A stretch of DNA of 64,000 nt, from contig NZ_VCQU01000007.1 in assembly GCF_012932915.1 (NCBI RefSeq), positions 124,001-188,000 of the forward strand, written 5' to 3'. Numbering within the stretch: position 1 is the stretch's first letter; each line of letters begins with the position of its first letter. Below are positions 1 to 64,000 of this stretch, piece by piece. Under the pieces are notes generated by a model. That model worked only from the letters and a program-made list of their open reading frames with translations. It did not search any database and was not told where the DNA came from. This stretch comes from Antrihabitans stalactiti. GTDB lineage: Bacteria > Actinomycetota > Actinomycetes > Mycobacteriales > Mycobacteriaceae. Both the position numbers and the translations under genes were made by a program.

Positions 1-116
1 AGATCGCGGCGGGCGGTGGCCACCGAGACTTCGAGTTCGGTCGCAAGTTCGGCTGCGGTGAGTCGGCCGCGCGCCTGCATCAGCAAGAGGGCGGCTACGA
101 GTCGGTCTGCGCGCAT
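1..116 (-). CDS. YafY-type HTH regulator, N-terminal fragment
   Basis: The reverse strand from an ATG at 116 reads about 38 residues beginning MRADRLVAALLLMQARGRLT, then a region ending in VSVATARRDL, before the window edge. This is the N-terminal helix-turn-helix of DeoR/YafY-type regulators, which usually carry a WYL effector domain further on; that part lies outside the window. It is divergent from the VOC gene at 209, with a perfect dyad between them, the usual layout for a local repressor of the neighbouring gene. The family call rests only on the HTH; the sensor domain is unseen. Confidence 0.7.
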   Translation of the reverse strand, partial: MRADRLVAALLLMQARGRLTAAELATELEVSVATARRD

Positions 117-135
117 AAATATGAGTCTGCCAAAC

Positions 136-160
136 AAAGTGCTCAATTGATGAGCACTTT
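136..160. promoter_or_regulatory. Perfect inverted repeat, likely operator of the divergent pair
   Basis: AAAGTGCTCA, five bases, then TGAGCACTTT: a perfect 10-bp dyad centred between the YafY-like gene (start 116) and the VOC gene (start 209). No other copy was noticed in the window. The position fits a binding site for the divergently encoded HTH protein and overlaps where both promoters must lie. Function is inferred from position and symmetry. Confidence 0.6.
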
Positions 161-208
161 ATCCTGGAGACTAGGTTTGTCAGCAAAACGAACCGAAGGG
201 AACCACCA

Positions 209-613
209 ATGTTGCGAGGACTAGCGACCGTCAACTTTTTCGCAGACGACGTGACGGAGGCAGCCAAGTGGTACTCGGAGTTCCTGGGTATCGAGCCGTA
301 TTTCCATGTTCCCAACCCCGAAACTCCGATGTACGTCGAGTTCCGAATCGGTGACTACAACGACGAATTCGGCATCATCAATCGTCGTTACGCACCGCAT
401 CAACAGGATGCGCCCGGCGGCGCAATCGTCTACTGGCACGTCGACGACCTCGCCGCGACCGTCGACCGGCTCGTGGCCTTGGGCGCCAAGGTGCACGAAA
501 AGATCACTCCCCGCGGTGACAGCGGATTCGTCACGGCATCGGTCATCGATCCGTTCGGCAACATCCTCGGCGTGATGACCAACCCGCACTACCTCGAGGT
601 GCTCGGCGGCTGA
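209..613 (+). CDS. VOC (glyoxalase/bleomycin resistance fold) family protein
   Basis: 134 residues, the length of one vicinal-oxygen-chelate module. It opens MLRGLATVNFFADDVTEAAK, the typical first strand and helix, with a second beta-alpha unit from about residue 73 (VYWHVDDLAATVDRLVALGA) and an ending VIDPFGNILGVMTNPHY, the usual VOC C-terminal strand. A GAAGGGA Shine-Dalgarno lies just upstream of the ATG. Such single-domain proteins act as dioxygenases, lyases or antibiotic-binding proteins and the substrate cannot be read from the sequence. It is divergent from a YafY-type regulator that probably controls it. Confidence 0.85.
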   Translation: MLRGLATVNFFADDVTEAAKWYSEFLGIEPYFHVPNPETPMYVEFRIGDYNDEFGIINRRYAPHQQDAPGGAIVYWHVDDLAATVDRLVALGAKVHEKITPRGDSGFVTASVIDPFGNILGVMTNPHYLEVLGG

Positions 614-625
614 ATCCCTCACCCT

Positions 626-667
626 CGTGAGTCTTTTCGGAGTCTATAGACTCCGAAAAGACTCACG
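626..667. terminator. Perfect 19-bp hairpin between convergent genes
   Basis: Left arm 626-644, TATA loop 645-648, right arm 649-667, all 19 pairs perfect, with A/T runs inside the stem. It sits between the VOC gene and the convergent ArsR-SRPBCC gene, so it can serve both strands. The left arm and its flank share 23 identical bases with the hairpin at 8305-8354. Confidence 0.75.
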
Positions 668-679
668 ACCGTCGTAGCT

Positions 680-1447
680 TCAGTGCGCCATTTCCCACGG
701 AGCTTGTGGCAGAGCGTGGCCGGTTTCGAGGAACGACTTCAGGTTCGACAGCACCGCAGGCCAACCGCTGGCGACGTCGTCGTGCTCGGCCTGGCTCGGC
801 AAGTCTTCGTGAGTCACTGTGAGCCGCACTATTTCTCCGTACTCCTGCACATCGAAGGTCACTCGTGAAGTTGCCTCGGGGGTGGCGGGGTCCGCCCAGG
901 TCGTCACCAGCCGGGTGGGCGGATTGCTCACGACCACGGTCCCGACGACGTCGGCGATGGCCGACCCATCGGTTCGCTGGTGTTCCCATCCGGACCCCAC
1001 TTTCCAGTCCGAGACGTTGCTGTGGCCCCAGTACTCGCCCGACAGCTGAGCATCGGTCAGGGCCTCCCAGACTTTCGCCGCGGACGCCTCGATGTAGGTC
1101 ACGTATACGAATGTCGGTTTGTCGGTCATTGCATCCTCCGCTCGTCGTTTGACTGCGCTCAAGGCTCGGAGCCGCGGGCGTTCGAACTTGTCGATCCAGC
1201 GCTCTTGAATCTCGTTGAGCGGCACCGGGTTCAGGTAGTGGAGCTTCTCCCTCCCCCGCCGGACGGTGCTGATCAAATTGGCCGCCTCCAGGACACCGAG
1301 GTGCTGGGTCGCCGATTGGCGAGCCATCCCCAGACGCTCACACAGTTCGCCGAGCGTCTGCCCGTTCTGTTCGTGCAACCTGTCCAGCAAGTACCGCCGA
1401 GTGGGATCGGCGAGCGCTTTGAACACCGCATCCGTTTCCGTGGGCAC
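680..1447 (-). CDS. ArsR-type HTH fused to an SRPBCC (AHSA1) domain
   Basis: 255 residues from a GTG. Residues 1-100 are an ArsR winged helix (FKALADPTRRYLLDRLHEQN, LGMARQSATQHLGVLEAANL). Residues 110-250 are an AHSA1/SRPBCC ligand-binding domain (VYVTYIEASAAKVWEALTDA to WPAVLSNLKSFLETG). At the junction an internal ATG at 1129 is preceded by GGAGG at good spacing, so the SRPBCC part might also be made alone, as if two overlapping genes had fused. The same two domains occur as separate genes at 10432-11411. It probably autoregulates through the palindrome just upstream; the ligand is unknown. Confidence 0.85.
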   Translation of the reverse strand: MPTETDAVFKALADPTRRYLLDRLHEQNGQTLGELCERLGMARQSATQHLGVLEAANLISTVRRGREKLHYLNPVPLNEIQERWIDKFERPRLRALSAVKRRAEDAMTDKPTFVYVTYIEASAAKVWEALTDAQLSGEYWGHSNVSDWKVGSGWEHQRTDGSAIADVVGTVVVSNPPTRLVTTWADPATPEATSRVTFDVQEYGEIVRLTVTHEDLPSQAEHDDVASGWPAVLSNLKSFLETGHALPQAPWEMAH

Positions 1448-1460
1448 ACCACTACAATAG

Positions 1461-1476
1461 GCAGGTATTTACCTGC
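1461..1476. promoter_or_regulatory. Palindrome GCAGGTATTTACCTGC upstream of the ArsR fusion
   Basis: 7-bp arms with a 2-bp spacer, 13 bp upstream of the GTG at 1447 and downstream of the FAD monooxygenase stop. Size and position are typical for an ArsR-family autoregulatory operator; binding is inferred. Confidence 0.55.
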
Positions 1477-1487
1477 ATGTCAATGCC

Positions 1488-2666
1488 TCACGACCGGACC
1501 AGAGCCGGATAGTCGCGCAGGTCGATGTCGGTGGCGAACATGTCGGTCACCTTCAACATCAGCCGCATCGGCAGGCCGAACTTGAAAGTCCAGTTGCGCA
1601 GCCGGATTCGCAACGGCGAGGCCGGCGCCATGAACGGTCCGGCATTGACCGAGCGCGCGGACTTGGCATAACGGTGCATGACCTTGTCGTACCGCTCGAA
1701 CGCGACCACGTGATCGCCGCCCGCGGCGGCGAGTTCGCCCGCGAGCACATATGCGCCGACGATCGCCAGCCCAGTCCCGAAGCCACCCAACGTATTTCCA
1801 TATGCGGAATCGCCGACGAGGGCGACGCGCCCCTTGGTGTAGCGGTCCATGGCGACGCGGGCGATCGAATCGAGGTAGAAGTCCGACGAATCCGGCAGCG
1901 TCTCCAGCATCTCGGGCACGCGCCACCCGACATCTACGTAGGCATCTGCGACAAGCCGCTTCTGCGCATCGATGTCGTTGCGGTCGTAGTCGATTCGGTC
2001 CGAAGCGAAGATGTACAGCTCCGGCGCCTTCGCCCCGCCGACCACGGCCATCTTGCCCGGCACGTTGTACATGAGGCCAACTGCGCGGTCCTTGTCGACG
2101 GTCCCCCCGCGCCGATTCGCACCGACCACCGCGTAGTAATAGCCGAGGTGATCGACGTAGTCATCCTCCGCACCGAAAGCCAATCGACGTACGGCGGAGT
2201 GGATTCCGTCGGCGCCGAGCACAAGGTCGAAGGTGCGCGGCGGAGCGTTCTCGAATGTGACGTCGACTCCCGATTCCGCCTCGCCGAGTGCGGTGATCGT
2301 GTCGCCGAAGAGATACTCGACGTCGCGCTCCGTGCGCTCGAACAGAATTGCCGCCAAGTCGCCCCGCAGGATTTCGACATCTCCCCCGGTGAACTCGCCC
2401 GGGATCGTCGCCAGTTCCTTGTCGTTCTCGTCGATGATGACCAGGTCGCTCTTGCCGGTCGCCCGAGCACGGACCTCGTCGAGGATTCCCATCTGCTCCA
2501 ACACCTTCCGGTGCGTCTCGCCCTTGAAGTCGACCGCTTGACCGCCGGGCCGCAGCGCGCGCCCCCGCTCCACCACGGTCACCGCGAAGCCGTACCGGTT
2601 CAGCCAGTACGCCAGCGCTGGTCCCGCGACGCTTGCACCGGATACGAGGACGGTTTTGTTCGACAT
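1488..2666 (-). CDS. FAD-dependent monooxygenase (PHBH/TetX-like)
   Basis: 392 residues, the usual size of single-component flavin monooxygenases. It has an N-terminal dinucleotide fold (KTVLVSGASVAGPALAYWLN), the middle FAD/NAD(P)H motif LGADGIHSAVR near residue 155, and a ribityl-contact segment RVALVGDSAYGNTLGGFGTG near 285, where the usual H of GDAAH is Y. Such enzymes hydroxylate aromatic compounds or inactivate antibiotics such as rifampicin or tetracycline; the substrate is not evident. It is divergent from a TetR gene across a shared dyad, so it is probably substrate-inducible. Confidence 0.88.
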   Translation of the reverse strand: MSNKTVLVSGASVAGPALAYWLNRYGFAVTVVERGRALRPGGQAVDFKGETHRKVLEQMGILDEVRARATGKSDLVIIDENDKELATIPGEFTGGDVEILRGDLAAILFERTERDVEYLFGDTITALGEAESGVDVTFENAPPRTFDLVLGADGIHSAVRRLAFGAEDDYVDHLGYYYAVVGANRRGGTVDKDRAVGLMYNVPGKMAVVGGAKAPELYIFASDRIDYDRNDIDAQKRLVADAYVDVGWRVPEMLETLPDSSDFYLDSIARVAMDRYTKGRVALVGDSAYGNTLGGFGTGLAIVGAYVLAGELAAAGGDHVVAFERYDKVMHRYAKSARSVNAGPFMAPASPLRIRLRNWTFKFGLPMRLMLKVTDMFATDIDLRDYPALVRS

Positions 2667-2686
2667 CGATGAGCCTTCCAGACCAC

Positions 2687-2730
2687 AACTGTTTCTACCG
2701 GACGCAGTTTAGTTTATGGTAGACACAGTT
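2687..2730. promoter_or_regulatory. Near-perfect inverted repeat between FAD monooxygenase and TetR genes
   Basis: Arms AACTGTTTCTACC (2687-2699) and GGTAGACACAGTT (2718-2730) match as a 13-bp inverted repeat with one mismatch and an 18-bp spacer. It lies between the divergent starts at 2666 and 2759. Probable TetR operator, inferred from position. Confidence 0.6.
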
Positions 2731-2758
2731 TCCCGTCAAGCGTCCTCCAGGAGGATCG

Positions 2759-3481
2759 GTGCCCGACTCAACACGAACTGCCGAACTGCTGTGGGATACC
2801 GGCGACCGGGCACGGCGCGGTCCGAAACCGAGCTTGACCCTCGGCCGCATCGTCGAGGTCGCGATCGCGAAGGCGGACGCCGAGGGCATTGCCACGCTGT
2901 CGATGCAGCGCATCGCCGACGAACTCGGCTACACCAAGATGTCTCTGTACCGCTACGTTCCCGGCCGGGCAGAGTTGCTGGCGCTGATGCTGGACACCGC
3001 GCTTGGCGCACCGCCCGAGCTAGCCACAGTGAACGGCGGTTGGCGACCACGACTCCACGCGTGGGCACTGGCCTGGCGCGATGTCGCGAATGCCCACCCA
3101 TGGGCTCTCGAAACGGCGGTCGGCGCTCGGGTCTACGGACCCAACGAGCTCGGCTGGCTGGAGGTCGCCCTCGGCGCGCTGGCGGAGACGAACCTGACCG
3201 GTGGCGAGCGTTTGGACGCGATCGTCCTGGTCAACGGCCACGTCCGCAGCCTTGTCCAGCAGACGGCGCCGGCCGGAACATCCGAAAAGGACACCGGTGC
3301 GCTGATGGCGGGGATTCTCACCGACCGCGCGGACCGATATCCCCAGGTGGCGGCGGCATTCGCAGCGGCGGGCGCGAACGACGAGCAAGACAACGCGCTG
3401 GAATTCGGGCTGGAACGGATTTTCGATGGGCTCGCGGCCCTCATACAAAACCGTGCGCGAGTCTTACCCCGCCAGGGGTAA
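2759..3481 (+). CDS. TetR/AcrR family regulator
   Basis: 240 residues from a GTG with AGGAGG just upstream. The HTH is at residues 25-70 (GRIVEVAIAKADAEGIATLS, ELGYTKMSLYRYVPGRAELL), after a basic N-terminal arm. The C-terminal ligand domain is of the TetR_C type common in actinobacterial drug- or metabolite-responsive repressors. It is divergent from the FAD monooxygenase and probably represses both through the dyad at 2687-2730. Its stop codon lies inside the 21-bp terminator stem. Confidence 0.88.
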   Translation: MPDSTRTAELLWDTGDRARRGPKPSLTLGRIVEVAIAKADAEGIATLSMQRIADELGYTKMSLYRYVPGRAELLALMLDTALGAPPELATVNGGWRPRLHAWALAWRDVANAHPWALETAVGARVYGPNELGWLEVALGALAETNLTGGERLDAIVLVNGHVRSLVQQTAPAGTSEKDTGALMAGILTDRADRYPQVAAAFAAAGANDEQDNALEFGLERIFDGLAALIQNRARVLPRQG

Positions 3482-3495
3482 GACTCGCGCACGGT
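3450..3495. terminator. Perfect 21-bp hairpin between convergent genes
   Basis: Left arm 3450-3470, loop GCCA 3471-3474, right arm 3475-3495, with no mismatch in 21 pairs. It contains the TAA of the TetR gene and precedes the end of the convergent SDR gene, so it is likely bidirectional. It shares the GAGTCTT core with the hairpins at 626 and 8305. Confidence 0.75.
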
Positions 3496-3510
3496 AGGTG
3501 GAGTCGAAGG

Positions 3511-4335
3511 TCAGCGCTCCCGGCCCTTGAATTCCTCCATCGACTTGTACACGCCGGCAAGGTTCAAGAAGGCATCGCGCACCTTGACCGGGAGGACACC
3601 GCTCAGAACTTTGTTCAGCCGCGAGGTCCAAGGGAGGATGACGAACGGTCCGCCGTTGGTCATCTCGTCCCACGTGGCGTTGACGACGTCTTCGGGCTGG
3701 AGGATCGGCGTCAGGAGCATCCCCTTCGCGCCGTCGAACATGCCGGTGTCGATGTAGGTCGGACAGACCGTCGTCACGTGAATGTGCTTGTGACCGGCCT
3801 GCTCCAGCTCGAGACGGATCGAATCGGAGAAGCCGACTGCCGCCCACTTGGATGCGGCGTAGACAGCCATCCGCGGGTTGGCGACGAGGCCTGCCGACGA
3901 GGCGATGTTGACGATGCGGCACTCGGAATCCGACTCGATCATGCCGGGTATGAATTCGCGCGCAATGTACATCGGAGCCAGCGAGTTGATGGCAATCGTC
4001 TTTTCGATGTCGGCGACGTCCTTGGTCTCCCAGAAGTAGGAATTGCCGCGAACAATGCCTGCGTTGTTGAACAGCACCTCGACGGTGCCGACGTTGTCAC
4101 GCACCAAGGCGGCGGCTTCACTGATCGACTCGAAGGAGGACACGTCGACGACATAGGTGTGGACTGTGCCACCCGCAGCCTCGAGTTCGGCAGCAGTTTC
4201 CTTCAGCGCGTCACCGTTGATATCCCACAGCACAACCGCGGCAGCGTGTTCCGCGACGGCGCGCGTCGCGAACAGCTTGCCGAGGCCCATTGCGGCGCCG
4301 GTGACGAGCACGATCTTGTTGGAGACATTCTTCAT
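3511..4335 (-). CDS. Short-chain dehydrogenase/reductase (classical SDR)
   Basis: 274 residues. Cofactor motif TGAAMGLG near residue 13, NNAG near 90, catalytic Ser in IVNIASSAGLV, and YAASK near 159, so the Ser-Tyr-Lys set is complete. The acidic residue in LWDINGD after the second strand suggests NAD(H) preference (inference). It lies 35 bp after the GabD2-like dehydrogenase on the same strand and is probably cotranscribed, suggesting an alcohol-to-acid oxidation pathway run by the divergent TetR. Confidence 0.9.
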   Translation of the reverse strand: MKNVSNKIVLVTGAAMGLGKLFATRAVAEHAAAVVLWDINGDALKETAAELEAAGGTVHTYVVDVSSFESISEAAALVRDNVGTVEVLFNNAGIVRGNSYFWETKDVADIEKTIAINSLAPMYIAREFIPGMIESDSECRIVNIASSAGLVANPRMAVYAASKWAAVGFSDSIRLELEQAGHKHIHVTTVCPTYIDTGMFDGAKGMLLTPILQPEDVVNATWDEMTNGGPFVILPWTSRLNKVLSGVLPVKVRDAFLNLAGVYKSMEEFKGRER

Positions 4336-4370
4336 TTACATCGGTCCATTCTGAAATTCGATTCGGGGAG

Positions 4371-5969
4371 TTACTTGAGGCCCAGCAGTTTCATGCCACG
4401 GAAGGCCAAGGTCATCGTCTTCGCCCATACTTCGTCAGACATACCCGGCAGCGGTGCAATAGGCAAGAGGTGCTGCACAGCGATGGTCTGCGAGTCGGTG
4501 TACTTGAGAATGCCGTCCGCGCCGTGACGACGCCCGGTGCCCGAGTCACCGAGACCGCCGGACGGAGCGTCGATGCTGCCCCAGGCGGCTATGAAGCCTT
4601 CGTTGATGTTGACCGCGCCGGACCGCAGCTGCTCGGCGATCTTGCGGCCACGCTTCGTATCGCGGGTCCACACACTCGCGTTCAGTCCGTATGCGGTGTC
4701 GTTCGCCTGCGCGATGGCTTCCTCGTCGCTTGCCACGCGGTAGATCGACACGACAGGTCCGAACGTCTCGTCGCGGTAGACGGCCATCGCATCGGTGACA
4801 TCGGCGAGCACCGTCGGCTCGTAGAAGTACGGACCGAGGTCGGGCCGCGCCTTGCCGCCGGTGAGGACGGTCGCGCCCTTGGCGACCGCGTCGTCCACGT
4901 GTGCGCTGACCGAGTCGAGCTGACGCTGGAAGGTAAGCGACCCCATGTCGCTGTCGAAGGCAAGATTCGCGCCGAGCTTCATCTCATCGACGAGGGCGAC
5001 GAACTTCTGGACGAACTCGTCGTAGACGTCGGTGTGAACGTAGATCCGCTCCATCGATTCGCAGAGCTGGCCCGCCGAGCTGAAGCATGCGCGGATGCCG
5101 CCGTCGGCAGCCTTGTCGATGTCGGCGTCGTCGAGCACGAGCATCGGGTTCTTGCCACCCAGTTCGAGTGAGCAGCCGATCAGCCTGGTGGCCGCCTGAG
5201 CCGCAATCGTACGACCGGTGGCGGTCGAACCGGTGTAGTCGACGTAGTCCGCGCGGGCGATGACTTCTCCACCAATTTCCCGTCCGCGACCGAGCACGAC
5301 CTGCCAGACACCAGCAGGCAAGCCCGCGCGCTCGGCAACTTCGTTTGCCCAGAGTGCGGTCAACGCGGTCTGGTTGTCGGGACGCGAGATCACGGCATTG
5401 CCGGCGATCAGCGCAGGCAGAGCGTCCGACGCCGACAGCGCGAGCGGGTAGTTCCACGGCGAGATTACGGCGACAACGCCCTTTGGGCGCCTTACCTCGG
5501 TGGTCTGCGTCAGGATCGGCAGCACGCCGTTGCGCTTGTGTGGGTCGAGCAGCCCGGCGGCAACCTTCGCGTAGTAGCGCGAGTTGACGGCGACATCGCC
5601 GACCTCGTCGAACGCGTGCGGGCGCGACTTACCTGTCTCGGTCTGCAGGATGTCCAGGATATCGGCCTGCTCGTCGAGAAGAATGTCGTGGAATCGCTTG
5701 AAGACTGCCGCGCGCTCGGCGATCGGACGCGCCGCCCAATCCCGCTGCGCTTCGCGTGCCGTAGCAAACGCCTGTTCGATGTCGGCGACCGAAGACTGCG
5801 GAAGGTCCCCGATCTTCACACCGGTGGCGGGCGCATGCACTGCGACCGCTGCCGCGCCTCCGGCGGCTGCTCGTTTCGTCAGACGTTCGACCGTCTGGGC
5901 GGGCAACGCAAGCTGTTCGGCGGGCGAGATTACTGCGGTCAAGTCGATGCCTTCCACTTTTTTGAACAC
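4371..5969 (-). CDS. gabD2: Succinic semialdehyde dehydrogenase-like ALDH (GabD2 type)
   Basis: 532 residues from a GTG, close to mycobacterial GabD2. ALDH features: SPWNYPLALS (N-cap), YTGSTATGR (NAD(P) fold), LELGGKNPM with the general-base Glu near 272, and SSAGQLCESMER with the catalytic Cys near 306. It oxidises an aldehyde to the acid with NAD(P)+; succinic semialdehyde is the family assignment, but other aldehydes are possible given the SDR partner. The GTG start lies inside the first palindrome shared with the divergent TetR at 6014, so repression could block both transcription and translation initiation. Confidence 0.85.
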   Translation of the reverse strand: MFKKVEGIDLTAVISPAEQLALPAQTVERLTKRAAAGGAAAVAVHAPATGVKIGDLPQSSVADIEQAFATAREAQRDWAARPIAERAAVFKRFHDILLDEQADILDILQTETGKSRPHAFDEVGDVAVNSRYYAKVAAGLLDPHKRNGVLPILTQTTEVRRPKGVVAVISPWNYPLALSASDALPALIAGNAVISRPDNQTALTALWANEVAERAGLPAGVWQVVLGRGREIGGEVIARADYVDYTGSTATGRTIAAQAATRLIGCSLELGGKNPMLVLDDADIDKAADGGIRACFSSAGQLCESMERIYVHTDVYDEFVQKFVALVDEMKLGANLAFDSDMGSLTFQRQLDSVSAHVDDAVAKGATVLTGGKARPDLGPYFYEPTVLADVTDAMAVYRDETFGPVVSIYRVASDEEAIAQANDTAYGLNASVWTRDTKRGRKIAEQLRSGAVNINEGFIAAWGSIDAPSGGLGDSGTGRRHGADGILKYTDSQTIAVQHLLPIAPLPGMSDEVWAKTMTLAFRGMKLLGLK

Positions 5970-5995
5970 CTGTGTTCAACTAACACTCATGTTAG
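5964..5995. promoter_or_regulatory. Two adjacent palindromes between gabD2-like and TetR genes
   Basis: GAACAC-CT-GTGTTC at 5964-5977 and CTAACA-CTCA-TGTTAG at 5980-5995, both with perfect 6-bp arms. The first overlaps the GTG start of the dehydrogenase; the second lies 18 bp from the TetR ATG. Likely operators of the TetR protein. Confidence 0.6.
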
Positions 5996-6013
5996 CTTAA
6001 ACACGGAGGTCAC

Positions 6014-6676
6014 ATGGATGTCAAGGAACCGGCAGCTCGGCGCGGTCGACCGCCGCAGACGCCGGAAGAAGCAGAACGCGTCCGCGCGAGCATCGTCGCC
6101 GCGACCGCTGACGTGTTCGCCGACGTCGGCTCGCGCGGACTCAGCGTCGCGCTCATTCTCGAACGTGCGGGCATTGCCCGTCCGACGTTCTATCGGTATT
6201 TCGCGAATGCCGAAGAGCCACTTCACATGCTGCTGTCCGAGTCCGACGAAGCATTGGTTCGCACCGTCGGCGAGGCGATCCGCAAAACCGACAACGACGT
6301 CTCGATGTCGATCGGCGCAATCAATGCCTATCTCGACTGGGCTCGAGAGCGCGGACCCGTCCTGCGACCCCTCTTCAGCGAAATGTACGACCGCAGTTCC
6401 CCGGTAGCGGCCCATCGGGAACTTGCGCTCCAAGAGCTGCACGCGCTCCTCAACGCCAAAATATGCGAGCTTGGACGCGACAAGCCGGACTCGCTGGACG
6501 TCGACACGCTGCTCAATGCCTGCGAGTTCGTCGGCTATCGGCTCTGGCTCGCCGACGACCCGGATCCCGGCCTCCTGGACCGTGCTCGCTCGACCATGAT
6601 CCGGATCGCCCTTGCGACGCTCGGCAACCCCGACGACCTTGGCCGCGCGTTGGAAATTCCGGGCGTTTTCAGCTGA
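6014..6676 (+). CDS. TetR/AcrR family regulator
   Basis: 220 residues, ATG with GGAGG upstream. The basic N-terminus RRGRPPQTPEEAERV precedes the HTH (VFADVGSRGLSVALILERAG, IARPTFYRYFANAEEPL). It is divergent from the dehydrogenase/SDR pair with two palindromes between, so it is most likely the repressor of that operon and of itself. The inducer is unknown; an acyl or alcohol compound would fit the neighbours. Confidence 0.88.
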   Translation: MDVKEPAARRGRPPQTPEEAERVRASIVAATADVFADVGSRGLSVALILERAGIARPTFYRYFANAEEPLHMLLSESDEALVRTVGEAIRKTDNDVSMSIGAINAYLDWARERGPVLRPLFSEMYDRSSPVAAHRELALQELHALLNAKICELGRDKPDSLDVDTLLNACEFVGYRLWLADDPDPGLLDRARSTMIRIALATLGNPDDLGRALEIPGVFS

Positions 6677-6730
6677 AGTGTCGAATCGACCGGCCGGCGT
6701 TCGTATAGACGACATACGAAAAGAAACGCC

Positions 6731-7078
6731 ATGACCAAGTACCTGCTCAGCTGCTACCAGCCGGACGGCCCGATTCCAGCGCCCGAGATTCTCGATCCCA
6801 TCATTGCCGACCTCGAGGCGGTCAATGCAGAGATGAAGGCGGCAGGCGCGTGGGTCTTCGCCGCCGGATTGCACCCGCCCAGCACCGCGACCGTCGTGCG
6901 TGCCCGCGACGGCGATGTCATCACCACCGACGGACCGTTCATCGAAGCCAAGGAACACCTCGGCGGATTCACCGTGATCGAGGCGCCGGACCTCGACGCC
7001 GCACTCGAGTGGGGCCGCAAGGTCAGCCAAGCGTCGACATTGCCTGTGGAGGTCCGGCCGTTCCAAGACGAGCAGTGA
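6731..7078 (+). CDS. YciI-like DGPF-domain protein
   Basis: 115 residues, a single YCII-related domain starting MTKYLLSCYQPDGPIPAPEI with the diagnostic DGPF in ITTDGPFIEAKEHLGG near residue 66. Such proteins are the conserved genomic partners of ECF42 sigma factors, and here the stop codon overlaps the GTG of the sigma gene (GTGA), indicating translational coupling. The biochemical role is not settled; some YciI homologues act as small hydrolases or binding proteins. Confidence 0.9.
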   Translation: MTKYLLSCYQPDGPIPAPEILDPIIADLEAVNAEMKAAGAWVFAAGLHPPSTATVVRARDGDVITTDGPFIEAKEHLGGFTVIEAPDLDAALEWGRKVSQASTLPVEVRPFQDEQ

Positions 7079-8313
7079 CCCAAGCGGTCACAGAGGACGA
7101 CATCGCGCGGGTGTTCCGAAGCGAACACGGTCGGGCGGTGTCGGTCCTGGTCGGCACCTTCGGCGATATCGACATCGCCGAGGAGGCCGTCCAGGACGCC
7201 TTCGTCGCGGCAGCCCAGCGCTGGCCCGAAACCGGCCTGCCCGCGAGCCCGGCGGGCTGGATCATCACGACCGCGCGCAACAGGGCGATCGACCGGCTAC
7301 GACGCGATGCGACGCGCAACGACCGGTACGCGCAAGCCGCGCTCATTTACGCCGAAGACGAGTGGGTAGAGGAGGGTCCTGTGCGAGACGACCGACTCCG
7401 ATTGATCTTCACCTGCTGCCATCCCGCGCTGGGCGCGGCCGCACAGGTCGCATTGACCCTGCGCCTCCTCGGCGGGCTCACGACGACGGAAATCGCCCGC
7501 GCCTTCCTCGTGCCCGAAGCAACTATGGCGCAACGCATCACCCGAGCGAAAGGGAAGATCCGCGCCGCGAAAATCCCTTACCGCGTCCCCCGCGACGCCG
7601 ATCTTCCCGACCGAATGCACGGCGTCCTGGCGGTGCTGTACCTGATCTTCAACGAGGGCTACACCGCGAGTTCCGGCGAGCGCCTCGTCCGCGAGGACCT
7701 GTGCACCGAGGCCATCCGGTTGGGGCGCGTGCTCGCCGAGTTGATGCCCGACGAACCCGAAGTGTGGGGCTTGCTCGCCCTGATGTTGCTCAACGAATCG
7801 CGTCGCGCGACTCGTACCGGCCCGGCCGGCGACCTACTCCCCCTGGCCGACCAGGACCGCCAATTATGGAATCAGGCCCTCATCGACGAAGGGCACGACA
7901 TTGTTCGGAAGTGCCTGCGACGCAACCAACCTGGTCCGTATCAGATCCAGGCTGCGATCGCGGCGGTGCACAGTGACGCGCCTGCCGCTGCGGCGACCGA
8001 CTGGTCGCAGATCGTCGCGCTGTACGACCAACTCATCGCCATGCAGCCGACGCCGGTGGTCGCACTCAATCGTGCAGTCGCGGTTGCCGAGGTGAGCGGT
8101 CCAGCGGTGGGGCTGGAACTACTTGCCGAGTTGGACCTCGATCGCTACTACCCGTTCCACGCGGTCCGTGCGGAGCTGCTGCTCCGGCTGCACCGGACAA
8201 CCGAGGCGGCCCGGGCCTACGAGGCCGCGATCGCGAACACCGACAACGAAGCCGAGCAAGGCTACTTACGCGGTCGGCTTGCGACTATCCACGAATCGCC
8301 ACCACCCTCGTGA
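7075..8313 (+). CDS. ECF sigma factor, ECF42 type with C-terminal TPR-like extension
   Basis: 412 residues from the GTG overlapping the yciI stop. Sigma region 2 is at residues 8-85 ([35 protein letters not shown]); region 4 is near 115-170 ([34 protein letters not shown]). Then comes about 230 residues of helical extension (DUF6596/TPR-like, [37 protein letters not shown]). ECF42 members lack a membrane anti-sigma factor and need the extension for activity. Reading upstream of the GTG stays open but overlaps yciI, so GTG is preferred. The target promoter was not identified. Confidence 0.88.
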
Positions 8314-8354
8314 GTCTTTTCGGAGTCCCTGGACTCCTAAAAGACTCACGAGGG
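8305..8354. terminator. 24-bp hairpin ending the sigma-factor operon
   Basis: Left arm 8305-8328, CT loop, right arm 8331-8354, with a single mismatch in 24 pairs. The sigma-factor stop codon TGA (8311-8313) lies inside the left arm. The left half repeats the sequence of the 626-667 hairpin. The next gene starts 21 bp downstream on the same strand, so the element separates the two units. Confidence 0.72.
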
Positions 8355-8374
8355 TTGGTAGGCTCGTCGAGACG

Positions 8375-9184
8375 ATGACTCAGAAATCCGACCTGCGCGC
8401 AGATTGCGCCAATTGCTTCGCACTCTGTTGCGTCGCACCGGCTTTCACGCGATCAGCCGATTTCGCCATCGACAAGAATGCAGGAACGCCCTGCCCGAAT
8501 CTGGCCTCGGACTTCCGCTGCGGCATTCACACTCAGTTGCGGCAGAAAGGTTTTCGAGGCTGCACGGTGTACGACTGCTTCGGTGCCGGGCAGAAGGTCT
8601 CGCAGGTCAGTTATCTGGCCGTGAGCTGGAAGGACGCGCCTGATAGCGCTCGACAGATGTTCGACGTGTTCACAACGATGCGTCAGCTGCACGAATTGCT
8701 CTGGTATCTCGACGAGGCGCTGACACTTCCTGCGGCACGCACACTTCATGGCGAGATGCGGCGGCTGTTCGACGAAACCGAGCGATCGACGCGCGAGCCC
8801 GCACCCGACATTCTGGCAATCGACGTCGACGCGCGCCGCAGTGCGATCAACGCCCTGCTGTCGCAGACGAGCGAACTCGTGCGTGCAAAGTTTAGTAGCA
8901 GCAAGAACTTTCGCGGCGCTGACCTCATCGGCGCAAAACTGCGCAAGGCCGACCTGCGAGGTGCGAACCTGCGCGGCGCGTTGCTCATCGGCGCGAATCT
9001 CGCTGGTGCCGATCTACGAAACGCCGATGTGATCGGCGCCGATCTTCGCGGCGCGAACCTCGCAGGCGCCGATCTCACCGGCGTGATCTTCCTCGTCCAA
9101 GCCCAACTCGATGCGGCGACGGGTGACGCGAAAACCAGGTTGCACGACGGATTTCGTCGTCCCGAGCATTGGGGTTGTGGATAA
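8375..9184 (+). CDS. Pentapeptide-repeat protein with N-terminal Cys-rich module
   Basis: 269 residues from the ATG at 8375. The first 75 residues hold eight Cys in [25 protein letters not shown] and GCTVYDCFG, a pattern suited to metal or Fe-S binding. Residues about 170-240 are some fourteen A(D/N)LxG-type pentapeptides ([20 protein letters not shown] and so on), which fold as a right-handed quadrilateral beta-helix. The helix is short compared with MfpA/Qnr gyrase-protecting proteins and the role is unknown. The last codons overlap the first of two DnaA-box-like sequences. Confidence 0.85.
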
Positions 9185-9204
9185 CCGATCACGGCTGTGG
9201 ATAA
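9176..9204. promoter_or_regulatory. Pair of perfect DnaA-box sequences 20 bp apart
   Basis: TGTGGATAA occurs at 9176-9184 and again at 9196-9204, each the exact complement of the DnaA box TTATCCACA, in the same orientation and spaced 20 bp (two helical turns). The first covers the 3' end of the pentapeptide gene; the second precedes the hypothetical gene at 9245. No AT-rich unwinding region or oriC gene is nearby, so this is not an origin. It could titrate DnaA or regulate the gene at 9245. Confidence 0.5.
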
Positions 9205-9244
9205 CCAAATTCACGGTTGCGCGATTTCGGCAATGCTGACAGCC

Positions 9245-9688
9245 ATGACCAAGAACATCCCGCCCTTGCCGCCCTTCGACCCGACACCAGTAGTTCGCAA
9301 CGCCGCCGACATGCATCGGCAATGGCGGATCTTGATGGGCGAGTGGGGTTTCGCCGAACGCACGCTGTGGTTCACGTTCATCGCCCCCGACGGCGAGGTG
9401 GTGAAAGTCCTACAGCAGATCGCCCAGATCCCACTCAAGCCCGATACTCGCACCTTGGACAACGTGATCACCGCGTGCACCGAATTCCTCGCCAGTTCCG
9501 CGATCGAAGACGGCTCCGCCGCATTCTTGTTGTCGAGACCGGGAAGCGCCCAGTTCACGTCCTCGGACCGCGCGTGGGCCAGTGGCCTCGTCAAGGCTGC
9601 GAAGCGCGGCAACCTGCGCCTACAGCCGATCCACTTGGCAACCGACGACGACGTTCGGGTATTCGCGGCCGACGACCTGATCGACTAG
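9245..9688 (+). CDS. Hypothetical protein
   Basis: 147 residues from ATG 9245 (other in-frame starts at 9233 and at a GTG at 9197 inside a DnaA box). No recognised domain: MTKNIPPLPPFDPTPVVRNA, a tryptophan-rich stretch WRILMGEWGFAERTLWFTFI near 27-46, and an acidic C-terminus. No signal peptide or membrane segment. It seems soluble and globular. Two DnaA boxes lie directly upstream, and the stop overlaps the convergent MBL gene by 4 bp. Confidence 0.6.
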   Translation: MTKNIPPLPPFDPTPVVRNAADMHRQWRILMGEWGFAERTLWFTFIAPDGEVVKVLQQIAQIPLKPDTRTLDNVITACTEFLASSAIEDGSAAFLLSRPGSAQFTSSDRAWASGLVKAAKRGNLRLQPIHLATDDDVRVFAADDLID

Positions 9689-10428
9689 CGGGCCTTCGCG
9701 GCCTCGACGGCCTCGCGAATGGGTCCGACGTGCGGTGCGCCATGACCCGGAATCAAGCTGCCTGCATCGAGGGTCGCGATGACGTCCAGGGCCGAACGGG
9801 TCTCGGCTTCATCGTGATTGAAGAATCCGGGCAACAAATGCGGACCGTTGATTTTCGTCAGTGCATGACCGGTCACGAGCGCGTCACCGGTCGCGACAAC
9901 GCCGACGGCAGGCAGAAAGTATGCGGTATGGCCAGATGTGTGTCCGGGCGTGGCGACAGGTGTCGGCGCGCCGGGTAGATCGAGGGCACCCGACGTCGGA
10001 AACGGTTGCGCGTGGCCGAGAACGGGCTTCTTCGATGCCCCGCCGCGGAGAATTCGCAACGACCACGGCAGCATTCCTGGTCGCCACAGTCGCTTGATTA
10101 CGTCGAGTTCTGTTGCACCCTCGTGGAATTCGCCGTGAGCGTGCTTCGTCTCGGTATCCGACAGATATACCGGAGTGCCGTAGGTGCTGTGGAAATGGTT
10201 GACCGCACCGATGTGGTCGACGTGCGCGTGAGTCACCAGAATCGCGCGCACGTCCTCGGGCCGACCGCCGATGTCGCGGATCGATTCCTCTACCGCACCG
10301 GTATCGCCCGGATAGCCGGCATCGATCAGCGTCAGGTCCGTGCCGTCGCGAAGGAGGATCCAGTTGACGTCGGTGCCTCGAGCGCAAAACACTCCACTCG
10401 CGACCTCGGATACATCCGCCTTCGCCAT
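9685..10428 (-). CDS. MBL-fold metallo-hydrolase
   Basis: 247 residues. The signature THAHVDHIG (HxHxDH) is near residue 67, with later metal ligands in TPGHTSGHTAYF, VATGDALVTG and the C-terminal SLIPGHGAPHVG, so both zinc sites look complete. General family with hydrolase or glyoxalase-II-like activities; the substrate is unknown. It follows the SRPBCC gene by 3 bp on the same strand and is probably the third gene of the ArsR-led operon at 9685-11411. Confidence 0.85.
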   Translation of the reverse strand: MAKADVSEVASGVFCARGTDVNWILLRDGTDLTLIDAGYPGDTGAVEESIRDIGGRPEDVRAILVTHAHVDHIGAVNHFHSTYGTPVYLSDTETKHAHGEFHEGATELDVIKRLWRPGMLPWSLRILRGGASKKPVLGHAQPFPTSGALDLPGAPTPVATPGHTSGHTAYFLPAVGVVATGDALVTGHALTKINGPHLLPGFFNHDEAETRSALDVIATLDAGSLIPGHGAPHVGPIREAVEAAKAR

Positions 10429-10431
10429 CCG

Positions 10432-11070
10432 CTATCCCTCCGCTGGAGCCGCCGTGTAGGCAGCCAGAGTACGGTCCGCGGCGGCCTTCGCTGCGGCGGC
10501 GTCCTCCCCCGCTGCGATCGCGGCTGCACACCAACGGTCGTTGCTCAACGTCATGAACTCGGCGCCCGCTGCCGACATCGTCCATTCCATTCCCTCTTGC
10601 GGATCAACGGCGGCGCCGGACTCGAGATGCTTCGCGAGGCCGACGAAACTCAGATCCCAGCCGATGCCGACAGCACCGGGGCCGAACTCGGTCCAACGAT
10701 CGTCAGGAAGGGCAATGTGATCGAGTGTGAACCGCGCCTTGTCGCCCTCGGCAGTCAGTCGCAACTCGATCCACGACACCTGGCCCCCGTATTCCCAAGT
10801 GGCGCTGAAGCTTTCCGGAGGACTGCACGATTCGATCGTGCCGCCCGCATTGCCCTCGAGTTGGTAGGTCCCACCGAGCACGAGGTCACCGCTGATCGGC
10901 AGGAACCACCGAGGAATTCGTTCCGGGTTGGTGCAGGCGTCCCAGAGATCTTCGACCGAGGTGTCGTAGACCTGGCTGATCGTCACGACGCTGGCGGTAC
11001 CGGCCTCTATCGTGCGAGATCCCACTGCGCGGTCTACAGCGTTGATCTGGTGGTTGACGTCAACAAGCAT
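10432..11070 (-). CDS. SRPBCC (AHSA1-like) protein
   Basis: 212 residues from the ATG at 11070, which overlaps the ArsR stop (TGATG). The AHSA1/START-like domain spans residues 25-150 (VVTISQVYDTSVEDLWDACT, PERIPRWFLPISGDL, GQVSWIELRLTAEGDKARFT), with a C-terminal helical tail (AAAIAAGEDAAAAKAAADRT). The hydrophobic cavity of this fold binds a small molecule, perhaps sensed or protected in concert with the ArsR partner. An open frame extends upstream but lies within the ArsR gene. Confidence 0.85.
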   Translation of the reverse strand: MLVDVNHQINAVDRAVGSRTIEAGTASVVTISQVYDTSVEDLWDACTNPERIPRWFLPISGDLVLGGTYQLEGNAGGTIESCSPPESFSATWEYGGQVSWIELRLTAEGDKARFTLDHIALPDDRWTEFGPGAVGIGWDLSFVGLAKHLESGAAVDPQEGMEWTMSAAGAEFMTLSNDRWCAAAIAAGEDAAAAKAAADRTLAAYTAAPAEG

Positions 11071-11411
11071 CAGGATTCTCCCTTTAGTCGGCGCGCACGC
11101 TTCCCTCTCGCCACTTCGGTTGCGAGGGCATCGAGATGCGGGGTCCAGAAACGACGAAACTGATCGAGCCAGACATCCACGTCTCGGAGCGGATCGGAAT
11201 TCACTGCGTACAGCCGACGCGTGCCTTCTGCCCTGACTGTCGCAAAGCCGCTGTCGCGCAGCACCTTCAGATGCTGCGACACAGCCGGCTGGCTGATCGT
11301 GAAATCGTCTTGAACCACGCTGCAAATGGCACCGGCGGTCATTTCACCGTCGGCCAACGCCTCGAGAATCCGGCGCCTTACCGGATCGCCGAGTATGTCG
11401 AAAGCGTGCAC
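11070..11411 (-). CDS. ArsR-family regulator
   Basis: 113 residues, a compact winged helix (AFDILGDPVRRRILEALADG, TISQPAVSQHLKVLRDSGFA, EGTRRLYAVNSDPLRDVDVW). No CxC or other visible metal site, as in the ArsR members that pair with SRPBCC genes rather than metal transporters. It is translationally coupled to the SRPBCC gene. A perfect 12-bp palindrome lies 22 bp upstream. It likely represses its own three-gene operon. Confidence 0.88.
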   Translation of the reverse strand: MHAFDILGDPVRRRILEALADGEMTAGAICSVVQDDFTISQPAVSQHLKVLRDSGFATVRAEGTRRLYAVNSDPLRDVDVWLDQFRRFWTPHLDALATEVARGKRARRLKGES

Positions 11412-11432
11412 AATTCAGTTCTATCAGCTTGC

Positions 11433-11444
11433 ACTTATATAAGT
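11433..11444. promoter_or_regulatory. ACTTATATAAGT palindrome upstream of arsR
   Basis: A perfect 12-bp palindrome 22 bp before the ArsR ATG and just before the 3' end of the DUF6230 operon. Consistent with an ArsR operator overlapping the promoter; binding is inferred. Confidence 0.55.
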
Positions 11445-11450
11445 CAAAGG

Positions 11451-12107
11451 TTATTTAACCGGTGGACATTCCCGGTCGCCGACGAGGAAGTTCGCCTTGA
11501 GATCGGCAACGTTGGGCAAATGGATGAGCTCGGCGTCGGATACTCGCGCCGTGACCCCGCGGAGTACAGCGTTTTGAGCCTCGAGACCGAACTCGACCGG
11601 CGACGCACCAGGCGCGGTCGGCGCGCCGGGAATGGCGATATCACCAGGATTCTTGTTGATGTAGGTCATCCCCTGGGCCTGCAGATAGGTCGTCGCGTCA
11701 TAGACGTTGAGCGTGAGACCCTCGATTTCGATCTCGTTGGTCGACGGGTCGTCGTCGCCGGCTGTGAGCATCAAGGTCACGGTCTGGCCGAACAGCGTCG
11801 CCTTCTCGGTCAAACACACCGAGTTCGCATAGCCGTGGCCGATCAGGAAGGTCGCCACCCATTCGTCGTAATTTTCGCTATTGGCATTGCGAACCGGAAT
11901 GGCGCGAACAATCGCGCCGACCTGATCGGTGGTCAAACCGCTCGCGGTGAGTCCACCCGACGTCGAGGTCGCGACGTACGAAGCGGCCAGCGCCCCGCGA
12001 AACATCGTGAGACCGATTCCTGCGACAAGCGCGAACGCAAGGCCAGCGGCGATCGAGGTGCGCCCCCAACGAGTCCGGTATACGACTTCTTCGGATTCTT
12101 CGATCAT
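11451..12107 (-). CDS. DUF6230-like exported protein (last gene of the six-gene operon)
   Basis: 218 residues from ATG 12107 (ATGA overlap with the gene before). A short RTRWGR cytoplasmic start, one membrane/signal segment (TSIAAGLAFALVAGIGLTMF) ending RGALAASY, then a beta-rich extracytoplasmic domain. This TRWGR-x-hydrophobic-GALAAS layout is the DUF6230 pattern known from Streptomyces. Two Cys (C96, C213) may form a disulphide. Function unknown; it is probably anchored or secreted and acts with the membrane proteins of the same operon. Confidence 0.7.
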   Translation of the reverse strand: MIEESEEVVYRTRWGRTSIAAGLAFALVAGIGLTMFRGALAASYVATSTSGGLTASGLTTDQVGAIVRAIPVRNANSENYDEWVATFLIGHGYANSVCLTEKATLFGQTVTLMLTAGDDDPSTNEIEIEGLTLNVYDATTYLQAQGMTYINKNPGDIAIPGAPTAPGASPVEFGLEAQNAVLRGVTARVSDAELIHLPNVADLKANFLVGDRECPPVK

Positions 12108-12886
12108 CGGGTGACCCCCACGATGCCGAGCGGCGCGGTCACCGCTGGGCGTCCGGGACCGGTAGTGACTTTTGCTGTGGCGGCCGTCAGGTCCAAGTTG
12201 GCCGCTGGAAGTGAGGCTGGCAATGGCACACCGTGGTCGATGAAAACTGCCACCAGCGGCAATAGTGTGTTGATTTGCAGGCAGGGCCCGAACCCGCCTA
12301 GCGCGCTTTCCGCGGTCGGCCGGAACGTGTCGGCAACCAACGCGAGCAGTTCGTCCAACCGGCCGCCGAACACTCCTGCGTAGCCCACCGCGAGTGAATA
12401 GAACGTGTCCGCGGTAACGCACAGGGCAAGCGACTTCACATCGATCCAGAGCTCGACAGCTGTTCCTGGGTCGTCGTTCCCGACCACTGCGGCGTTGCTT
12501 TCGTCGGTGCCGTTGAAGTTTTTGATGACGAAGGCGTGGTCGGGCCGCACGCTGGAAATGGTCACATCGTCGAGCTCGATCTTGTTGACGCGCAGATACA
12601 CCGTGGTCGGCGGCGACATCGAACCGTCCGCAAGGAGAATCGGCGAGCGAGGAACAACCTTCTGAAAGCCGGCGATCCGTGCGCGGGGTGCCTGAATCTT
12701 CACCGGTGTTCCGCTCGGGATATAGCCGATGGATTCAGGCGCCGGAGGTGGCGGAAGCTCGCGGAAACCGAGTGCAGTCGCGATGTTTCCAGGGCCGTAC
12801 GCCGTCGCAGCGACGACCGAGGCGATGCCCACGATGGTCAACATTCGCATCCACAACCCGCGGGCCGAGGACATCCGATCGATCAT
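12104..12886 (-). CDS. Exported protein of the DUF6230/DUF6114 operon, no recognised domain
   Basis: 260 residues. N-terminal membrane or signal segment (MLTIVGIASVVAATAYGPGN), a Pro-rich linker (ELPPPPAPESIGYIPSG) and a beta-rich domain with two Cys (C162, C203). The pattern KIELDDVTISSVRP... resembles the repeats of the DUF6230 neighbours without the TRWGR start. Both ends overlap the flanking genes by 4 bp, so it belongs to the operon. Function unknown. Confidence 0.7.
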   Translation of the reverse strand: MIDRMSSARGLWMRMLTIVGIASVVAATAYGPGNIATALGFRELPPPPAPESIGYIPSGTPVKIQAPRARIAGFQKVVPRSPILLADGSMSPPTTVYLRVNKIELDDVTISSVRPDHAFVIKNFNGTDESNAAVVGNDDPGTAVELWIDVKSLALCVTADTFYSLAVGYAGVFGGRLDELLALVADTFRPTAESALGGFGPCLQINTLLPLVAVFIDHGVPLPASLPAANLDLTAATAKVTTGPGRPAVTAPLGIVGVTR

Positions 12887-13353
12887 GCGGACGACTCACT
12901 CGGCTTCGGGGCCCCGGCGGTGGCGTCCGCAAGTTCGTCGCTCGGTGTGCTCTCGGTCGCTTCGGCAGCCCGACGCTTACGGCGCTTCGTCGGACCCCAG
13001 CACAACACCATCGCGCTCCCGACGATGCCGAAGAACATCCCGACGAAGAGCCCGCCAAGATTCGAGATCACGAAGGACACGACCGCCAGCAACAGCCCGA
13101 TCAGCCCAGCAAAGAACCGTTGACTCGGTGCCAGCCACGCGGCGATACCGCACAGGATCAGACCGCCGCCCGACAGCCAACCACCGAAACCGGTGAGCCC
13201 GGCGGAGAACATCAACTGCAAACCAACCAGCGACAACTTGAGGATCGCCCAGCCGCCGACGATCATCCATAGTCCGCCCCAGAATGGCCGACTTCGCCGA
13301 AAGCCCCGAAACCAGTGGAGCGCCAGCCGAAGTCGCTCTCTCGCGATCAGCAA
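12883..13353 (-). CDS. DUF6114-like membrane protein
   Basis: 156 residues, probably from a TTG overlapping the end of the preceding gene. It begins with a basic amphipathic stretch and FRRSRPFWGGLWMIVGGWAI, the DUF6114 opening; four hydrophobic segments follow (about 24-42, 50-70, 78-95, 100-120), then a cytoplasmic tail KRRKRRAAEATESTPSDELA. Paralogue of the protein at 14159-14578. Probably the membrane partner of the exported DUF6230 proteins. Confidence 0.75.
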   Translation of the reverse strand: MLIARERLRLALHWFRGFRRSRPFWGGLWMIVGGWAILKLSLVGLQLMFSAGLTGFGGWLSGGGLILCGIAAWLAPSQRFFAGLIGLLLAVVSFVISNLGGLFVGMFFGIVGSAMVLCWGPTKRRKRRAAEATESTPSDELADATAGAPKPSESSA

Positions 13354-14156
13354 TTTTCCACCTCGCCCGGCTTGATGGACGCGTTGAACACCGGCGCCTC
13401 GAGGGATCCGAGAATGCTCGCGCCGAGCGCTGTGCCGCTGACATCGTTGAGGACCGCTGTTCCGTTGCCCGCATCGAAGCCGAAACCGCCCGGCTGGCCG
13501 CCGAGGTTCTGGCCGCTGACCTCCAAGTCGTCAGCGGACTTGCCGATGAAAGCGTTGGAGATCTTCACATCGTGGGCAACGAGATCGGTGACGTCGAATT
13601 GCACGTTCGCACCGGTCGCAAGCTGGTCCAGGCCTGGGGGAACGCTCAACACGACGGAGTAGGTCGCGCCCAGAATTGCCTGCTTCGCGATGATGCATAC
13701 GCCGTCGATCTGACCGTTGCCGATTGCAGCGTGCAACAACGCAGTCGGGTTCAACGAACCGTCCTCGTTCTTGACGTTGGCGGATGCCATCACGATGCCC
13801 AAACCATCTGCCGCCACGCTGTTGATATGCAAGCTGATCGGCTGGTTTGCCAGGTTGAAGTTCGCGGCGAGTGCACCATTGCCGATTGCCGCTGCCATTC
13901 CACCGATGGCCAAGAAGCTCGGCACGATGATCGACGCGCCACGGCCCCAGCGCGTACCGACCTGCGCGTCGCCGTCGGCTGCATCGAGAACGGTGCTGTT
14001 CCATGTCTTGATCGATTTCGTTGTCGTCTGGCGCGACGCTGCGACGTATTTCGACGCCGCGTCTTGCGCGCTCGACACCCATCGACGAACGAGTGGTGGC
14101 TGCGTCTCCTCGACCACCTTCGTGGACACGCCTGGGTCGGCCGTTTCGTCGATCAT
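13347..14156 (-). CDS. DUF6230-like exported protein
   Basis: 269 residues from ATG 14156, with GAGG eight bases upstream. About 75 cytoplasmic residues precede GTRWGRGASIIVPSFLAIGG and a hydrophobic segment ending NGALAANF, then a domain with AISLHINSVAADGLGI-type strands. The DUF6230 core is clear, but the N-terminal extension is longer than in its paralogue at 11451. Two Cys sit in DGVCIIAK and VENC. The stop overlaps the next gene. Confidence 0.72.
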   Translation of the reverse strand: MIDETADPGVSTKVVEETQPPLVRRWVSSAQDAASKYVAASRQTTTKSIKTWNSTVLDAADGDAQVGTRWGRGASIIVPSFLAIGGMAAAIGNGALAANFNLANQPISLHINSVAADGLGIVMASANVKNEDGSLNPTALLHAAIGNGQIDGVCIIAKQAILGATYSVVLSVPPGLDQLATGANVQFDVTDLVAHDVKISNAFIGKSADDLEVSGQNLGGQPGGFGFDAGNGTAVLNDVSGTALGASILGSLEAPVFNASIKPGEVENC

Positions 14157-14158
14157 TG

Positions 14159-14578
14159 TCAAACCCTCTCCGTAAACGATCCGCTGCCCGTTGGGGCCGT
14201 AAGCTGTTCTGCGCCTTCGTCGGTGTCGTCAGCAGGAAGCGACCAGCCGAAGGCGAGGCAGCCACCGATGATTCCCGCCATCATGCCCACGACGAATCCG
14301 CCGAGGTTCGACACCGGAAACGATATGAGCGAGATGATGACCGCCACAATTGCCGCGCCGTACCGCAGTTTCGGCCGGAACCACAGGCAGAGCCCTGTGA
14401 CGATCAGAATCAGACTGCATAGATAGCCGCCGATACCGCCGATACCGGCGTGAATGATGTCCGTAACGGGACCGAGCGGTAGCCAGCCGATGATGGCGCC
14501 GCCCGCCATGACGAACAGCCCGCCCCAAAACGGGCGGGTCCAACGAAATTCCCTGAAGCGAATCCACAATTTCTTCAT
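14159..14578 (-). CDS. DUF6114-like membrane protein
   Basis: 139 residues. It starts MKKLWIRFREFRWTRPFWGG, then four hydrophobic segments (AGGAIIGWLPLG, GGYLCSLILIVTGLCLWF, AAIVAVIISLISFPVSNLGG, FVVGMMAGIIGGCLAFGW), and ends with a short polar tail. Clearly homologous to the protein at 12883-13353. Downstream of the first DUF6230 gene by 9 bp and upstream of the second by 2 bp. Confidence 0.78.
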   Translation of the reverse strand: MKKLWIRFREFRWTRPFWGGLFVMAGGAIIGWLPLGPVTDIIHAGIGGIGGYLCSLILIVTGLCLWFRPKLRYGAAIVAVIISLISFPVSNLGGFVVGMMAGIIGGCLAFGWSLPADDTDEGAEQLTAPTGSGSFTERV

Positions 14579-14587
14579 GGCGTCACC

Positions 14588-15256
14588 TCAGTAGCATTCG
14601 TTGTGTTCGACGCCGCGACCGTGGCCAAGCTTGGGAATCCCGATACCGTTCAGCTTCGCGGTACCGGAGATCAATGCGCCCTTCGCGGTTGCCTGCAAGC
14701 CACCCATCTTGACGACGCCGGGGATGTTCAAGCCCATCGTGCCCGGGCGGCCGCCAACCTCGGAGGCGTCCACATTGATAGCACCGGGCGCCTCGATATT
14801 GCTGCCGGTCGCATCCGGATCCTTGCCGTCTTTGGTGCGGCTCTTCATCGACACACCCTTGATGAACATCTCGGCGGCGCTGGCCTTCATGTCTTCGACA
14901 ACGGTCTCACCGCTCGTGTGAATCTGCAGTGTGTTGGTGCCGATGAAGGGGAAGGTCAATACGAGCGACAGGCACATGCCGTCCTCGAGCGTGGCTTCCG
15001 GAAGGCCCGCGACAAGCACCGGTTTCGTCGCCCCGTCCTTCATCTCGATCGTCGACGGATAGGCCGTCAGGCCCTTCGCTGCGACCGCCGGACCGCCGTT
15101 CGACGACAGCTTGAAGTCTTGTCCGCTCACGGCAAGACGCAGCGGCATCACACCCTGGATCGTCATGATCGTGAGGATTCCGACGCCGAGGAGGGCAGGG
15201 AGCAGCAAGATGAAGCAGCGCCGCCACCGCGTCTTACCGCGGTCCTTCTTCTGCAT
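14588..15256 (-). CDS. DUF6230-like exported protein, first gene of the operon
   Basis: 222 residues from ATG 15256 (GGAAGG upstream); an ATG 39 bp earlier is possible but has no better ribosome site. KTRWRRCFILLLPALLGVGI is the start of DUF6230 type, with Arg in place of Gly in TRWGR; the rest is a beta-rich exported domain. Two Cys sit in DGMCLSL and the C-terminal NECY. It leads the six-gene minus-strand unit 15256-11451; no operator stands out in the 97 bp upstream. Confidence 0.7.
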   Translation of the reverse strand: MQKKDRGKTRWRRCFILLLPALLGVGILTIMTIQGVMPLRLAVSGQDFKLSSNGGPAVAAKGLTAYPSTIEMKDGATKPVLVAGLPEATLEDGMCLSLVLTFPFIGTNTLQIHTSGETVVEDMKASAAEMFIKGVSMKSRTKDGKDPDATGSNIEAPGAINVDASEVGGRPGTMGLNIPGVVKMGGLQATAKGALISGTAKLNGIGIPKLGHGRGVEHNECY

Positions 15257-15353
15257 TCCCCGGCCTTCCGCTAGCCATAGATTTGCGGTCAACATACCGT
15301 GGGGATCAGCTGCGACGACGCAGATTGCCGAGAATTCGGGTTACGTCATCCGC

Positions 15354-16154
15354 TCAGCCGATAGTCCGAGCGACCCACTTGGGGATTTCCTTCGCCTTTC
15401 CTGCAGCGCGCGCGATCTTGTGGTTGCGGCCAAGTAGCAGGCGGAGCTGCAGCTCGCTCTCGGTCCAGAAGGCCGACCGCGGCGACGACGTCCACGTCTC
15501 GTGGAACAGCTTTTTCGTCGCTGCAACGGAATCCGGTGAGCGAGTGGCAATCTCAGCAGCGAGGACCTTCGCGGCGGCAAGCGGATCCGGACCGACCTCG
15601 GTGACCAACCCCAGCTCTTTCGCGCGATTGCCGTCGAATATCTCAGCGGTCATCGTCAACCGCTTGGCGACATCCATGCCGACCAACTCGCGCAGCGTGA
15701 CCGATCCGGTCATGTCGGGAATCAGGCCCCACTTGGCCTCCATCACCGAGAACTGGCAGTCGGCGGTGGTGAAGCGGAAGTCGGCAGCGAGGGCGAGCTG
15801 AAAACCGCCGCCGAAGCAATAGCCGTGGGTCACGGCGAACACCGGAACTGGCATCTCGCGCCAGGCCCAGCACGCCTTTTGATACAGGTTCGTGGTTTGC
15901 ACCGGCAGCTTGGCGAACCCCTTCACCTGACCGACCTGGTCTTTCGACACCGCCGCGAAATCCAGGCCGCTGCAGAACGCGGGACCGTCACCGCGAAGGA
16001 TCACCGCCCGGACCGAAGTGTCCTTGGCGATCTCGCCGGGGACCGAGGCGAGCTCCTTGAACATCGGCAGATCGAGAGCGTTCATCTTGTCTGCGCGGTT
16101 GAGGGTTGCGTAAGCGATTCCGTCGACTGTCTCGACGGTGATGCGATCCGACAT
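15354..16154 (-). CDS. Crotonase-fold (enoyl-CoA hydratase/isomerase) protein
   Basis: 266 residues. ADKMNALDLPMF, an oxyanion-hole segment PAFCSGLDFAAV and HGYCFGGGFQLALAADFRF are standard. The second acidic catalytic position looks occupied in MEAKWGLIPDMTGSVTL (Glu and Asp, as in isomerase-like members). It acts on a CoA thioester in beta-oxidation or a related route; substrate unknown. It is followed upstream on the same strand by an XRE-cupin regulator 36 bp away, with which it may be cotranscribed. Confidence 0.88.
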   Translation of the reverse strand: MSDRITVETVDGIAYATLNRADKMNALDLPMFKELASVPGEIAKDTSVRAVILRGDGPAFCSGLDFAAVSKDQVGQVKGFAKLPVQTTNLYQKACWAWREMPVPVFAVTHGYCFGGGFQLALAADFRFTTADCQFSVMEAKWGLIPDMTGSVTLRELVGMDVAKRLTMTAEIFDGNRAKELGLVTEVGPDPLAAAKVLAAEIATRSPDSVAATKKLFHETWTSSPRSAFWTESELQLRLLLGRNHKIARAAGKAKEIPKWVARTIG

Positions 16155-16190
16155 CGCGCCACAATATCCGACCGAAGATCGGGCTAGCGG

Positions 16191-16751
16191 TCAGGAATGC
16201 TCGGAGATCAACACCGCAACGGTGTCGCGCTTCAAGGCCTTGAAGACGTGGGCTTCGTCGCCGGGATAGGCAATGTAATCGCCTGGCCGAAGCTCGATCG
16301 GCTCGTCTGCGAGGCCGATCAGTGCCGCGCCGTGACTGATGACGACATGCTCGACGACCCCCGGCGTGTGCGGATCCGACAGGCGCGGCTCGCCGGGCTG
16401 CGCGGTGATCAGATAGATGTCGCGTCTGGCGTTCGGCGGGCACGACGCGAGCAAGGTCGCGACGTAGTCTGCGCGGTCGGACGCGATCGATGGGCCCTCC
16501 CCCGCACGAATGACCTGAACGTTCGGTCGCGGGGGCTCGACCAGCCGTGCGAACGGCACATCGAGCGTCACGCTCAACGCCCACAGGGTCTCGACGCTGG
16601 GGTTGCCTGCGCCCGATTCCAGTTGCGAGAGAGTTGATTTGGCAATACCGGCCCGCCGTGCGACTTCGGCGAGCGAGAGTCCGGCACGACGGCGTTCGCG
16701 CTGCAACGACTGCGCGATCACGTCGAGCGGGGCACCCTTGGATTCGACCAT
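16191..16751 (-). CDS. XRE-family regulator with C-terminal cupin
   Basis: 186 residues. HTH at 11-65 (GLSLAEVARRAGIAKSTLSQ, LESGAGNPSVETLWALS), cupin at 105-180 (VVEHVVISHGAALIGLADEP, IELRPGDYIAYPGDEAHVFK). This PuuR/SutR-like architecture senses a small metabolite through the cupin. It precedes the crotonase gene on the same strand and could regulate it and itself. No clear operator was seen upstream. Confidence 0.85.
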   Translation of the reverse strand: MVESKGAPLDVIAQSLQRERRRAGLSLAEVARRAGIAKSTLSQLESGAGNPSVETLWALSVTLDVPFARLVEPPRPNVQVIRAGEGPSIASDRADYVATLLASCPPNARRDIYLITAQPGEPRLSDPHTPGVVEHVVISHGAALIGLADEPIELRPGDYIAYPGDEAHVFKALKRDTVAVLISEHS

Positions 16752-16881
16752 TCGTTCATCATAGACTCCGCTTCGTACGATCTGGCGAACCTTTCACGAG
16801 CCTGTCGAAATCGGCTACGCGCGTTCGTGTAGTGGGTGACGGGATGCCACCGGGCTACCGATTCGAGAAGGAGAACTCGCG

Positions 16882-17469
16882 ATGCGCACGATCAGCGTCA
16901 CCATGAACGTCACCCTCGACGGAGTGGTCCAGGGCCTGGGTCGCCCGGACGAAGACACTCGAAACGGCTTCGTCCACGGCGGCTGGGGCGCCAACTACCA
17001 GGACGACATCCTCATGCAAGAAATGGGTCGCGGAATGGCAGAGCCCGGCGAAATACTGTTCGGGCGGCGCACCTGGGAAGACTTCATCGGCGCGTGGTCG
17101 ACCCAGACCGACGGCAACCCGTTCACCGAGCACATGAACGCGGTGCAGAAGTACGTCGTGTCAAGTTCACTCGCAGCCGCCGATGCGTGGCAGAACTCGA
17201 CCCTGTTGGCTGGCGACGCAGTGCAGTCGGTCGGCGCACTCAAAGCCACGCCGGGCCCGAAACTCAACGTGATCGGTAGCGCGGCGCTCGTGCGTAGCCT
17301 GCATGCCGCAGGCCTGCTCGACTCCTACACCCTGGTGATTCACCCACTGGTACTCGGCAGTGGCGCGCGGCTATTCGACAAAACGTCGCCCCGGGTCGGA
17401 TTCGAGCTCGTGCGGAGCGTCCCGACCACCGCAGGCGTGATCGTCGCGACCTACGAACGTTCGCTGTAG
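16882..17469 (+). CDS. Dihydrofolate reductase-family (RibD C-terminal domain) protein
   Basis: 195 residues with GAGAAGGAGA just upstream of the ATG. It opens TISVTMNVTLDGVVQGLG and carries GEILFGRRTWEDFI near 58 and LNVIGSAALVRSLHAAGLLD near 130, ending LVIHPLVLGSGARLFDKTSP. This is the YyaP/RibD-C type, distinct from true FolA; it is predicted to bind NADPH, and the substrate is unknown. No operon partner. Confidence 0.88.
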   Translation: MRTISVTMNVTLDGVVQGLGRPDEDTRNGFVHGGWGANYQDDILMQEMGRGMAEPGEILFGRRTWEDFIGAWSTQTDGNPFTEHMNAVQKYVVSSSLAAADAWQNSTLLAGDAVQSVGALKATPGPKLNVIGSAALVRSLHAAGLLDSYTLVIHPLVLGSGARLFDKTSPRVGFELVRSVPTTAGVIVATYERSL

Positions 17470-17523
17470 AAGACTAGTTGTTCGACTTGACGAACGACAC
17501 CAAAGCGTTCAACATGGACTACC

Positions 17524-18204
17524 ATGCGTACGATTTGGCGAACACTTGGCCGCGAAGGAATTCGGGACATCGCACCGGTCTGTCTGGCCAGCGGCGTGGT
17601 CGGCGCATCGTTCGGCGCGATCACGGTCGGCGCGGGCCTCCCCCTCTGGCTACCCGTTCTGCTGTCGTTCGTCGTCTTCGGCGGCGCGTCCCAATTCCTG
17701 TTCATCGGAATCATCGCCGCAGGTGGCAGTCCAATTGCCGCCGTCGTCGCCGGGTTGCTGGTCAATTCTCGGCATCTCCCATTCGGCATGGCGCTCGGCG
17801 ATGTCTTCGGATCGGGGCTGCTGCGTCGAATCGCAGGTAGCCACCTGATGATCGACGAGTCGGTCGCATTCGCACTCGCCGAACGCAACCCCGACCGGCG
17901 CAGCGCCGCCTACTGGGCGTGTGGCCTCGGCTTGTTCGTGTGCTGGAACACGGGGGTGCTGCTCGGTACCGTCGGCGGCACGATCATCGGCGACCCCAAC
18001 GCCTTCGGCCTCGACGCCGCCTTCCCAGCGGTGCTGCTCGCTCTTGTCTTGCCCGCACTTCGCGACGTCGTGACAATGCGTGCCGCGTTGATCGGCGCAC
18101 TGATCGCCCTCGCGACCTCGATGTTCCTGCCCGCCGGACTTCCCGTCCTCCTCGGCCTCGCCGGTTTGGGTGTTGCCGTTCCTCGCACGAAGGTGCCCGC
18201 ATGA
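17524..18204 (+). CDS. azlC: AzlC-family amino-acid exporter, large subunit
   Basis: 226 residues, all hydrophobic after a short start, with the hallmark FGAITVGAGLPLWLPVLLSF, FGGASQFLFIGIIAAGG and GLLVNSRHLPFGMALG segments. AzlC and AzlD form a branched-chain amino-acid (or methionine) export pair in the membrane. The stop overlaps the azlD start (ATGA). No regulator is adjacent; a short GTTCG-N6-CGAAC dyad lies before the gene. Confidence 0.9.
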   Translation: MRTIWRTLGREGIRDIAPVCLASGVVGASFGAITVGAGLPLWLPVLLSFVVFGGASQFLFIGIIAAGGSPIAAVVAGLLVNSRHLPFGMALGDVFGSGLLRRIAGSHLMIDESVAFALAERNPDRRSAAYWACGLGLFVCWNTGVLLGTVGGTIIGDPNAFGLDAAFPAVLLALVLPALRDVVTMRAALIGALIALATSMFLPAGLPVLLGLAGLGVAVPRTKVPA

Positions 18205-18524
18205 ACACCACATCGTCATTGTTGATCGCTACGGCCGTGCTCGGCGCAGGGACGTTCGCGTTTCGCTTCGCCGGACCGCTCCTGCGCAGGCGCGTCCACC
18301 TCTCGAGTGAGGCCGAGCGACTGATGAGCGTCGCCGCCGTCGTGCTCCTCACCGCCTTGGTGGCAACCGCCGCTCTCACCGACGGGCACGAATTCGTGGG
18401 CCTCGCCAGACCCGCAGGCGTCGCAGTAGGCGGATTCCTCGCCTGGCGCAAAGCGCCTCTCGTCGTGGTGGTAGTCGCCGCCGCAGCGACTGCCGCCGGA
18501 CTTCGGTTGTGTGGAGTGCGTTGA
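18201..18524 (+). CDS. azlD: AzlD-family exporter, small subunit
   Basis: 107 residues, four predicted membrane segments (LLIATAVLGAGTFAFRFAG, MSVAAVVLLTALVATAAL, GVAVGGFLAWRKAPLVVVVV, VVAAAATAAGLRLCG). The ATG overlaps the azlC stop. Size, topology and context are those of AzlD, the obligatory partner of AzlC. Confidence 0.88.
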   Translation: MNTTSSLLIATAVLGAGTFAFRFAGPLLRRRVHLSSEAERLMSVAAVVLLTALVATAALTDGHEFVGLARPAGVAVGGFLAWRKAPLVVVVVAAAATAAGLRLCGVR

Positions 18525-18606
18525 CCGAACCACTTATGTCGATTCGTCGCACCCAGTCTCGACGTCCCGATCGAAAGCTCAACTTCGACCGGAGGCAGCA
18601 ATTCAC

Positions 18607-18999
18607 ATGGACGACATCAACTTCCTAGCCGTCGGGGCAGCGACGATCGTTGCATTCGTATCGGCGTCGGTGTTCTACAGCGTTTTTGCCGCGCAGTTAC
18701 AAGCCGTGAGTTCGGCAGCCAACCCAACCGAGCGCCCGCCGGCGTGGAAGATGCTGGTCGAGATCGCCCGCTGTGTCGTGCTCACAACGATTTTCGCAGG
18801 GATTGCCGCAGAGATCGGCGTCGACGGAATCGGCGGAGCAGTGCTTCTGGCACTCGTGCTGTTCATCGGCTTCCCCGCAATGCTGTGGACCGGCGCGATG
18901 CTGTGGGAGAACACGCCTTGGCGGCTCGCCGCACTGCACGGCGGCGACTGGTTGCTGAAACTGTTGTTGATCGCGGTGGTCATCGGCCTTTGGCGCTGA
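18607..18999 (+). CDS. DUF1761-type membrane protein
   Basis: 130 residues from the ATG at 18607, with GGAGGCAGC upstream; the open frame extends further upstream without a ribosome site. Four hydrophobic segments (NFLAVGAATIVAFVSASVFY, VVLTTIFAGIAAEIGVDG, AVLLALVLFIGFPAMLWTGA, WLLKLLLIAVVIGLW) and the PAWKML loop match DUF1761. Function unknown. The 3' end overlaps the convergent gene by 20 bp. Confidence 0.78.
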   Translation: MDDINFLAVGAATIVAFVSASVFYSVFAAQLQAVSSAANPTERPPAWKMLVEIARCVVLTTIFAGIAAEIGVDGIGGAVLLALVLFIGFPAMLWTGAMLWENTPWRLAALHGGDWLLKLLLIAVVIGLWR

Positions 19000-19444
19000 G
19001 GATGTTGGCACCTGCGATGATGGCCCGCAGCGCCGAATCTGTTGGGCTGTCGGAGATTGCGATGGCCCAGTGCCGCCGCCCGTCATGCTCGCAATGCACG
19101 AATGTCGCGGTTCCCTCGGCGACCGGTCGCTGGTGAAAGGCGAGAATCTCGACGCCGTGGCCGGCCTCGTGCAGGAATGTGGTCAGGGCGGCAATCGGTC
19201 CGGTGGCGGCAGTGCTGAAAGCCGCGACCCTGCCGTCGATGTCGAGAATGCCGTCGTAGGAACGCATTCCGGCGATGCCAGGCGAGACCGACCACTCGCG
19301 CAAGCGCATCGGACCGGAGGTCGGGCTATAGCGCTCGAGGAATTCCGACCAGCTGATGCCGGCAGTTTCCGCCTGCAGAGTGCGCGGGCTGGCGATCCCG
19401 AAACGGGCTGTGAATGGATCGGTAGAACGAGTGATGGTGTTCAT
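18980..19444 (-). CDS. Stand-alone LeuA regulatory-domain-like protein
   Basis: 154 residues. FGIASPRTLQAETAGISWSE followed by FLERY resembles the linker of 2-isopropylmalate synthase, and FSTAATGPIAALTTFLHEAG, VEILAFHQ and FVHCEHDGRRHWAIAI, ending SALRAIIAGANIL, resemble the LeuA dimer/allosteric domain (PF08502), which binds leucine. There is no TIM-barrel catalytic domain before it, and the ORF is bounded by its own ATG. It may be a leucine-sensing partner, a relic, or bind another ligand. The family call rests on pattern recognition. Confidence 0.6.
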   Translation of the reverse strand: MNTITRSTDPFTARFGIASPRTLQAETAGISWSEFLERYSPTSGPMRLREWSVSPGIAGMRSYDGILDIDGRVAAFSTAATGPIAALTTFLHEAGHGVEILAFHQRPVAEGTATFVHCEHDGRRHWAIAISDSPTDSALRAIIAGANILSAKGR

Positions 19445-19620
19445 CGAAGCGGGCTTCCATCGAGAAGGAAGGACCGAAACGCAGCAACAACCCGCAACGG
19501 GGGTCGGTCCGAATCAGACCCCGCTGCGGCTGTCTACTACGAGCACGCGCTTCATGGGACGAAAGCATAGAGACCCGCGCGCCTTCCTGCAAACCAAATT
19601 CGGTCATGGCACCCTGAGGT

Positions 19621-20610
19621 ATGGGTTCGGGAAAGCGGTTTTCGGCGGCGCTTGCTGCCGTGCTGATGGCTGCAGGTTGCACAATCCCGACCGATGCGGA
19701 CCGATCTGGGTTCGCCGCGCCGTTGCCGTCGACGGTTCCGTCCGCGCCGTCGACCACAACTCCCCCGCCATCGACTTCGACCACGCAGTCGACGACAACG
19801 ACAACCACCACCACGTCAGCGCCGCCCTCGACCACGACTCCCGCTGCCGCGCCGACCTGCGCAGCGTCGGCTGCGACGCTCGATTGCGATATGCAACAGC
19901 GCATTTCGGCTGCCAACGACTACATCGCCGCACGGCCGGGAACGGTCGGGTACGTGCTGCGCGACCGTGTAACCGGCGCCGTCTATCAGAACGACAACGC
20001 CGCGACGCACGTCTGGACCGCATCGACGATCAAGCTGGCCATCACCGTCGACCTGTTCACTCGCAACCGCGCGGGCGAGATCGCACTGACACCAACGGAC
20101 CGCGCCCAGATTCAGCAGATGCTGCATTCGTCGGACAACGACGCCGCCGATGCACTCTGGATTCGTTACGGCGGGGACGATCACGCATCCTTCAACAACA
20201 ACTTCCCCAAGTACGGAATGACCGACCTCGCACCGCAACCCGGTTTCAGCGAGATCAACCCGTATTGGGGCTTCCAGAAGTGCACGCCCGCCGACCTCGA
20301 TCGGCTCATGCAATACGTGCTGACGCAACTGAATCCGACCGACAGGGCGTTCATCGTCAAAGAACTGCAGAACGTCGACCCGAACCAGCAGTGGGGTGTT
20401 TGGGGAGCCGGACCGGCGGCGCAGCCCGGCAACAAGGACGGCTGGTCCGAGGAGGACAGCGGGTGGATCATCAACTCCGTCGGTTTCGCGGGCCCAGGCC
20501 AGCGTTACACGCTCGCGATCATGAATTCGCTTGGTGGCGAAGGTGATTACGACGACGGGACAGTGACCGACTCGCAGGTCGCGCAGATTCTGCTGTCGGG
20601 ACGCGCCTAG
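19621..20610 (+). CDS. Lipoprotein serine hydrolase, class A beta-lactamase fold
   Basis: 329 residues. A signal peptide with lipobox LMAAGC (Cys 20) is followed by a 60-residue Ser/Thr/Pro linker of cell-wall-spanning type. Then comes the penicillin-binding fold: SxxK in TASTIKLAITVDLF near 139 and SDN in LHSSDNDAADALW near 171; KTG is replaced by a KDG-like element (GNKDGWS). Changed third motif and long linker argue against a true beta-lactamase; a peptidoglycan-directed or non-hydrolysing role is as likely. Monocistronic, ending 3 bp from the convergent Nudix gene. Confidence 0.82.
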   Translation: MGSGKRFSAALAAVLMAAGCTIPTDADRSGFAAPLPSTVPSAPSTTTPPPSTSTTQSTTTTTTTTSAPPSTTTPAAAPTCAASAATLDCDMQQRISAANDYIAARPGTVGYVLRDRVTGAVYQNDNAATHVWTASTIKLAITVDLFTRNRAGEIALTPTDRAQIQQMLHSSDNDAADALWIRYGGDDHASFNNNFPKYGMTDLAPQPGFSEINPYWGFQKCTPADLDRLMQYVLTQLNPTDRAFIVKELQNVDPNQQWGVWGAGPAAQPGNKDGWSEEDSGWIINSVGFAGPGQRYTLAIMNSLGGEGDYDDGTVTDSQVAQILLSGRA

Positions 20611-20612
20611 CG

Positions 20613-21305
20613 TCAGTCGGCGCGCGGTCGCAGCATCGCGGGGTGCAGCAATCGGGCATCACCACGAGTGAACAGCTGCGCCGGACGCCCACCCTGTCTC
20701 GTCATGCGGTCGGTGGGTGTGACGAATCCCGCTGTGCTGGTTACCTTGCGATGAAAATTGCGCGGGTCCAACGTCGTGTCCCAGACCGTTTCGTACACTC
20801 GGCGCAGCTCCGCAATGGTGAACTCGTTGCCGCAGAACGCAGTTGCGAGCGGGGAGTACTCGAGTTTGTCCCTCGCCCGTTCGACGCCGTCGGCCAGGAT
20901 CTGCCGATGATCGAATGCGAGTCGCGTCGGGTCCGACATCGCGTCCGTCACCGTGACCAGGCGCGCTGCCGCCGCGTCCGTACCGGGAACTGGCTCGGGC
21001 AGCGTCGGCGCGAGGGCCAGATACGCGGTCGTGACCACCCGCCCACGCGGATCACGTTTCGGTGCACCATAAGTCGCGAGCTGTTCGAGATGAACGTGAT
21101 CGACGGTCACTCCCGTCTCCTCCGCCAGCTCTCTGGCTGCGGCAGCGGGAAGGTCTTCGTTCTCCAGCACGAAACCACCGGGTAGGGCAAGCCCGCCGCG
21201 ATACGGCGCCACACCCCGCTCAACGAGAAGCACCGCCAGGCGTTCCTGCCAGATCGTCAAAACGACGAGGTCGACGGCAACAGCGGCGTTCAGTCTCAGC
21301 GGCAC
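20613..21305 (-). CDS. Nudix-winged-helix regulator, NrtR-like
   Basis: About 230 residues from a GTG at 21305; an in-frame ATG at 21359 would place the start inside the operator. N-terminal Nudix fold with box GGFVLENEDLPAAAARELAE and EETGV (residues 52-77, Nudix signature largely intact), then a C-terminal winged helix (FTIAELRRVYETVWDTTLDP, NFHRKVTSTAGFV). NrtR proteins bind ADP-ribose and repress NAD-metabolism genes. It is divergent from an SPFH + NAD-kinase-like operon across a composite dyad, strongly suggesting local control. Confidence 0.82.
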   Translation of the reverse strand: MPLRLNAAVAVDLVVLTIWQERLAVLLVERGVAPYRGGLALPGGFVLENEDLPAAAARELAEETGVTVDHVHLEQLATYGAPKRDPRGRVVTTAYLALAPTLPEPVPGTDAAAARLVTVTDAMSDPTRLAFDHRQILADGVERARDKLEYSPLATAFCGNEFTIAELRRVYETVWDTTLDPRNFHRKVTSTAGFVTPTDRMTRQGGRPAQLFTRGDARLLHPAMLRPRAD

Positions 21306-21319
21306 AGCCGAATCATAAT

Positions 21320-21366
21320 CGTCATCTTGACGATAACTCAACCTTCGAGTTATCGTCATGTTGACG
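21320..21366. promoter_or_regulatory. Composite operator between NrtR-like and SPFH genes
   Basis: A 12-bp inverted repeat TGACGATAACTC (21328-21339) / GAGTTATCGTCA (21347-21358) with a 7-bp spacer. Each outer end also forms a CGTCA-N3-TGACG palindrome (21320-21332 and 21354-21366). It lies 15 bp before the SPFH ATG and 15 bp before the Nudix GTG. Probable NrtR-like site for both promoters. Confidence 0.65.
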
Positions 21367-21380
21367 AAAAGGAGGTTGTC

Positions 21381-22382
21381 ATGGCTGACATCACGAAGTT
21401 CTGGTTCCTGCGCCACCTGCGCGCAAACGCGACCGCGCACATCCGCCACCTCAACAGGGCACGCCTGTCGCACGACGGCGCTGGGCAGGCATTCTGGTTT
21501 CGCCCACTCAATGCGGCGCTGAGCGAGGTGCCTGTCGACGACCGGGAGCAACCGTTGTTGTTCCACGCCCGCACGGTCGACTTTCAAGACGTGACGGTGC
21601 AAGCGACGATCACCTACCGCGTCGCCGATCCCGCCCTCGCCGCCACACGCATCGACTTCGGGATCGACCCCGATACCGGTGCATGGCGGTCGAGGCCGCT
21701 CGAACAGGTCGGCGGGCTGCTGACCGAACTCGCCCAGCAACACGCGCTGGAACTACTCGGTCGGATGACACTGCCGCAGGCACTCGCGGAGGGCATGGCG
21801 GCAGTACGCGATCGGATCACGTCCGGACTTACCGCGGACCAGCGCATCGCAGACACGGGGCTCGCGATCATCGACATTCGGGTCGTGGCCGTCCGCGCCG
21901 AAGCAGACGTCGAACGTGCGTTGCAGACACCGACGCGCGAACGGGTGCAACAGGATTCGGACAAGGCGACATTCGAACGGCGGGCACTTGCCGTCGAGCG
22001 GGAGCGGGCCATCGCGGAGAACGAGCTGCAGAACCAGATCGAACTCGCCAAGCGGGAAGAGCAGCTCGTCACTCAGAAGGGCCAGAACGAGCGCAAACGC
22101 GCGACCGAGCACGCAGCAGCGAAGTGGGTGGAAGCCGAATCGAAGGCAGACCAACAACGGCTCCTCGCCGACGCCGAAGCACAGGCCACCCGAGTTGTCG
22201 GGCTGGCCCAAGCCGAGACCGAGGCCGCACGTCTCGGCGCGTACCGCGACCTCGACAACACCACTGTGCTCGCCTTGGCGCTGAAGGAGATCGCGGGCAA
22301 TCTGCCCAACATCGGCACCCTGAACCTGACCCCGGATGTGCTCACCGAAGTGCTGACCGGGCTCACCGCAGGAAGGCAATGA
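21381..22382 (+). CDS. SPFH/Band-7 domain protein
   Basis: 333 residues from ATG 21381 (AGGAGG upstream). An SPFH domain spans about 35-180 ([40 protein letters not shown]), then a long coiled coil 185-290 rich in Glu/Lys/Arg/Ala ([20 protein letters not shown]). No membrane or signal segment, unlike stomatins and flotillins, so it is likely cytosolic or peripheral and oligomeric. Cotranscribed with the NAD-kinase-like gene one base downstream; the operator and divergent NrtR tie it to NAD or ADP-ribose status. Confidence 0.85.
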
Positions 22383-22383
22383 G

Positions 22384-23274
22384 ATGACGCTCGCGCCGCG
22401 CGCCGTGGTGGTTCATCGTCGTACCGAACTCGACGACCTGCTCGGCCGGCATGGGACGCTCCAGCAGGCAGCGTTCTTCCTCGCCGGCCGCGGTCGGACG
22501 TTGGATGCGGTGCAGGCACGCCACGACGCGCAGCTCGCGGCATTGGCGGCAGCGTCGGCGGCGATCCCGCTCGATTGGCGGCGGGGCCAGGTCGAGCGGG
22601 AGGACCTCAGCCGATTCGTGTTCGGTGCCGAAGACATCGTCGTCGCCGTCGGGCAGGACGGGCTGGTCGCCAACGTGGCGAAGTACTTGGACGGCCAAAC
22701 CGTCGTCGGAGTCAATCCCGACCCGGACCGAAACCCGGGGGTGCTGGTACCGCACGGTCCGGCGGAGATCGGTCGCGTGTTGCCGAAGGCCGGCGCCACC
22801 AGCGCGCAAATTCAGTCGCGCACGATGGTGCACGCCGAGCTCGACGACGGTCAGACCTTGAGTGCACTCAACGAGATCTACGTCGGACATCCCAGCCACC
22901 AGTCCGCCCGCTATCGGATTGCGACACACGACGGCGCGGTGGAGCGACATTCGTCGTCGGGTGTGTTGATCGGGTCCGGTACCGGCGCGACCGGCTGGTG
23001 CCGGTCGGTGTGGCGCGAGCGCGCGAGCGAGATGGTGCTGCCGAAGCCGAACAAACAGCAGCTCTGCTGGTTCGTTCGTGAAGCGTGGCCATCCCCCGCA
23101 ACCGGGACCGATCACACCGAAGGGCTGCTCGAAGGTCGGCAACAGCTGTCGATCATCGCCGAGTCCGACCTCGTCGTCTTCGGCGATGGAATCGAGTCCG
23201 ATTCGCTGTCGCTCTCGTGGGGGCAGCAGGTGATGATCACGGTGTCACCGCGCCGATTACGGCTCCTTGTCTAG
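22384..23274 (+). CDS. NAD kinase-like protein
   Basis: 296 residues. ATP-NAD kinase motifs: [16 protein letters not shown] near 87 (canonical GGDG is GQDG, the key Asp kept), [24 protein letters not shown] (NE/D motif) near 165, and [10 protein letters not shown] near 197. It is shorter and more divergent than a housekeeping NadK, which is likely elsewhere. It may phosphorylate NAD or a related nucleotide, or act as a sensor. Coupled to the SPFH gene. Its end overlaps the convergent TetR gene by 18 bp. Confidence 0.78.
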
Positions 23275-23946
23275 TCCGTCCGGTGTTCGCAGGTCCGCGA
23301 TCAGGTCGAGAACCTGGTGCAAGTTGGACCGAAGTGGGCGCAGGCGGGACAGGGAAATGATTCGCTCCAGCAGCGGCGCGACCCGGCGAACCAGCATGCG
23401 GGTCCGCCGCTGACCTGAACTCGAATCGTGGACCCAGAACAGCACGACGCCCATGTGAGCGAGCCACAACAAGTCCGGCAGTTCGTCGAGCAGGCGTTTG
23501 TCGGCCTTGATCCGCGAACCGTCGACGACACTGCGCATGATGTCCGTCGACGCTTGGCGGGCTGGGAGACTGTCCGCGCTGAACGGACTCAACGGGCTCG
23601 ACGGATCAGCTGCGGTGACGAAGAACTTCCCTGCGAACTGGTGATAAGGCTCTGCAACGTCGATGAATGCGGTCGTCGCGATCAGCCACCGGTCTGCCAA
23701 CGACTCGGAAGGCCCGAGCTTCCCACGGACCGCGGCTTCGTGCAGGGTTTGAATCTGCGTATAGAAGCCCTGGACCAGATGGTCCTTGGAAGCGAAGTAG
23801 TAGTACGCGTTGCCGAGGCTGACGCCGGCTTCCCCGGCGACAGCTCGCATCGTCGTCTTCTCGTAGCCCTTTTCCTCGAACAAGCGCATCGCCGCGTCGA
23901 CGATGCGCTGTCGAGTCTCTTCCCCACGCGAGGTCGGTGAGATCAC
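23257..23946 (-). CDS. TetR/AcrR family regulator
   Basis: 229 residues from a GTG. HTH at 10-58 ([40 protein letters not shown]). The C-terminal region ([20 protein letters not shown]) is of the type found in actinobacterial TetR proteins with lipid-like ligands. Four bp after the membrane-protein gene on the same strand; transcription starts before that gene, where two TTGAAC-N2-GTTCAA operators lie, so autoregulation is probable. Confidence 0.86.
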
Positions 23947-23950
23947 AAAA

Positions 23951-24382
23951 TCAGCCTGCTTGCGGAGCCGGGCCGTGCGCCTGATAGCTGGGTGGTGCCC
24001 ACGGAGCCATCATCATGGGCGCAGCCGGACCTTGCTTGGCGACTCGCCGATTCCGCTTCATCCGCGTGAGAACGAAGAGATTGAAGAAGTGCATGGCACC
24101 GAGAACGAGCGACACGCCACCGAGCTTGAGCGCCAGCGCCTCGAACCCCTGGCGTGCGGTGTCTAGATCGCCACTGACCTTCAGGGTGAGGGCGATGTAG
24201 CCGAAGTTGATGAGCCAGAACCCGACGACGAGTAAGTGGTTCACCGCGTTCGCAACGTCTTTGTCGCCGTCGAAGACCTCTTCGAGGAACATGCCGCCGT
24301 GCCGGTAGAGCGTGCGCGCGATATAGAACGTCAACGCCAAGCTGACGGTGGTGTAGATGGCGTAAGCGATAACTGCGCTCAT
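23951..24382 (-). CDS. Small membrane protein controlled by the adjacent TetR
   Basis: 143 residues from ATG 24382 (GGGGAAGG upstream); an earlier in-frame ATG at 24418 would overlap an operator. Three hydrophobic segments (AVIAYAIYTTVSLALTFYIA, LLVVGFWLINFGYIALTLKV, LGGVSLVLGAMHFFNLFVLT), a basic loop RMKRNRR and a Pro/Met-rich tail. No family recognised with certainty. First gene of a two-gene operon with TetR; a role in envelope lipid or efflux response is guesswork. Confidence 0.72.
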   Translation of the reverse strand: MSAVIAYAIYTTVSLALTFYIARTLYRHGGMFLEEVFDGDKDVANAVNHLLVVGFWLINFGYIALTLKVSGDLDTARQGFEALALKLGGVSLVLGAMHFFNLFVLTRMKRNRRVAKQGPAAPMMMAPWAPPSYQAHGPAPQAG

Positions 24383-24404
24383 GACGATGCGCCTTCCCCT
24401 AGTT

Positions 24405-24448
24405 TTGAACGTGTTCAACTAGAGTAGCACCAAGTTGAACATGTTCAA
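24405..24448. promoter_or_regulatory. Two TTGAAC-N2-GTTCAA palindromes
   Basis: Copies at 24405-24418 and 24435-24448, 30 bp centre to centre, the second perfect over all 14 bp. They lie directly before the membrane-protein/TetR operon. Identical repeats with near-integral helical spacing suggest cooperative binding by the encoded TetR. Confidence 0.65.
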
Positions 24449-24468
24449 GTACTAGCGAAAAGCGCAGG

Positions 24469-24825
24469 TCAGGATACGCGTCGAGCCCATCCGCGGGTCA
24501 GTGCGGTGAATTCGGCCTGATTCAACGTTGGTCCGAGGAGTTCGAGAACCGCTGCCGAATCATCGATGCTGTCGAGCATCGCGCGGACGGCGCTGAAAAC
24601 AGCTTCTTCTCGGGTCCGTGACGGGTAGTAGAAGTACGCCCGCTGCCTTTTCTCCCGTTCGACCCAACCCTTCTGGTGCAGGTGGGTAACTACGGTCAAG
24701 ACGGTGGTGTACGCGAGCTGTCTCGAGGTGCTGAGGCGATCGACAAGGTCGTGGACCGAAAGCTTGTCCGTCGACGACCACAGTTGTTCCATCGCCTCGG
24801 CTTCGAGTTCGCCGAGTCCAAACAT
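24469..24825 (-). CDS. BlaI/MecI-family repressor
   Basis: 118 residues. Winged helix typical of BlaI/MecI/CopY (LGELEAEAMEQLWSSTDKLS, RQLAYTTVLTVVTHLHQKGW, VEREKRQRAYFYYPSRTREE) with a C-terminal dimerisation helix pair. Unlike the pair at 38572-39908 it has no M56 sensor next to it; it lies 9 bp after an M23 peptidase gene and is probably its operon partner. How it would be inactivated without a BlaR-like protease is unknown. Confidence 0.88.
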   Translation of the reverse strand: MFGLGELEAEAMEQLWSSTDKLSVHDLVDRLSTSRQLAYTTVLTVVTHLHQKGWVEREKRQRAYFYYPSRTREEAVFSAVRAMLDSIDDSAAVLELLGPTLNQAEFTALTRGWARRVS

Positions 24826-24834
24826 GACCGGGGC

Positions 24835-25551
24835 CTACGCGGCCGGTGCGATCAGCTGAATGCCACGCTGGACCAGCCAGATCAACGGATCGGTCTTGGT
24901 ACCGTCCGGCGCCCAGATTTCGAAGTGCAGGTGCGGGCCGGTGGACTGACCACGGTTACCGATCGTCGCGATGAGATCGCCCGCACGGACCTTCTGTCCG
25001 GCCGCAACCATCATCTCGTTGACATGGCCGTAAACAGCGATCGTGCCGTCGTCCTGCTGGACGCGGACCCACAAGCCGAAGCCCGAGGCCGGGCCGGCTT
25101 CGATGACCGTTCCATCCGCGGCGGACACGATCGGGGTACCGATCGGCCCCGCAAGGTCGATTCCGGCGTGCATGGCGCCCCAGCGCTGCCCGAAGGTGGA
25201 TGTCAGGATGCCTGCAGTCGGCTGCACAGCGTGCGGACGACGTGCTTCGGCTTCCAGTGCCGCCTTGGCTTCCTCGGCGACCTTGCCAGCCTTCCACGCA
25301 ACCCAGTCCGTCTGATCTGCCCGAAGGACCGTCTCGTCAACCGGAGCGGCCGCTTCGGCAGCCTTCACGTCCTGCTCGCTCAGCGGAAGCGCGGTCGCGG
25401 ACGACGCACCGAGCATCGCGCTGACTGCAACAGACGCTGCAAGCACACGACGGGTGGTGCGACGACGTGCCGCGCGATTGGTGGTCGGCTCGCAATCAGC
25501 AATGGACGACTTCGCATGAATCCGATTAGGTAACGAAACAATCTCAAACAT
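24835..25551 (-). CDS. M23 (LytM-type) metallopeptidase, exported
   Basis: About 238 residues from ATG 25551 (an earlier in-frame ATG at 25578 is possible). An Arg-rich stretch and a signal-like segment (VLAASVAVSAMLGASSATAL) precede a helical linker and the LytM domain at 120-235: first zinc ligands in HAGIDLAG, later ones in STGPHLHFEIW (HxH). Peptidoglycan endopeptidase or amidase activator in the wall. Its leader carries a TACAACTA dyad, and blaI follows in the operon, suggesting BlaI control of wall hydrolysis. Confidence 0.88.
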   Translation of the reverse strand: MFEIVSLPNRIHAKSSIADCEPTTNRAARRRTTRRVLAASVAVSAMLGASSATALPLSEQDVKAAEAAAPVDETVLRADQTDWVAWKAGKVAEEAKAALEAEARRPHAVQPTAGILTSTFGQRWGAMHAGIDLAGPIGTPIVSAADGTVIEAGPASGFGLWVRVQQDDGTIAVYGHVNEMMVAAGQKVRAGDLIATIGNRGQSTGPHLHFEIWAPDGTKTDPLIWLVQRGIQLIAPAA

Positions 25552-25562
25552 GAAATGAACCG

Positions 25563-25588
25563 TACAACTATTCGACATAGTAGTTGTA
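25563..25588. promoter_or_regulatory. TACAACTA-N10-TAGTTGTA inverted repeat
   Basis: Perfect 8-bp arms at 25563-25570 and 25581-25588, about 12 bp upstream of the M23 ATG. TACA/TGTA half-sites are characteristic of BlaI/MecI operators, and a blaI-type gene is the next gene in the operon. Function is inferred. Confidence 0.55.
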
Positions 25589-26059
25589 ATTTGATCGTGA
25601 TAAATGGCGCTTCAATGTCCGATTTCCGGGTGTTCTGCAGGTCCAATCTTCCGTTCCAAAAAGGTCTGCCTACCAGGGACGATGCCGATCAGCGGAAACC
25701 AAGATCGAATAGTGATTTGTATTCTGAGTCACATATCGCTCAGATAACGCTATAGCGGCCGATTTCGGCCACAAAACGCTCATGAAGGGCGCTTTGGCGC
25801 TAGCTCGCCGTCACCGGGCCTCTGACCTGGCAATTCTCCGCGCGACGAGCGAGCAATCGCGCAAATTGCCGTTGTGACCGCCGTCACCAATTGGATCGAA
25901 TTCTGCTGGATTGACCGCCGAATTGCGCAAGAGAAAAGCCATTCTTCGGTGAAAACAATCGGCGTGCTGACCAATGCTTGATGCGGGCGGCATGATCACC
26001 GTCGACCAACTCTGAACTACTACCGATCGGATGGCACGGCCGGCGTTACGCTGCTGTCC
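25589..26059. other. Gene-free interval, AT-richer than its flanks
   Basis: About 470 bp between the divergent M23 gene and the lpqN-type remnant. Short plus-strand reading frames here lack ribosome sites and codon bias. Small dyads occur (GGCCGA-TT-TCGGCC near 25760; GCGC-rich repeats near 25790-25800), but none is convincing as a terminator. No riboswitch of the ydaO type was recognised in the M23 leader. Confidence 0.5.
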
Positions 26060-26793
26060 ATGCCAAATTTTGCACTCCGTTCGGTGGCCGTGGCCACCAC
26101 CGCCATCGCCCTGACGCTGCCGCTCGCCGGGTGCGGAAACGACTCCAAGGATTCGTCCTCGTCCAGCGCGAAGACGACCAGTGCGGCCAAGTCGAGCAAT
26201 TCGGCAAAGCCGTCGAAGACCGGCAGCAAGCTCATTCCTCGGACCACGGAACAACCAGATTCCGGCTCTAATCAGACGATCGCCGACTACATCAAAGCCA
26301 ACAACATCACCGAGGTCGTTCAGCATCGCGGCGACCCGGGGGCGCCCACGCTCGACCTGCCGGTGCCCGAGAACTGGAAGGACGCGAGCGCGGACGCACC
26401 GGACTGGGCATACGCCGCGATCGTCTACGACGGACCGGACGCCGGCGCTTACACCGCGAGTGTCATCGTCCTTATGTCGAAGCTCACGGGCGATGTCGAC
26501 GCCGCCAGCTGCTCCAGTACGCGCCGGGTGAGCTGAAGAACCTTCCCGGTTACGAACCGCTCGGCGACGGCGCCGAGGACACCCTCGACGGCTTCCAGGG
26601 CTACGAACTGGCGGGCAATTACACCGGTGACGACGGAAAGAAGCTGGTCTCGGCCCAGAAGACCGTGATAGTCCCGGCAGACGACGGTGTGTTCATCATT
26701 CAGTTCAACGCAGACGGCGCCGACGAGCAGATCGACGCCCTCAAGGAGGTGACCACCTTCATCGACGACAACGTCAAGATCAAGCCAGCTTGA
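26060..26793 (+). pseudogene. LpqN/LpqT-type lipoprotein gene with a frameshift
   Basis: From ATG 26060 the frame encodes a signal peptide with lipobox LPLAGC, a Ser/Lys-rich linker, then the LpqN core (ADYIKANNITEVVQHRGDPG, PDWAYAAIVYDG) to residue 149, where it runs into SCSSTRRVS and stops at 26536. One base appears missing near 26507: shifting frame there restores LLQYAPGELKNLPGYEPLGD, the typical second half, open to TGA at 26793. It is a recent pseudogene or a sequencing error; codon bias in both halves is normal. The 3' end overlaps the P450 gene by 14 bp. Confidence 0.8.
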
Positions 26794-28240
26794 TTCTGCG
26801 TTGTAGCGTGATCGGGGCTCCATCCCTGGGAAACGGCATGGAACTGAACGACCACGGGATTCGATAGTCGCTGGGAACCGTCCACTCGAAGTTGCGCAAC
26901 ATCGCGTCGAGGATGGTCTTCACTTCGAGCATGCCGAAGTGCATCCCTATGCATTTGTGCGCGCCTGCACCGAACGGCATCCACGCGTAGCGATGCGACT
27001 TGTCCTCGCGGCGTTTCTCGCTGAATCGGTCAGGATCGAAGCGTTGGGGGTCGGACCAGTACTCCGGCAGCAGATGATTGACCCAGTGGTCGACACTGAC
27101 CATCACGCCGGCTGGCACGTACCGACCGAGAATCTCTGTGTCTTTCACCGTCTTGCGCACCAAACCGGGCACGGGAGCGACGAGCCGCAGGCATTCCTTG
27201 ATCACCAGTTCCAGGGTCGGCATCCCCTCCAACCCGACCATGTCCAGCGGTGCATCGCCGCGAGCCAGTGCCTCGGCGCGCGCTCGCTCCTGCCATTCCG
27301 GGTGTTTGCCGAGGTAGTAGGCGGCGGTGGTCGCGGTCGTCGTCGACGTGTCGTGGGCAGCCATGACAAGGAAGATCATGTGGTTGACGACGTCGGCGTC
27401 GCTGAACCGGCGGCCGTCCTCGGTTTGCGCATGGCACAACGCGGAGAACATGTCGTCTTCTCTGGATGCACGCTTGGTCGGCAACATCCGATAGAAGTAC
27501 TCCTCGAGCACCTTGCGACCCTGCAGACCTCTGCGCCAATTTCCGCCCGGCACCGGATGACGGACGACGGCCAACGCCGCGTGAGTACAGGCGATGAAGG
27601 CGTCGTTGAGTCGGTCTCGTTCCGGCCCAACGTCGGCGTCCATGAAGATTTCAGCGGCGATGTCGAGCGTCATTGCTTTGATCGTCGGATAGCTGGGCAG
27701 TTGCCGATTCGGCTCCCACTGGCCGACTGCGTCGTCGACGAGCCGTGTGAGGTCGTGGAAGTACGCAGCCAGCCGATCTCGCGTGAATGCGTGCTGCATC
27801 AGGCGACGATGAAACATGTGCTCCTCGAACTGCAGCAACAGCAGTCCGCGAGGAAAGAACGGTCCGATGTAGTAGTCCCAGCCCTGGCCGAAGGCTTTGT
27901 CTTTGTTGTTGACGACGACCTGCGTCGCGTCGGGGCCAGTCACGAGGACGGTCTTGTTGCCGAGCGGTTTCTCCCACGAGACCGGCCCGTACTTGCGGTA
28001 GAGGTCCAACTGTTGGGCTGGGCCCCAACGCAACCAGCCGAGACCGTGACCGATGAACGGCATACCGAGATCGCCGACGACCGGTTGCAGACCGCTCCCC
28101 CGCGGGGGCTTCGCGAGTATCGCCGCGCGTTCTGGCGTCATCGCCGCCAATGCGATATCGAGCGGTCGATTGCGCGGAATCTCGAAGAACTGACGATTCT
28201 CGCTGCCGAGATCGACAGGTCCGTGCTGGGCGATTACCAC
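26780..28240 (-). CDS. Cytochrome P450, CYP136-like
   Basis: 486 residues from GTG 28240 with GGAGG seven bases upstream. Heme ligand in FGAGAHKCIGMHFG (Cys near 432), ExxR in IKECLRLV, I-helix in VMAAHDTSTTTATTAAYYLG (AHDTS in place of AGxDT), and an N-terminal YGPVSWEKPLGNKTVLVTGP with EEHMFHRRLMQHAF that recalls mycobacterial CYP136. Monooxygenase needing ferredoxin and reductase, none of which is nearby; a sterol or lipid substrate is plausible. Divergent from a TetR gene. Confidence 0.85.
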   Translation of the reverse strand: MVIAQHGPVDLGSENRQFFEIPRNRPLDIALAAMTPERAAILAKPPRGSGLQPVVGDLGMPFIGHGLGWLRWGPAQQLDLYRKYGPVSWEKPLGNKTVLVTGPDATQVVVNNKDKAFGQGWDYYIGPFFPRGLLLLQFEEHMFHRRLMQHAFTRDRLAAYFHDLTRLVDDAVGQWEPNRQLPSYPTIKAMTLDIAAEIFMDADVGPERDRLNDAFIACTHAALAVVRHPVPGGNWRRGLQGRKVLEEYFYRMLPTKRASREDDMFSALCHAQTEDGRRFSDADVVNHMIFLVMAAHDTSTTTATTAAYYLGKHPEWQERARAEALARGDAPLDMVGLEGMPTLELVIKECLRLVAPVPGLVRKTVKDTEILGRYVPAGVMVSVDHWVNHLLPEYWSDPQRFDPDRFSEKRREDKSHRYAWMPFGAGAHKCIGMHFGMLEVKTILDAMLRNFEWTVPSDYRIPWSFSSMPFPRDGAPITLQRRIKLA

Positions 28241-28311
28241 GCTCGACCTCCGCGACAACGGGCGACGTTGCCCGTAAAGTACATCTCGCACATTACGTCT
28301 GGGAGGACGCC

Positions 28312-28986
28312 GTGACAAGAGTGCGCACCACCGTGTCGGGCCGCGGCCGCGGCAGGCCACCAGGTCCGCCGGTCGATCCAGCGGTCCGTCGCGAGGAGAT
28401 TTTGGACGCGGCCGAGCGGGTTATCGCGCGCACCGGTGCAGAACTGTCGTTCGCCGACATCGCAACCGAGGCCGGATTCGCCCGGACCGCCATCTACGCG
28501 GCCTTCGCCGACCGACCTACCTTGGTACATGAACTAGCCGAACGGCACACGCAGCGAATCATTCTGCAAGCCAACGAGATTCTTGCGCAGCCTCGACCTG
28601 TCAAGGAACTGCTCGCCGAACTGATCGACTTGATCAGCGGATTCGTCGAGGACAACTCCAGGCTGCATTTCCTTTTGATGCAAGCCTTCTACGTCGACGA
28701 GCCCAGCGGTCATGGTCGGCCGCTCTTCACCCGGACCGCCGACTGGGCGACTCTCGTCTTCGAGGCGTTGTTCGACCGACTCGGCGCCGACCCCGCCCTC
28801 GTCCGATCATGGGCCTCCGCGACCGTCGGCGCCATCCTGCTCGCCGCGGAAGATTGGAGCGCGAACTCGACCACGGACCGCGCTCGACTCGTCGACAACC
28901 TCACCGCTTTCTTGTGGCCTGCGCTAAGTGCGATCGGTGCCGACGACCTGACGGGCCCGCTCCTTCCGGGGTTGCCTGACAAATAG
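28312..28986 (+). CDS. TetR/AcrR family regulator
   Basis: 224 residues from GTG 28312 with GGGAGGA upstream. Basic arm GRGRGRPPGPPVDPA, HTH at 25-75 (REEILDAAERVIARTGAELS, AGFARTAIYAAFADRPTLVH), then a ligand domain. Divergent from the P450; the 71 bp between them hold a short CGTAA/TTACG dyad. Likely local repressor of the P450. Confidence 0.86.
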   Translation: MTRVRTTVSGRGRGRPPGPPVDPAVRREEILDAAERVIARTGAELSFADIATEAGFARTAIYAAFADRPTLVHELAERHTQRIILQANEILAQPRPVKELLAELIDLISGFVEDNSRLHFLLMQAFYVDEPSGHGRPLFTRTADWATLVFEALFDRLGADPALVRSWASATVGAILLAAEDWSANSTTDRARLVDNLTAFLWPALSAIGADDLTGPLLPGLPDK

Positions 28987-29130
28987 CGGTGGCACGCCGC
29001 CACCACTGTGACAACGCTTGTAGCAACGACGAATGTGTCACGTTGCCAGGACGGCCGCACCGATGACGACTACGGTTTGTCAGGTGGCGCCTAGCGTTGG
29101 GCGCCTTGTGAAGCGTGGAGGAGTGCAGTC

Positions 29131-30558
29131 ATGAGCGTCCAGTCCGCAAAGCCGCGACGCCATCAAGTCGTCATTATCGGCTCGGGCTTCGGAGGGTTAG
29201 CAGCAGCGAAGTCGCTGAGAAGGGCAGATGTCGACGTCACGCTCATCGCAAAGACGACCCATCACCTGTTCCAGCCGCTGCTCTATCAGGTTGCGACCGG
29301 CATCCTTTCTGAAGGCGAGATCGCGCCTTCCACCCGTGTGATCCTGCGCAAGCAAAAGAATGCTGCAGTGCTGCTGGGCGAAGTCACCGGTATCGATCTC
29401 GCCGCGAAGACGGTCACGTCGAAGCTGATCAACATGGAAACGGTCACGCCGTACGACAGCCTGATCGTCGCCGCTGGCGCGCAGCAGTCCTACTTCGGTA
29501 ACGACCATTTCGCGACGTACGCGCCCGGAATGAAGACCATCGACGACGCGCTGGAGCTGCGCGGTCGCATCGTCGGCGCGTTCGAGGCGGCGGAAGTGAC
29601 CAACTCGCAGGCAGAGCGGGACCGGCGGATGACTTTCGTGGTCGTCGGCGCAGGTCCTACCGGTGTCGAGCTGGCCGGACAGATCGCAGAAATCGCCGAC
29701 CGCACCCTGGAAGGCGCATTCCACAACATCGACCCACGTGATTGTCGAGTAATCCTGCTCGACGCTGCGCCGGCCGTGCTCCCCCCGATGGGCGAGAAAC
29801 TCGGGCTCAAGGCGCAGCGTCAGCTCGAGAGCATGGGCGTCGAGATTCAGCTCAACGCGATGGTCACCAACGTCGACTACATGGGCATCACGGTCAAAGA
29901 GAAGGACGGCACCGAGCGCCGCATCGAATGCGCGTGCAAGGTCTGGTCGGCCGGTGTCCAGGCGAGCCCGCTCGGCAAGCTGATCGCCGAGCAGTCCGAC
30001 GGCACGACGACGGACCGCGCAGGTCGCGTGGTTGTGGAGCCCGACCTCACGGTCAAGGGTCATCCGAACGTCTTCGTCGTCGGCGACATGATGAGCGTGC
30101 CGAATGTGCCGGGCATGGCGCAGGGCGCGATTCAGGGTTCGCACTATGCAACCAAGCTGATCAAGGCGGGTCTGAAGGGCGAGGACGACCCGGCAACTCG
30201 CAAGCCGTTCAAGTACTTCGACAAGGGCAGCATGGCCACCGTGTCGCGCTTCAACGCGGTCTGCCAAATCCGCAAGTTCGAGTTCGGCGGCTTCATCGCG
30301 TGGCTCGCGTGGCTCGCCCTGCACCTGTTCTACCTGGTCGGATACAAGAGCCGCGTCACGACGACCTTCTCGTGGTTCATCACGTTCCTCGGCCGTAGCC
30401 GCGGCCAGATGGCGATCACCGAGCGGTGGATCTACGGCCGCATTGCGATGGAACAGTTGAAGAAAGAGTCCGACGCACTCGAAGCACCGCCGTTGGCTTC
30501 CGGTGACGGCGCTGCGCCCCCGGTCGAAGTCATCAAACAGTCGCAGGCCGCCGGCTAG
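29131..30558 (+). CDS. ndh: Type II NADH:quinone dehydrogenase
   Basis: 475 residues, the size of mycobacterial Ndh. FAD fold VVIIGSGFGGLAAAKSLRRA, the quinone/flavin loop HLFQPLLYQVATGILSEGEI, NADH fold FVVVGAGPTGVELAGQIAEI, FAD contact VFVVGDMMSVPN and AQGAIQGSHY, then two C-terminal hydrophobic stretches (GGFIAWLAWLALHLFYLVGY) for membrane association. It passes electrons from NADH to menaquinone without proton pumping. Monocistronic, start supported by GGAGG upstream; it corresponds to Rv1854c beside urease. Confidence 0.95.
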   Translation: MSVQSAKPRRHQVVIIGSGFGGLAAAKSLRRADVDVTLIAKTTHHLFQPLLYQVATGILSEGEIAPSTRVILRKQKNAAVLLGEVTGIDLAAKTVTSKLINMETVTPYDSLIVAAGAQQSYFGNDHFATYAPGMKTIDDALELRGRIVGAFEAAEVTNSQAERDRRMTFVVVGAGPTGVELAGQIAEIADRTLEGAFHNIDPRDCRVILLDAAPAVLPPMGEKLGLKAQRQLESMGVEIQLNAMVTNVDYMGITVKEKDGTERRIECACKVWSAGVQASPLGKLIAEQSDGTTTDRAGRVVVEPDLTVKGHPNVFVVGDMMSVPNVPGMAQGAIQGSHYATKLIKAGLKGEDDPATRKPFKYFDKGSMATVSRFNAVCQIRKFEFGGFIAWLAWLALHLFYLVGYKSRVTTTFSWFITFLGRSRGQMAITERWIYGRIAMEQLKKESDALEAPPLASGDGAAPPVEVIKQSQAAG

Positions 30559-30900
30559 TCAGTCGGCATGGGTGGCGCCGACGTCGTGCAGCAATCGATG
30601 CACGACGTCGTCGTCGAGCCGGTAGCTCATCTTTTTGCCGACGCGCTCGACGGCCACCCAGCCCTGGTTGCGGAGCAGCCGCAACGCTTGCGACACGGCC
30701 GTCGGGGTCATCTCCAGCGCGGCAGCCAAATCGGAGACGCAGATCCCCGGCGCGCGATGCATGCTGAGCAGAATGCGCAATCGTGTTGGATCACCGAGCA
30801 ATTCGAACCGCTGCACCCATTGTGAAAGGTCCGCGGCCGCTTCGAGCGCCGCGCGCGCCTGCGCTACGTGCTCTGGATCGAACGCGGTGTCTTCGGTCAT
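30559..30900 (-). CDS. ArsR/SmtB-family regulator at the end of the urease operon
   Basis: 113 residues from ATG 30900, overlapping the ureD stop (ATGA). Winged helix (VQRFELLGDPTRLRILLSMH, LEMTPTAVSQALRLLRNQGW, RVGKKMSYRLDDDVV). The last helix VVHRLLHDVGATHAD carries three His and Asp residues that could bind a metal, though not in the exact SmtB alpha-5 spacing. Being coupled to urease it may sense Ni(II), like NmtR-type proteins (inference). Confidence 0.82.
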   Translation of the reverse strand: MTEDTAFDPEHVAQARAALEAAADLSQWVQRFELLGDPTRLRILLSMHRAPGICVSDLAAALEMTPTAVSQALRLLRNQGWVAVERVGKKMSYRLDDDVVHRLLHDVGATHAD

Positions 30901-31568
30901 CCCTCTACGGTAGCCAGTGCGGTGGGCAATCGAGCGCCCATCCATGTCGCAAGTGTGCCGCCTGCCGCTAGTGGGAGCCGTGCGGCGGACAGCCCGGTCA
31001 CCTCGGCCGTCCGCGAGTCGGGATAGACGAGTTCGGCGATCATCGCGCGCGGCGCTTCGATCGCGTCGTCGGCGACTGCACTCGCGCCCACATCCACCCG
31101 GTGCCGCAGCATCGGCTTGCCATCGAGATCGGCGACCATCTCGCCTGCCCACCAGCCGCTGGTCTCTGTGTCGCGGCCGATCTGGACCCGCTCGCGCAGG
31201 CGCAGCGAGGCCGACGAAGCCAGGCCAACAACGGTTTTCGCCAAATGGTGAGCGCCGGCGCCGACGATCAGCGGCATTGGATCGAAGTCCAAGCTCGCAC
31301 CCTCACCCACCTCTATGGTCCATTCGGCGGTCGACAAGATGCGATCGCGTGCCGGTAGCGCGATGGTTGCCGCCACCGACCGAACCCGCAGGCGAGCACC
31401 CGGACCGACCCGTACAGTCACGCCGATGTGATCGCCACCGAGAGGTGTTGCGGCACTTCCGATCAGGTGCACGGTATCGGTATTGGTGATGCGTGCCGTC
31501 AGGCCGCCATCGGCATGAATCTGCGGCAGCCGACCGACGGTGGCGACAATCGTGAGGCAGCTACGCAT
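30897..31568 (-). CDS. ureD: Urease accessory protein UreD (UreH)
   Basis: 223 residues. Features of the family: [20 protein letters not shown] near 35, [20 protein letters not shown] near 88, [20 protein letters not shown]. It forms the scaffold with UreF and UreG that delivers Ni and CO2 to apo-urease. It overlaps ureG by 8 bp upstream and the ArsR gene downstream. Short compared with enteric UreD, as usual in actinobacteria. Confidence 0.92.
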
Positions 31569-32244
31569 GCACGGGCAGCGTGAGCTGCTCCCTGACCCAG
31601 GCGAGAACCTTCGTCGCGGCGGGATCCTCGGTGAGCGAGATGAGGACCGTCGGGCGGCCCTCCCGGACGCGTGTTGCGTCGCGTTCCATCACACCGAGAT
31701 CAGCGCCGACCATCGGGGCGAGGTCTGTCTTGTTGATCACCAACAGATCCGAGAACGTCACGCCCGGACCGCCTTTGCGCGGCACCTTGTCGCCACCCGC
31801 GACGTCGACGACGAAGATCTGCACGTCGATCAGCCCGGAGGAGAACGTTGCCGTCAGGTTGTCGCCGCCGGACTCGACGAGGATCAGGTCGAGCGGCGGG
31901 TTCGCCTCGATCAGGTCGTCGATCGCATCGAGATTCGCCGTGATGTCGTCGCGGATCGCGGTGTGCGGACACCCACCGGTCTGGACAGCGGTGATCCGCT
32001 GGTCCGGCAGCACCGCATGCCTGCGGAGAAAGTCGGCGTCCTCGGTGGTGTAGATATCGTTCGTCAGGACCGCGAGCGACAGCTGGTCGCGCAACTGCCT
32101 GCACAGCGCGGCGACCAGCGCGGTCTTACCCGAGCCGACCGGACCGCCGATGCCGACTCGCAGCGCTTCCCCAGGTTGCCGGGTCCGCTTGGGGCGGTCG
32201 TGGCCGTGGCTGTGCGGCTCGCCGTCGATGAAATGTGGGGGCAT
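31561..32244 (-). CDS. ureG: Urease accessory GTPase UreG
   Basis: 227 residues. A His-rich N-terminus ([13 protein letters not shown]) suited to Ni storage, P-loop [16 protein letters not shown], metal site in [12 protein letters not shown] (CPH), and [29 protein letters not shown] supplies guanine recognition. Its GTP hydrolysis drives Ni insertion. The extra His tail may substitute for the absent UreE. Confidence 0.95.
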
Positions 32245-32256
32245 GGCGTTCTCCTC

Positions 32257-32889
32257 CTATGACGCGAACAGGGGTCGTTCGCGCTCGATGTGGCGCTGAG
32301 CGAGCACATCGAGCAACGGATCGGACAGTGCCGCGAGACCGAGCACCGCGGTGTCGGCGGTGCGGTTGCACAGGTCGGCAAGCGTGAACGTGAGAGCCGC
32401 GACGTCGGCGGGATCGAGCGCGAGCAGGCGCTGCGCGGCGGTCGCCGTGCCGGTCATCGTCGTATAGCTGACAACCGCAGCGGTCTCGGTAGGCGTCGCG
32501 CTGACCACTCGCCCAACCGCGCCGAACATCACCGGGAGGTGCGGGCGAAGACCGATACCTGCCCAGTCTTGGTGCGGCCACACCCGTTTCGCGAGACGCA
32601 GTAGTCCCCTGCCCTGCGCGCGCGAAGCGGTCCGGGCGGCGGGCGACGGTGTCCGCGCATCGGTTTCGACGTCGGCGGTCACGGGGTCCAATTGGCCCGC
32701 ACAGACCGCGGCCGCAATCGATCCGCCGACGAGTCCAGCGGTCCGGATTCGTCTGCGCAAGAACGCCTCCAACGTCGCAACATCGCGAACGACCCCCGAC
32801 TCGATTGCCTCCTCCACTCCCCCGGAATGAACATGACCACCGATCGGCAATCGGGAGTCGGCAAGGGCGAGCAGCGCAGCAAAACTCAT
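32257..32889 (-). CDS. ureF: Urease accessory protein UreF
   Basis: 210 residues, all helical, with the conserved start LALADSRLPIGGHVHSGGVE and later VSYTTMTGTATAAQRLLALD. It acts as the GTPase-gating partner in the UreDFG complex. The ATG overlaps the ureC stop by one base, and ureG follows after 12 bp. Confidence 0.92.
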   Translation of the reverse strand: MSFAALLALADSRLPIGGHVHSGGVEEAIESGVVRDVATLEAFLRRRIRTAGLVGGSIAAAVCAGQLDPVTADVETDARTPSPAARTASRAQGRGLLRLAKRVWPHQDWAGIGLRPHLPVMFGAVGRVVSATPTETAAVVSYTTMTGTATAAQRLLALDPADVAALTFTLADLCNRTADTAVLGLAALSDPLLDVLAQRHIERERPLFAS

Positions 32890-34610
32890 CAGAACAGGAA
32901 GTATCGTTGGGCCATCGGAAGTTCGGTCGCCGGTTGTTCCTGCCAGACCTCCCCGTCGATGCGGACGGTGAACGTGTCGGGGTCGACCTCGATGCGCGGT
33001 TGCGCATCGTTGTGCGGCATGTCGGCCTTGCCGATGCGCCGAACATCTTTGACAGGCAGCAGCTTTCGATCACACGCCAAGCGGTCCGCGAGACCGTCGT
33101 CGATGGCCTGCTGTGACACGAAATGCACTGACGTCGCGGCAGCCACCTTGGGTGACGCGCCGAACATGGGCCGCGGGAGGACTGGTTGCGGGGTCGGAAT
33201 CGAGGCGTTGGCGTCACCCATCGCAGCCCAGGCAATGGCGCCGCCCTTGATCACCGCATGCGGCCGAACACCGAAGAAGGCCGGTTCCCACAGAACGAGG
33301 TCGGCCAGTTTGCCGACCTCGACCGACCCGATCTCGCCGTCGAGTCCATGAGTGATCGCCGGGCAAATCGTGTATTTCGCGATGTAGCGCTGCACGCGGG
33401 CGTTGTCCGCCGCAGTGTCGCCTGCCAGTGCTCCACGACGTTTCTTCATCACATGCGCGGTCTGCCAGGTGCGCAGCACCACCTCGCCGATTCGGCCCAT
33501 CGCCTGCGCGTCACTGCCGATCATGGAGATTGCGCCCATATCGTGCAGCAGGTCTTCTGCGGCAATTGTCGACGGCCGAATCCTGCTCTCCGCGAACGCA
33601 AGATCCTCGGGTATCGACGGACTGAGGTGATGACAGACCATCAGCATGTCGAGATGCTCGTCGAGCGTGTTCACCGTGTGCGGCCGGGTCGGATTCGTCG
33701 AGCTCGGAAGCACATTGGAATGTGCGGCAATCGTGATGATGTCGGGTGCGTGCCCGCCACCCGCCCCCTCGGTGTGATAGGCGTGGATGCCGCGGCCACC
33801 TATCGCCGCGACGGTGTCCTCGACGAACCCCGCCTCGTTCAACGTATCCGAGTGCAGTGAAACCTGAACGCCCGCAGCGTCGGCGACCCGCAGGCACGCG
33901 TCGATCGCCGCAGGCGTCGAGCCCCAATCCTCGTGGAGTTTGAATCCCGAGGCGCCTGCTCGCAATTGCTCCCACATGCTTTCAGCGCTGACCGTATTGC
34001 CCTTGCCGAGCAACACGATGTTCAGTGGCCAGCCGTCGGTCGCTTCCAGCATGCGTGCGAGGTGCCAGGCGCCGGGTGTGACGGTGGTGGCCTTGCTGCC
34101 CTCCGCGGGCCCGGTGCCGCCGCCGATCAAGGTGGTGATACCACCGCCGAGTGCTTCGTCCATGATCTGCGGACAGATGAAATGGACGTGACAATCGATC
34201 GCGCCTGCGGTCAGGATGCGACCGTTGCCGACGATGATCTCGGTGGACGGTCCGACGACGAGGTCCGGGTGGACGCCGTCCATCGTGTCCGGGTTGCCGG
34301 CCTTGCCGAGAGCGACAATCCGACCGTCACGAATCCCGACGTCTGCCTTGATGATTCCCCAGTAATCGACGATCACCGCGCCGGTGATGACGGTATCGGG
34401 GGCACCCTCGGCGCGCGTAGCCCGCGCCTGACCCATCGACTCGCGCAACACCTTGCCGCCACCGAAGACCGCTTCGTCGCCCGCTTTTCCCGGTCCACCA
34501 CAACGGTCTTCGGTGATCTCGATCAACAAATCGGTGTCGGCCAACCGAATTCGGTCGCCCGTCGTCGGTCCGAACAGCTGGGCATAGCGAGCTCGACTCA
34601 AGGACGTCAT
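32889..34610 (-). CDS. ureC: Urease alpha subunit
   Basis: 573 residues from ATG 34610 (the open frame continues upstream but overlaps ureB). Ni ligands: first pair in [11 protein letters not shown]; carbamylated Lys in [19 protein letters not shown]; further His in VSLHSDT and [13 protein letters not shown]. The mobile flap Cys/His are in [20 protein letters not shown]. Complete active site; hydrolyses urea to ammonia and carbamate. Confidence 0.97.
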
Positions 34611-34921
34611 GCTGGTCCCAACTTTCCGGGCGGCGTCAACGACAGACCGTGCACTTCGCGCGTTCCACCGAGCGGAACGAGTGAAACCCGCTGCCCCAGG
34701 CCGGGTTCGAACCGAACCGCGGTGCCTGCTGGAATGTCGAGCCGACGACCGTGGGCCGCCTCGCGGTCGAATCGCAAAGCTGCGTTGGCCTGGGGAAAAT
34801 GCACGTGGCTCCCCACCTGCACTGGACGGTCGCCCGCGTTGACCACATCCAGCTCTACGCGGTCGGCACCCTCGTTCAACTCGATAGTGCCTTCGGCACA
34901 AAGGTATTCACCCGGTATCAC
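34607..34921 (-). CDS. ureB: Urease beta subunit
   Basis: 104 residues from a GTG. Family landmarks: [80 protein letters not shown]. The stop overlaps the ureC ATG by 4 bp. Structural subunit of the (UreABC)3 trimer; separate from ureA as in most bacteria. Confidence 0.95.
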
Positions 34922-34929
34922 GAGACCCC

Positions 34930-35232
34930 CTAAGCGATCGGATGGTGAACGGTCACCAGCTTGGTCCCGTCGGGAAAGGTTGCCTCGATCTGGACGTCGT
35001 GGAGCATCTCCGGAATGCCGTCGAGCACGTCGTCGCGGGTCAGGACTTCACGGCCCGACGACATCAACTCGGCCACCGACCGGCCGTCCCGTGCGCCTTC
35101 GAGCACGTGGTCGGTGATGATGGCCACCGCCTCGGGATGGTTCAGGCGCAATCCCCGTGCGCGTCGTCGCCGCGCCAACTCTGCGGCATAGCTCAGCAGC
35201 AGTCTTTCCTGCTCGTGCGGCGACAGTCGCAT
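34930..35232 (-). CDS. ureA: Urease gamma subunit, first gene of the operon
   Basis: 100 residues, exactly the family length ([60 protein letters not shown]). The ribosome site lies inside a perfect dyad (35240-35262), which could modulate translation of the whole operon. Gene order ureABCFGD-arsR matches mycobacteria except for the added regulator. Confidence 0.96.
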
Positions 35233-35239
35233 GCCCCTC

Positions 35240-35262
35240 TTCTCCTCACGTGGTGAGGAGAA
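35240..35262. promoter_or_regulatory. Perfect palindrome covering the ureA ribosome site
   Basis: TTCTCCTCAC-GTG-GTGAGGAGAA, 10-bp arms, 3-base spacer, 8 bp before the ureA start. On the mRNA the left half of the hairpin holds GAGGAG, so folding would hide the ribosome site. It could also be the terminator of the upstream glycosyltransferase or an operator of the ArsR protein. Confidence 0.55.
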
Positions 35263-35278
35263 TCGTAAGGCAGACCCG

Positions 35279-36574
35279 CTATCCGCGCCGGGTGGCGAGT
35301 TCCTCCAGCAGGTCCGCGCCTTCGTTGCCCGCGTCGTGCTCGGCCATCTCGGCTTGCACCTTCCGCGCGGCTACAGCGAAACTCGGCTCGTCCAGCACTC
35401 GCCGGACCGCGCGACGAACCTTCTCCGGCGCCGGGTGTGTCTTGCCGAGCCGCAGCCCGACTCCGGACCACTGGATTCGGGCCGCGTTCTCCGCTTTCTC
35501 CTCGGTCGTGCCTGCCTGGACCATCGGGACGCCGTGCGACAGTGCAAGCGTGACTCCGGTGTAGCCGCCGTTGGTGACGAAGACGTCGGCAACCGCCAAC
35601 AACTCGTCGTAGGGAACCCACTGCGCGACAATGCAGTTCGACGGGAGCGGTCCGCCGTATGCACGCTCGACGTCGGCTTCGGTCGGGCCGCCCGTCGTGA
35701 CGACACTCAACACGGGTTCATCGGCAAGCGCGCGGATGGCTGGAACGATCAGCTCCGTCATGTCCGGCCGCAGGCTGCCTTGCGTGATGTGCACGATCGG
35801 CCGCTTCGCGATCGTGAGCCGCGACCACCACGCCGGCTTCACCCAGTCGCGCTTTGCGTCGGGCTTCAGCGCACCTACCCAATGAATATGTGAAGGCAGG
35901 TCGGCATGGGGATATTCGAACGACGGCGTGCACGCCTGCAGATGCAACATCGGCGAGGCTACGGAAACTAACGCCGACTGTGAATCACGCGGTAAGCCGA
36001 GGTCGCGACGGATCCGGTCGTACGTACGCTCGGTCTCGGCGAAGATCAACCGTCCGGCAGCGGCTCTGACGATCCGATTCCGCAGCCGACCGACGGGGCC
36101 ACGCATCGGCAGCAGCCCCGGACCGAACGGTGGAGTGTCGGCGTCGCTGTACGGCAACGGACCGTCGGCGAACGTCGCCCACGGGATTCCCTCCAGCTCC
36201 GACACCATGCCGACGCCGAAGCTCAGCCCGTCGGTCAACATGGCGTCGACGTGCTGAGCAGTCGTGATCGCGCGAAGGTCGGCCACACGATGGGCGGCGT
36301 GCCCGACGAAGATGTCGTTGAACGCCGTGCCGATCATCTTTGCCCCGGCCATCCCCTCGAACTGCGGGAAGAACTCGAAGAGGTCCTGACCGCTGAAGTC
36401 CGGCGCGGCGACGTACGGGAACGGCTTTGCGCCGATCGCGGCGATCCGATCGTGAAACGCCCGCCCGGCGTACCAGAGGACTGTGTGACCGCGCTCGACA
36501 AGGCGAGCCGCGATGGGCATCGGGTTGGTCGTGTGGGCTTCGATTGCGACGGACGCGAAGAGGAATGTCGACAT
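35279..36574 (-). CDS. GT1-family glycosyltransferase (macrolide/flavonoid type)
   Basis: 431 residues. N-terminal acceptor domain ([40 protein letters not shown]) with the usual His near residue 14; C-terminal UDP-sugar domain around [31 protein letters not shown] and [20 protein letters not shown], with [21 protein letters not shown]. It transfers a sugar to a small hydrophobic acceptor, for example a xenobiotic or antibiotic. Divergent from a TetR gene; upstream of, but separable from, urease. Confidence 0.88.
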
Positions 36575-36635
36575 GTGTGGGTCCTCCTGACTAGGGTGCT
36601 TATAGTAAGAATAAAATGAATTGAGTTGGAGTCAA

Positions 36636-37280
36636 GTGAAATCTTCCGACCGCAGTTACTCCAGCCCTGTCCGCGCTGAGCAGGCCGAGCTGACGAAGCG
36701 TCGAATCACCGATGCGGCGTACGAGTTGTTCCTGGAACGCGGCTACCCCGCGACCACGGTCGCCGAGATCGCGAAAGCCGCCGGCGTCACGGGCCAGACG
36801 GTGTACAACACGTTCGGGAGCAAGCCGGCGCTGCTGAAACGGGTGTACGACATTCGTCTCGTCGGCGACGAAGCGCCGATACCCCTTGCGCAACGTCCCG
36901 ATTTCATTGCGATGTATCAGCAGGAAGATCCGGTGCGGTTTCTCGAGGGTTACGCCCAGCTCGGTCGCGAATTGATGGACCGGCTCGGCCCGTTGCTGCT
37001 GGTGGTGCTAGCAGGCGCGCAAGCGGGCGATTCCGATCTCGCCGCGCACATCGACACGACCAACGGCGAACGGCTCATCGGCACGGGCATGGCGGCGAAC
37101 CGAGTGAATGCGTTGAATGCGCTGCGCCCCGGCCTGACCGTCGAGCGGGCGCGCGATCTGATCTGGACGCTCAACAGCGTCGAGGTGTGGCATCTGCTGA
37201 CTGGTCTTCGAGGGTGGTCTAGCGACGAATACGCAGAATGGCTAGGTAAGGCGATGTGCGGAGCAGTCTTGGGACGCTGA
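36636..37280 (+). CDS. TetR/AcrR family regulator
   Basis: 214 residues from GTG 36636 with GGAG upstream (a TTG 15 bp earlier is possible). HTH at 18-65 (TKRRITDAAYELFLERGYPA, AAGVTGQTVYNTFGSKPALL). Divergent from the glycosyltransferase; the 61-bp gap is AT-rich without a strong dyad. Likely represses the glycosyltransferase. Confidence 0.85.
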   Translation: MKSSDRSYSSPVRAEQAELTKRRITDAAYELFLERGYPATTVAEIAKAAGVTGQTVYNTFGSKPALLKRVYDIRLVGDEAPIPLAQRPDFIAMYQQEDPVRFLEGYAQLGRELMDRLGPLLLVVLAGAQAGDSDLAAHIDTTNGERLIGTGMAANRVNALNALRPGLTVERARDLIWTLNSVEVWHLLTGLRGWSSDEYAEWLGKAMCGAVLGR

Positions 37281-37283
37281 CTC

Positions 37284-37757
37284 CTACTCGACGCGCCCGT
37301 GCGCCCAGAGCTGCTCGGTCACGTCATGGAAGGCGACAAGGACGACAGGGTCGTCGTCGCGCAGCAGTGCGGAGTCACTGACGACCGCTCGGACGGCGGA
37401 GCCGTCGGTATGTGCCAATTCGACGACGCTGCCCGCCTTGTCCCGCAGCTGCGACGTCGCAGACGTGCCCGCATCGAGGTCCAGGAAGATCACTTCGGCG
37501 CCGCGATCGGTCATGTCGTGGCGCTCGTAACCGAGCAGCTCCTCGAACGCCAGATTGGCGTAGACAACGGTTCCGTCTTCGTGCACGACGAGAACGGGCA
37601 CCGGCAACCGGTCGAGGACAACTTTCGCCGGCAACCCTTGGATGTAGCCGATCGGGGTTTCGGGGCGCGGACGACGACGCTCGCGGCCCGGGTATGGCGC
37701 ATCGCCGTTCTCGGCTTCAGTACCCAACGCCAACACCTCCTGATTGGTCTCGTCCAT
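37284..37757 (-). CDS. Single-PAS-domain protein
   Basis: 157 residues from ATG 37757. A disordered N-terminus precedes a PAS domain at 50-150 (LDRLPVPVLVVHEDGTVVYA, NLAFEELLGYERHDMTDRGA, VELAHTDGSAVRAVVSDSAL, VLVAFHDVTEQLWA). No kinase, cyclase or HTH output domain, so it would act by protein contact. A GTG one codon earlier is an alternative start. The frame stays open further upstream into the thioesterase region, where it is a shadow. Confidence 0.75.
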   Translation of the reverse strand: MDETNQEVLALGTEAENGDAPYPGRERRRPRPETPIGYIQGLPAKVVLDRLPVPVLVVHEDGTVVYANLAFEELLGYERHDMTDRGAEVIFLDLDAGTSATSQLRDKAGSVVELAHTDGSAVRAVVSDSALLRDDDPVVLVAFHDVTEQLWAHGRVE

Positions 37758-37818
37758 CACGACGCACCCGACCACCGTACAAGAGTTGTGACGGAAGTGG
37801 CACGTGATCGCCGTGCGG

Positions 37819-38259
37819 CTATTTACCCAGTTCTTTGTCGCCGTAGATGTTCTGCAGCCTGACCTGACCGCGCGCGACAGTGCGACCGTCGACGTCGGTG
37901 ATGGTGACAACCCACAATTGTTGCGACTTTCCCCGATGGATCGGTTCGGCCACCGCAGAAAGCGATCCCGACCTGGTGGCACGCAGGAAGTCGGTGTTGT
38001 TGTTCACGCCGACTGCGTGGCCTTTGCCGGCGAGCCAATTCACACCTGCCACGCTGGCGGCGGATTCGACGATCGCGCAGTACACGCCACCATGGACGAT
38101 GCCGCCAGGTTGGAGCAACGAGGGGTTCACCTCGATCTCCGCTTCGAGTCGGTCCGTCGTACCGCCGACGTACTTCAACCCGATGACGCCGTCGAAACCG
38201 CGTCCGGAAATCTCGTTCAGTTGATCGATTGACTCGCTCGACAGCGGTTCGGCGCTCAC
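37819..38259 (-). CDS. PaaI-type hotdog thioesterase (Rv1847-like)
   Basis: 146 residues. Hotdog signature PGGIVHGGVYCAIVESAASV near residue 50, with VGVNNNTDFLRATRSGSLSA and the strand QLWVVTITDVDGRTVARGQV. Hydrolyses an acyl-CoA, possibly aromatic. Gene order (urease, thioesterase, blaI, M56) matches Rv1848-Rv1845c. An iron-box-like palindrome lies in the shared upstream region. Confidence 0.88.
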   Translation of the reverse strand: MSAEPLSSESIDQLNEISGRGFDGVIGLKYVGGTTDRLEAEIEVNPSLLQPGGIVHGGVYCAIVESAASVAGVNWLAGKGHAVGVNNNTDFLRATRSGSLSAVAEPIHRGKSQQLWVVTITDVDGRTVARGQVRLQNIYGDKELGK

Positions 38260-38289
38260 ACATCACATCTACACGACCCAGTGGATAGA

Positions 38290-38329
38290 GCGACGGGCCC
38301 CTCGTCTCATCTGACAAGGAGCCCGTCGC
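38290..38329. other. Hairpin in the thioesterase leader
   Basis: GCGACGGGC (38290-38298) pairs with GCCCGTCGC (38321-38329), with partial pairing inside the 22-base loop. It lies 31 bp before the thioesterase start on its own leader side. It may be an RNA leader structure or a terminator of transcripts from the iron-box side. Confidence 0.4.
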
Positions 38330-38396
38330 GGGAAGGACCGGGAGTCTCTGCAGCCCTCAGGAATCCGCACGGTCCACATGCTTCCCGGCGCCAACT

Positions 38397-38415
38397 ATAG
38401 GCAAGGCTTGCCTAA
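38397..38415. promoter_or_regulatory. Iron-box-like (IdeR/DtxR) palindrome
   Basis: ATAGGCAAGGCTTGCCTAA: TAGGCAAG-G-CTTGCCTA is a perfect dyad and matches the DtxR/IdeR consensus TTAGGTTAGGCTAACCTAA at the TAGG, AGGCT and CCTAA positions. It lies between the divergent thioesterase and blaI genes, in the interval where, as I recall, IdeR-linked control was reported for the Mycobacterium pair Rv1847/Rv1846c. Confidence 0.65.
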
Positions 38416-38571
38416 GTATGCAAGCACTACCTTGGCTACGTCTTCGCTACCGCTCCCAAAACCACCCCGCCGCAGCGTGGAGCTGGCACTATGAGCGAAA
38501 CCACACGGCGCTCGGCGCGTTACGACGCCCCGTAGTACGCAATTGTGTCGGAGGGTCCGTAGAATAGTGGG

Positions 38572-38967
38572 ATGGCTGGTCTAGGTGAACTCGAGCGCGC
38601 GGTTATGGATCACTTGTGGTCGACGAGCGAGCCGCAGACAGTGCGTCAAGTCCACGAAGCACTCTCTGCGCGACGAGAATTGGCATACACAACTGTGATG
38701 ACGGTGCTGCAGCGGCTCGCCAAGAAGGATCTGGTGATCCAGGAGCGCGACGACAGAGCCCACCGCTACGCGCCTGTTTCCGGTCGCGACGAACTGGTCG
38801 CCAGCTTGATGGTCGACGCATTGCAGCAGGCAGACGCGTCCGGCGGTCGTGTCGCGGCGCTAGTCCATTTCGTCGGCCAGGTCGGCGCTGACGAAGCGGC
38901 CGCTCTGCGCGAAGCGCTGGCAAACCTCGAAGACGCTCCCCCGAACCCTCCGCCCACTCCCCGATGA
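38572..38967 (+). CDS. blaI: BlaI-family repressor (Rv1846c-like)
   Basis: 131 residues. MAGLGELERAVMDHLWSTSE, RRELAYTTVMTVLQRLAKKD, LVIQERDDRAHRYAPVSGRD are the BlaI/MecI winged helix and wing; an Ala-rich C-terminal dimer domain follows. The stop overlaps the M56 gene by 4 bp. In mycobacteria this repressor controls beta-lactamase and respiratory ATP-synthase genes and is released by the M56 sensor. Confidence 0.92.
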   Translation: MAGLGELERAVMDHLWSTSEPQTVRQVHEALSARRELAYTTVMTVLQRLAKKDLVIQERDDRAHRYAPVSGRDELVASLMVDALQQADASGGRVAALVHFVGQVGADEAAALREALANLEDAPPNPPPTPR

Positions 38968-39908
38968 ACATCGCAGCGCCGGTATTCGCCCTCCTAGCAT
39001 TGTTGCTGGCAGGGCCCGCACCGGCGTTGCTCGCGCGCGCGAAATGGCCGTTTCGTGCGCCGCGCGCCGCCATCGTGCTGTGGCAAGCAATCGCCCTGGG
39101 TGCCGTGCTCTCCGCGTTCGGTTCGGGCCTCGCCATCGCAAGTCAGCTTCTCGTTCCCGGCCCGAACGGACGCCCGACCACGTCGCCGACGAGAGAAATC
39201 GACGTCCTCGGTTTGCCGCTGTGGACTGTCTACATCGTCGTTTTCGCATTGACTGTGCTCGTCGGAGCGCGTCTGAGCTTCGCCATGTTGCGCGTCGCCG
39301 TGCAGACGCGACGCCGACGGGCCCGTCATCGAATGCTGGTCGACCTGCTCGACCGCGGTCATCGGCCCGAACTCGCCCGCCCGACCAACATCAGAGTCCT
39401 CGACGCCGCAGAGCCGATCGCGTACTGCCTGCCTGGCCTGCGCCAACGCGTCGTGCTGAGCGAGGGCACGTTCGCGAACCTCGACGATTCCGAAATCAAG
39501 GCGGTCCTCACCCACGAGCGCTCACACCTGCGCGCGCGGCACGACTTGGTCCTGGAAATGTTCACCGCGGTGAACGAAGCCTTTCCCCGTTTCGTGCGTA
39601 GTGGGTCGGCGCTGGGCTCGGTTGCCCTGCTTATCGAGTTACTTGCCGACGATTCGGCGGTCAAGGTCACCGGACCGCGGCCACTGGCTCGCGCATTGAT
39701 TGCCTGTTCGGGCTCCGCAGCGCCGGTCGGCGCGCTCGCCGCCGGCGGACCCAGCACTCTGATCCGGATCCAACGCCTCAGCGGCCCGGGCGCAGACATC
39801 AAGATCGCCATTGCGGCCTATCTCACATCCGCAGCGATCCTCGTGGTCCCCACCATTGCAGTAGCAGTTCCGTGGCTAGTCGAACTCAACCGTTTGTTCC
39901 AAGCCTGA
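38964..39908 (+). CDS. M56 (BlaR1/MecR1-type) membrane metallopeptidase
   Basis: 314 residues, with membrane segments near 1-20, 30-55, 85-105 and 275-300. The zinc motif is in VLTHERSHLRARHDL (HExxH, here HERSH, near 179). No penicillin-binding sensor domain at the C-terminus, as in Rv1845c. Presumably cleaves the adjacent BlaI when wall or redox stress is sensed. Coupled to blaI. Confidence 0.9.
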   Translation: MNIAAPVFALLALLLAGPAPALLARAKWPFRAPRAAIVLWQAIALGAVLSAFGSGLAIASQLLVPGPNGRPTTSPTREIDVLGLPLWTVYIVVFALTVLVGARLSFAMLRVAVQTRRRRARHRMLVDLLDRGHRPELARPTNIRVLDAAEPIAYCLPGLRQRVVLSEGTFANLDDSEIKAVLTHERSHLRARHDLVLEMFTAVNEAFPRFVRSGSALGSVALLIELLADDSAVKVTGPRPLARALIACSGSAAPVGALAAGGPSTLIRIQRLSGPGADIKIAIAAYLTSAAILVVPTIAVAVPWLVELNRLFQA

Positions 39909-40145
39909 GTCGGTACGAATAGGGATCCACCCCCCGCTCGCGTACACTCGAACACGGCCGCCATCGCGGCCACTTTGATGAAGTGGCGCTTTCGCCCCAT
40001 CTTCTCGTAAGTCGTTTGCGTGGTTCATACCCGCTTTCCGTCTGCAGAGTCGACCAGGTGAGCTGTGCCCCTGGCTCGTCTTCTTATGCAGGTGCAACGT
40101 AGCTCCCGCTCCGCGACGCGCCCTACTGTCCGGAGAGGTTTTTGC

Positions 40146-41540
40146 ATGTCTACTTTTTCTGAGCTCGGCTTGCCTGACGCGGTCGTCACCGCGCTCGCTC
40201 GCAACTCCATTACCGAACCTTCGCCCATTCAGGCGATGGCGCTACCCGATGCCCTCGCAGGTCGAAATGTGTTGGGCCGGGCACAGACCGGTTCCGGCAA
40301 GACACTCGCGTTCGGGCTCCCTATGCTCAATCGCCTCGCAGGCCGCAGCGATCGTCCGGCCGCCAAACGGCCACGGGCGCTCGTCCTGGTCCCGACGCGT
40401 GAGCTTGCCTTCCAGGTCGTCGAATCGCTGACGCCGTACGCCAGCACCCTCGGCCTCATCGTGCGCCCAGCGGTCGGTGGTACCCCGTTCAACAAGCAGG
40501 TCGACCAGTTGCGCCGTGGAGTCGACATTCTCGTCGCGACGCCGGGCCGGCTCGGCGATCACCTGCGCCAGGGCACCGCGATTCTCGACGCGATCGAGAT
40601 CACCGCGCTCGACGAGGCCGATCAGATGGCTGACATGGGCTTCCTCCCGGAGGTCCGCGACATCCTCAGCCAGACCAAGACCGGCGGTCAGCGCCTGATG
40701 TTCTCCGCCACGCTCGACCGTGAGGTCCAGTCGCTGGTCCGTCAGTTCCTGCCCGACCACGTCGAGCACTCGACCGAAGACGGTCGCGCAAGTGTCACCA
40801 CGATGGATCACTATGTCCTGCTTGTCGATCGCGGCAACAAGGACAAGGTCCTCGCCGAGATCGGCGCCCGCAATGGCCGCACGATCATGTTCGCCCGCAC
40901 CAAGCTCGGTTGCGACGGAATCACCGAACGCCTTCGCGCGGTCGGCATTCCGGCGGAGTCGCTGCACGGCGGCAAGGCACAGAACCAGCGCACGCGCGTG
41001 CTCGAGCGGTTCAAGAACGGCCGCACACCGGTCCTCGTTGCGACCGACGTCGCAGCTCGCGGAATCCACGTCGACGGAATCGATCTCGTCGTCCACGTCG
41101 ACCCGCCCGCCGACCACAAGGACTACCTGCACCGCGCAGGCCGCACAGCTCGTGCAGGCGAGAACGGCACCGTCGTTGCGATCGTTCTGCCGAACCAGCG
41201 GAACACGATGCGCCGCTTGACCTCACAGGCCGGCGTCAACGCACGTCCGGTCTCGGTCGCTCCCGGCTCGACTGAACTCGCGACGATCACCGGTTCGCAG
41301 CAGCCCACCGGCGAGCCGTTGCCCGACAACAACATCCGCACCGAGCGTCGCTTCGACAGTCGCCCGCGGACACCTCGCTTCGATGGTTCGGCTCCTCGTC
41401 ACGAGGGTCGCCCGCGCCGCGAGGGCTCGTACTCGGAGCGACGTCCGCGTGAGGCGTCACACGGCGAAGGCGGCGCACCGCGTCGGTCCTCAGGTGGCTT
41501 CCGCGGTCGCGCGGATTACGGCTCGTCGCCGGCGCGCTAG
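40146..41540 (+). CDS. DEAD-box RNA helicase
   Basis: 464 residues from ATG 40146. All motifs: Q motif (PSPIQAMALP), AQTGSGKT, PTRELAFQ, ATPGRLGDH, DEADQMADMGF, SATLD, TDVAARGIH, HRAGRTARAG. The C-terminal 90 residues are basic and Arg/Gly/Ser-rich (RRFDSRPRTPRF, SSGGFRGRADYG), an RNA-binding tail of the RhlE type. The 237-bp 5' region holds an imperfect hairpin near 39976-40005 and possibly a long leader as in cold-shock helicases; start supported by GGAGAGG. Confidence 0.93.
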   Translation: MSTFSELGLPDAVVTALARNSITEPSPIQAMALPDALAGRNVLGRAQTGSGKTLAFGLPMLNRLAGRSDRPAAKRPRALVLVPTRELAFQVVESLTPYASTLGLIVRPAVGGTPFNKQVDQLRRGVDILVATPGRLGDHLRQGTAILDAIEITALDEADQMADMGFLPEVRDILSQTKTGGQRLMFSATLDREVQSLVRQFLPDHVEHSTEDGRASVTTMDHYVLLVDRGNKDKVLAEIGARNGRTIMFARTKLGCDGITERLRAVGIPAESLHGGKAQNQRTRVLERFKNGRTPVLVATDVAARGIHVDGIDLVVHVDPPADHKDYLHRAGRTARAGENGTVVAIVLPNQRNTMRRLTSQAGVNARPVSVAPGSTELATITGSQQPTGEPLPDNNIRTERRFDSRPRTPRFDGSAPRHEGRPRREGSYSERRPREASHGEGGAPRRSSGGFRGRADYGSSPAR

Positions 41541-41597
41541 TTCGCGCAGGCTAGTTCCCCGCTAGAAACGCAGAGCCTGTTCTTGTATGTAGTTGTC

Positions 41598-42896
41598 TTA
41601 CGCCGCTCGCGGATCCGCGCGGCCATGCGCCGCGATCGGTCTTCGTAGCGGGTCGATCTTGGCGGGTGGGATGAACCAGGGGTGGCGGTCGCGGCCCATC
41701 ACCACCTCCCACTCGCTGTGATGAATCAGGCGGTGGTGGAACCGGCACAGCAGGACCAGGTTGTCGAAATCCGTTGGGCCGCCATCGATCCAATGCTGAA
41801 TATGGTGCGCGTCGCACCAGGCGGCGGGTCGTCCGCAGCCCCGGAACGCGCACCCACCGTCGCGGGAGGCGAGAGCGCGGCGGAGTTTACGGTTCGCGGT
41901 GCGCTGGCTGCGGCCGAGGTTGAGTGGGGACCCGTTCTCGTCCATCACGATCGGATGCACCACCGAATCGCACGCGATCCGCCGCGCTCCTTCGATGCTC
42001 ATCGCCCCCATCCACGGCATCCGACCCACACCCTGACGACCGAACAGATCGAAGAAATAGGCATTGTCCGGCTTGTCCGACACTGTCTCCGGCGCTTCGT
42101 CGGCGGTGGTCAGATCCTTGGCGTCGATATGCAGATGCACATGCGGGCGTTCGCCACCATCCTCGGGACTCTCACCGGAGTCGAGGTAACGACGCAGCAT
42201 TTCGGTGAACCCGTCCGCCCGCCGCTGCGCAGCGGTCCGATTGTCTCGACCGGCCGCGTCGGTGGGGCGTGGTGTCGACAACGGTGACAATGCCGAGAGC
42301 AGCATTTCCCCGGTTTCGGCGTCGAAGTCGCCTTTGACCACGACTCGCCCGTTGAGCGTGGGTGAGGCGAACAGTTCGTTGCGGTCGGTGTCCTCACTGG
42401 CGGGGGTGTCGTCGGCGTCGAACGTTTCCCGCAACCGCTTGATCCGTATCCGCAGTTCGCGGACGTCGTCCTCCTGCGCGGCCGCCAACAGAAACGCCCG
42501 CACCGACTCCACTACTTGGGTCGGCATCCCCGGCGGTGGCTTCTCCAAAAACGCCACGATCAACCGCGCAGCGTCAGCGTTGATCAGCTTCGCCTGGTAC
42601 GCGGCGGCGATCTCGGGGTGGGCGTCGAGCGCGATCCCGAATTTGAGGATCCGGTTCGACTCCCAGATCGGCAACGACGTGTTGTTGGCCAACCACGTCG
42701 TCGTCGACGTCGCCCCCAGCCCACCGGGCACCCCTTGCTTATCCAGCTCGCCGACCAGCGCGACCCGGATCGCTTCCAAGGTGTGGATCGTGTCGGACAG
42801 GGTGGGGAGGACTTCCATCAACTCGGTCGTGGAGTAGCGCCACGGCTCGACTGTGTCGAGCGTGCCGATCGCTTCGAGAACCTCCCCCAACCCCAT
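41598..42896 (-). CDS. DUF222/13E12-family HNH endonuclease-like protein
   Basis: 432 residues from ATG 42896 (an ATG 36 bp upstream is possible). DUF222 fills about residues 1-290 (YSTTELMEVLPTLSDTIHTL, NADAARLIVAFLEKPPPGMP); an HNH motif lies near 355-400 (CAFRGCGRPAAWCDAHHIQH, WIDGGPTDFDNLVLLCRFHH). The Cys pair and HNH residues are intact. Multicopy in mycolic-acid actinobacteria and thought to be mobile-element-like; natural function unknown. The upstream flank has one of the window's long hairpins. Confidence 0.9.
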   Translation of the reverse strand: MGLGEVLEAIGTLDTVEPWRYSTTELMEVLPTLSDTIHTLEAIRVALVGELDKQGVPGGLGATSTTTWLANNTSLPIWESNRILKFGIALDAHPEIAAAYQAKLINADAARLIVAFLEKPPPGMPTQVVESVRAFLLAAAQEDDVRELRIRIKRLRETFDADDTPASEDTDRNELFASPTLNGRVVVKGDFDAETGEMLLSALSPLSTPRPTDAAGRDNRTAAQRRADGFTEMLRRYLDSGESPEDGGERPHVHLHIDAKDLTTADEAPETVSDKPDNAYFFDLFGRQGVGRMPWMGAMSIEGARRIACDSVVHPIVMDENGSPLNLGRSQRTANRKLRRALASRDGGCAFRGCGRPAAWCDAHHIQHWIDGGPTDFDNLVLLCRFHHRLIHHSEWEVVMGRDRHPWFIPPAKIDPLRRPIAAHGRADPRAA

Positions 42897-42974
42897 GCCA
42901 CCTATTTTACGTAGCACGTATGTGCGAGTCAAGGGTTATTTGTGCAGCTAGGTCCAGATAATCAACCCCACTCC

Positions 42975-43022
42975 AACTGTGCGTGAGTTTGGCCCCCAGC
43001 GGGGTCAAACTCACGCACAGTT
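42975..43022. terminator. Long hairpin between HNH and guaB1 genes
   Basis: Arms 42975-42991 and 43006-43022 are a perfect 17-bp repeat; a G-T wobble and four G-C pairs continue it to a CAGC loop, giving about 22 pairs. Core GCGTGAGTTTG, similar to the other hairpins. It lies upstream of both divergent genes (HNH start 42896, guaB1 start 43164), so it cannot terminate either; it may insulate their promoters or be a mobile repeat. Confidence 0.6.
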
Positions 43023-43091
43023 ACGAGACTCCCCGATGGCCAGCAAACCAGCGTTCGGTAGCCGGCGGGTATCGCCGTATACCCAGCCTGA

Positions 43092-44600
<1,509 letters not shown>

Positions 44601-44661
44601 TGCGCGATCGGCGTCGGCCGACCGTAGAATATGACTTCGGATCTCGAACGAAAGGAACCAG

Positions 44662-44778
44662 GTGCCTGAGGCATCCGAAAGCCCCGGCACAGACGAGCAG
44701 GGCTCAGCAGAGCCTTCTTCGGAGGGCTCCTCTACCGAGCCGGGCGAGAAACCCGGCGTTCTTCGCAGGCGGCGATAG
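44662..44778 (+). CDS. Small acidic protein before the CNNM genes
   Basis: 38 codons from GTG 44662, with AAAGGA eight bases upstream and a stop 3 bp before the CNNM ATG. The peptide is Ser/Glu/Gly/Pro-rich (ASESPGTDEQGSAEPSSEGS) with a basic end VLRRRR; third positions are GC-rich as in real genes here. It could be a translational leader coupling to the CNNM gene or a small disordered protein. Confidence 0.5.
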   Translation: MPEASESPGTDEQGSAEPSSEGSSTEPGEKPGVLRRRR

Positions 44779-44781
44779 CCG

Positions 44782-46149
44782 ATGAACATTTGGCTCACAA
44801 TCGCGAGCTTGATCGGATTCGTCGGGCTCACCGTAGGAACGGCTTTTTTCGTCGCAGCGGAATTTTCGCTCACGGCCTTGGAACGCAGCACCGTCGACGC
44901 CGACGCGCGCAACGGCGACCGTCGTGCGAAGCAAGTGCAGCGGGCACATCGCACGTTGTCGTTCCAGCTCTCTGGTGCACAGCTCGGGATCACCATCACC
45001 ACACTCATCACCGGGTATATCGCCGAACCGGTCCTTGCGCGACTCATCACACCGCTACTGACGCGCGTCGGCCTCGGCGAGGCTGCCGCGGCCGGTGTGT
45101 CGATCACGATCGCGCTCTTCATCGCGACGTCGTTGTCGATGGTCTACGGCGAACTCGTTCCGAAACGCATCGCGTTGTCGAAACCCCTGCCGACCGCCCG
45201 GTTCACCGCCGGCATGCAGACTCTTTTCACGGCGGTGTTCAAGTGGGCGATCAAGGCGCTCAACGGCTCCGCCAACTGGGTGGTCCGAGGTCTCGGTATC
45301 GAGCCCGCCGAAGAACTCCGATCGGCCCGCTCCCCGCAGGAACTCGGGTCACTGGTGCGGACCTCGGCCAAGCGTGGCGCACTCGACCAGCGGACCGCTT
45401 GGCTCGTCGACCGCTCGCTGCAATTCGGTGAACGCACGGCGGAGGAGCTGATGACGCCGCGCGTGAAGATCGAGACGCTCGAAATCACCGACACCGTCGC
45501 CGATCTCATCGCCGCGGCGGCGCGCACCGGCTACTCGCGGTTTCCTGTTGTCGACGGCGATCTCGACGACACCGCAGGCATCGTGCACATCAAACAGGCT
45601 TTCACGCTCGCTACGAACGGCCGTCGCAAAACGAAGCTCAGCCTGCTCGCGCAACGTGTTCCGGTTGTTCCGGCCAGCCTCGACGGCGACGAGGTACTCG
45701 AACGCGTCCGCGCACACGGATTGCAAATGGCGTTGGTGGTCGACGAATACGGCGGTACCGCAGGCATGGTCACCTTGGAGGATCTGATCGAAGAGATCCT
45801 CGGGGACGTCCGAGACGAACACGATTTCGCCGACGTCGACGTGCAGAAGGTCGGCGGCAGTTGGAGTTGCTCGGGTCTGTTGCGCATCGACGAGGTCGCC
45901 CGCGCCACCGGATACAACGCGCCCGAAGGTGAGTACGAAACTCTCGGCGGCCTCGTGCTGACCGAGCTGGGCCGCATTCCGGACGTAGGCGACGAAGTAG
46001 TGCTACCGGATGGCGTATCCGGCGAGGACGATGACGACGGCGGCTGGATTGCTCGTGTTCAACAGATGGACGAACGACGCATCGACCGCGTGCTGCTGAC
46101 GCCGGTTCCTGCCGACGTCATCGCCGCGAAGCGGGTGCACGATGAATGA
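44782..46149 (+). CDS. CNNM/CorC-type transporter-like protein with CorC_HlyC domain
   Basis: 455 residues. A DUF21 membrane domain occupies 1-190 ([60 protein letters not shown]-like stretch); a CBS pair 210-330 ([40 protein letters not shown]); and a CorC_HlyC domain 345-440. Mg2+ or divalent-cation homeostasis is the family role. Equivalent to Rv1842c; overlaps the next gene by 8 bp. Confidence 0.92.
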
Positions 46150-47230
46150 CTTCGTCGGTGTCGGGCTCACCCTCTTCCTGCTCGTCGGAAACGGCTTTTT
46201 CGTCGGCGCGGAATTCGCGCTCATCTCCGCCCGCCGTGACCGGTTGGAAGCACTTGCCGCACAGGGAAAGCGGAGTGCGAAGACTGTCATTCGGGCGGCC
46301 GAGAACCTACCGATCATGCTCGCCGCTGCACAGCTCGGCGTCACGATCTGTTCGATCCTGCTCGGTCGTATTGCCGAACCCGCGATTGCGCATCTGATCG
46401 AGCGGCCGCTCCATCTCGCCCACGTGCCGCAGGGACTGCTACACCCGATCGCTTTCACGATCGCGCTCGCGCTCGTCGTCATGCTGCACACACTGATCGG
46501 CGAGATGGTCCCGAAGAACATCGCCCTGGCCGGACCCGAGAAGACGGCGCTGCTGCTCGTCCCGATTCACCTGGCGTGGATTCGGTTGGCGAAACCCGTC
46601 ATCGGCTTCTACAACATCTGTGCCAACCTCTCGCTCCGACTACTGCGCATCGAGCCGAAAGACGAACTCGACGCGACCGTTTCCGCGGAAGAACTCGCCG
46701 AAGTGATCGGCGAATCGCGGTCCGAAGGGCTATTGGACGCCGAGGAGCACCGCAGGCTCACGCAGGCATTGGAGACACAGAACCGAACCGTCGCCGACGT
46801 GGTGATCCCGCTGGAGAAGGCGCGCTGCCTGCCACTCATCCACGGAGGCACGACCCTCGGGGCCATCGAGCAGTCGGTCACCGAGACCGGCTATTCGCGT
46901 TACCCGGTCCAAGCCGCCGATGGCACACTTGCCGGCTACATCCACCTCAAGGATGTGTTGGACGAAGTCGGCGACGACAAGTCGGGCCCGGACACGATCG
47001 TCCCGCGCGCCGGAATCCGCACGCTGCCCACGGTGAACATGACGGCGCCGCTGTACGAAGCGTTGGGCCGACTGCGCCGCGTCAGCAGCCACCTCGGTCG
47101 CGTCGTCGATGCCCAGGGCGTGACCGTCGGCATCGTCGCACTCGAGGATCTGGTCGAGGAGTTCGTCGGAACGATCCGCGACGCAACCCATCGCACGACC
47201 GATGTGGTTCCAGGACGCAACGCGAGCTGA
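46142..47230 (+). CDS. CNNM-type transporter-like protein without CorC_HlyC domain
   Basis: 362 residues. DUF21 at 1-185 ([60 protein letters not shown]) and a CBS pair at 200-345 ([40 protein letters not shown]). The C-terminal domain of its partner is absent, as in Rv1841c, so the two overlapping genes may form a heteromer. TGATG coupling to the next gene. Confidence 0.92.
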
Positions 47231-48072
47231 TGGAAGTTCTGGCTCAGGCGGAGTGGACAGCGCGCCGTGACCGTCACCGGACGCGAGTGGGCGAGCTGAT
47301 CGCGCCACACCTGGACCGGCAGGCGGCTGGCCAAGCCCATCCCGTCCTCGATTTCCTGTTCACCTACTACAGTCTGCGTCCGGCGCAACTGCAACGGTGG
47401 CATCCGGGATTCGGTGTCGGACTCGCCGGTGGTTCGGAGTACCTGAAATTCAAGGGCTACACGAGCTTCGACGGCGGCGCCACAGTGAACCCCGAGTTCC
47501 TACGGCACCGCCTACGGACCGTGGGGTTCATTGCCGAATTGCTGGCCGCCACGGCCGACCGGCCGGCGAATCTGGGGTGCTTCGGCCTGCACGAATGGGC
47601 GATGGTCCACCGCGCAGAGGACGTTCGCCACTCGGTCCCGCTGCGGCTCGGTAGTTCCGGGACCGACACAGTCGTCGAGTCGATGCCGCTGCGCTGCACA
47701 CATTTCGACGCATTCCGGTTCTTCACACCGTCCGCCGAGCCGCGGAATGCAGAACAGCTGACGCGCGACGATCAGGTCCGCACCGAGCAGCCCGGCTGCC
47801 TGCACGCCAATATGGACCTCTACAAGTGGTGCTACAAACTCAGTCCGCTGATCGAATCGGGGTTCCTCGTCGACTGCTTCGAATTGGCCATGGCCGCACG
47901 CGAATTGGATATGCGAGCCAGCCCCTACGATCTCGCCGACCTCGGCTACTCCCCTATCCAGGTCGAAACAGCGAGTGGCCGAGCCGAATACGTCCGTGAA
48001 CAAGCCGCGCTGGCTACTCGTGCCGCGGTCCTGCGGTCCGGGTTGCTGGACCGCTGCCGCTCACTTCTGTGA
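47230..48072 (+). CDS. Uncharacterised conserved actinobacterial protein (often called 3-methyladenine DNA glycosylase)
   Basis: 280 residues from ATG 47230, which overlaps the CNNM stop. Conserved-looking blocks: FLFTYYSLRPAQLQRWHPGF, LGCFGLHEWAMVHRAEDVRH, CTHFDAFRFFTPSAEPRN, MDLYKWCYKLSPLIESGFLV. No helix-hairpin-helix or AAG signature is visible, so the database glycosylase label has no support here. Cotranscribed with the CNNM pair. Its end overlaps the convergent glycosyltransferase by 59 bp. Confidence 0.8.
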   Translation: MEVLAQAEWTARRDRHRTRVGELIAPHLDRQAAGQAHPVLDFLFTYYSLRPAQLQRWHPGFGVGLAGGSEYLKFKGYTSFDGGATVNPEFLRHRLRTVGFIAELLAATADRPANLGCFGLHEWAMVHRAEDVRHSVPLRLGSSGTDTVVESMPLRCTHFDAFRFFTPSAEPRNAEQLTRDDQVRTEQPGCLHANMDLYKWCYKLSPLIESGFLVDCFELAMAARELDMRASPYDLADLGYSPIQVETASGRAEYVREQAALATRAAVLRSGLLDRCRSLL

Positions 48073-49135
48073 GGCGTTGGTAAAAGGCCAGGTGGGCTTC
48101 CGCCGCGTCCGCCCACCGATAGGTCGCGGCGAGCGCCCGACCCCTCGACCGCCGCGCCGCGTCAGGCCGGAGGGCATTACGAAGAGCGGTCGCCATGTCG
48201 GGTGGTGTGGCAACGTAATCGACAGCATCACCGAACACCTCCCGCAAGACCGGAAGATCGCGTGCGACAACGGGAATACCTGCCGCCAGGGCCTCCATCG
48301 CCGCGAGCCCGAAGCCTTCTTTCGTCGAAAAGAACGGCAGCACAGCCGCTCCCGCGACCAGACTCGGCAGATCGTCGTTGGGCACCGCGCCCAACACGAT
48401 TGGCCGGATGCCGAGTTCGGCCGCGCGCTCGTCGAACCCTGTCCGATAGTCGCGGTAATCGAACAGCGTCTCTCCACCGGCGAAGACGAGGTCGAGGTCC
48501 GGTTCGTCTGCTCGTAACAGCGCGAATGCCTCCAGCAGGTCGACGCTGCCTTTGCGCGGCTCGATGCCACCGACCGCCAACACGTACCTGCCGAACCGCG
48601 ACCGCCAGTGCGCAACAGCAGGTTCGGCCACGTCGGCGAACCGCTCGTACTCCACACCGTTCGGGATGACGACCGGCTCTAGACCCCAACCGTCACGCAC
48701 TTCCTGCGCGACGGCGGAGGACACACAAATTCGCGCCACCGGGTCGACTACCGCGCGTTCGTGACATGCCGCGAGTTCGGGAGTCGTGAAGTGGTCGAGG
48801 TGATGAATCGTCCGGACGCACGGAGCAGCTGCATTGGCGCTGATGCAGTCCTGCGCATGGACTATGTCGAAGTGCTCGCGCCGAAAGCCCGAACGCAACA
48901 CCGCAATCGATCGCATGATCCGAGCCCCGACCGTTTCGTTCGCGACCGTCGGAAACGGCACCAATTCGACCGACACGCTCGCATGGACCGTCCGGAAGAA
49001 GCTCTCGTCGCCGTCGCGCGCCAAGCTCCAGACCGTGACGTCCGCGCCCGCCGCAGCAAGGGCTTCGGCGAGATTCAGCGTATGGACGACACCGCCGCGC
49101 GGCTTCGTCGAGTAGGTGAGCAGGGCGATCCTCAT
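48014..49135 (-). CDS. GT4-family glycosyltransferase, MSMEG_0565 type
   Basis: 373 residues from ATG 49135. GT-B fold: MRIALLTYSTKPRGGVVHTL, DIVHAQDCISANAAAPCVRT, VIPNGVEYERFADV, AVGGIEPRKGSVDLLEAFAL, and the donor-site ExxxxxxxE in FSTKEGFGLAAMEALAAGIP. It is the last gene of the Nit1C-type operon and coupled by ATGA to the nitrilase-like gene. Why a sugar transferase ends this cluster is unknown; a glycosylated product or cofactor is possible. The end overlaps the convergent gene by 59 bp. Confidence 0.88.
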   Translation of the reverse strand: MRIALLTYSTKPRGGVVHTLNLAEALAAAGADVTVWSLARDGDESFFRTVHASVSVELVPFPTVANETVGARIMRSIAVLRSGFRREHFDIVHAQDCISANAAAPCVRTIHHLDHFTTPELAACHERAVVDPVARICVSSAVAQEVRDGWGLEPVVIPNGVEYERFADVAEPAVAHWRSRFGRYVLAVGGIEPRKGSVDLLEAFALLRADEPDLDLVFAGGETLFDYRDYRTGFDERAAELGIRPIVLGAVPNDDLPSLVAGAAVLPFFSTKEGFGLAAMEALAAGIPVVARDLPVLREVFGDAVDYVATPPDMATALRNALRPDAARRSRGRALAATYRWADAAEAHLAFYQRLTEVSGSGPATRTAGPRHE

Positions 49136-49986
49136 CCGCGCCCGCCCTTGTCGTCGAGCAGGTTGTGGTAGGCGTCGACGCGTCGCTCCTCGAGGTGACG
49201 CAACACTCGACGGGCTCGGTCCACTTCGGCGTCGATGTCGATATCCGCCACGGCCAGACCACCTTTGGACCACGTCTTGGCAAGAACGTCACCGCCCGGA
49301 CCGACCACCTTTGCCTGGCCGAGGAACCGTAGCGAGCCGGTGACGCCGGTCTGATTCGATGACGCGAGCACCACCTGGTTCTCCGCGGCACGCGCCATGT
49401 CGTACAGGTCGAACAACCGCGCCTGACGGTCGTTGGGCATGCGCGACGCACGGTCGGTGATGCTGGCCGGCCAGGCAGACAACGCCGCGATGGTGCGTGC
49501 GCCGTCCAGCGCCAGGGTTCGCGCCGATTCGGGGAACGTCTTGTCGTAGTCGATCAGCATTCCCATCCGCCCGATGGGCGTGTCGAACGCCGTAAACCCC
49601 TCTCCCGCTGCGTAAGCCAGGTGCTCGCCTGCCGGCTGGTGGACCTTGCGATGATGCCCCAACACGCCATCGCCGGTCAGACAGCTCGCCGCGTTGTAGC
49701 GAAGGTCGCCCGCACGTTCGGTGAAGCCGATGCAGACGGTCATGTCACCGGCCATCGAGCACAGCAGCTTGATCTCCGGCCCGTCTGGATCGATCGCTTC
49801 GGGAACCGAGGACAGGTCCGGGTTGAGCAACTCCCCCAGATAGCCGCCGAGCGTCGCGTCCGGCAACACCAGCAGGTCGACCTTCTCCACTGTCAGCCGC
49901 TCGAGAATGCCACCGAGTTTCTCGAGCGCGCGCCCGATCTCCGGACCGAAATGGCCTGCCAGAGCGGCGACCCGGGTCGTACCCAT
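49132..49986 (-). CDS. Nitrilase-fold protein lacking the catalytic Glu and Cys
   Basis: 284 residues. Overall similar to the nitrilase at 51528, but the triad is altered: LLVLPDATLGGYL has Asp where the other has the catalytic Glu (PEACLGG), and GRMGMLIDYDKTFPES has Asp (GAC) where the other has the catalytic Cys (MQICYDKAFPEA). The Lys of HHRKVHQP is kept. The ORF is intact with normal codon use, so it looks like a selected non-enzymatic or repurposed paralogue, perhaps a partner of NitC. Coupled at both ends in the operon. Confidence 0.85.
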   Translation of the reverse strand: MGTTRVAALAGHFGPEIGRALEKLGGILERLTVEKVDLLVLPDATLGGYLGELLNPDLSSVPEAIDPDGPEIKLLCSMAGDMTVCIGFTERAGDLRYNAASCLTGDGVLGHHRKVHQPAGEHLAYAAGEGFTAFDTPIGRMGMLIDYDKTFPESARTLALDGARTIAALSAWPASITDRASRMPNDRQARLFDLYDMARAAENQVVLASSNQTGVTGSLRFLGQAKVVGPGGDVLAKTWSKGGLAVADIDIDAEVDRARRVLRHLEERRVDAYHNLLDDKGGRG

Positions 49987-49988
49987 CG

Positions 49989-51233
49989 CTATGCAGCCGC
50001 GCTTTCGCGGACCCGCAGGGTGATCTGCTCGGCGAGGAATTCCGCGTCGCGGGCGACGGCGGCGAAGCGGCCCGAACCCCAGGTGTGTTGCCAGGGCAGC
50101 CCGAGGAAGAACAGCCCCTGGGCGGCCGTCACGCCGCGGTTGTGGCAGGGATGGCCTTCGCCGTCGAATACGCCGACGCGCAGCCAACGGTAGTCGGTGC
50201 GGAAGCCGACCGACCACACGACCGACGTGATGTTGCACTGCGTCAGGTCCAGCTCGGTCACCTCCTGCTCCGGTCGCCAGACCGGTACGTACCTAGGCTC
50301 CTCTGGCGCGTCGATTCCCGACCGTGCGATATAGGCGTCGATGGAATCCTTGATGCTTTCCGCGACGGCGTCCGCGGCATCGAGTGACGCCTCCAAGGTC
50401 GGCGTGAACTGCACCGTCGTATCCGAGACATCGATCATCCTGCCGTACAACGACATTCCTTCCAACGCGAACTGGCGAAGGTCGATGTCTCGGCCACCGT
50501 CACGGCCGGTGACGTAGTGATTGGTGTTCTCCCGCTTGCCGAGTCCGCCCGGCTGATCCTGGATAGGTACGTCGTAGTGCCCCATGTCGTGCAGCCAGGC
50601 AACGCAGTCACGACCGCGGTAGAACCGTGCGACACGCGGTGCCTTGCCCGCAACCAAGTGCACCTTGCGCCCGTCGAGGTGCAGGTCCTCGGCGATCTGC
50701 GCGCCGGACTGCCCCGTTCCGACGACCATCACTTCGCCGTCGGGAAGCTCAGCGCTGCCACGGTATTCGGAGGAGTGCAGTTGGACGATCGATTCAGGAA
50801 GTTTTTCGGCGAAACGGGGAATCGTCGGAATGTGGTAGCCACCAACGGCAATCACCACCTGGTCTGTGTGGATACGGCCGTCCGTCGTTTCGACGTCGTA
50901 GCCGCCCCTCGCGGCATGTTGTACCGACGTGACCGCAACCCGTTCTCGCACAGGCGCTCCGAACGAATCGGCATAGGACCGGACGAATTCGTAGACTTCG
51001 TCGCGCTTCATGAAGCCATGTGGATCGGCGCCGCTGTAGGCATAGCCCGGCAACACACACTGCCAGTTCGGAGTGACGAGCGTGAAGTTGTTCCAGCGGC
51101 TGTCACGCCACTCGTGTGCGACTGTATCGCGTTCGAGGACAACGTGATCGATACCGCGTTGCGTGAGATGCCAGCTGATCGACAGTCCGGCCTGGCCGCC
51201 GCCGACCACGACGACGTCTCGATGCTCGGTCAT
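49989..51233 (-). CDS. nitH: Flavin-dependent monooxygenase, NitH (MSMEG_0569 type)
   Basis: 414 residues from ATG 51233. FAD fold DVVVVGGGQAGLSISWHLTQ, second dinucleotide fold VMVVGTGQSGAQIAEDLHLD near 172, and the YUC/FMO-like WRDSRWNNFTLVTPNWQCVL block. In Nit1C clusters this oxygenase is proposed to act on a nitrile or cyanide-derived intermediate. ATGA overlap with nitG. Confidence 0.9.
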   Translation of the reverse strand: MTEHRDVVVVGGGQAGLSISWHLTQRGIDHVVLERDTVAHEWRDSRWNNFTLVTPNWQCVLPGYAYSGADPHGFMKRDEVYEFVRSYADSFGAPVRERVAVTSVQHAARGGYDVETTDGRIHTDQVVIAVGGYHIPTIPRFAEKLPESIVQLHSSEYRGSAELPDGEVMVVGTGQSGAQIAEDLHLDGRKVHLVAGKAPRVARFYRGRDCVAWLHDMGHYDVPIQDQPGGLGKRENTNHYVTGRDGGRDIDLRQFALEGMSLYGRMIDVSDTTVQFTPTLEASLDAADAVAESIKDSIDAYIARSGIDAPEEPRYVPVWRPEQEVTELDLTQCNITSVVWSVGFRTDYRWLRVGVFDGEGHPCHNRGVTAAQGLFFLGLPWQHTWGSGRFAAVARDAEFLAEQITLRVRESAAA

Positions 51234-51535
51234 TTCGATGCTCCCTGCGGTGCTGGAAGTTGCGGTGTCATCGACAGCACTCGGACCGTTCCCGCCACAC
51301 CATGGGCGGCTTCGCGGATTTCGGCGAGTTGCTGCATAGCCGACGTGCAATAAGTGCCGTATTTCGCGCGGACCCGTTCGCTCGCTTCGGTCAGCGCAGT
51401 GTCGACCAACGCGAGGAATTCGGTTACCGGATAGGAACTTCCAGTAGTGAGGTAATCGTGCATCACCAGCGACGGCGAGTAGCAGGACTGCCGCTGCCCA
51501 CCGGGCCACTCGACCAGAAACGTCATCTCAGGCAT
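51230..51535 (-). CDS. nitG: NitG, MSMEG_0570 type nitrogen-starvation protein
   Basis: 101 residues. MPEMTFLVEWPGGQRQSCYS, SLVMHDYLTTGSSYPVTEFL and a helical second half. Small conserved partner found only in Nit1C clusters; function unknown. It overlaps nitC by 8 bp and nitH by 4 bp, so a fixed stoichiometry is likely. Confidence 0.85.
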   Translation of the reverse strand: MPEMTFLVEWPGGQRQSCYSPSLVMHDYLTTGSSYPVTEFLALVDTALTEASERVRAKYGTYCTSAMQQLAEIREAAHGVAGTVRVLSMTPQLPAPQGASK

Positions 51536-52409
51536 GGACAGCCTCCAGTGCGAGTGCCTTGTAGAGGTGCGGGCGTCGATCGCGCAGGTTGTACATTCCG
51601 CCGCCCCTGGCTAGCCCGAGCACATGCTCGACGTCGACGGTCGCGGTCGCCAAACCTGGCTCTGTTCCTGTCGTCGCGAGTATGTCGCCGCCCGGTCCGA
51701 CGATCTTTGCGCTGCAGACGAAGCGCAGCGACCCGAACGTCCCCGCCTGATTCGAAGCGACCCAGACGATTTGGTTCTCGACGGCCCGTGCGCGATCGAA
51801 GATATCGAACCGCTGCTTCCACCGGTCTTCCTCGAGATTCGGGGCGGTCGCCGTCCTCGCGGTGGGCCATGCCGACAGCGAGGTGACGATCTCGGCGCCG
51901 TCCAGCGCGAGCATCCGTGCGGCCTCTGGAAACGCTTTGTCGTAGCAGATCTGCATTCCCATGCGTCCGACTGGCGTGTCGAACGCACGGTACTCGTCTC
52001 CGGCTGCGTAGCAGAGGTTTTCACCCAGTGGCTGGTGAACCTTGCGGTAGGAACCGAGGATTCCGTCGCCGGTGAGCGTCACCGCCGTGTTGTATCGGGT
52101 GTCGCCGTCGGCCTCGCAGAAACCGAGGGTGATGACGAGATCGCCTGCCATGTCGATGACGCGACGCACTTCTGGTCCGTCGAGTTCCAACGCTGGGGGC
52201 AAGCTGCGCAGCCGTCGCGCCTTGGCCTCGTCGCTTTCCTCGCCACCGCCCAGGCTGGGCAGATACCCGCCCAAGCACGCCTCGGGCAGGACCAGGAGCT
52301 GGGTCCCCCGGGCTCGTGCCTGGTCGATCAATCCGGCGATCGTGCGATAGCCGGCTTCCATGTCGCGGCCGAATTCTGCTGCCGCCACCGATATTGTGAC
52401 GCCGTTCAT
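51528..52409 (-). CDS. nitC: Nitrilase NitC (Nit1 type)
   Basis: 293 residues from ATG 52409. Catalytic set complete: Glu in LLVLPEACLGGYLPSLGG, Lys in GSYRKVHQPLGENL, Cys in GRMGMQICYDKAFPEAARML, and the second Glu/Asn region in ARAVENQIVWVASNQAGTFG. Branch-1 nitrilase hydrolysing a nitrile to acid and ammonia; in proteobacterial Nit1C clusters it is required for growth on cyanide. It ends overlapping nitG. Confidence 0.92.
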   Translation of the reverse strand: MNGVTISVAAAEFGRDMEAGYRTIAGLIDQARARGTQLLVLPEACLGGYLPSLGGGEESDEAKARRLRSLPPALELDGPEVRRVIDMAGDLVITLGFCEADGDTRYNTAVTLTGDGILGSYRKVHQPLGENLCYAAGDEYRAFDTPVGRMGMQICYDKAFPEAARMLALDGAEIVTSLSAWPTARTATAPNLEEDRWKQRFDIFDRARAVENQIVWVASNQAGTFGSLRFVCSAKIVGPGGDILATTGTEPGLATATVDVEHVLGLARGGGMYNLRDRRPHLYKALALEAVHA

Positions 52410-53815
52410 GATTCTCCCAATCCTGTGACGGTGCCGTGCACCGCTCGTGTGATGGCGCCGTCGGGCCAGCGCAAGCCGACTCCCGGCGTCGAGGTGAGCC
52501 GACCGCACACGGCCGACGTCGCCGGGCCGGCCGGCGCGACGCGCGCTCCGGGCGAATCGGCTGTGATCATTGCGAAGCCGGGGAAGCATGTGAGCCACTC
52601 TCCGACCGATGCACCTGCTGGCCGCGGGACTCGTGCGACCTCGAGTTCTGCACCGAGCCCGCTTGCTTCTGCGAGCATTCCTGTGGTTCCTGCGAGCCCC
52701 GCCATGCTGACGTCCTTCGCGGCCGCAGGTGCCGTTCCTGGAACGAACTCGGCCATGGCTCGCAGCTCGTCGCCGGTGCGGCGAGACGTCGAATCCCATT
52801 GTCGACCTTGATATCCCCGCCGCCAGCCGCCGCCAAGATCGGCAGTAAGCCGGAGCTCGTCGCCGAGCCTGCCGCCACCGCCGCGCACCGGCCGCTGCGC
52901 ACGTCCGAGCGCGGTGACCGACAGTGCCCCAGGCACACCGAGCTGAGTGTGCCCACCCAGTACTGGGACAGCCCACGCTTCGCTCGCCCGGGCCAGACCC
53001 CGGATGACCCGCGTCAAAATCGAATGATTGGGTGCACCGACGGAGTCGAGCATGCCGATCGGCGACGCGCCCATCGCCGACAGGTCGTTCAGATTCACCA
53101 ATGCGGCACACCAGCCGGCCCATTCCGGGTCACGCTCGACCATCGACGGGATGATGGCGTCGCACGCTGCGATGATGTCGCTGCCTGGCAACGGAACTCC
53201 GTCGTCACCGCGAAATCCCCTGCCACCCAACCCCATCGGCTGCCCGCGCAGCGGGGCGAGAGCCGTGGCCAGCACGGCTTTGGTCGACTGGACCAGCCGC
53301 TCGACCCGGTCGATCGGCCAGCGCATGTGCACGTGCGGAACCTCACCGATCTCGCTGTCGGCCAGCCGAATCCAACCGAGTCTGGCGAACAGCTGCTCGT
53401 AGCGGGCCTGCACTGTCGCTTCGAACCGCAGGACGTCGTTGGCCTCGGCATGCGCGCACGCCGATTGCACCAGCGCGGGGCCGACGCCCTTCGTCCGACA
53501 ACTCTTGTCGACGACCAATCGGCTGCCCGTCCACCAGCCGATATCATCGGCGGTCGCCGGCGCCAGCCGAACGCCGCCGAGCACAGCACCTTCGGGATCG
53601 ATTGCGACGAGTACGCGCAGGCGTGGATCGTCGTCCAGGTCGTCGCGGTCGCTGCCGACGAACAGGCCCTGATCTACGACGAACGAGTCCCGCCGAAGCC
53701 TGCGGTACGCCGCGATCTGCGAAGAATCGGCCAGCTGGACCAGGAAGCCGAGACTTGTCGGCGCCTGGGGAGCCGGCCCGGTGAGGACGCTGAAATCCAC
53801 CTCGGAGAGTGTCAT
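52406..53815 (-). CDS. Fused GNAT acyltransferase and AIR-synthase-like protein (NitE+NitF)
   Basis: 469 residues from ATG 53815. Residues 20-165 are a GNAT domain (RLRRDSFVVDQGLFVGSDRD, VLGGVRLAPATADDIGWWTG, KGVGPALVQSACAHAEANDV, EQLFARLGWIRLADSEIGEV). Residues 190-465 resemble PurM/AIR synthase (ALAPLRGQPMGLGGRGFRGD, ALVNLNDLSAMGASPIGMLD, AWAVPVLGGHTQLGVPGALS). In proteobacteria these are separate genes; the fusion matches MSMEG_0567. Proposed to build or modify a substrate for the nitrilase using ATP. Confidence 0.88.
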   Translation of the reverse strand: MTLSEVDFSVLTGPAPQAPTSLGFLVQLADSSQIAAYRRLRRDSFVVDQGLFVGSDRDDLDDDPRLRVLVAIDPEGAVLGGVRLAPATADDIGWWTGSRLVVDKSCRTKGVGPALVQSACAHAEANDVLRFEATVQARYEQLFARLGWIRLADSEIGEVPHVHMRWPIDRVERLVQSTKAVLATALAPLRGQPMGLGGRGFRGDDGVPLPGSDIIAACDAIIPSMVERDPEWAGWCAALVNLNDLSAMGASPIGMLDSVGAPNHSILTRVIRGLARASEAWAVPVLGGHTQLGVPGALSVTALGRAQRPVRGGGGRLGDELRLTADLGGGWRRGYQGRQWDSTSRRTGDELRAMAEFVPGTAPAAAKDVSMAGLAGTTGMLAEASGLGAELEVARVPRPAGASVGEWLTCFPGFAMITADSPGARVAPAGPATSAVCGRLTSTPGVGLRWPDGAITRAVHGTVTGLGES

Positions 53816-53816
53816 C

Positions 53817-54905
53817 TCAGCCTCCGGCGCTCTGCAGCACGCTGCAGGCACCGCACGCCGCACAGCCTGCTCGTTGGTCCGCGCCTGCCATGCCCGCCCG
53901 TTGCAGTTCCTTTGCGACCCTTCGGGTCACGTCTTCGAGCACGTCGCGATTCGGAGCGACCGCACCGTCGACATCGACCGCGAGCGTTCCCGCCAGCGGC
54001 CGAAACGGCACGACGAACGGGTAGACGCCCATGTCGATGAGTTCGGCTGCACCGGATACCAATTCGTCCGGATCCTCGCCCAGCCCGACCAGAAGATAGG
54101 TCGACACCTGGTTGCGACCGAACACCCGGACCGCTTCGGCCCACGCCGCCCGGTACTCGGCAAGCGGCACAGTCGCCTTGCCCGGCATCCACTTCCTGCG
54201 GACCTCGTCGTCCAGCGACTCGACGTGAATCCCGATCGCGTCGGCACCCGCCTCGCGAAGCTCGGTGATTGTCGCCAGATCTCCCGGCGGCTCGCACTGC
54301 ACCTGGATCGGCAGATCCGGCACAACAGCTTTCACGGCCCGCACGCAGCGCGCCAGATGCCGCGCACCTCGATCCTTCGCGGCCGACGTCCCTGTCGTCA
54401 TCACCATCTGCTTGACGCCGTCGAGCCTGACCGCGGCCTCGGCAACCTCCGCAAGCTGCTCGGGGCGTTTGACGGCGATGGTGCTGCCGGCCTCGAGCGA
54501 TGCCTCGATGGAACAGAATCGGCACCGCTGATCTTCGCCGTAGCGAATGCAGGTCTGAACCACGGTGGTGGCCAGCACATTCGATCCGTGCAGTTTGGCG
54601 ATCTTCTCGTAGGACACGCCGTCGGCGGTCTGCATGTCGTAGAACTGCGGTCGACGGACCGGCTCGATCGCCATGCCGATGTCGGCGCCGTCGAGCAACA
54701 ACCTATTTCCGACAACGGAATACGGACTGTCGGAACGGATCGGGATGGCAGCGCCGGCACCCGCGATCAACACATGGCCGTCGTCGCTAGGCCCGGCACC
54801 GGAACGGCGCTGCACCGGAACATATCCCGTCGCTTCGCTCGCCCCGCCAACATCGACTCTGATGCCGAGCAGCGCGATATCTACACGGGTTGACAAGCCA
54901 GTCAT
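53817..54905 (-). CDS. nitD: Radical SAM protein NitD (MSMEG_0568 type)
   Basis: 362 residues. The cluster-binding region is TCIRYGEDQRCRFCSIEASL near 117-136, spaced C-x8-C-x2-C rather than the common CxxxCxxC; the GGE-like segment is less clear and the barrel strands follow (GVKQMVMTTGTSAAKDRGAR, AIGIHVESLDDEVRRKW). The last residues AGCAACGACSVLQ add four Cys that may hold an auxiliary cluster. A required component of Nit1C; chemistry unknown. Confidence 0.9.
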   Translation of the reverse strand: MTGLSTRVDIALLGIRVDVGGASEATGYVPVQRRSGAGPSDDGHVLIAGAGAAIPIRSDSPYSVVGNRLLLDGADIGMAIEPVRRPQFYDMQTADGVSYEKIAKLHGSNVLATTVVQTCIRYGEDQRCRFCSIEASLEAGSTIAVKRPEQLAEVAEAAVRLDGVKQMVMTTGTSAAKDRGARHLARCVRAVKAVVPDLPIQVQCEPPGDLATITELREAGADAIGIHVESLDDEVRRKWMPGKATVPLAEYRAAWAEAVRVFGRNQVSTYLLVGLGEDPDELVSGAAELIDMGVYPFVVPFRPLAGTLAVDVDGAVAPNRDVLEDVTRRVAKELQRAGMAGADQRAGCAACGACSVLQSAGG

Positions 54906-54917
54906 GGGATATCGGCC

Positions 54918-55454
54918 TCAGACCTGGTAGGTCGAGTTGATGATCGCGCCCTTGCGTGCGTAGTGAATAAGCGCGTCCTGAACGTCGAGCGGATGGGCCG
55001 GTATCACGCCTTCGATGAGGTCTTCTTCACGCGCACCGTGGAGTGCGAGACCGAAGCGGCAGCAGAAGACTTTCCCGCCTTCCTTGATGAACGTGGCAAG
55101 CGAGTCGTTGATGTTCTGCTCGCCCGGGAAGCCGCTGTCACCGGTAGTCGGAAAGCCGCGGTTGGCAATGGCATTGATCGCGCCGGGCCCGTAGAAGTAG
55201 ATCGCGGAGTCGAATCCTTTGCGCAGCGCTCGCGTCGCTTGCAGTACTGCGACGAAGCTGACCGACGACTCGTGCGCGATGCCATGGACGAGAGTGAAAT
55301 ACGTTTCGCCACCCTCGGCCTTGTAGTCCGGGAAGATCTTGGTGGAGCCATAAATGTTGGTGCCTTTGGGCAGAGCGGGATGTGGGATCTCGCCGAGTGA
55401 CTTTGCGATGTTGGCTTCGATTGCCTGGTCTATGTCGGTGGTGGGTGCAGACAC
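54918..55454 (-). CDS. nitB: NitB, MSMEG_0572/Sll0783 type nitrogen-starvation protein
   Basis: 178 residues from GTG 55454, with AGGAGG five bases upstream; the frame is open further up but without a ribosome site. DsrE-like features: GETYFTLVHGIAHESSVSFV, DSAIYFYGPGAINAIANRGF, EGGKVFCCRFGLALHGAREE with a Cys pair. First gene of the eight-gene operon. Family members are induced by nitrogen starvation in cyanobacteria; function unknown. Confidence 0.9.
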   Translation of the reverse strand: MSAPTTDIDQAIEANIAKSLGEIPHPALPKGTNIYGSTKIFPDYKAEGGETYFTLVHGIAHESSVSFVAVLQATRALRKGFDSAIYFYGPGAINAIANRGFPTTGDSGFPGEQNINDSLATFIKEGGKVFCCRFGLALHGAREEDLIEGVIPAHPLDVQDALIHYARKGAIINSTYQV

Positions 55455-55597
55455 TTGGTCCTCCTGCGATTGGGCGTTGATTCCGACTTGCGGATGCACC
55501 AAGTTGACGCCCACCGTGTTGCCGATTGGTCACGTTGGGAACAATCCCAGGTTGCCGGAATCTCACCGGTACCGATTGCTCGGCATCGTTGAATTGC

Positions 55598-55700
55598 ATT
55601 GCACCGCAATCAATTACACACATCCAGCGGAGGCAACCACGCGCGCCGCCCTGAATCGTGTAGCAACCACGTAATCGATGGTCTGCAATCTGCAGATTGC
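55598..55700. promoter_or_regulatory. Two GCAAT-containing dyads upstream of nitB
   Basis: ATTGC-ACC-GCAAT at 55598-55610 and the perfect 16-bp palindrome GCAATCTGCAGATTGC at 55685-55700, 144 and 231 bp before the nitB start. The rest of 55455-55776 holds no gene. They share the GCAAT half and may bind one regulator; no canonical GlnR tandem (GTnAC/GAAAC) was seen. Confidence 0.45.
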
Positions 55701-55776
55701 GATGTCATGACCAGGGAGCATCCGACTCGTGGCCGTTACTTTCGGGAAACTGCAGGAGAACAAACCGAACGCAAAA

Positions 55777-55811
55777 AACCGGGCCAGAGCGTCTGCCGCT
55801 CTGGCCCGGTT
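55777..55811 (-). terminator. Rho-independent terminator of the GH25 gene
   Basis: 15-bp perfect stem (55777-55791 with 55797-55811), 5-base loop, GC-rich, followed on the minus strand by a run of T (55777 to 55773). It lies 16 bp after the lysozyme stop and keeps its transcription out of the Nit1C leader. Confidence 0.85.
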
Positions 55812-55826
55812 CTCGTGGAAGTTGTG

Positions 55827-56570
55827 TCAGCTACCGAAGTACGGAGTGTTCGCCCAGCGCTCCAGTGGACCCATATCGCCGTTGTAAATATTCGAGTCGG
55901 ACGGGACCGAGATCCCCGGGATACTTGCGCGGTCGGTCGTCTGCCAGAACACCCAGTTCGTCCAGCCGCCGGGCAGGTCGGGCCATGGTCCTTGGTTCCA
56001 ATCGGCGACCCACAGCGGGTAATGGTTGAACTCTCGCGTGTCTGCGACCTCGTAGCGCCAGAAGCCTGGGGCCGCGTAGATGATCGGTTGCCTGCCGGTC
56101 AGAACCTGGACCAGGTTCAACCAACGATGCATCCAGTCGATGATGACTTGTGGCGCTTGACCATTGGACCGTTCGACATCGAGGATCGGCGGTAGCGACC
56201 CGAAGACGTTCTCGCCGAACGTCTCCTGCACGTAATGAAGGGCCTGCGGCTCGGGAGCCTGGTCGAACCGAGGGAAGTGATACGCACCGCGCAGAACGCC
56301 CGCCGCGCGCATGGCCGTCGTGTCTTCGTGGAAATGCGGGTTGGTGTAATCCGTACCCTCTGTCGCCTTGACCAACGCGAAATCGTGGCCGGCGCCCTTC
56401 ACTGCTTTCCAGTCGATCGGCGACCCCGACGGGTGCTGCCAAGCCGACAGGTCGGGACCGCTGGGCCTTGGATCGGCTGAGCCCGGCGTCGCAGCGACCA
56501 GGGCGGCAGCCAACGCAAGCGGAAGCGCTACTAGCAGTTTCTTTCGAATTCCAGCACTTACCGTCACCAT
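55827..56570 (-). CDS. Secreted GH25 lysozyme
   Basis: 247 residues from ATG 56570. A signal peptide (KKLLVALPLALAAALVAATP, cleaved after GSA) is followed by a GH25 barrel: PDLSAWQHPSGSPIDWKAVK, FALVKATEGTDYTNPHFHED, GVLRGAYHFPRFDQAPEP, PPILDVERSNG (catalytic Asp/Glu in LDVE), YPLWVADWN and WTNWVFWQTTDRASIPGISV. Muramidase acting on peptidoglycan, self or foreign. Monocistronic with its own terminator. Confidence 0.93.
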   Translation of the reverse strand: MVTVSAGIRKKLLVALPLALAAALVAATPGSADPRPSGPDLSAWQHPSGSPIDWKAVKGAGHDFALVKATEGTDYTNPHFHEDTTAMRAAGVLRGAYHFPRFDQAPEPQALHYVQETFGENVFGSLPPILDVERSNGQAPQVIIDWMHRWLNLVQVLTGRQPIIYAAPGFWRYEVADTREFNHYPLWVADWNQGPWPDLPGGWTNWVFWQTTDRASIPGISVPSDSNIYNGDMGPLERWANTPYFGS

Positions 56571-56640
56571 GGCGTGGACGGTAGCCCGGCTCAGGAGGAA
56601 GGGGCAAGTTTGCCACGTCGAGCTGGGGTAAGTTCCGGTT

Positions 56641-57636
56641 ATGCGAGTTCTAGTGACCGGTGCGACCGGATTCGTCGGCGGTTGGAGTGCAAAGGCGATC
56701 GTCGACGCAGGCCATGAGGTGCGGTTTTTGGTTCGCAACCCGGCCCGACTCGGCACGAGCGTCGCGAAACTCGGCCTCGATCCGAGCGACTATGTGATCG
56801 GCGACATCACCGACCGTGAGTCCGTGGCCGCCGCAATGGAAGGCTGCGACGCCGTCGTGCATTGCGCTGCTCTTGTGGCCACGGACCCCAAGCAGGCCGA
56901 AGCCATGATGACCATGAATCTGGCGGGCGCGCAGAACGTCCTCGGCACGGCTGTCGAGCTCGGCCTCGATCCGATCGTGCACGTTTCTTCGATCACCGCT
57001 CTGTTCACGCCCGATCTCGAGGAGTACACGGCAGACCTTCCGGTCACCGGCGGCGCAGACGGTTACGGCAAGTCGAAGGCAGAAGTCGAGCTCTACGCCC
57101 GGGGCTTGCAGGATGCAGGTGCGCCGGTCGTGATCACGTATCCGGGCATGGTGCTCGGACCGCCGGTCGGCGACCAATTCGGCGAAGCCGCCGACGGTGT
57201 CTCGGCAGCGGTGCAAATGGGGGTCGTACCTGGTCGAAACGCCGCGTGGACGGTCGTCGACGTCCGCGACCTCGCATCGCTGCACGCCGCCCTGCTGGTA
57301 CCTGGCAAAGGCCCACGCCGATACATGGCAGGCGGTCCGCGCCTGACCGTCCAGCAGATCGCCGACACTCTCACCGAGGCGAGCGGCAAAACCGTACGCG
57401 CAATACCCGTTCCCGACGCTCTGCTGCGCGGGATGGGCCAACTCGTCGATGCTGTCGAGCGGTTTCTGCCGTTCGAGACGCCGATCACCGAGGCCGGCAT
57501 GCAGTACTACACGCAGATGCCGCCCGCTGACGACGAACCGAGCAAACGCGAGCTCGGCGTCACCTACCGCGAATCACGAGAAACGCTGGCGGACACGATC
57601 ACTGGGTTGCGAGCATTCGGTCGTCTCGGCGGCTGA
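56641..57636 (+). CDS. NAD-dependent epimerase/extended SDR
   Basis: 331 residues. RVLVTGATGFVGGWSAKAIV (GxxGxxG), DAVVHCAALVATDPKQAEAM, VHVSSITALFTP and GYGKSKAEVELYARGL with the Tyr-Lys pair, VITYPGMVLGPPVGDQF. Dihydroflavonol reductase/NDUFA9-like subgroup; substrate unknown. A 70-bp gap separates it from the divergent GH25 gene. The 3' end overlaps a small antisense gene by 63 bp. Confidence 0.9.
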   Translation: MRVLVTGATGFVGGWSAKAIVDAGHEVRFLVRNPARLGTSVAKLGLDPSDYVIGDITDRESVAAAMEGCDAVVHCAALVATDPKQAEAMMTMNLAGAQNVLGTAVELGLDPIVHVSSITALFTPDLEEYTADLPVTGGADGYGKSKAEVELYARGLQDAGAPVVITYPGMVLGPPVGDQFGEAADGVSAAVQMGVVPGRNAAWTVVDVRDLASLHAALLVPGKGPRRYMAGGPRLTVQQIADTLTEASGKTVRAIPVPDALLRGMGQLVDAVERFLPFETPITEAGMQYYTQMPPADDEPSKRELGVTYRESRETLADTITGLRAFGRLGG

Positions 57637-57927
57637 CGGACGCACACCACGCGCAGGCCGGGTGGTGAACTGCCACAGGTGAGCGCAATCACGGCACTGC
57701 AGATGCACGAGGCGACCCTGATTGCTCAGTAGATACTGCCAGTGCCGATCGCAATTGCGACCGCTCTGGCAGTGCCCGCATTCGGCACCATGGTCGCAAT
57801 TCGGGCACGGCACCCACGCTCGCCGGCTGAAATCCGCGGTGGGATCAATTGGGAGCACGACGCACCGTCCGCTCGGGTAGTACGCCGGCCACGACCAATT
57901 CGTCGTAGATGCGCTGTTGCTCGTCAT
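57574..57927 (-). CDS. Small zinc-ribbon protein
   Basis: 117 residues. A conserved-looking opening WSWPAYYPSGRCVVLPIDP is followed by two Cys clusters CPNCDHGAECGHCQSGRNC and LQCRDCAHLW with a nearby His, which suits one or two zinc ribbons. The tail after RPARG runs antisense to the epimerase gene and lacks features. It overlaps the gene upstream on the same strand by 83 bp in another frame, so its ATG is uncertain. Confidence 0.55.
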   Translation of the reverse strand: MTSNSASTTNWSWPAYYPSGRCVVLPIDPTADFSRRAWVPCPNCDHGAECGHCQSGRNCDRHWQYLLSNQGRLVHLQCRDCAHLWQFTTRPARGVRPSAAETTECSQPSDRVRQRFS

Positions 57928-58069
57928 CGAGGCCCGAGTAGAGCATGTCGTATGCCCGCTCTTCTTCCTCCAGGACGGCGATCGGGTCCCAGTCGGCGCC
58001 GATGGCGTTCAGGACCGCAGTGCGCCGGTGCGCTTCGCCCAGCGTGAGATCAAGTTCGAACGCGTACAT
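57845..58069 (-). CDS. Small conserved protein, possibly DUF6400
   Basis: 74 residues from ATG 58069 with GTGAAGGTGA upstream. FELDLTLGEAHRRTAVLNAI, WDPIAVLEEEERAYDMLYSG, LDDEQQRIYDELVVAGVLPE: helical, acidic, no signal or membrane segment. It resembles the small DUF6400 proteins of actinobacteria (moderate confidence). Its 3' end overlaps the zinc-ribbon gene. Confidence 0.65.
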   Translation of the reverse strand: MYAFELDLTLGEAHRRTAVLNAIGADWDPIAVLEEEERAYDMLYSGLDDEQQRIYDELVVAGVLPERTVRRAPN

Positions 58070-58149
58070 CGGTTCACCTTCACTTCATCGACAGTGAGAA
58101 GTTAGGGTGCCGTTACGTTGCTCAAGATCGCAATGATCCAGGTCACAGA

Positions 58150-59196
58150 TCAGCGAAAACGCAGTGGTAGCTCCGGGCGCCGCGCGAGCACACGGAACGC
58201 TTGTGGCGTCTGCCCCTTCCAGCGCTTGAAGGCTCGAACGAAACTGGCGGGGTCGGAGTAGCCCAGACGGTCTGCGACTTCTTCGGTGTTGAGGCCTGCG
58301 ACACTCAACATCTCTTCGGCCAGCGCCTCGCGGACCTCGTCGACGAGCATCCGGAACGATGTGCCTTCGAGTTCGAGCCGACGGAACAGCGTCCGCGGGC
58401 TCACGTTCAGTTCTCTGGCGACGGTGACCACGTCCGGTGTACGGCCTGGCTCACGGACCAGAAGATCGCGCACAGAACCTGCCACTCCCGATCTGGCTTT
58501 GCGTTTGGCCAGAATTCCCTTGCACACGGCTTCGTAGCCGCGCCGTGTCCACTCGTTGCCGCGACGCAACGGAACGTCGAGCAAGTCGGCGTCGAATCGG
58601 ATCGAATTGTCGTCGGAATCGAAGGTGGGTTCTACCCCGAGCAGCTCGAGGTAGCGATCCGTCTTCACTGGTGCGGAGTGTTTGTAGTGGACACCTTTCA
58701 ATGCGACGTCGGAGCCGAAGACGTCTCGCAGCAACACCTTGCTCGCGCCCGAGATCCGTTCGATGAGGAAAGGTCGTACGTCGTTGGGGATATCGCTGCC
58801 GTCGGACCGCAGCATCGCGACGCCGTCTGCCTCGGCCAGCTCGACCTTCGTGAAAGCCCACGCGAGATCGAGATAGCCGAGCGCGATCGTCAGTGCTTCG
58901 CGCAACGTCCTGCCGGTCGCAATCAGCAGGCCCCATACCCCGTGCATACCGAGGTGATAGCTGGCCCCAAGTGCGACACCGAATCCCGGTTCGATCGCGG
59001 GATGGCCGATGAGATTGCGAAGAACCGCGTATTCCTGCCTCAAGGCAACTTCGGCGCGTGGATCTTGTAGCGACTCGGCAAGGATTCCCGTCCCGCGCAA
59101 CAACTCTGCTGGATTGAGCCCGCGTTCCCCACCGAGTCGTGTCATGAGGTGAACGCTGTTCGCGCTCACCGGTAGATCCAGGTCCACGCCAGACAC
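58150..59196 (-). CDS. AraC-family regulator with OruR-like N-terminal domain
   Basis: 348 residues. N-terminal 'arabinose-binding' type domain (PF12625-like: NSVHLMTRLGGERGLNPAEL, HYKHSAPVKTDRYLELLGVE) and C-terminal double HTH (TPDVVTVARELNVSPRTLFR, LSVAGLNTEEVADRLGYSDP, ASFVRAFKRWKGQTPQAFRV). This class activates catabolic or lipid genes in response to small hydrophobic ligands. No obvious adjacent target; AT-rich gap downstream of 58069. Confidence 0.88.
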   Translation of the reverse strand: MSGVDLDLPVSANSVHLMTRLGGERGLNPAELLRGTGILAESLQDPRAEVALRQEYAVLRNLIGHPAIEPGFGVALGASYHLGMHGVWGLLIATGRTLREALTIALGYLDLAWAFTKVELAEADGVAMLRSDGSDIPNDVRPFLIERISGASKVLLRDVFGSDVALKGVHYKHSAPVKTDRYLELLGVEPTFDSDDNSIRFDADLLDVPLRRGNEWTRRGYEAVCKGILAKRKARSGVAGSVRDLLVREPGRTPDVVTVARELNVSPRTLFRRLELEGTSFRMLVDEVREALAEEMLSVAGLNTEEVADRLGYSDPASFVRAFKRWKGQTPQAFRVLARRPELPLRFR

Positions 59197-59252
59197 TAAC
59201 CTGACCGGCGGGCCGGAGCCCTAATTTTTTGCAACCCCGACCCGCCAGTGCC

Positions 59253-60062
59253 TCAGTTAGCCGGCGGCGGATCGCCCACGGTCGTCGTCGGATCGATCAG
59301 CCCGAACACCTCACCTTGCGGCCCCGCGACGACTCCCATTCGGCCGAATGGGCTGTCGTCGGGACCCGAAAGGACCGTCGCACCCAGTTCTTTGGCCTTG
59401 GCCACGCCGGCGTCCAAATCGTCGACCTGGAACCAGGTGAGCCAGTACGCCGGCATCGGATCACCCGGCATCTTCGTTTCGTCGTCGATGCCGCCGACGC
59501 TGTCCGCACCGCCGGGCAGCGTGAACGTCGAGTACACGAAGTTCTCCCCGTCGCCGATCTCGGCGTAGGTGTAGCCGAACACGGTCGCATAGAACTCCTG
59601 AGCCTTCGCGTACTCGCGGGTGTGCAGTTCGTTCCAGCAGTACGCGCCATGCTCGTTGTAGATGCCTGCACCGGTGTGCGCCTTCGCTTCCCACACTCCG
59701 AAGACACCGCCCGTTGGGTCTGCCGCGACGAACATCCGACCGACGTCGAGCACATCGAAAGGCGGCATGAAGTTCGTTCCTCCTGCGGCAGCCACCTTGC
59801 CCGCAACGTCGTCCGCGCTGTCTGCGGCGAAGTAGGTGGTCCACGCCGAGGGCATCGGCTCGTCGGACATCTTCGGGCCGATGCCCGCAGCGGGTTTACC
59901 ACCTTTCAGAGCCATCAGATAGCCGCCTGCATCGTCCGGACCGTCTTGAATATCCCAGCCGAACAAGGCGTTGTAGAACTCGCGAGCCTTCGAGGTGTCG
60001 TCTACCTGGCAATCGACCCAACAGGGCGTTCCCTGCGGCCAGGCCTCATCACGTGTCGGCAT
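59253..60062 (-). CDS. Two-domain VOC protein, Rv0577-like
   Basis: 269 residues with two glyoxalase-like modules: GTPCWVDCQVDDTSKAREFY at 11 and GAYCWNELHTREYAKAQEFY at 137, each ending in a PTGGVFGVWEA or PQGEVFGLIDP type strand. Related to the mycobacterial two-domain VOC protein Rv0577/CFP32, which has been linked to methylglyoxal and pyrimidine metabolites. Monocistronic. Start ATG with GGGA upstream. Confidence 0.85.
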   Translation of the reverse strand: MPTRDEAWPQGTPCWVDCQVDDTSKAREFYNALFGWDIQDGPDDAGGYLMALKGGKPAAGIGPKMSDEPMPSAWTTYFAADSADDVAGKVAAAGGTNFMPPFDVLDVGRMFVAADPTGGVFGVWEAKAHTGAGIYNEHGAYCWNELHTREYAKAQEFYATVFGYTYAEIGDGENFVYSTFTLPGGADSVGGIDDETKMPGDPMPAYWLTWFQVDDLDAGVAKAKELGATVLSGPDDSPFGRMGVVAGPQGEVFGLIDPTTTVGDPPPAN

Positions 60063-60178
60063 TTCTCCAGTCCCTTCGGATCGTTCGAGTTTGGGTGAGT
60101 GCGTTGGCTGCGACCCACGTCACAACTCAACCACCGGGGTCCGACAAAAAGTGGTGGTCAACCTGACAGACTCGGCCC

Positions 60179-60709
60179 ATGCCGCTGTATTCGTTCGAAG
60201 GAACATCGCCGACCATCGATCCGTCCGCATTCATCGCCCCGACCGCCACGCTCGTCGGCGATGTTCGCGTCGAAGCCGGCGCGTCGGTTTGGTACAATGC
60301 CGTGCTTCGTGGCGACTACGCGCCGGTCATTGTCAGGGCGGGCGCCAACATTCAGGACGGTTCGGTGTTGCACGCTCCCCCCGGCATGCCGTGCGAGATC
60401 GGAGCCGGTGCGACAGTGGCCCATCTCTGCGTCGTGCACGGCGCGACTATCGGCGCCGAGGCACTGATCGCAAACCACTCGACCGTGCTCGACGGCGCGT
60501 CCGTCGGCGCCAGAACGCTCGTTGCTGCCGGAGCGCTCGTCGTCGCGGGAGCACAGATTCCGGACGGCATGCTCGTCACCGGTAGCCCCGCGAAGGTGAA
60601 GGGGCCGATCGAGGGTACGAACGCGGAGTTCTGGATCAATATGAACCCGCCTGCCTATCGAGAACTTGCACAACGACACAGCAGCGGCGTCGAACCAGTA
60701 CCGGAATAG
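60179..60709 (+). CDS. Gamma-class carbonic anhydrase-like hexapeptide protein
   Basis: 176 residues of left-handed beta-helix (PTIDPSAFIAPTATLVGDVR, VEAGASVWYNAVLRGDYAPV). Three His at the inter-subunit zinc site are present in GSVLHAPPG, ATVAHLC and VVHGATIG. C-terminal helix AYRELAQRH as in YrdA/PaaY. May hydrate CO2 or hydrolyse thioesters. Between the VOC gene and glcB, on its own. Confidence 0.88.
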   Translation: MPLYSFEGTSPTIDPSAFIAPTATLVGDVRVEAGASVWYNAVLRGDYAPVIVRAGANIQDGSVLHAPPGMPCEIGAGATVAHLCVVHGATIGAEALIANHSTVLDGASVGARTLVAAGALVVAGAQIPDGMLVTGSPAKVKGPIEGTNAEFWINMNPPAYRELAQRHSSGVEPVPE

Positions 60710-60794
60710 GGCCCATAGCGCCCGCGTTGACCGTCACGGTGTTACCGGAAGGTAAGATCAGGCGTCCGAAATCAAGTCAAGAGTGAGGTTTGGC

Positions 60795-62978
60795 ATGGCT
60801 GAGCGCGTTCAGGTCGGTGGACTACAGGTCGCAAAGGTCCTGTACGACTTCGTACAGAACGAGGCCATCCCTGGCACCGGTGTTGATGCCGACGCGTTTT
60901 GGGCCGGTGCAGAGCAAGTCATCAACGACCTAGCGCCGCGAAATCGTGAGCTGCTCGCCAAGCGCGACGAGATCCAAGGCAAGGTCGACGCCTGGCATTC
61001 CGAGCACCCCGGCACCGGCTATGACGCCGCCGCCTACAAGGCGTTCCTCACCGAAATCGGCTACCTGCTCCCCGAGCCCGCCGAGTTCGCCATCAGCACC
61101 ACCGGCGTCGACGACGAGATCACGACGACAGCAGGTCCGCAGCTGGTGGTGCCGGTCCTGAACGCCCGCTTCGCCATCAACGCGGCCAACGCGCGTTGGG
61201 GATCGTTGTACGACGCGCTCTACGGCACCGACGCAATCCCCGAGACCGACGGTGCCGAAAAGGGCTCCAGCTACAACAAGGTCCGGGGCGACAAGGTGAT
61301 CGCCTTCGCCCGCAACTTCCTCGACGAAGCGGCGCCGTTGATCTCGGGCTCGCATGTCGGTTCGACGAACTACACGATCTCCGACGGCAAGCTCCTTGTC
61401 ACGTTGGCCGACGGCAGTATCACCGGCCTACGCGACGAGGCCACGTTCGTGGGCTACCTCGGCACGACGGCAAACCCCTCGTCGGTCCTGTTGAAGCACA
61501 ACGGTTTGCACATCGACATCCAGTTCGACCCCGAGTCGCCGATCGGCCAGACCGACGCCGCACGTATCAAGGACGTCGTCCTGGAATCCGCTGTCACGAC
61601 GATCATGGATTTCGAAGACTCCGTCGCCGCGGTCGATGCCGACGACAAGGTTGTCGGGTACCGCAACTGGCTCGGCCTCATGAAGGGCGATCTCGCCGAG
61701 GAAGTGTCCAAGGGCGGCAAGACCTTCACCCGCGTCATGAACCCGGACCGCGTCTATACCTCGCGCGACGGCGGAGAATTGACGCTGCACGGCCGTTCAC
61801 TGCTTTTCGTCCGCAACGTCGGGCACCTGATGACCAGCGATGCGATCTTGGACAAGGACGGCAACGAGGTTCCCGAGGGCATCCTCGACGGCCTGTTCAC
61901 CTCGCTGATCGGTATCCACAGCCTCAATGGCGATGCCGCACTGAGCAACAGCCGGACCGGCTCGCTCTACATCGTGAAGCCGAAGATGCACGGTCCCGAG
62001 GAAGTGGCGTTCACCAACGAGTTGTTCGGTCGCATCGAAGACGTGCTCGGCCTGCCTCGAAACACGCTCAAGGTCGGCATCATGGACGAAGAGCGCCGCA
62101 CGACGGTCAACCTGTCGGCGTGCATCAAGGCCGCCGAAGCGCGTGTGGTCTTCATCAACACCGGTTTCCTCGACCGCACAGGCGACGAGATCCACACCTC
62201 CATGGAGGCCGGACCGGTCGTGCGCAAGGCCGACATGAAGAAGCAGCACTGGATCCTGTCCTACGAGGACTTCAACGTCGATACAGGGCTTGCCGACGGT
62301 CTCGAAGGCAAGGCGCAGATCGGCAAGGGGATGTGGGCGATGCCCGACCTCATGCACGACATGCTCGAGCAGAAAATCGCGCACCCGCGGGCCGGCGCCA
62401 ACACTGCATGGGTGCCGTCGCCGACCGCCGCGACTTTGCATGCGACGCACTACCACAAGGTCAACGTGTTCGAGCGGCAGAAGGAGATCGCGAAGAGCAA
62501 GCGCGCGACCGTCGACGACATTCTGGTCATTCCGCTTGCGGCCGATACGAATTGGTCCGCCGAGGAGAAGCAGAACGAGTTGGACAACAACTCGCAGTCG
62601 ATCCTCGGGTATGTGGTCCGCTGGATCGACCACGGCGTCGGTTGTTCGAAGGTGCCCGACATCAACGATGTCGGCCTGATGGAAGACCGTGCAACGCTGC
62701 GCATTTCGAGCCAGCTCGTCGCGAACTGGCTGCGCCACGGCGTTGTCACCGAAGCCGACGTGCGCGCGAGCCTCGAGCGGATGGCGCCCGTCGTCGACCG
62801 CCAGAATGCCGGCGACCCCACCTACAAGCCGCTTGCACCGGACTTCGACACCAACATCGCGTTCCAGGCTGCGGCGGAGCTCATTCTCGAGGGCACCAGA
62901 CAGCCCAACGGGTACACGGAGCCGATCCTGCATCGCCGCCGTCGCGAGTACAAAGCCGCCAACACAGCAAACGCATAG
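60795..62978 (+). CDS. glcB: Malate synthase G
   Basis: 727 residues from ATG 60795 (an upstream in-frame start 12 bp earlier has no ribosome site). MSG type by length and the motifs [38 protein letters not shown] with the catalytic region, [10 protein letters not shown]-like [32 protein letters not shown] and the C-terminal Asp in [14 protein letters not shown]. Condenses glyoxylate and acetyl-CoA to malate. Equivalent to Rv1837c; the synteny returns here after the island. Confidence 0.96.
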
Positions 62979-63015
62979 CTCCCGGCGTGTCGTTGTGGCC
63001 GGGTAGCCTAGCTGG

Positions 63016-63474
63016 GTGACTTCGTTTCCCGATGTCGTCCTCGGGCTACCCGAGCACGCCGAACGGCTCGATCTACCGTTCGGCACCTTCTTCGTACGGC
63101 TGGCGGGTGAGCGGACGGGCGGTGCGATGTCGGCGGTCCAGACCATCCTCGAGCCGGGTGCGATAGGTGCGGCACCGCACGTCCATCACGGTCACGAGGA
63201 GTACTTCCTGATCACTGCGGGCGCGGTGTCTTTCGAACTGGCAGACCGCACGCAAACGGTCGGCGAAGGCGGTGCTGTCGCGGTGCCTCGCGGTCAGGCG
63301 CATGGTTTTCGGAACGAGGGCGACGTACCTGCGGAGCTGATCATGCTGTTCATGCCTGGTGGCTACGAGAACTACTTTCGCGACGTCGCCAGAGCCGCCG
63401 AGGATGGGCAGGCAGTCACGCCTGGTCTGCTGACTCAGCTACGCAGCCGCTACCAGACGACGCCGTGGCCATGA
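63016..63474 (+). CDS. Cupin-domain protein
   Basis: 152 residues from GTG 63016. Cupin motifs GAAPHVHHGHEEYFLITAGA (metal His and Glu) and VPRGQAHGFRNEGDVPAELI. No catalytic assignment can be made. The stop overlaps the next gene (ATGA), so the two are cotranscribed. Confidence 0.85.
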   Translation: MTSFPDVVLGLPEHAERLDLPFGTFFVRLAGERTGGAMSAVQTILEPGAIGAAPHVHHGHEEYFLITAGAVSFELADRTQTVGEGGAVAVPRGQAHGFRNEGDVPAELIMLFMPGGYENYFRDVARAAEDGQAVTPGLLTQLRSRYQTTPWP

Positions 63475-64000
63475 CAGATCGTCAAGGGCACCATCGCAGC
63501 ACGGAAGGCCACCGTGGCGTCAGTAAAGGCGTGATCTTCGCCGTCATCGCGTTGATCGTCGTCGTCGCACTCGTGGTCGGCTGGTTCAGCTTGCGCGACA
63601 GGGTAAGTGACGAATCCGATGCGGCCGCGCAGACCTGCGTCGACGGCGACGCACAGCTGAACGTCACCGCGGACCCTGAAATTGCGAGTCAGCTCGAAGC
63701 TATCGCGAACAAGTACAACGAGACCAAACCTGTTGTGCGGGACAGCTGTGCGCACGTGGCGATGATCGCCAAGCCGTCCGAGGCTGTTCGCGTGGCGCTG
63801 GCTGCGAAGGACTGGGACGTCGCTGCTCTCGGACCGAAGCCCGCGCTGTGGATTCCGTCGTCGTCGCAGACGCTGAATCGTGTCGCTGCGGGCGTCATCG
63901 ACGGCGATCCGAAGTCGATCGCGTCGAGCTCGGTCGTGCTCGCGGTCCACAAGGCTTTGGCAGACGAACTGACAGGGCGGAAAGCCGGCTGGGGTGATTT
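63471..64000 (+). CDS. Membrane-anchored substrate-binding/VWA-type protein, N-terminal part
   Basis: From ATG 63471 the frame is open to the window end, 176 codons. A basic start (MTDRQGHHRSTEGHRGVSKG), one membrane helix (VIFAVIALIVVVALVVGWFS), then an extracytoplasmic domain resembling periplasmic solute-binding proteins (LNVTADPEIASQLEAIANKY, WDVAALGPKPALWIP). Position and pattern match Rv1836c, which carries a C-terminal VWA domain (outside this window). Confidence 0.75.
   Translation, partial: MTDRQGHHRSTEGHRGVSKGVIFAVIALIVVVALVVGWFSLRDRVSDESDAAAQTCVDGDAQLNVTADPEIASQLEAIANKYNETKPVVRDSCAHVAMIAKPSEAVRVALAAKDWDVAALGPKPALWIPSSSQTLNRVAAGVIDGDPKSIASSSVVLAVHKALADELTGRKAGWGD

Follow-up and report, generated by a model that had tools for sequence, protein, structure and literature searches.

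The eight genes examined here raise the question of what pathway an operon serves when most of its genes resemble the Nit1C cluster of Pseudomonas (nitBCDEFGH) and it also encodes two nitrilase-fold proteins and a glycosyltransferase (GT). The genes lie on one strand at 48014 to 55454 (−) of a 64,000-nucleotide stretch of the Antrihabitans stalactiti genome (contig NZ_VCQU01000007.1; here, the window). In gene order, their spacings are 12, 1, −4, −8, −4, 2, and −4 nt, which bears out the single operon with overlapping or near-touching junctions proposed in a preliminary description. Genes were identified by NCBIfam profile matches above curated cutoffs. The first is a nitB-like gene of the MSMEG_0572/Sll0783 family (54918 to 55454 [−], GTG start at 55454, 178 aa; TIGR04044, 250.1 bits, cutoff = 109.85), followed by a nitD-like radical SAM protein of the MSMEG_0568 family (53817 to 54905 [−], 362 aa; TIGR04043, 535.2 bits, cutoff = 303.7) and a nitEF fusion of a GNAT and an AIR synthase-like domain (52406 to 53815 [−], 469 aa; TIGR04045, 84.3 versus 68.45 bits; TIGR04050, 500.2 versus 312.2 bits). 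Farther along are a nitG-like small protein of the MSMEG_0570 family (51230 to 51535 [−], 101 aa; TIGR04042, 114.5 bits, cutoff = 79.85), which has a confident AlphaFold2 model and no clear PDB match, and a nitH-like flavin-dependent oxidoreductase of the MSMEG_0569 family (49989 to 51233 [−], 414 aa; TIGR04046, 659.9 bits, cutoff = 498.35). The last gene encodes a GT4 glycosyltransferase of the MSMEG_0565 family (48014 to 49135 [−], 373 aa; TIGR04047, 452.8 bits, cutoff = 259.85). Its E-x7-E motif, characteristic of GT4 glycosyltransferases, reads EGFGLAAME and is present in 74 of 76 GT sequences from named loci. The remaining two genes, N1 and N2, both match Pfam CN_hydrolase; having no curated family, they were matched by position and kind.

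N1 (51528 to 52409 [−], 293 aa) is a Cys-bearing carbon-nitrogen hydrolase (E43-K123-C155) that occupies the nitC slot. The labels assigned earlier to NitB, NitD, NitEF, NitG, NitH, and GT hold at the curated cutoffs, but nitC does not: against TIGR04048 (NitC/Nit6803; cutoff = 502.6 bits), N1 scored 42.1 bits and the other nitrilase-fold protein 27.1 bits. No gene in the whole genome exceeded this cutoff (best, 197 bits). N1 shares 24 to 26% identity with seven proteobacterial NitC proteins, carries the motif CYDKAFPE where NitC has CWEHYNP, and lies on a different, well-separated branch of the tree. Its own triad is complete in 79 of 79 sequences (78 named loci and the window); across 132 sequences, Cys is invariant, Glu is present in 131 (one gap), and Lys is present in 131 (one other residue). 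The best solved relative by sequence is 3ivz, annotated as a nitrilase/beta-ureidopropionase. Judged by sequence, then, the gene labeled nitC is not NitC, the subfamily 1 nitrilase having been replaced by a hydrolase of another subfamily.

These results bear directly on a Pseudomonas-like role in the assimilation of cyanide or nitriles, in which N1 would serve as NitC. The operon has every Nit1C core family except NitC (NitB, D, E, F, G, and H; six of seven), and the annotation of 3ivz would fit such a role. Set against this are the failure of N1 at TIGR04048, its low identity, separate branch, and divergent motif, and the absence of a NitC match above the cutoff in the genome. The phenotypes published for the homologous gpr cluster of Mycobacterium smegmatis likewise concern peroxide, NADPH, and biofilm, and the gpr paper (PMC6039565), in the portion consulted, never uses the word “cyanide.” We therefore regard cyanide or nitrile assimilation as quite unlikely; as the default reading it is rejected, N1 being no NitC, and it is not supported here. 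Results on cyanide from Pseudomonas should not be carried over to a cluster with a non-NitC hydrolase and an altered N2 site.

A direct redox role, in which reductases would regenerate NADPH under nitrogen starvation, has been proposed for gpr, whose deletion in M. smegmatis lowers NADPH/NADP and peroxide survival (PMC6039565, as far as excerpted). For the window operon this role seems improbable to us: among the operon families only NitH is named as an oxidoreductase, and the fusion of N1 and NitH into one selenoprotein, proposed for gpr in the same excerpts, is not conserved. The reading frame in the window does remain open past the N1 TGA (a 506-codon open reading frame), and N1 genes of the named loci end in TGA without exception (78 of 78), an argument in favor of fusion. 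However, among the 59 loci with nitH no more than 700 bp after N1, the frame from N1 to nitH is open in 32, whereas 14 are out of frame and 13 contain stops; the shared frame in the window results from two short overlaps (−8 and then −4). A search of the A. stalactiti genome for tRNA-Sec gave no match at the cutoff (best, 40.9 bits; gathering score, 47). The selenoprotein fusion is thus not supported here.

The second nitrilase-fold protein, N2 (49132 to 49986 [−], 284 aa), is of the MSMEG_0566 type by cluster position. It matches PF00795 (102 bits, cutoff = 23.2), and its predicted structure keeps the CN hydrolase fold (pLDDT, 89.1; Foldseek E = 3.8e-23 to 6mg6), with amidases and carbamoylases as the closest structures. 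The earlier description of a nitrilase-fold protein is correct as to fold, but it missed the loss of the catalytic Cys (D146) and Glu (D43); K114 is retained. Among 123 N2 sequences, a set that includes one partial copy and overlaps the 132-sequence N1 set, the Cys position is Asp in all 123, Lys is kept in all 123, and the Glu position varies (Asp, 110; His, 10; Gly, 1; Tyr, 1; gap, 1). The sequence surrounding the Asp and Lys is strongly conserved. Mean pairwise identity across 74 loci is 67.1% for N2 versus 62.5% for N1, and dN/dS of N2 (0.069 to 0.118 in three comparisons) is similar to that of N1, indicating strong purifying selection. On these sequence grounds, N2 is a paralog of N1 that retains the Lys of the catalytic triad, its Cys and Glu having been lost. 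MSMEG_0566 is called an aliphatic amidase in the M. smegmatis papers, as far as these were consulted; because Asp replaces the catalytic Cys in every relative examined, including those of MSMEG_0566, an ordinary amidase appears unlikely, and the annotation of MSMEG_0566-type proteins needs to be checked. That Asp and Lys never vary may point to catalysis rather than to binding alone.

N2 might accordingly be an active enzyme with new chemistry, whose Cys-free catalytic center, made up of Asp146 and Lys114, acts on a pathway intermediate. Both residues are invariant within conserved surroundings, the fold is kept, and dN/dS is similar to that of N1, where drift of both residues would be expected in a mere scaffold. 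On the other hand, the second carboxylate varies, and the relatives listed name none with such a center, a weak point since the listings omit active sites. We consider this reading possible but somewhat doubtful. An extension of it, doubtful in our estimation, is that N2 founds a Cys-free nitrilase-fold family whose Asp-Lys center performs or gates a new step between the N1 intermediate and the GT, yielding a glycosylated nitrogen starvation metabolite by chemistry unlike that of NitC clusters. A conserved Cys-to-Asp paralog under purifying selection makes Cys-free chemistry in the nitrilase fold testable, and N2 is the protein to assay first.

Across the window's family, NitD, GT, and N2 were found in the identical 48 of 201 genomes, and gene order is shuffled among genomes despite the shared content. 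This agrees with the earlier proposal that all eight genes belong together, and by the same count the two additional genes, GT and N2, are not passengers in this family. N2 is present at 73 of 80 named loci, and six of the other seven carry it elsewhere in the genome. It is accompanied by N1 at all 73 of the named loci and in all 48 of the family genomes that have it, while N1-type genes without N2 occur in Saccharopolyspora and in three genomes of other classes, all five copies bearing the Cys. Within our sample, N2 was confined to Actinomycetes; with GT also present in proteobacterial clusters, the two genes are separate additions. That both are mere passengers is barely credible: GT occurs without N2 at loci L163, L164, and L202 (the first two genomes have N2 elsewhere), and neither gene is seen in the cluster regions inspected from Klebsiella and Pantoea, but the perfect co-occurrence with NitD across reshuffled orders, together with strong purifying selection, counts heavily the other way and refutes this idea for Actinomycetes. 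N1 and N2 lie within 250 bp of each other at 16 of the 73 loci and N2 and GT at 70 of 73; in four genomes, the N2-GT pair remains with D-EF-G, with N1 and H located elsewhere. These arrangements suit a role for N2 alongside the GT or the D-EF step no less than one alongside N1.

Regulation of the operon may be read from its upstream region. Taking the GlnR box to be GTnAC-n6-GnAAC, we found a perfect match, GTGACCAATCGGCAAC, at 55518 to 55533 (−), about 64 nt ahead of the nitB start codon, and a second perfect match, GTTACTTTCGGGAAAC, at 55735 to 55750 (+). As sequence matches only, perfect sites in the window number 5 against 1.74 expected, and 5 of 100 shuffles reach 5. Four Nocardia loci carry similar sites, between −111 and −135 relative to the aligned nitB start. 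With up to one mismatch, a GlnR-like box is present in 33 of 70 upstream regions (random pieces, 16%; shuffled upstream regions, 19%); beyond Mycobacteriales, the count of 10 of 46 hardly exceeds background. In M. smegmatis, GlnR-dependent induction of gpr is reported as about 100-fold under limiting nitrogen and more than 500-fold in nitrogen-free medium (PMC6039565, in part). Control by GlnR, switched on by nitrogen starvation, forms part of our best explanation, which we hold as a whole tentatively, at slightly short of even confidence.

According to this explanation, held with the same reserve throughout, a GlnR-induced pathway places a Cys amidase, N1, beside a conserved non-Cys paralog, N2, and its product is glycosylated. 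The radical SAM enzyme, NitEF, NitH, and NitG would assemble or alter a small molecule containing nitrogen, and N1 would hydrolyze a C-N bond in an amide-type intermediate. N2, no longer a Cys hydrolase, would be a nonhydrolyzing partner with a ligand of the same type; most probably it would either join N1 in a mixed oligomer or pass the intermediate along. The GT4 enzyme would glycosylate the product. The glycosylated nitrile-derived compound suggested in the preliminary description is, by comparison, a guess. For all the strong induction of the cluster by nitrogen starvation in M. smegmatis, the literature searched, including the consulted part of PMC6039565, yielded no product of a gpr-type cluster.

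Among proteins of solved structure, N1 and N2 come closest to N-carbamoylputrescine amidase and PH0642-type CN hydrolases, although both proteins score far below the AguB cutoff of 410.25 bits (N1, 104.4; N2, 72.8). In sorghum, the paralogs NIT4A and NIT4B2 assemble into a single complex, and the compound it produces is subsequently glucosylated (PMC5154151, consulted in part); these heteromeric plant nitrilases are of a different kind but set a precedent for two nitrilase paralogs acting together. Compared with Nit1C, the operon shares the NitB, D, E, F, G, and H families; it differs in having N1 for NitC, and thus lacks the subfamily 1 nitrilase (NitC/Nit6803) of Nit1C sensu Podar 2005, in the fusion of E and F, and in the addition of N2. 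The GT, claimed earlier as an extra of the actinobacterial form, is also found in some alpha- and betaproteobacterial Nit1C clusters: of seven proteobacterial plasmid clusters inspected, five include it, between nitF and nitG rather than after N2, and its presence in Burkholderia and Rubrivivax was pointed out in Podar 2005. Closest of all is gpr (MSMEG_0565 to MSMEG_0572; PMC6039565, in the portion consulted), a single operon of the same eight families with GlnR-box-like sites upstream and N2-GT last, so the eight-gene variant is not new. All eight families lie in one codirectional operon in the window, ordered B-D-EF-N1-G-H-N2-GT, compared with B-N1-G-H-D-EF-N2-GT in gpr, an order deduced from locus numbers, product names, and Mycobacterium/Mycolicibacterium loci. 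The window operon is the usual Actinomycetes form of the Nit1C/gpr cluster, already described.

Eight co-directional genes occupy positions 48014 to 55454 on the minus strand of the window, separated by spacings of 12, 1, −4, −8, −4, 2, and −4 nt. Using curated NCBIfam models with their own cut-offs as the basis of family assignment, we detected, over cut-off, NitB (TIGR04044), NitD (TIGR04043), a NitEF fusion (TIGR04045 and TIGR04050), NitG (TIGR04042), NitH (TIGR04046), and a GT4 glycosyltransferase (GT; TIGR04047; 48014 to 49135, minus strand). The remaining two genes, N1 (51528 to 52409, minus strand) and N2 (49132 to 49986, minus strand), encode proteins with the carbon-nitrogen hydrolase fold. 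These spacings and matches confirm the tightly packed gene run of the preliminary description. By NitD, Nocardia aurea (82%) and N. aurantiaca (81%) are among the best-matching named loci. A convergent plus-strand open frame (46576 to 48072) overlaps the 3′ end of the GT gene by 59 bp, and structure prediction for NitG (51230 to 51535) was confident (pLDDT 94), with no solved structure matching it clearly.

The proposal that this is a new eight-gene variant was not borne out. The names of the matched NCBIfam models refer to MSMEG_0565-0572 of Mycobacterium smegmatis, and the same gene set is already described, in the accessible portion of the source, as the eight-ORF gpr cluster (PMC6039565). 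There, GlnR induces gpr about 100-fold when nitrogen is limiting and over 500-fold in nitrogen-free medium, and deletion of the whole operon leads to peroxide, NADPH, and biofilm phenotypes (PMC6039565); two other studies report induction, with GlnR binding upstream of MSMEG_0572 (PMC4222082, PMC3662644). The same paper also proposes that UGA readthrough joins MSMEG_0571 and MSMEG_0569 into a selenoprotein fusion (PMC6039565). As a conserved feature this fusion is unsupported: 32 of 59 related loci have an open frame (window counterpart, 49989 to 51530), and no tRNA-Sec was found over cut-off in this genome. The N1 stop codon is TGA in 78 of 78 cases.

The motif GTnAC-n6-GnAAC, which we take to be the GlnR consensus, occurs at five sites in the window versus 1.74 expected (at least five in 5 of 100 shuffles), two of them in the 300 bp upstream of nitB and one inside the operon. 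Across 70 upstream regions (69 loci plus the window; 11 of 81 were excluded as short, absent, or containing another cluster gene), 33 carried a GlnR-like site with at most one mismatch (p = 1.5e-9, relatedness ignored), versus control rates of 16.2% for 1,400 pieces drawn at random from the same loci and 18.6% for shuffled upstream regions. Such sites were present in 22 of 23 Mycobacteriales loci, a subset chosen by genus name afterwards, and in 10 of 46 other loci, hardly above background. The operon likely encodes a GlnR-induced pathway rather than a cyanide hydrolase with ornaments. NitD, NitEF, NitH, and NitG would act on a nitrogen-containing precursor, N1 would hydrolyze a C-N bond, and the GT4 enzyme would carry out glycosylation, in this putative order.

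N1, the fourth gene, had been called nitC, yet it scored 42.1 bits against a NitC cut-off of 502.6. It shares 24 to 26% identity with seven plasmid NitC proteins and 47% with N2, and carries the motif CYDKAFPE where all seven plasmid proteins have CWEHYNP. Judged by its sequence, N1 is not NitC, and a whole-genome search detected no gene over the NitC cut-off (best, 197 bits, contig C7). Among solved structures, those closest to N1 in sequence are a nitrilase/beta-ureidopropionase from a hyperthermophile (3ivz), PH0642, and N-carbamoylputrescine amidase; the catalytic Cys is kept in 132 of 132 sequences, and activity of N1 on nitriles is possible.

In alignment with N1, Asp replaces the catalytic Cys of N2 in 74 of 74 loci (73 named loci plus the window) and in all 123 collected sequences, a set in which unnamed and named sequences overlap and a partial copy from one genome (G480) is included. 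Among these 123, Lys is always retained, and the catalytic Glu position holds Asp (110), His (10), Gly (1), Tyr (1), or a gap (1). At 93% or higher fixation in both N1 and N2, 66 alignment columns agree between the two proteins and 7 do not; the catalytic Glu and Cys are two of these 7. Mean pairwise identity was 67.1% for N2 versus 62.5% for N1 (74 loci with both). Simple Nei-Gojobori dN/dS estimates, with dS above 1, were 0.069, 0.118, and 0.089 for N2 and 0.050, 0.094, and 0.102 for N1 against L069 (same genus), L153, and L155 (both Nocardia), respectively. The predicted N2 structure, a confident model (pLDDT 89.1), is nearest to amidases and carbamoylases, and its D146 aligns at the CN-hydrolase Cys position, where 6mg6 has a C that is presumably catalytic. 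These comparisons indicate that N2 has lost the triad and retained constraint. MSMEG_0566 is labeled an aliphatic amidase in the available parts of three reports (PMC4222082, PMC4617892, PMC6039565); because Asp is present in 7 of 7 Mycobacterium/Mycolicibacterium loci, this label should not be read as implying a Cys amidase, assuming that M. smegmatis does not differ.

Among 201 genomes of the window's family, with related genomes counted separately, NitD over cut-off, GT over cut-off, and N2 above 370 bits were each found in 48, and the three genome sets are identical, in agreement with the earlier view that N2 and GT belong with the cluster. Cluster regions were inspected in the other 47 of these genomes. 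G480 holds a partial, disrupted N2 copy and, on the other strand, a GT fragment (L124, 7548 to 8246), and it has no NitD match; the remaining cluster genes are absent from the 18 kb examined, and relatives have intact copies. Gene order is reshuffled, with 20 distinct gene strings among 80 named loci, some of them artifacts of contig ends or a missed small NitG. N2 lies within 73 of these 80 Actinomycetota loci; six of the seven others come from genomes with N2 elsewhere, every copy with Asp, and Saccharopolyspora shandongensis is the sole genome without it. In the 73 N2-holding loci, the distance to GT is within 250 bp in 70 and that to N1 in 16. In four genomes, N1 and NitH occupy a separate locus and N2-GT remain beside NitD, NitEF, and NitG (NitB is visible in three; the fourth is cut by a contig end). 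Genomes of genus g207 (L088-L091 with L116-L118 and L123; L079-L082 with L119-L122) carry the cluster split between two loci, (B)-D-EF-(N1)-G-N2-GT and (B)-N1-H, a natural dissection into two modules. N2 was never seen without N1, and N1 types exist without N2. Because of this asymmetric dependence and the link of N2 to GT and NitD-NitEF, N2 would be either a ligand-binding partner within the pathway, a role we assign tentatively, or an enzyme with a non-Cys center and new chemistry, which we consider rather doubtful.

In the plasmid collection, NitD was detected in 513 records (E 1e-40) and N2 in only four, all Rhodococcus (E 1e-30). Plasmids often carry the radical-SAM gene of Nit1C-type clusters, with 373 records from Klebsiella and 30 from Escherichia (e.g., L129). 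Eight plasmid regions were opened, one of them unannotated and read by script. In the seven that were proteobacterial, NitC was always present, N2 was not seen, and GT was found in five (Acetobacter, Caballeronia, Aquabacterium, Agrobacterium, and Rhizobium) and not seen in Klebsiella and Pantoea. For Burkholderia and Rubrivivax, Podar 2005 likewise noted a glycosyltransferase gene in Nit1C, placed between ORFs 5 and 6 (PMC1199592), so GT is not peculiar to the actinobacterial form. Five N1-type copies, each with Cys, were found in three genomes from other actinobacterial classes (G100, G121, and G143), in which N2 is absent. Given these contents, with sampling outside actinobacteria consisting of plasmids only, GT is not confined to actinobacteria, and every N2 in the samples comes from Actinomycetes; GT and N2 are separate additions to the cluster, not one. 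In the tree, N2 forms one group (95/79) and NitC is separated by a 100/100 branch. Most simply, N2 originated in Actinomycetes by duplication of N1.

Other actinobacterial classes have a remote version of the cluster (L136-L144): NitB and NitD are accompanied by a weak NitE, and NitF, often together with a glycosyltransferase, is encoded on the opposite strand. Three of these loci were read (L137, L140, and L141); unknown proteins separate NitB from NitD there, and in two of the loci one of these proteins resembles an amidohydrolase. A gene for an AMP-binding (adenylate-forming) ligase, which may be a further pathway gene, is frequent in or beside the cluster: it occurs in L092, L101, L110, and 23 of the 80 named loci (L153-L232), as well as in L128, L129, and L134. 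Its carriers are some actinobacteria together with Klebsiella, Pantoea, and Acetobacter, and 42 to 64 kb of the window showed no such gene. A PLP-dependent aminotransferase-family gene is divergent and directly upstream of nitB in four proteobacterial regions (among L130-L134), was not seen in the stretch of L129 type, and is co-directional with nitB in Acetobacter (L128).

Six core families are common to the window operon and Nit1C as defined in the available part of Podar 2005 (PMC1199592). Because N1 is not NitC and no gene in the genome passed the NitC cut-off, the operon lacks the subfamily 1 nitrilase to which that definition is tied. A precedent for a pair of nitrilase paralogues acting in one complex, with glucosylation to follow, comes from sorghum (PMC5154151).
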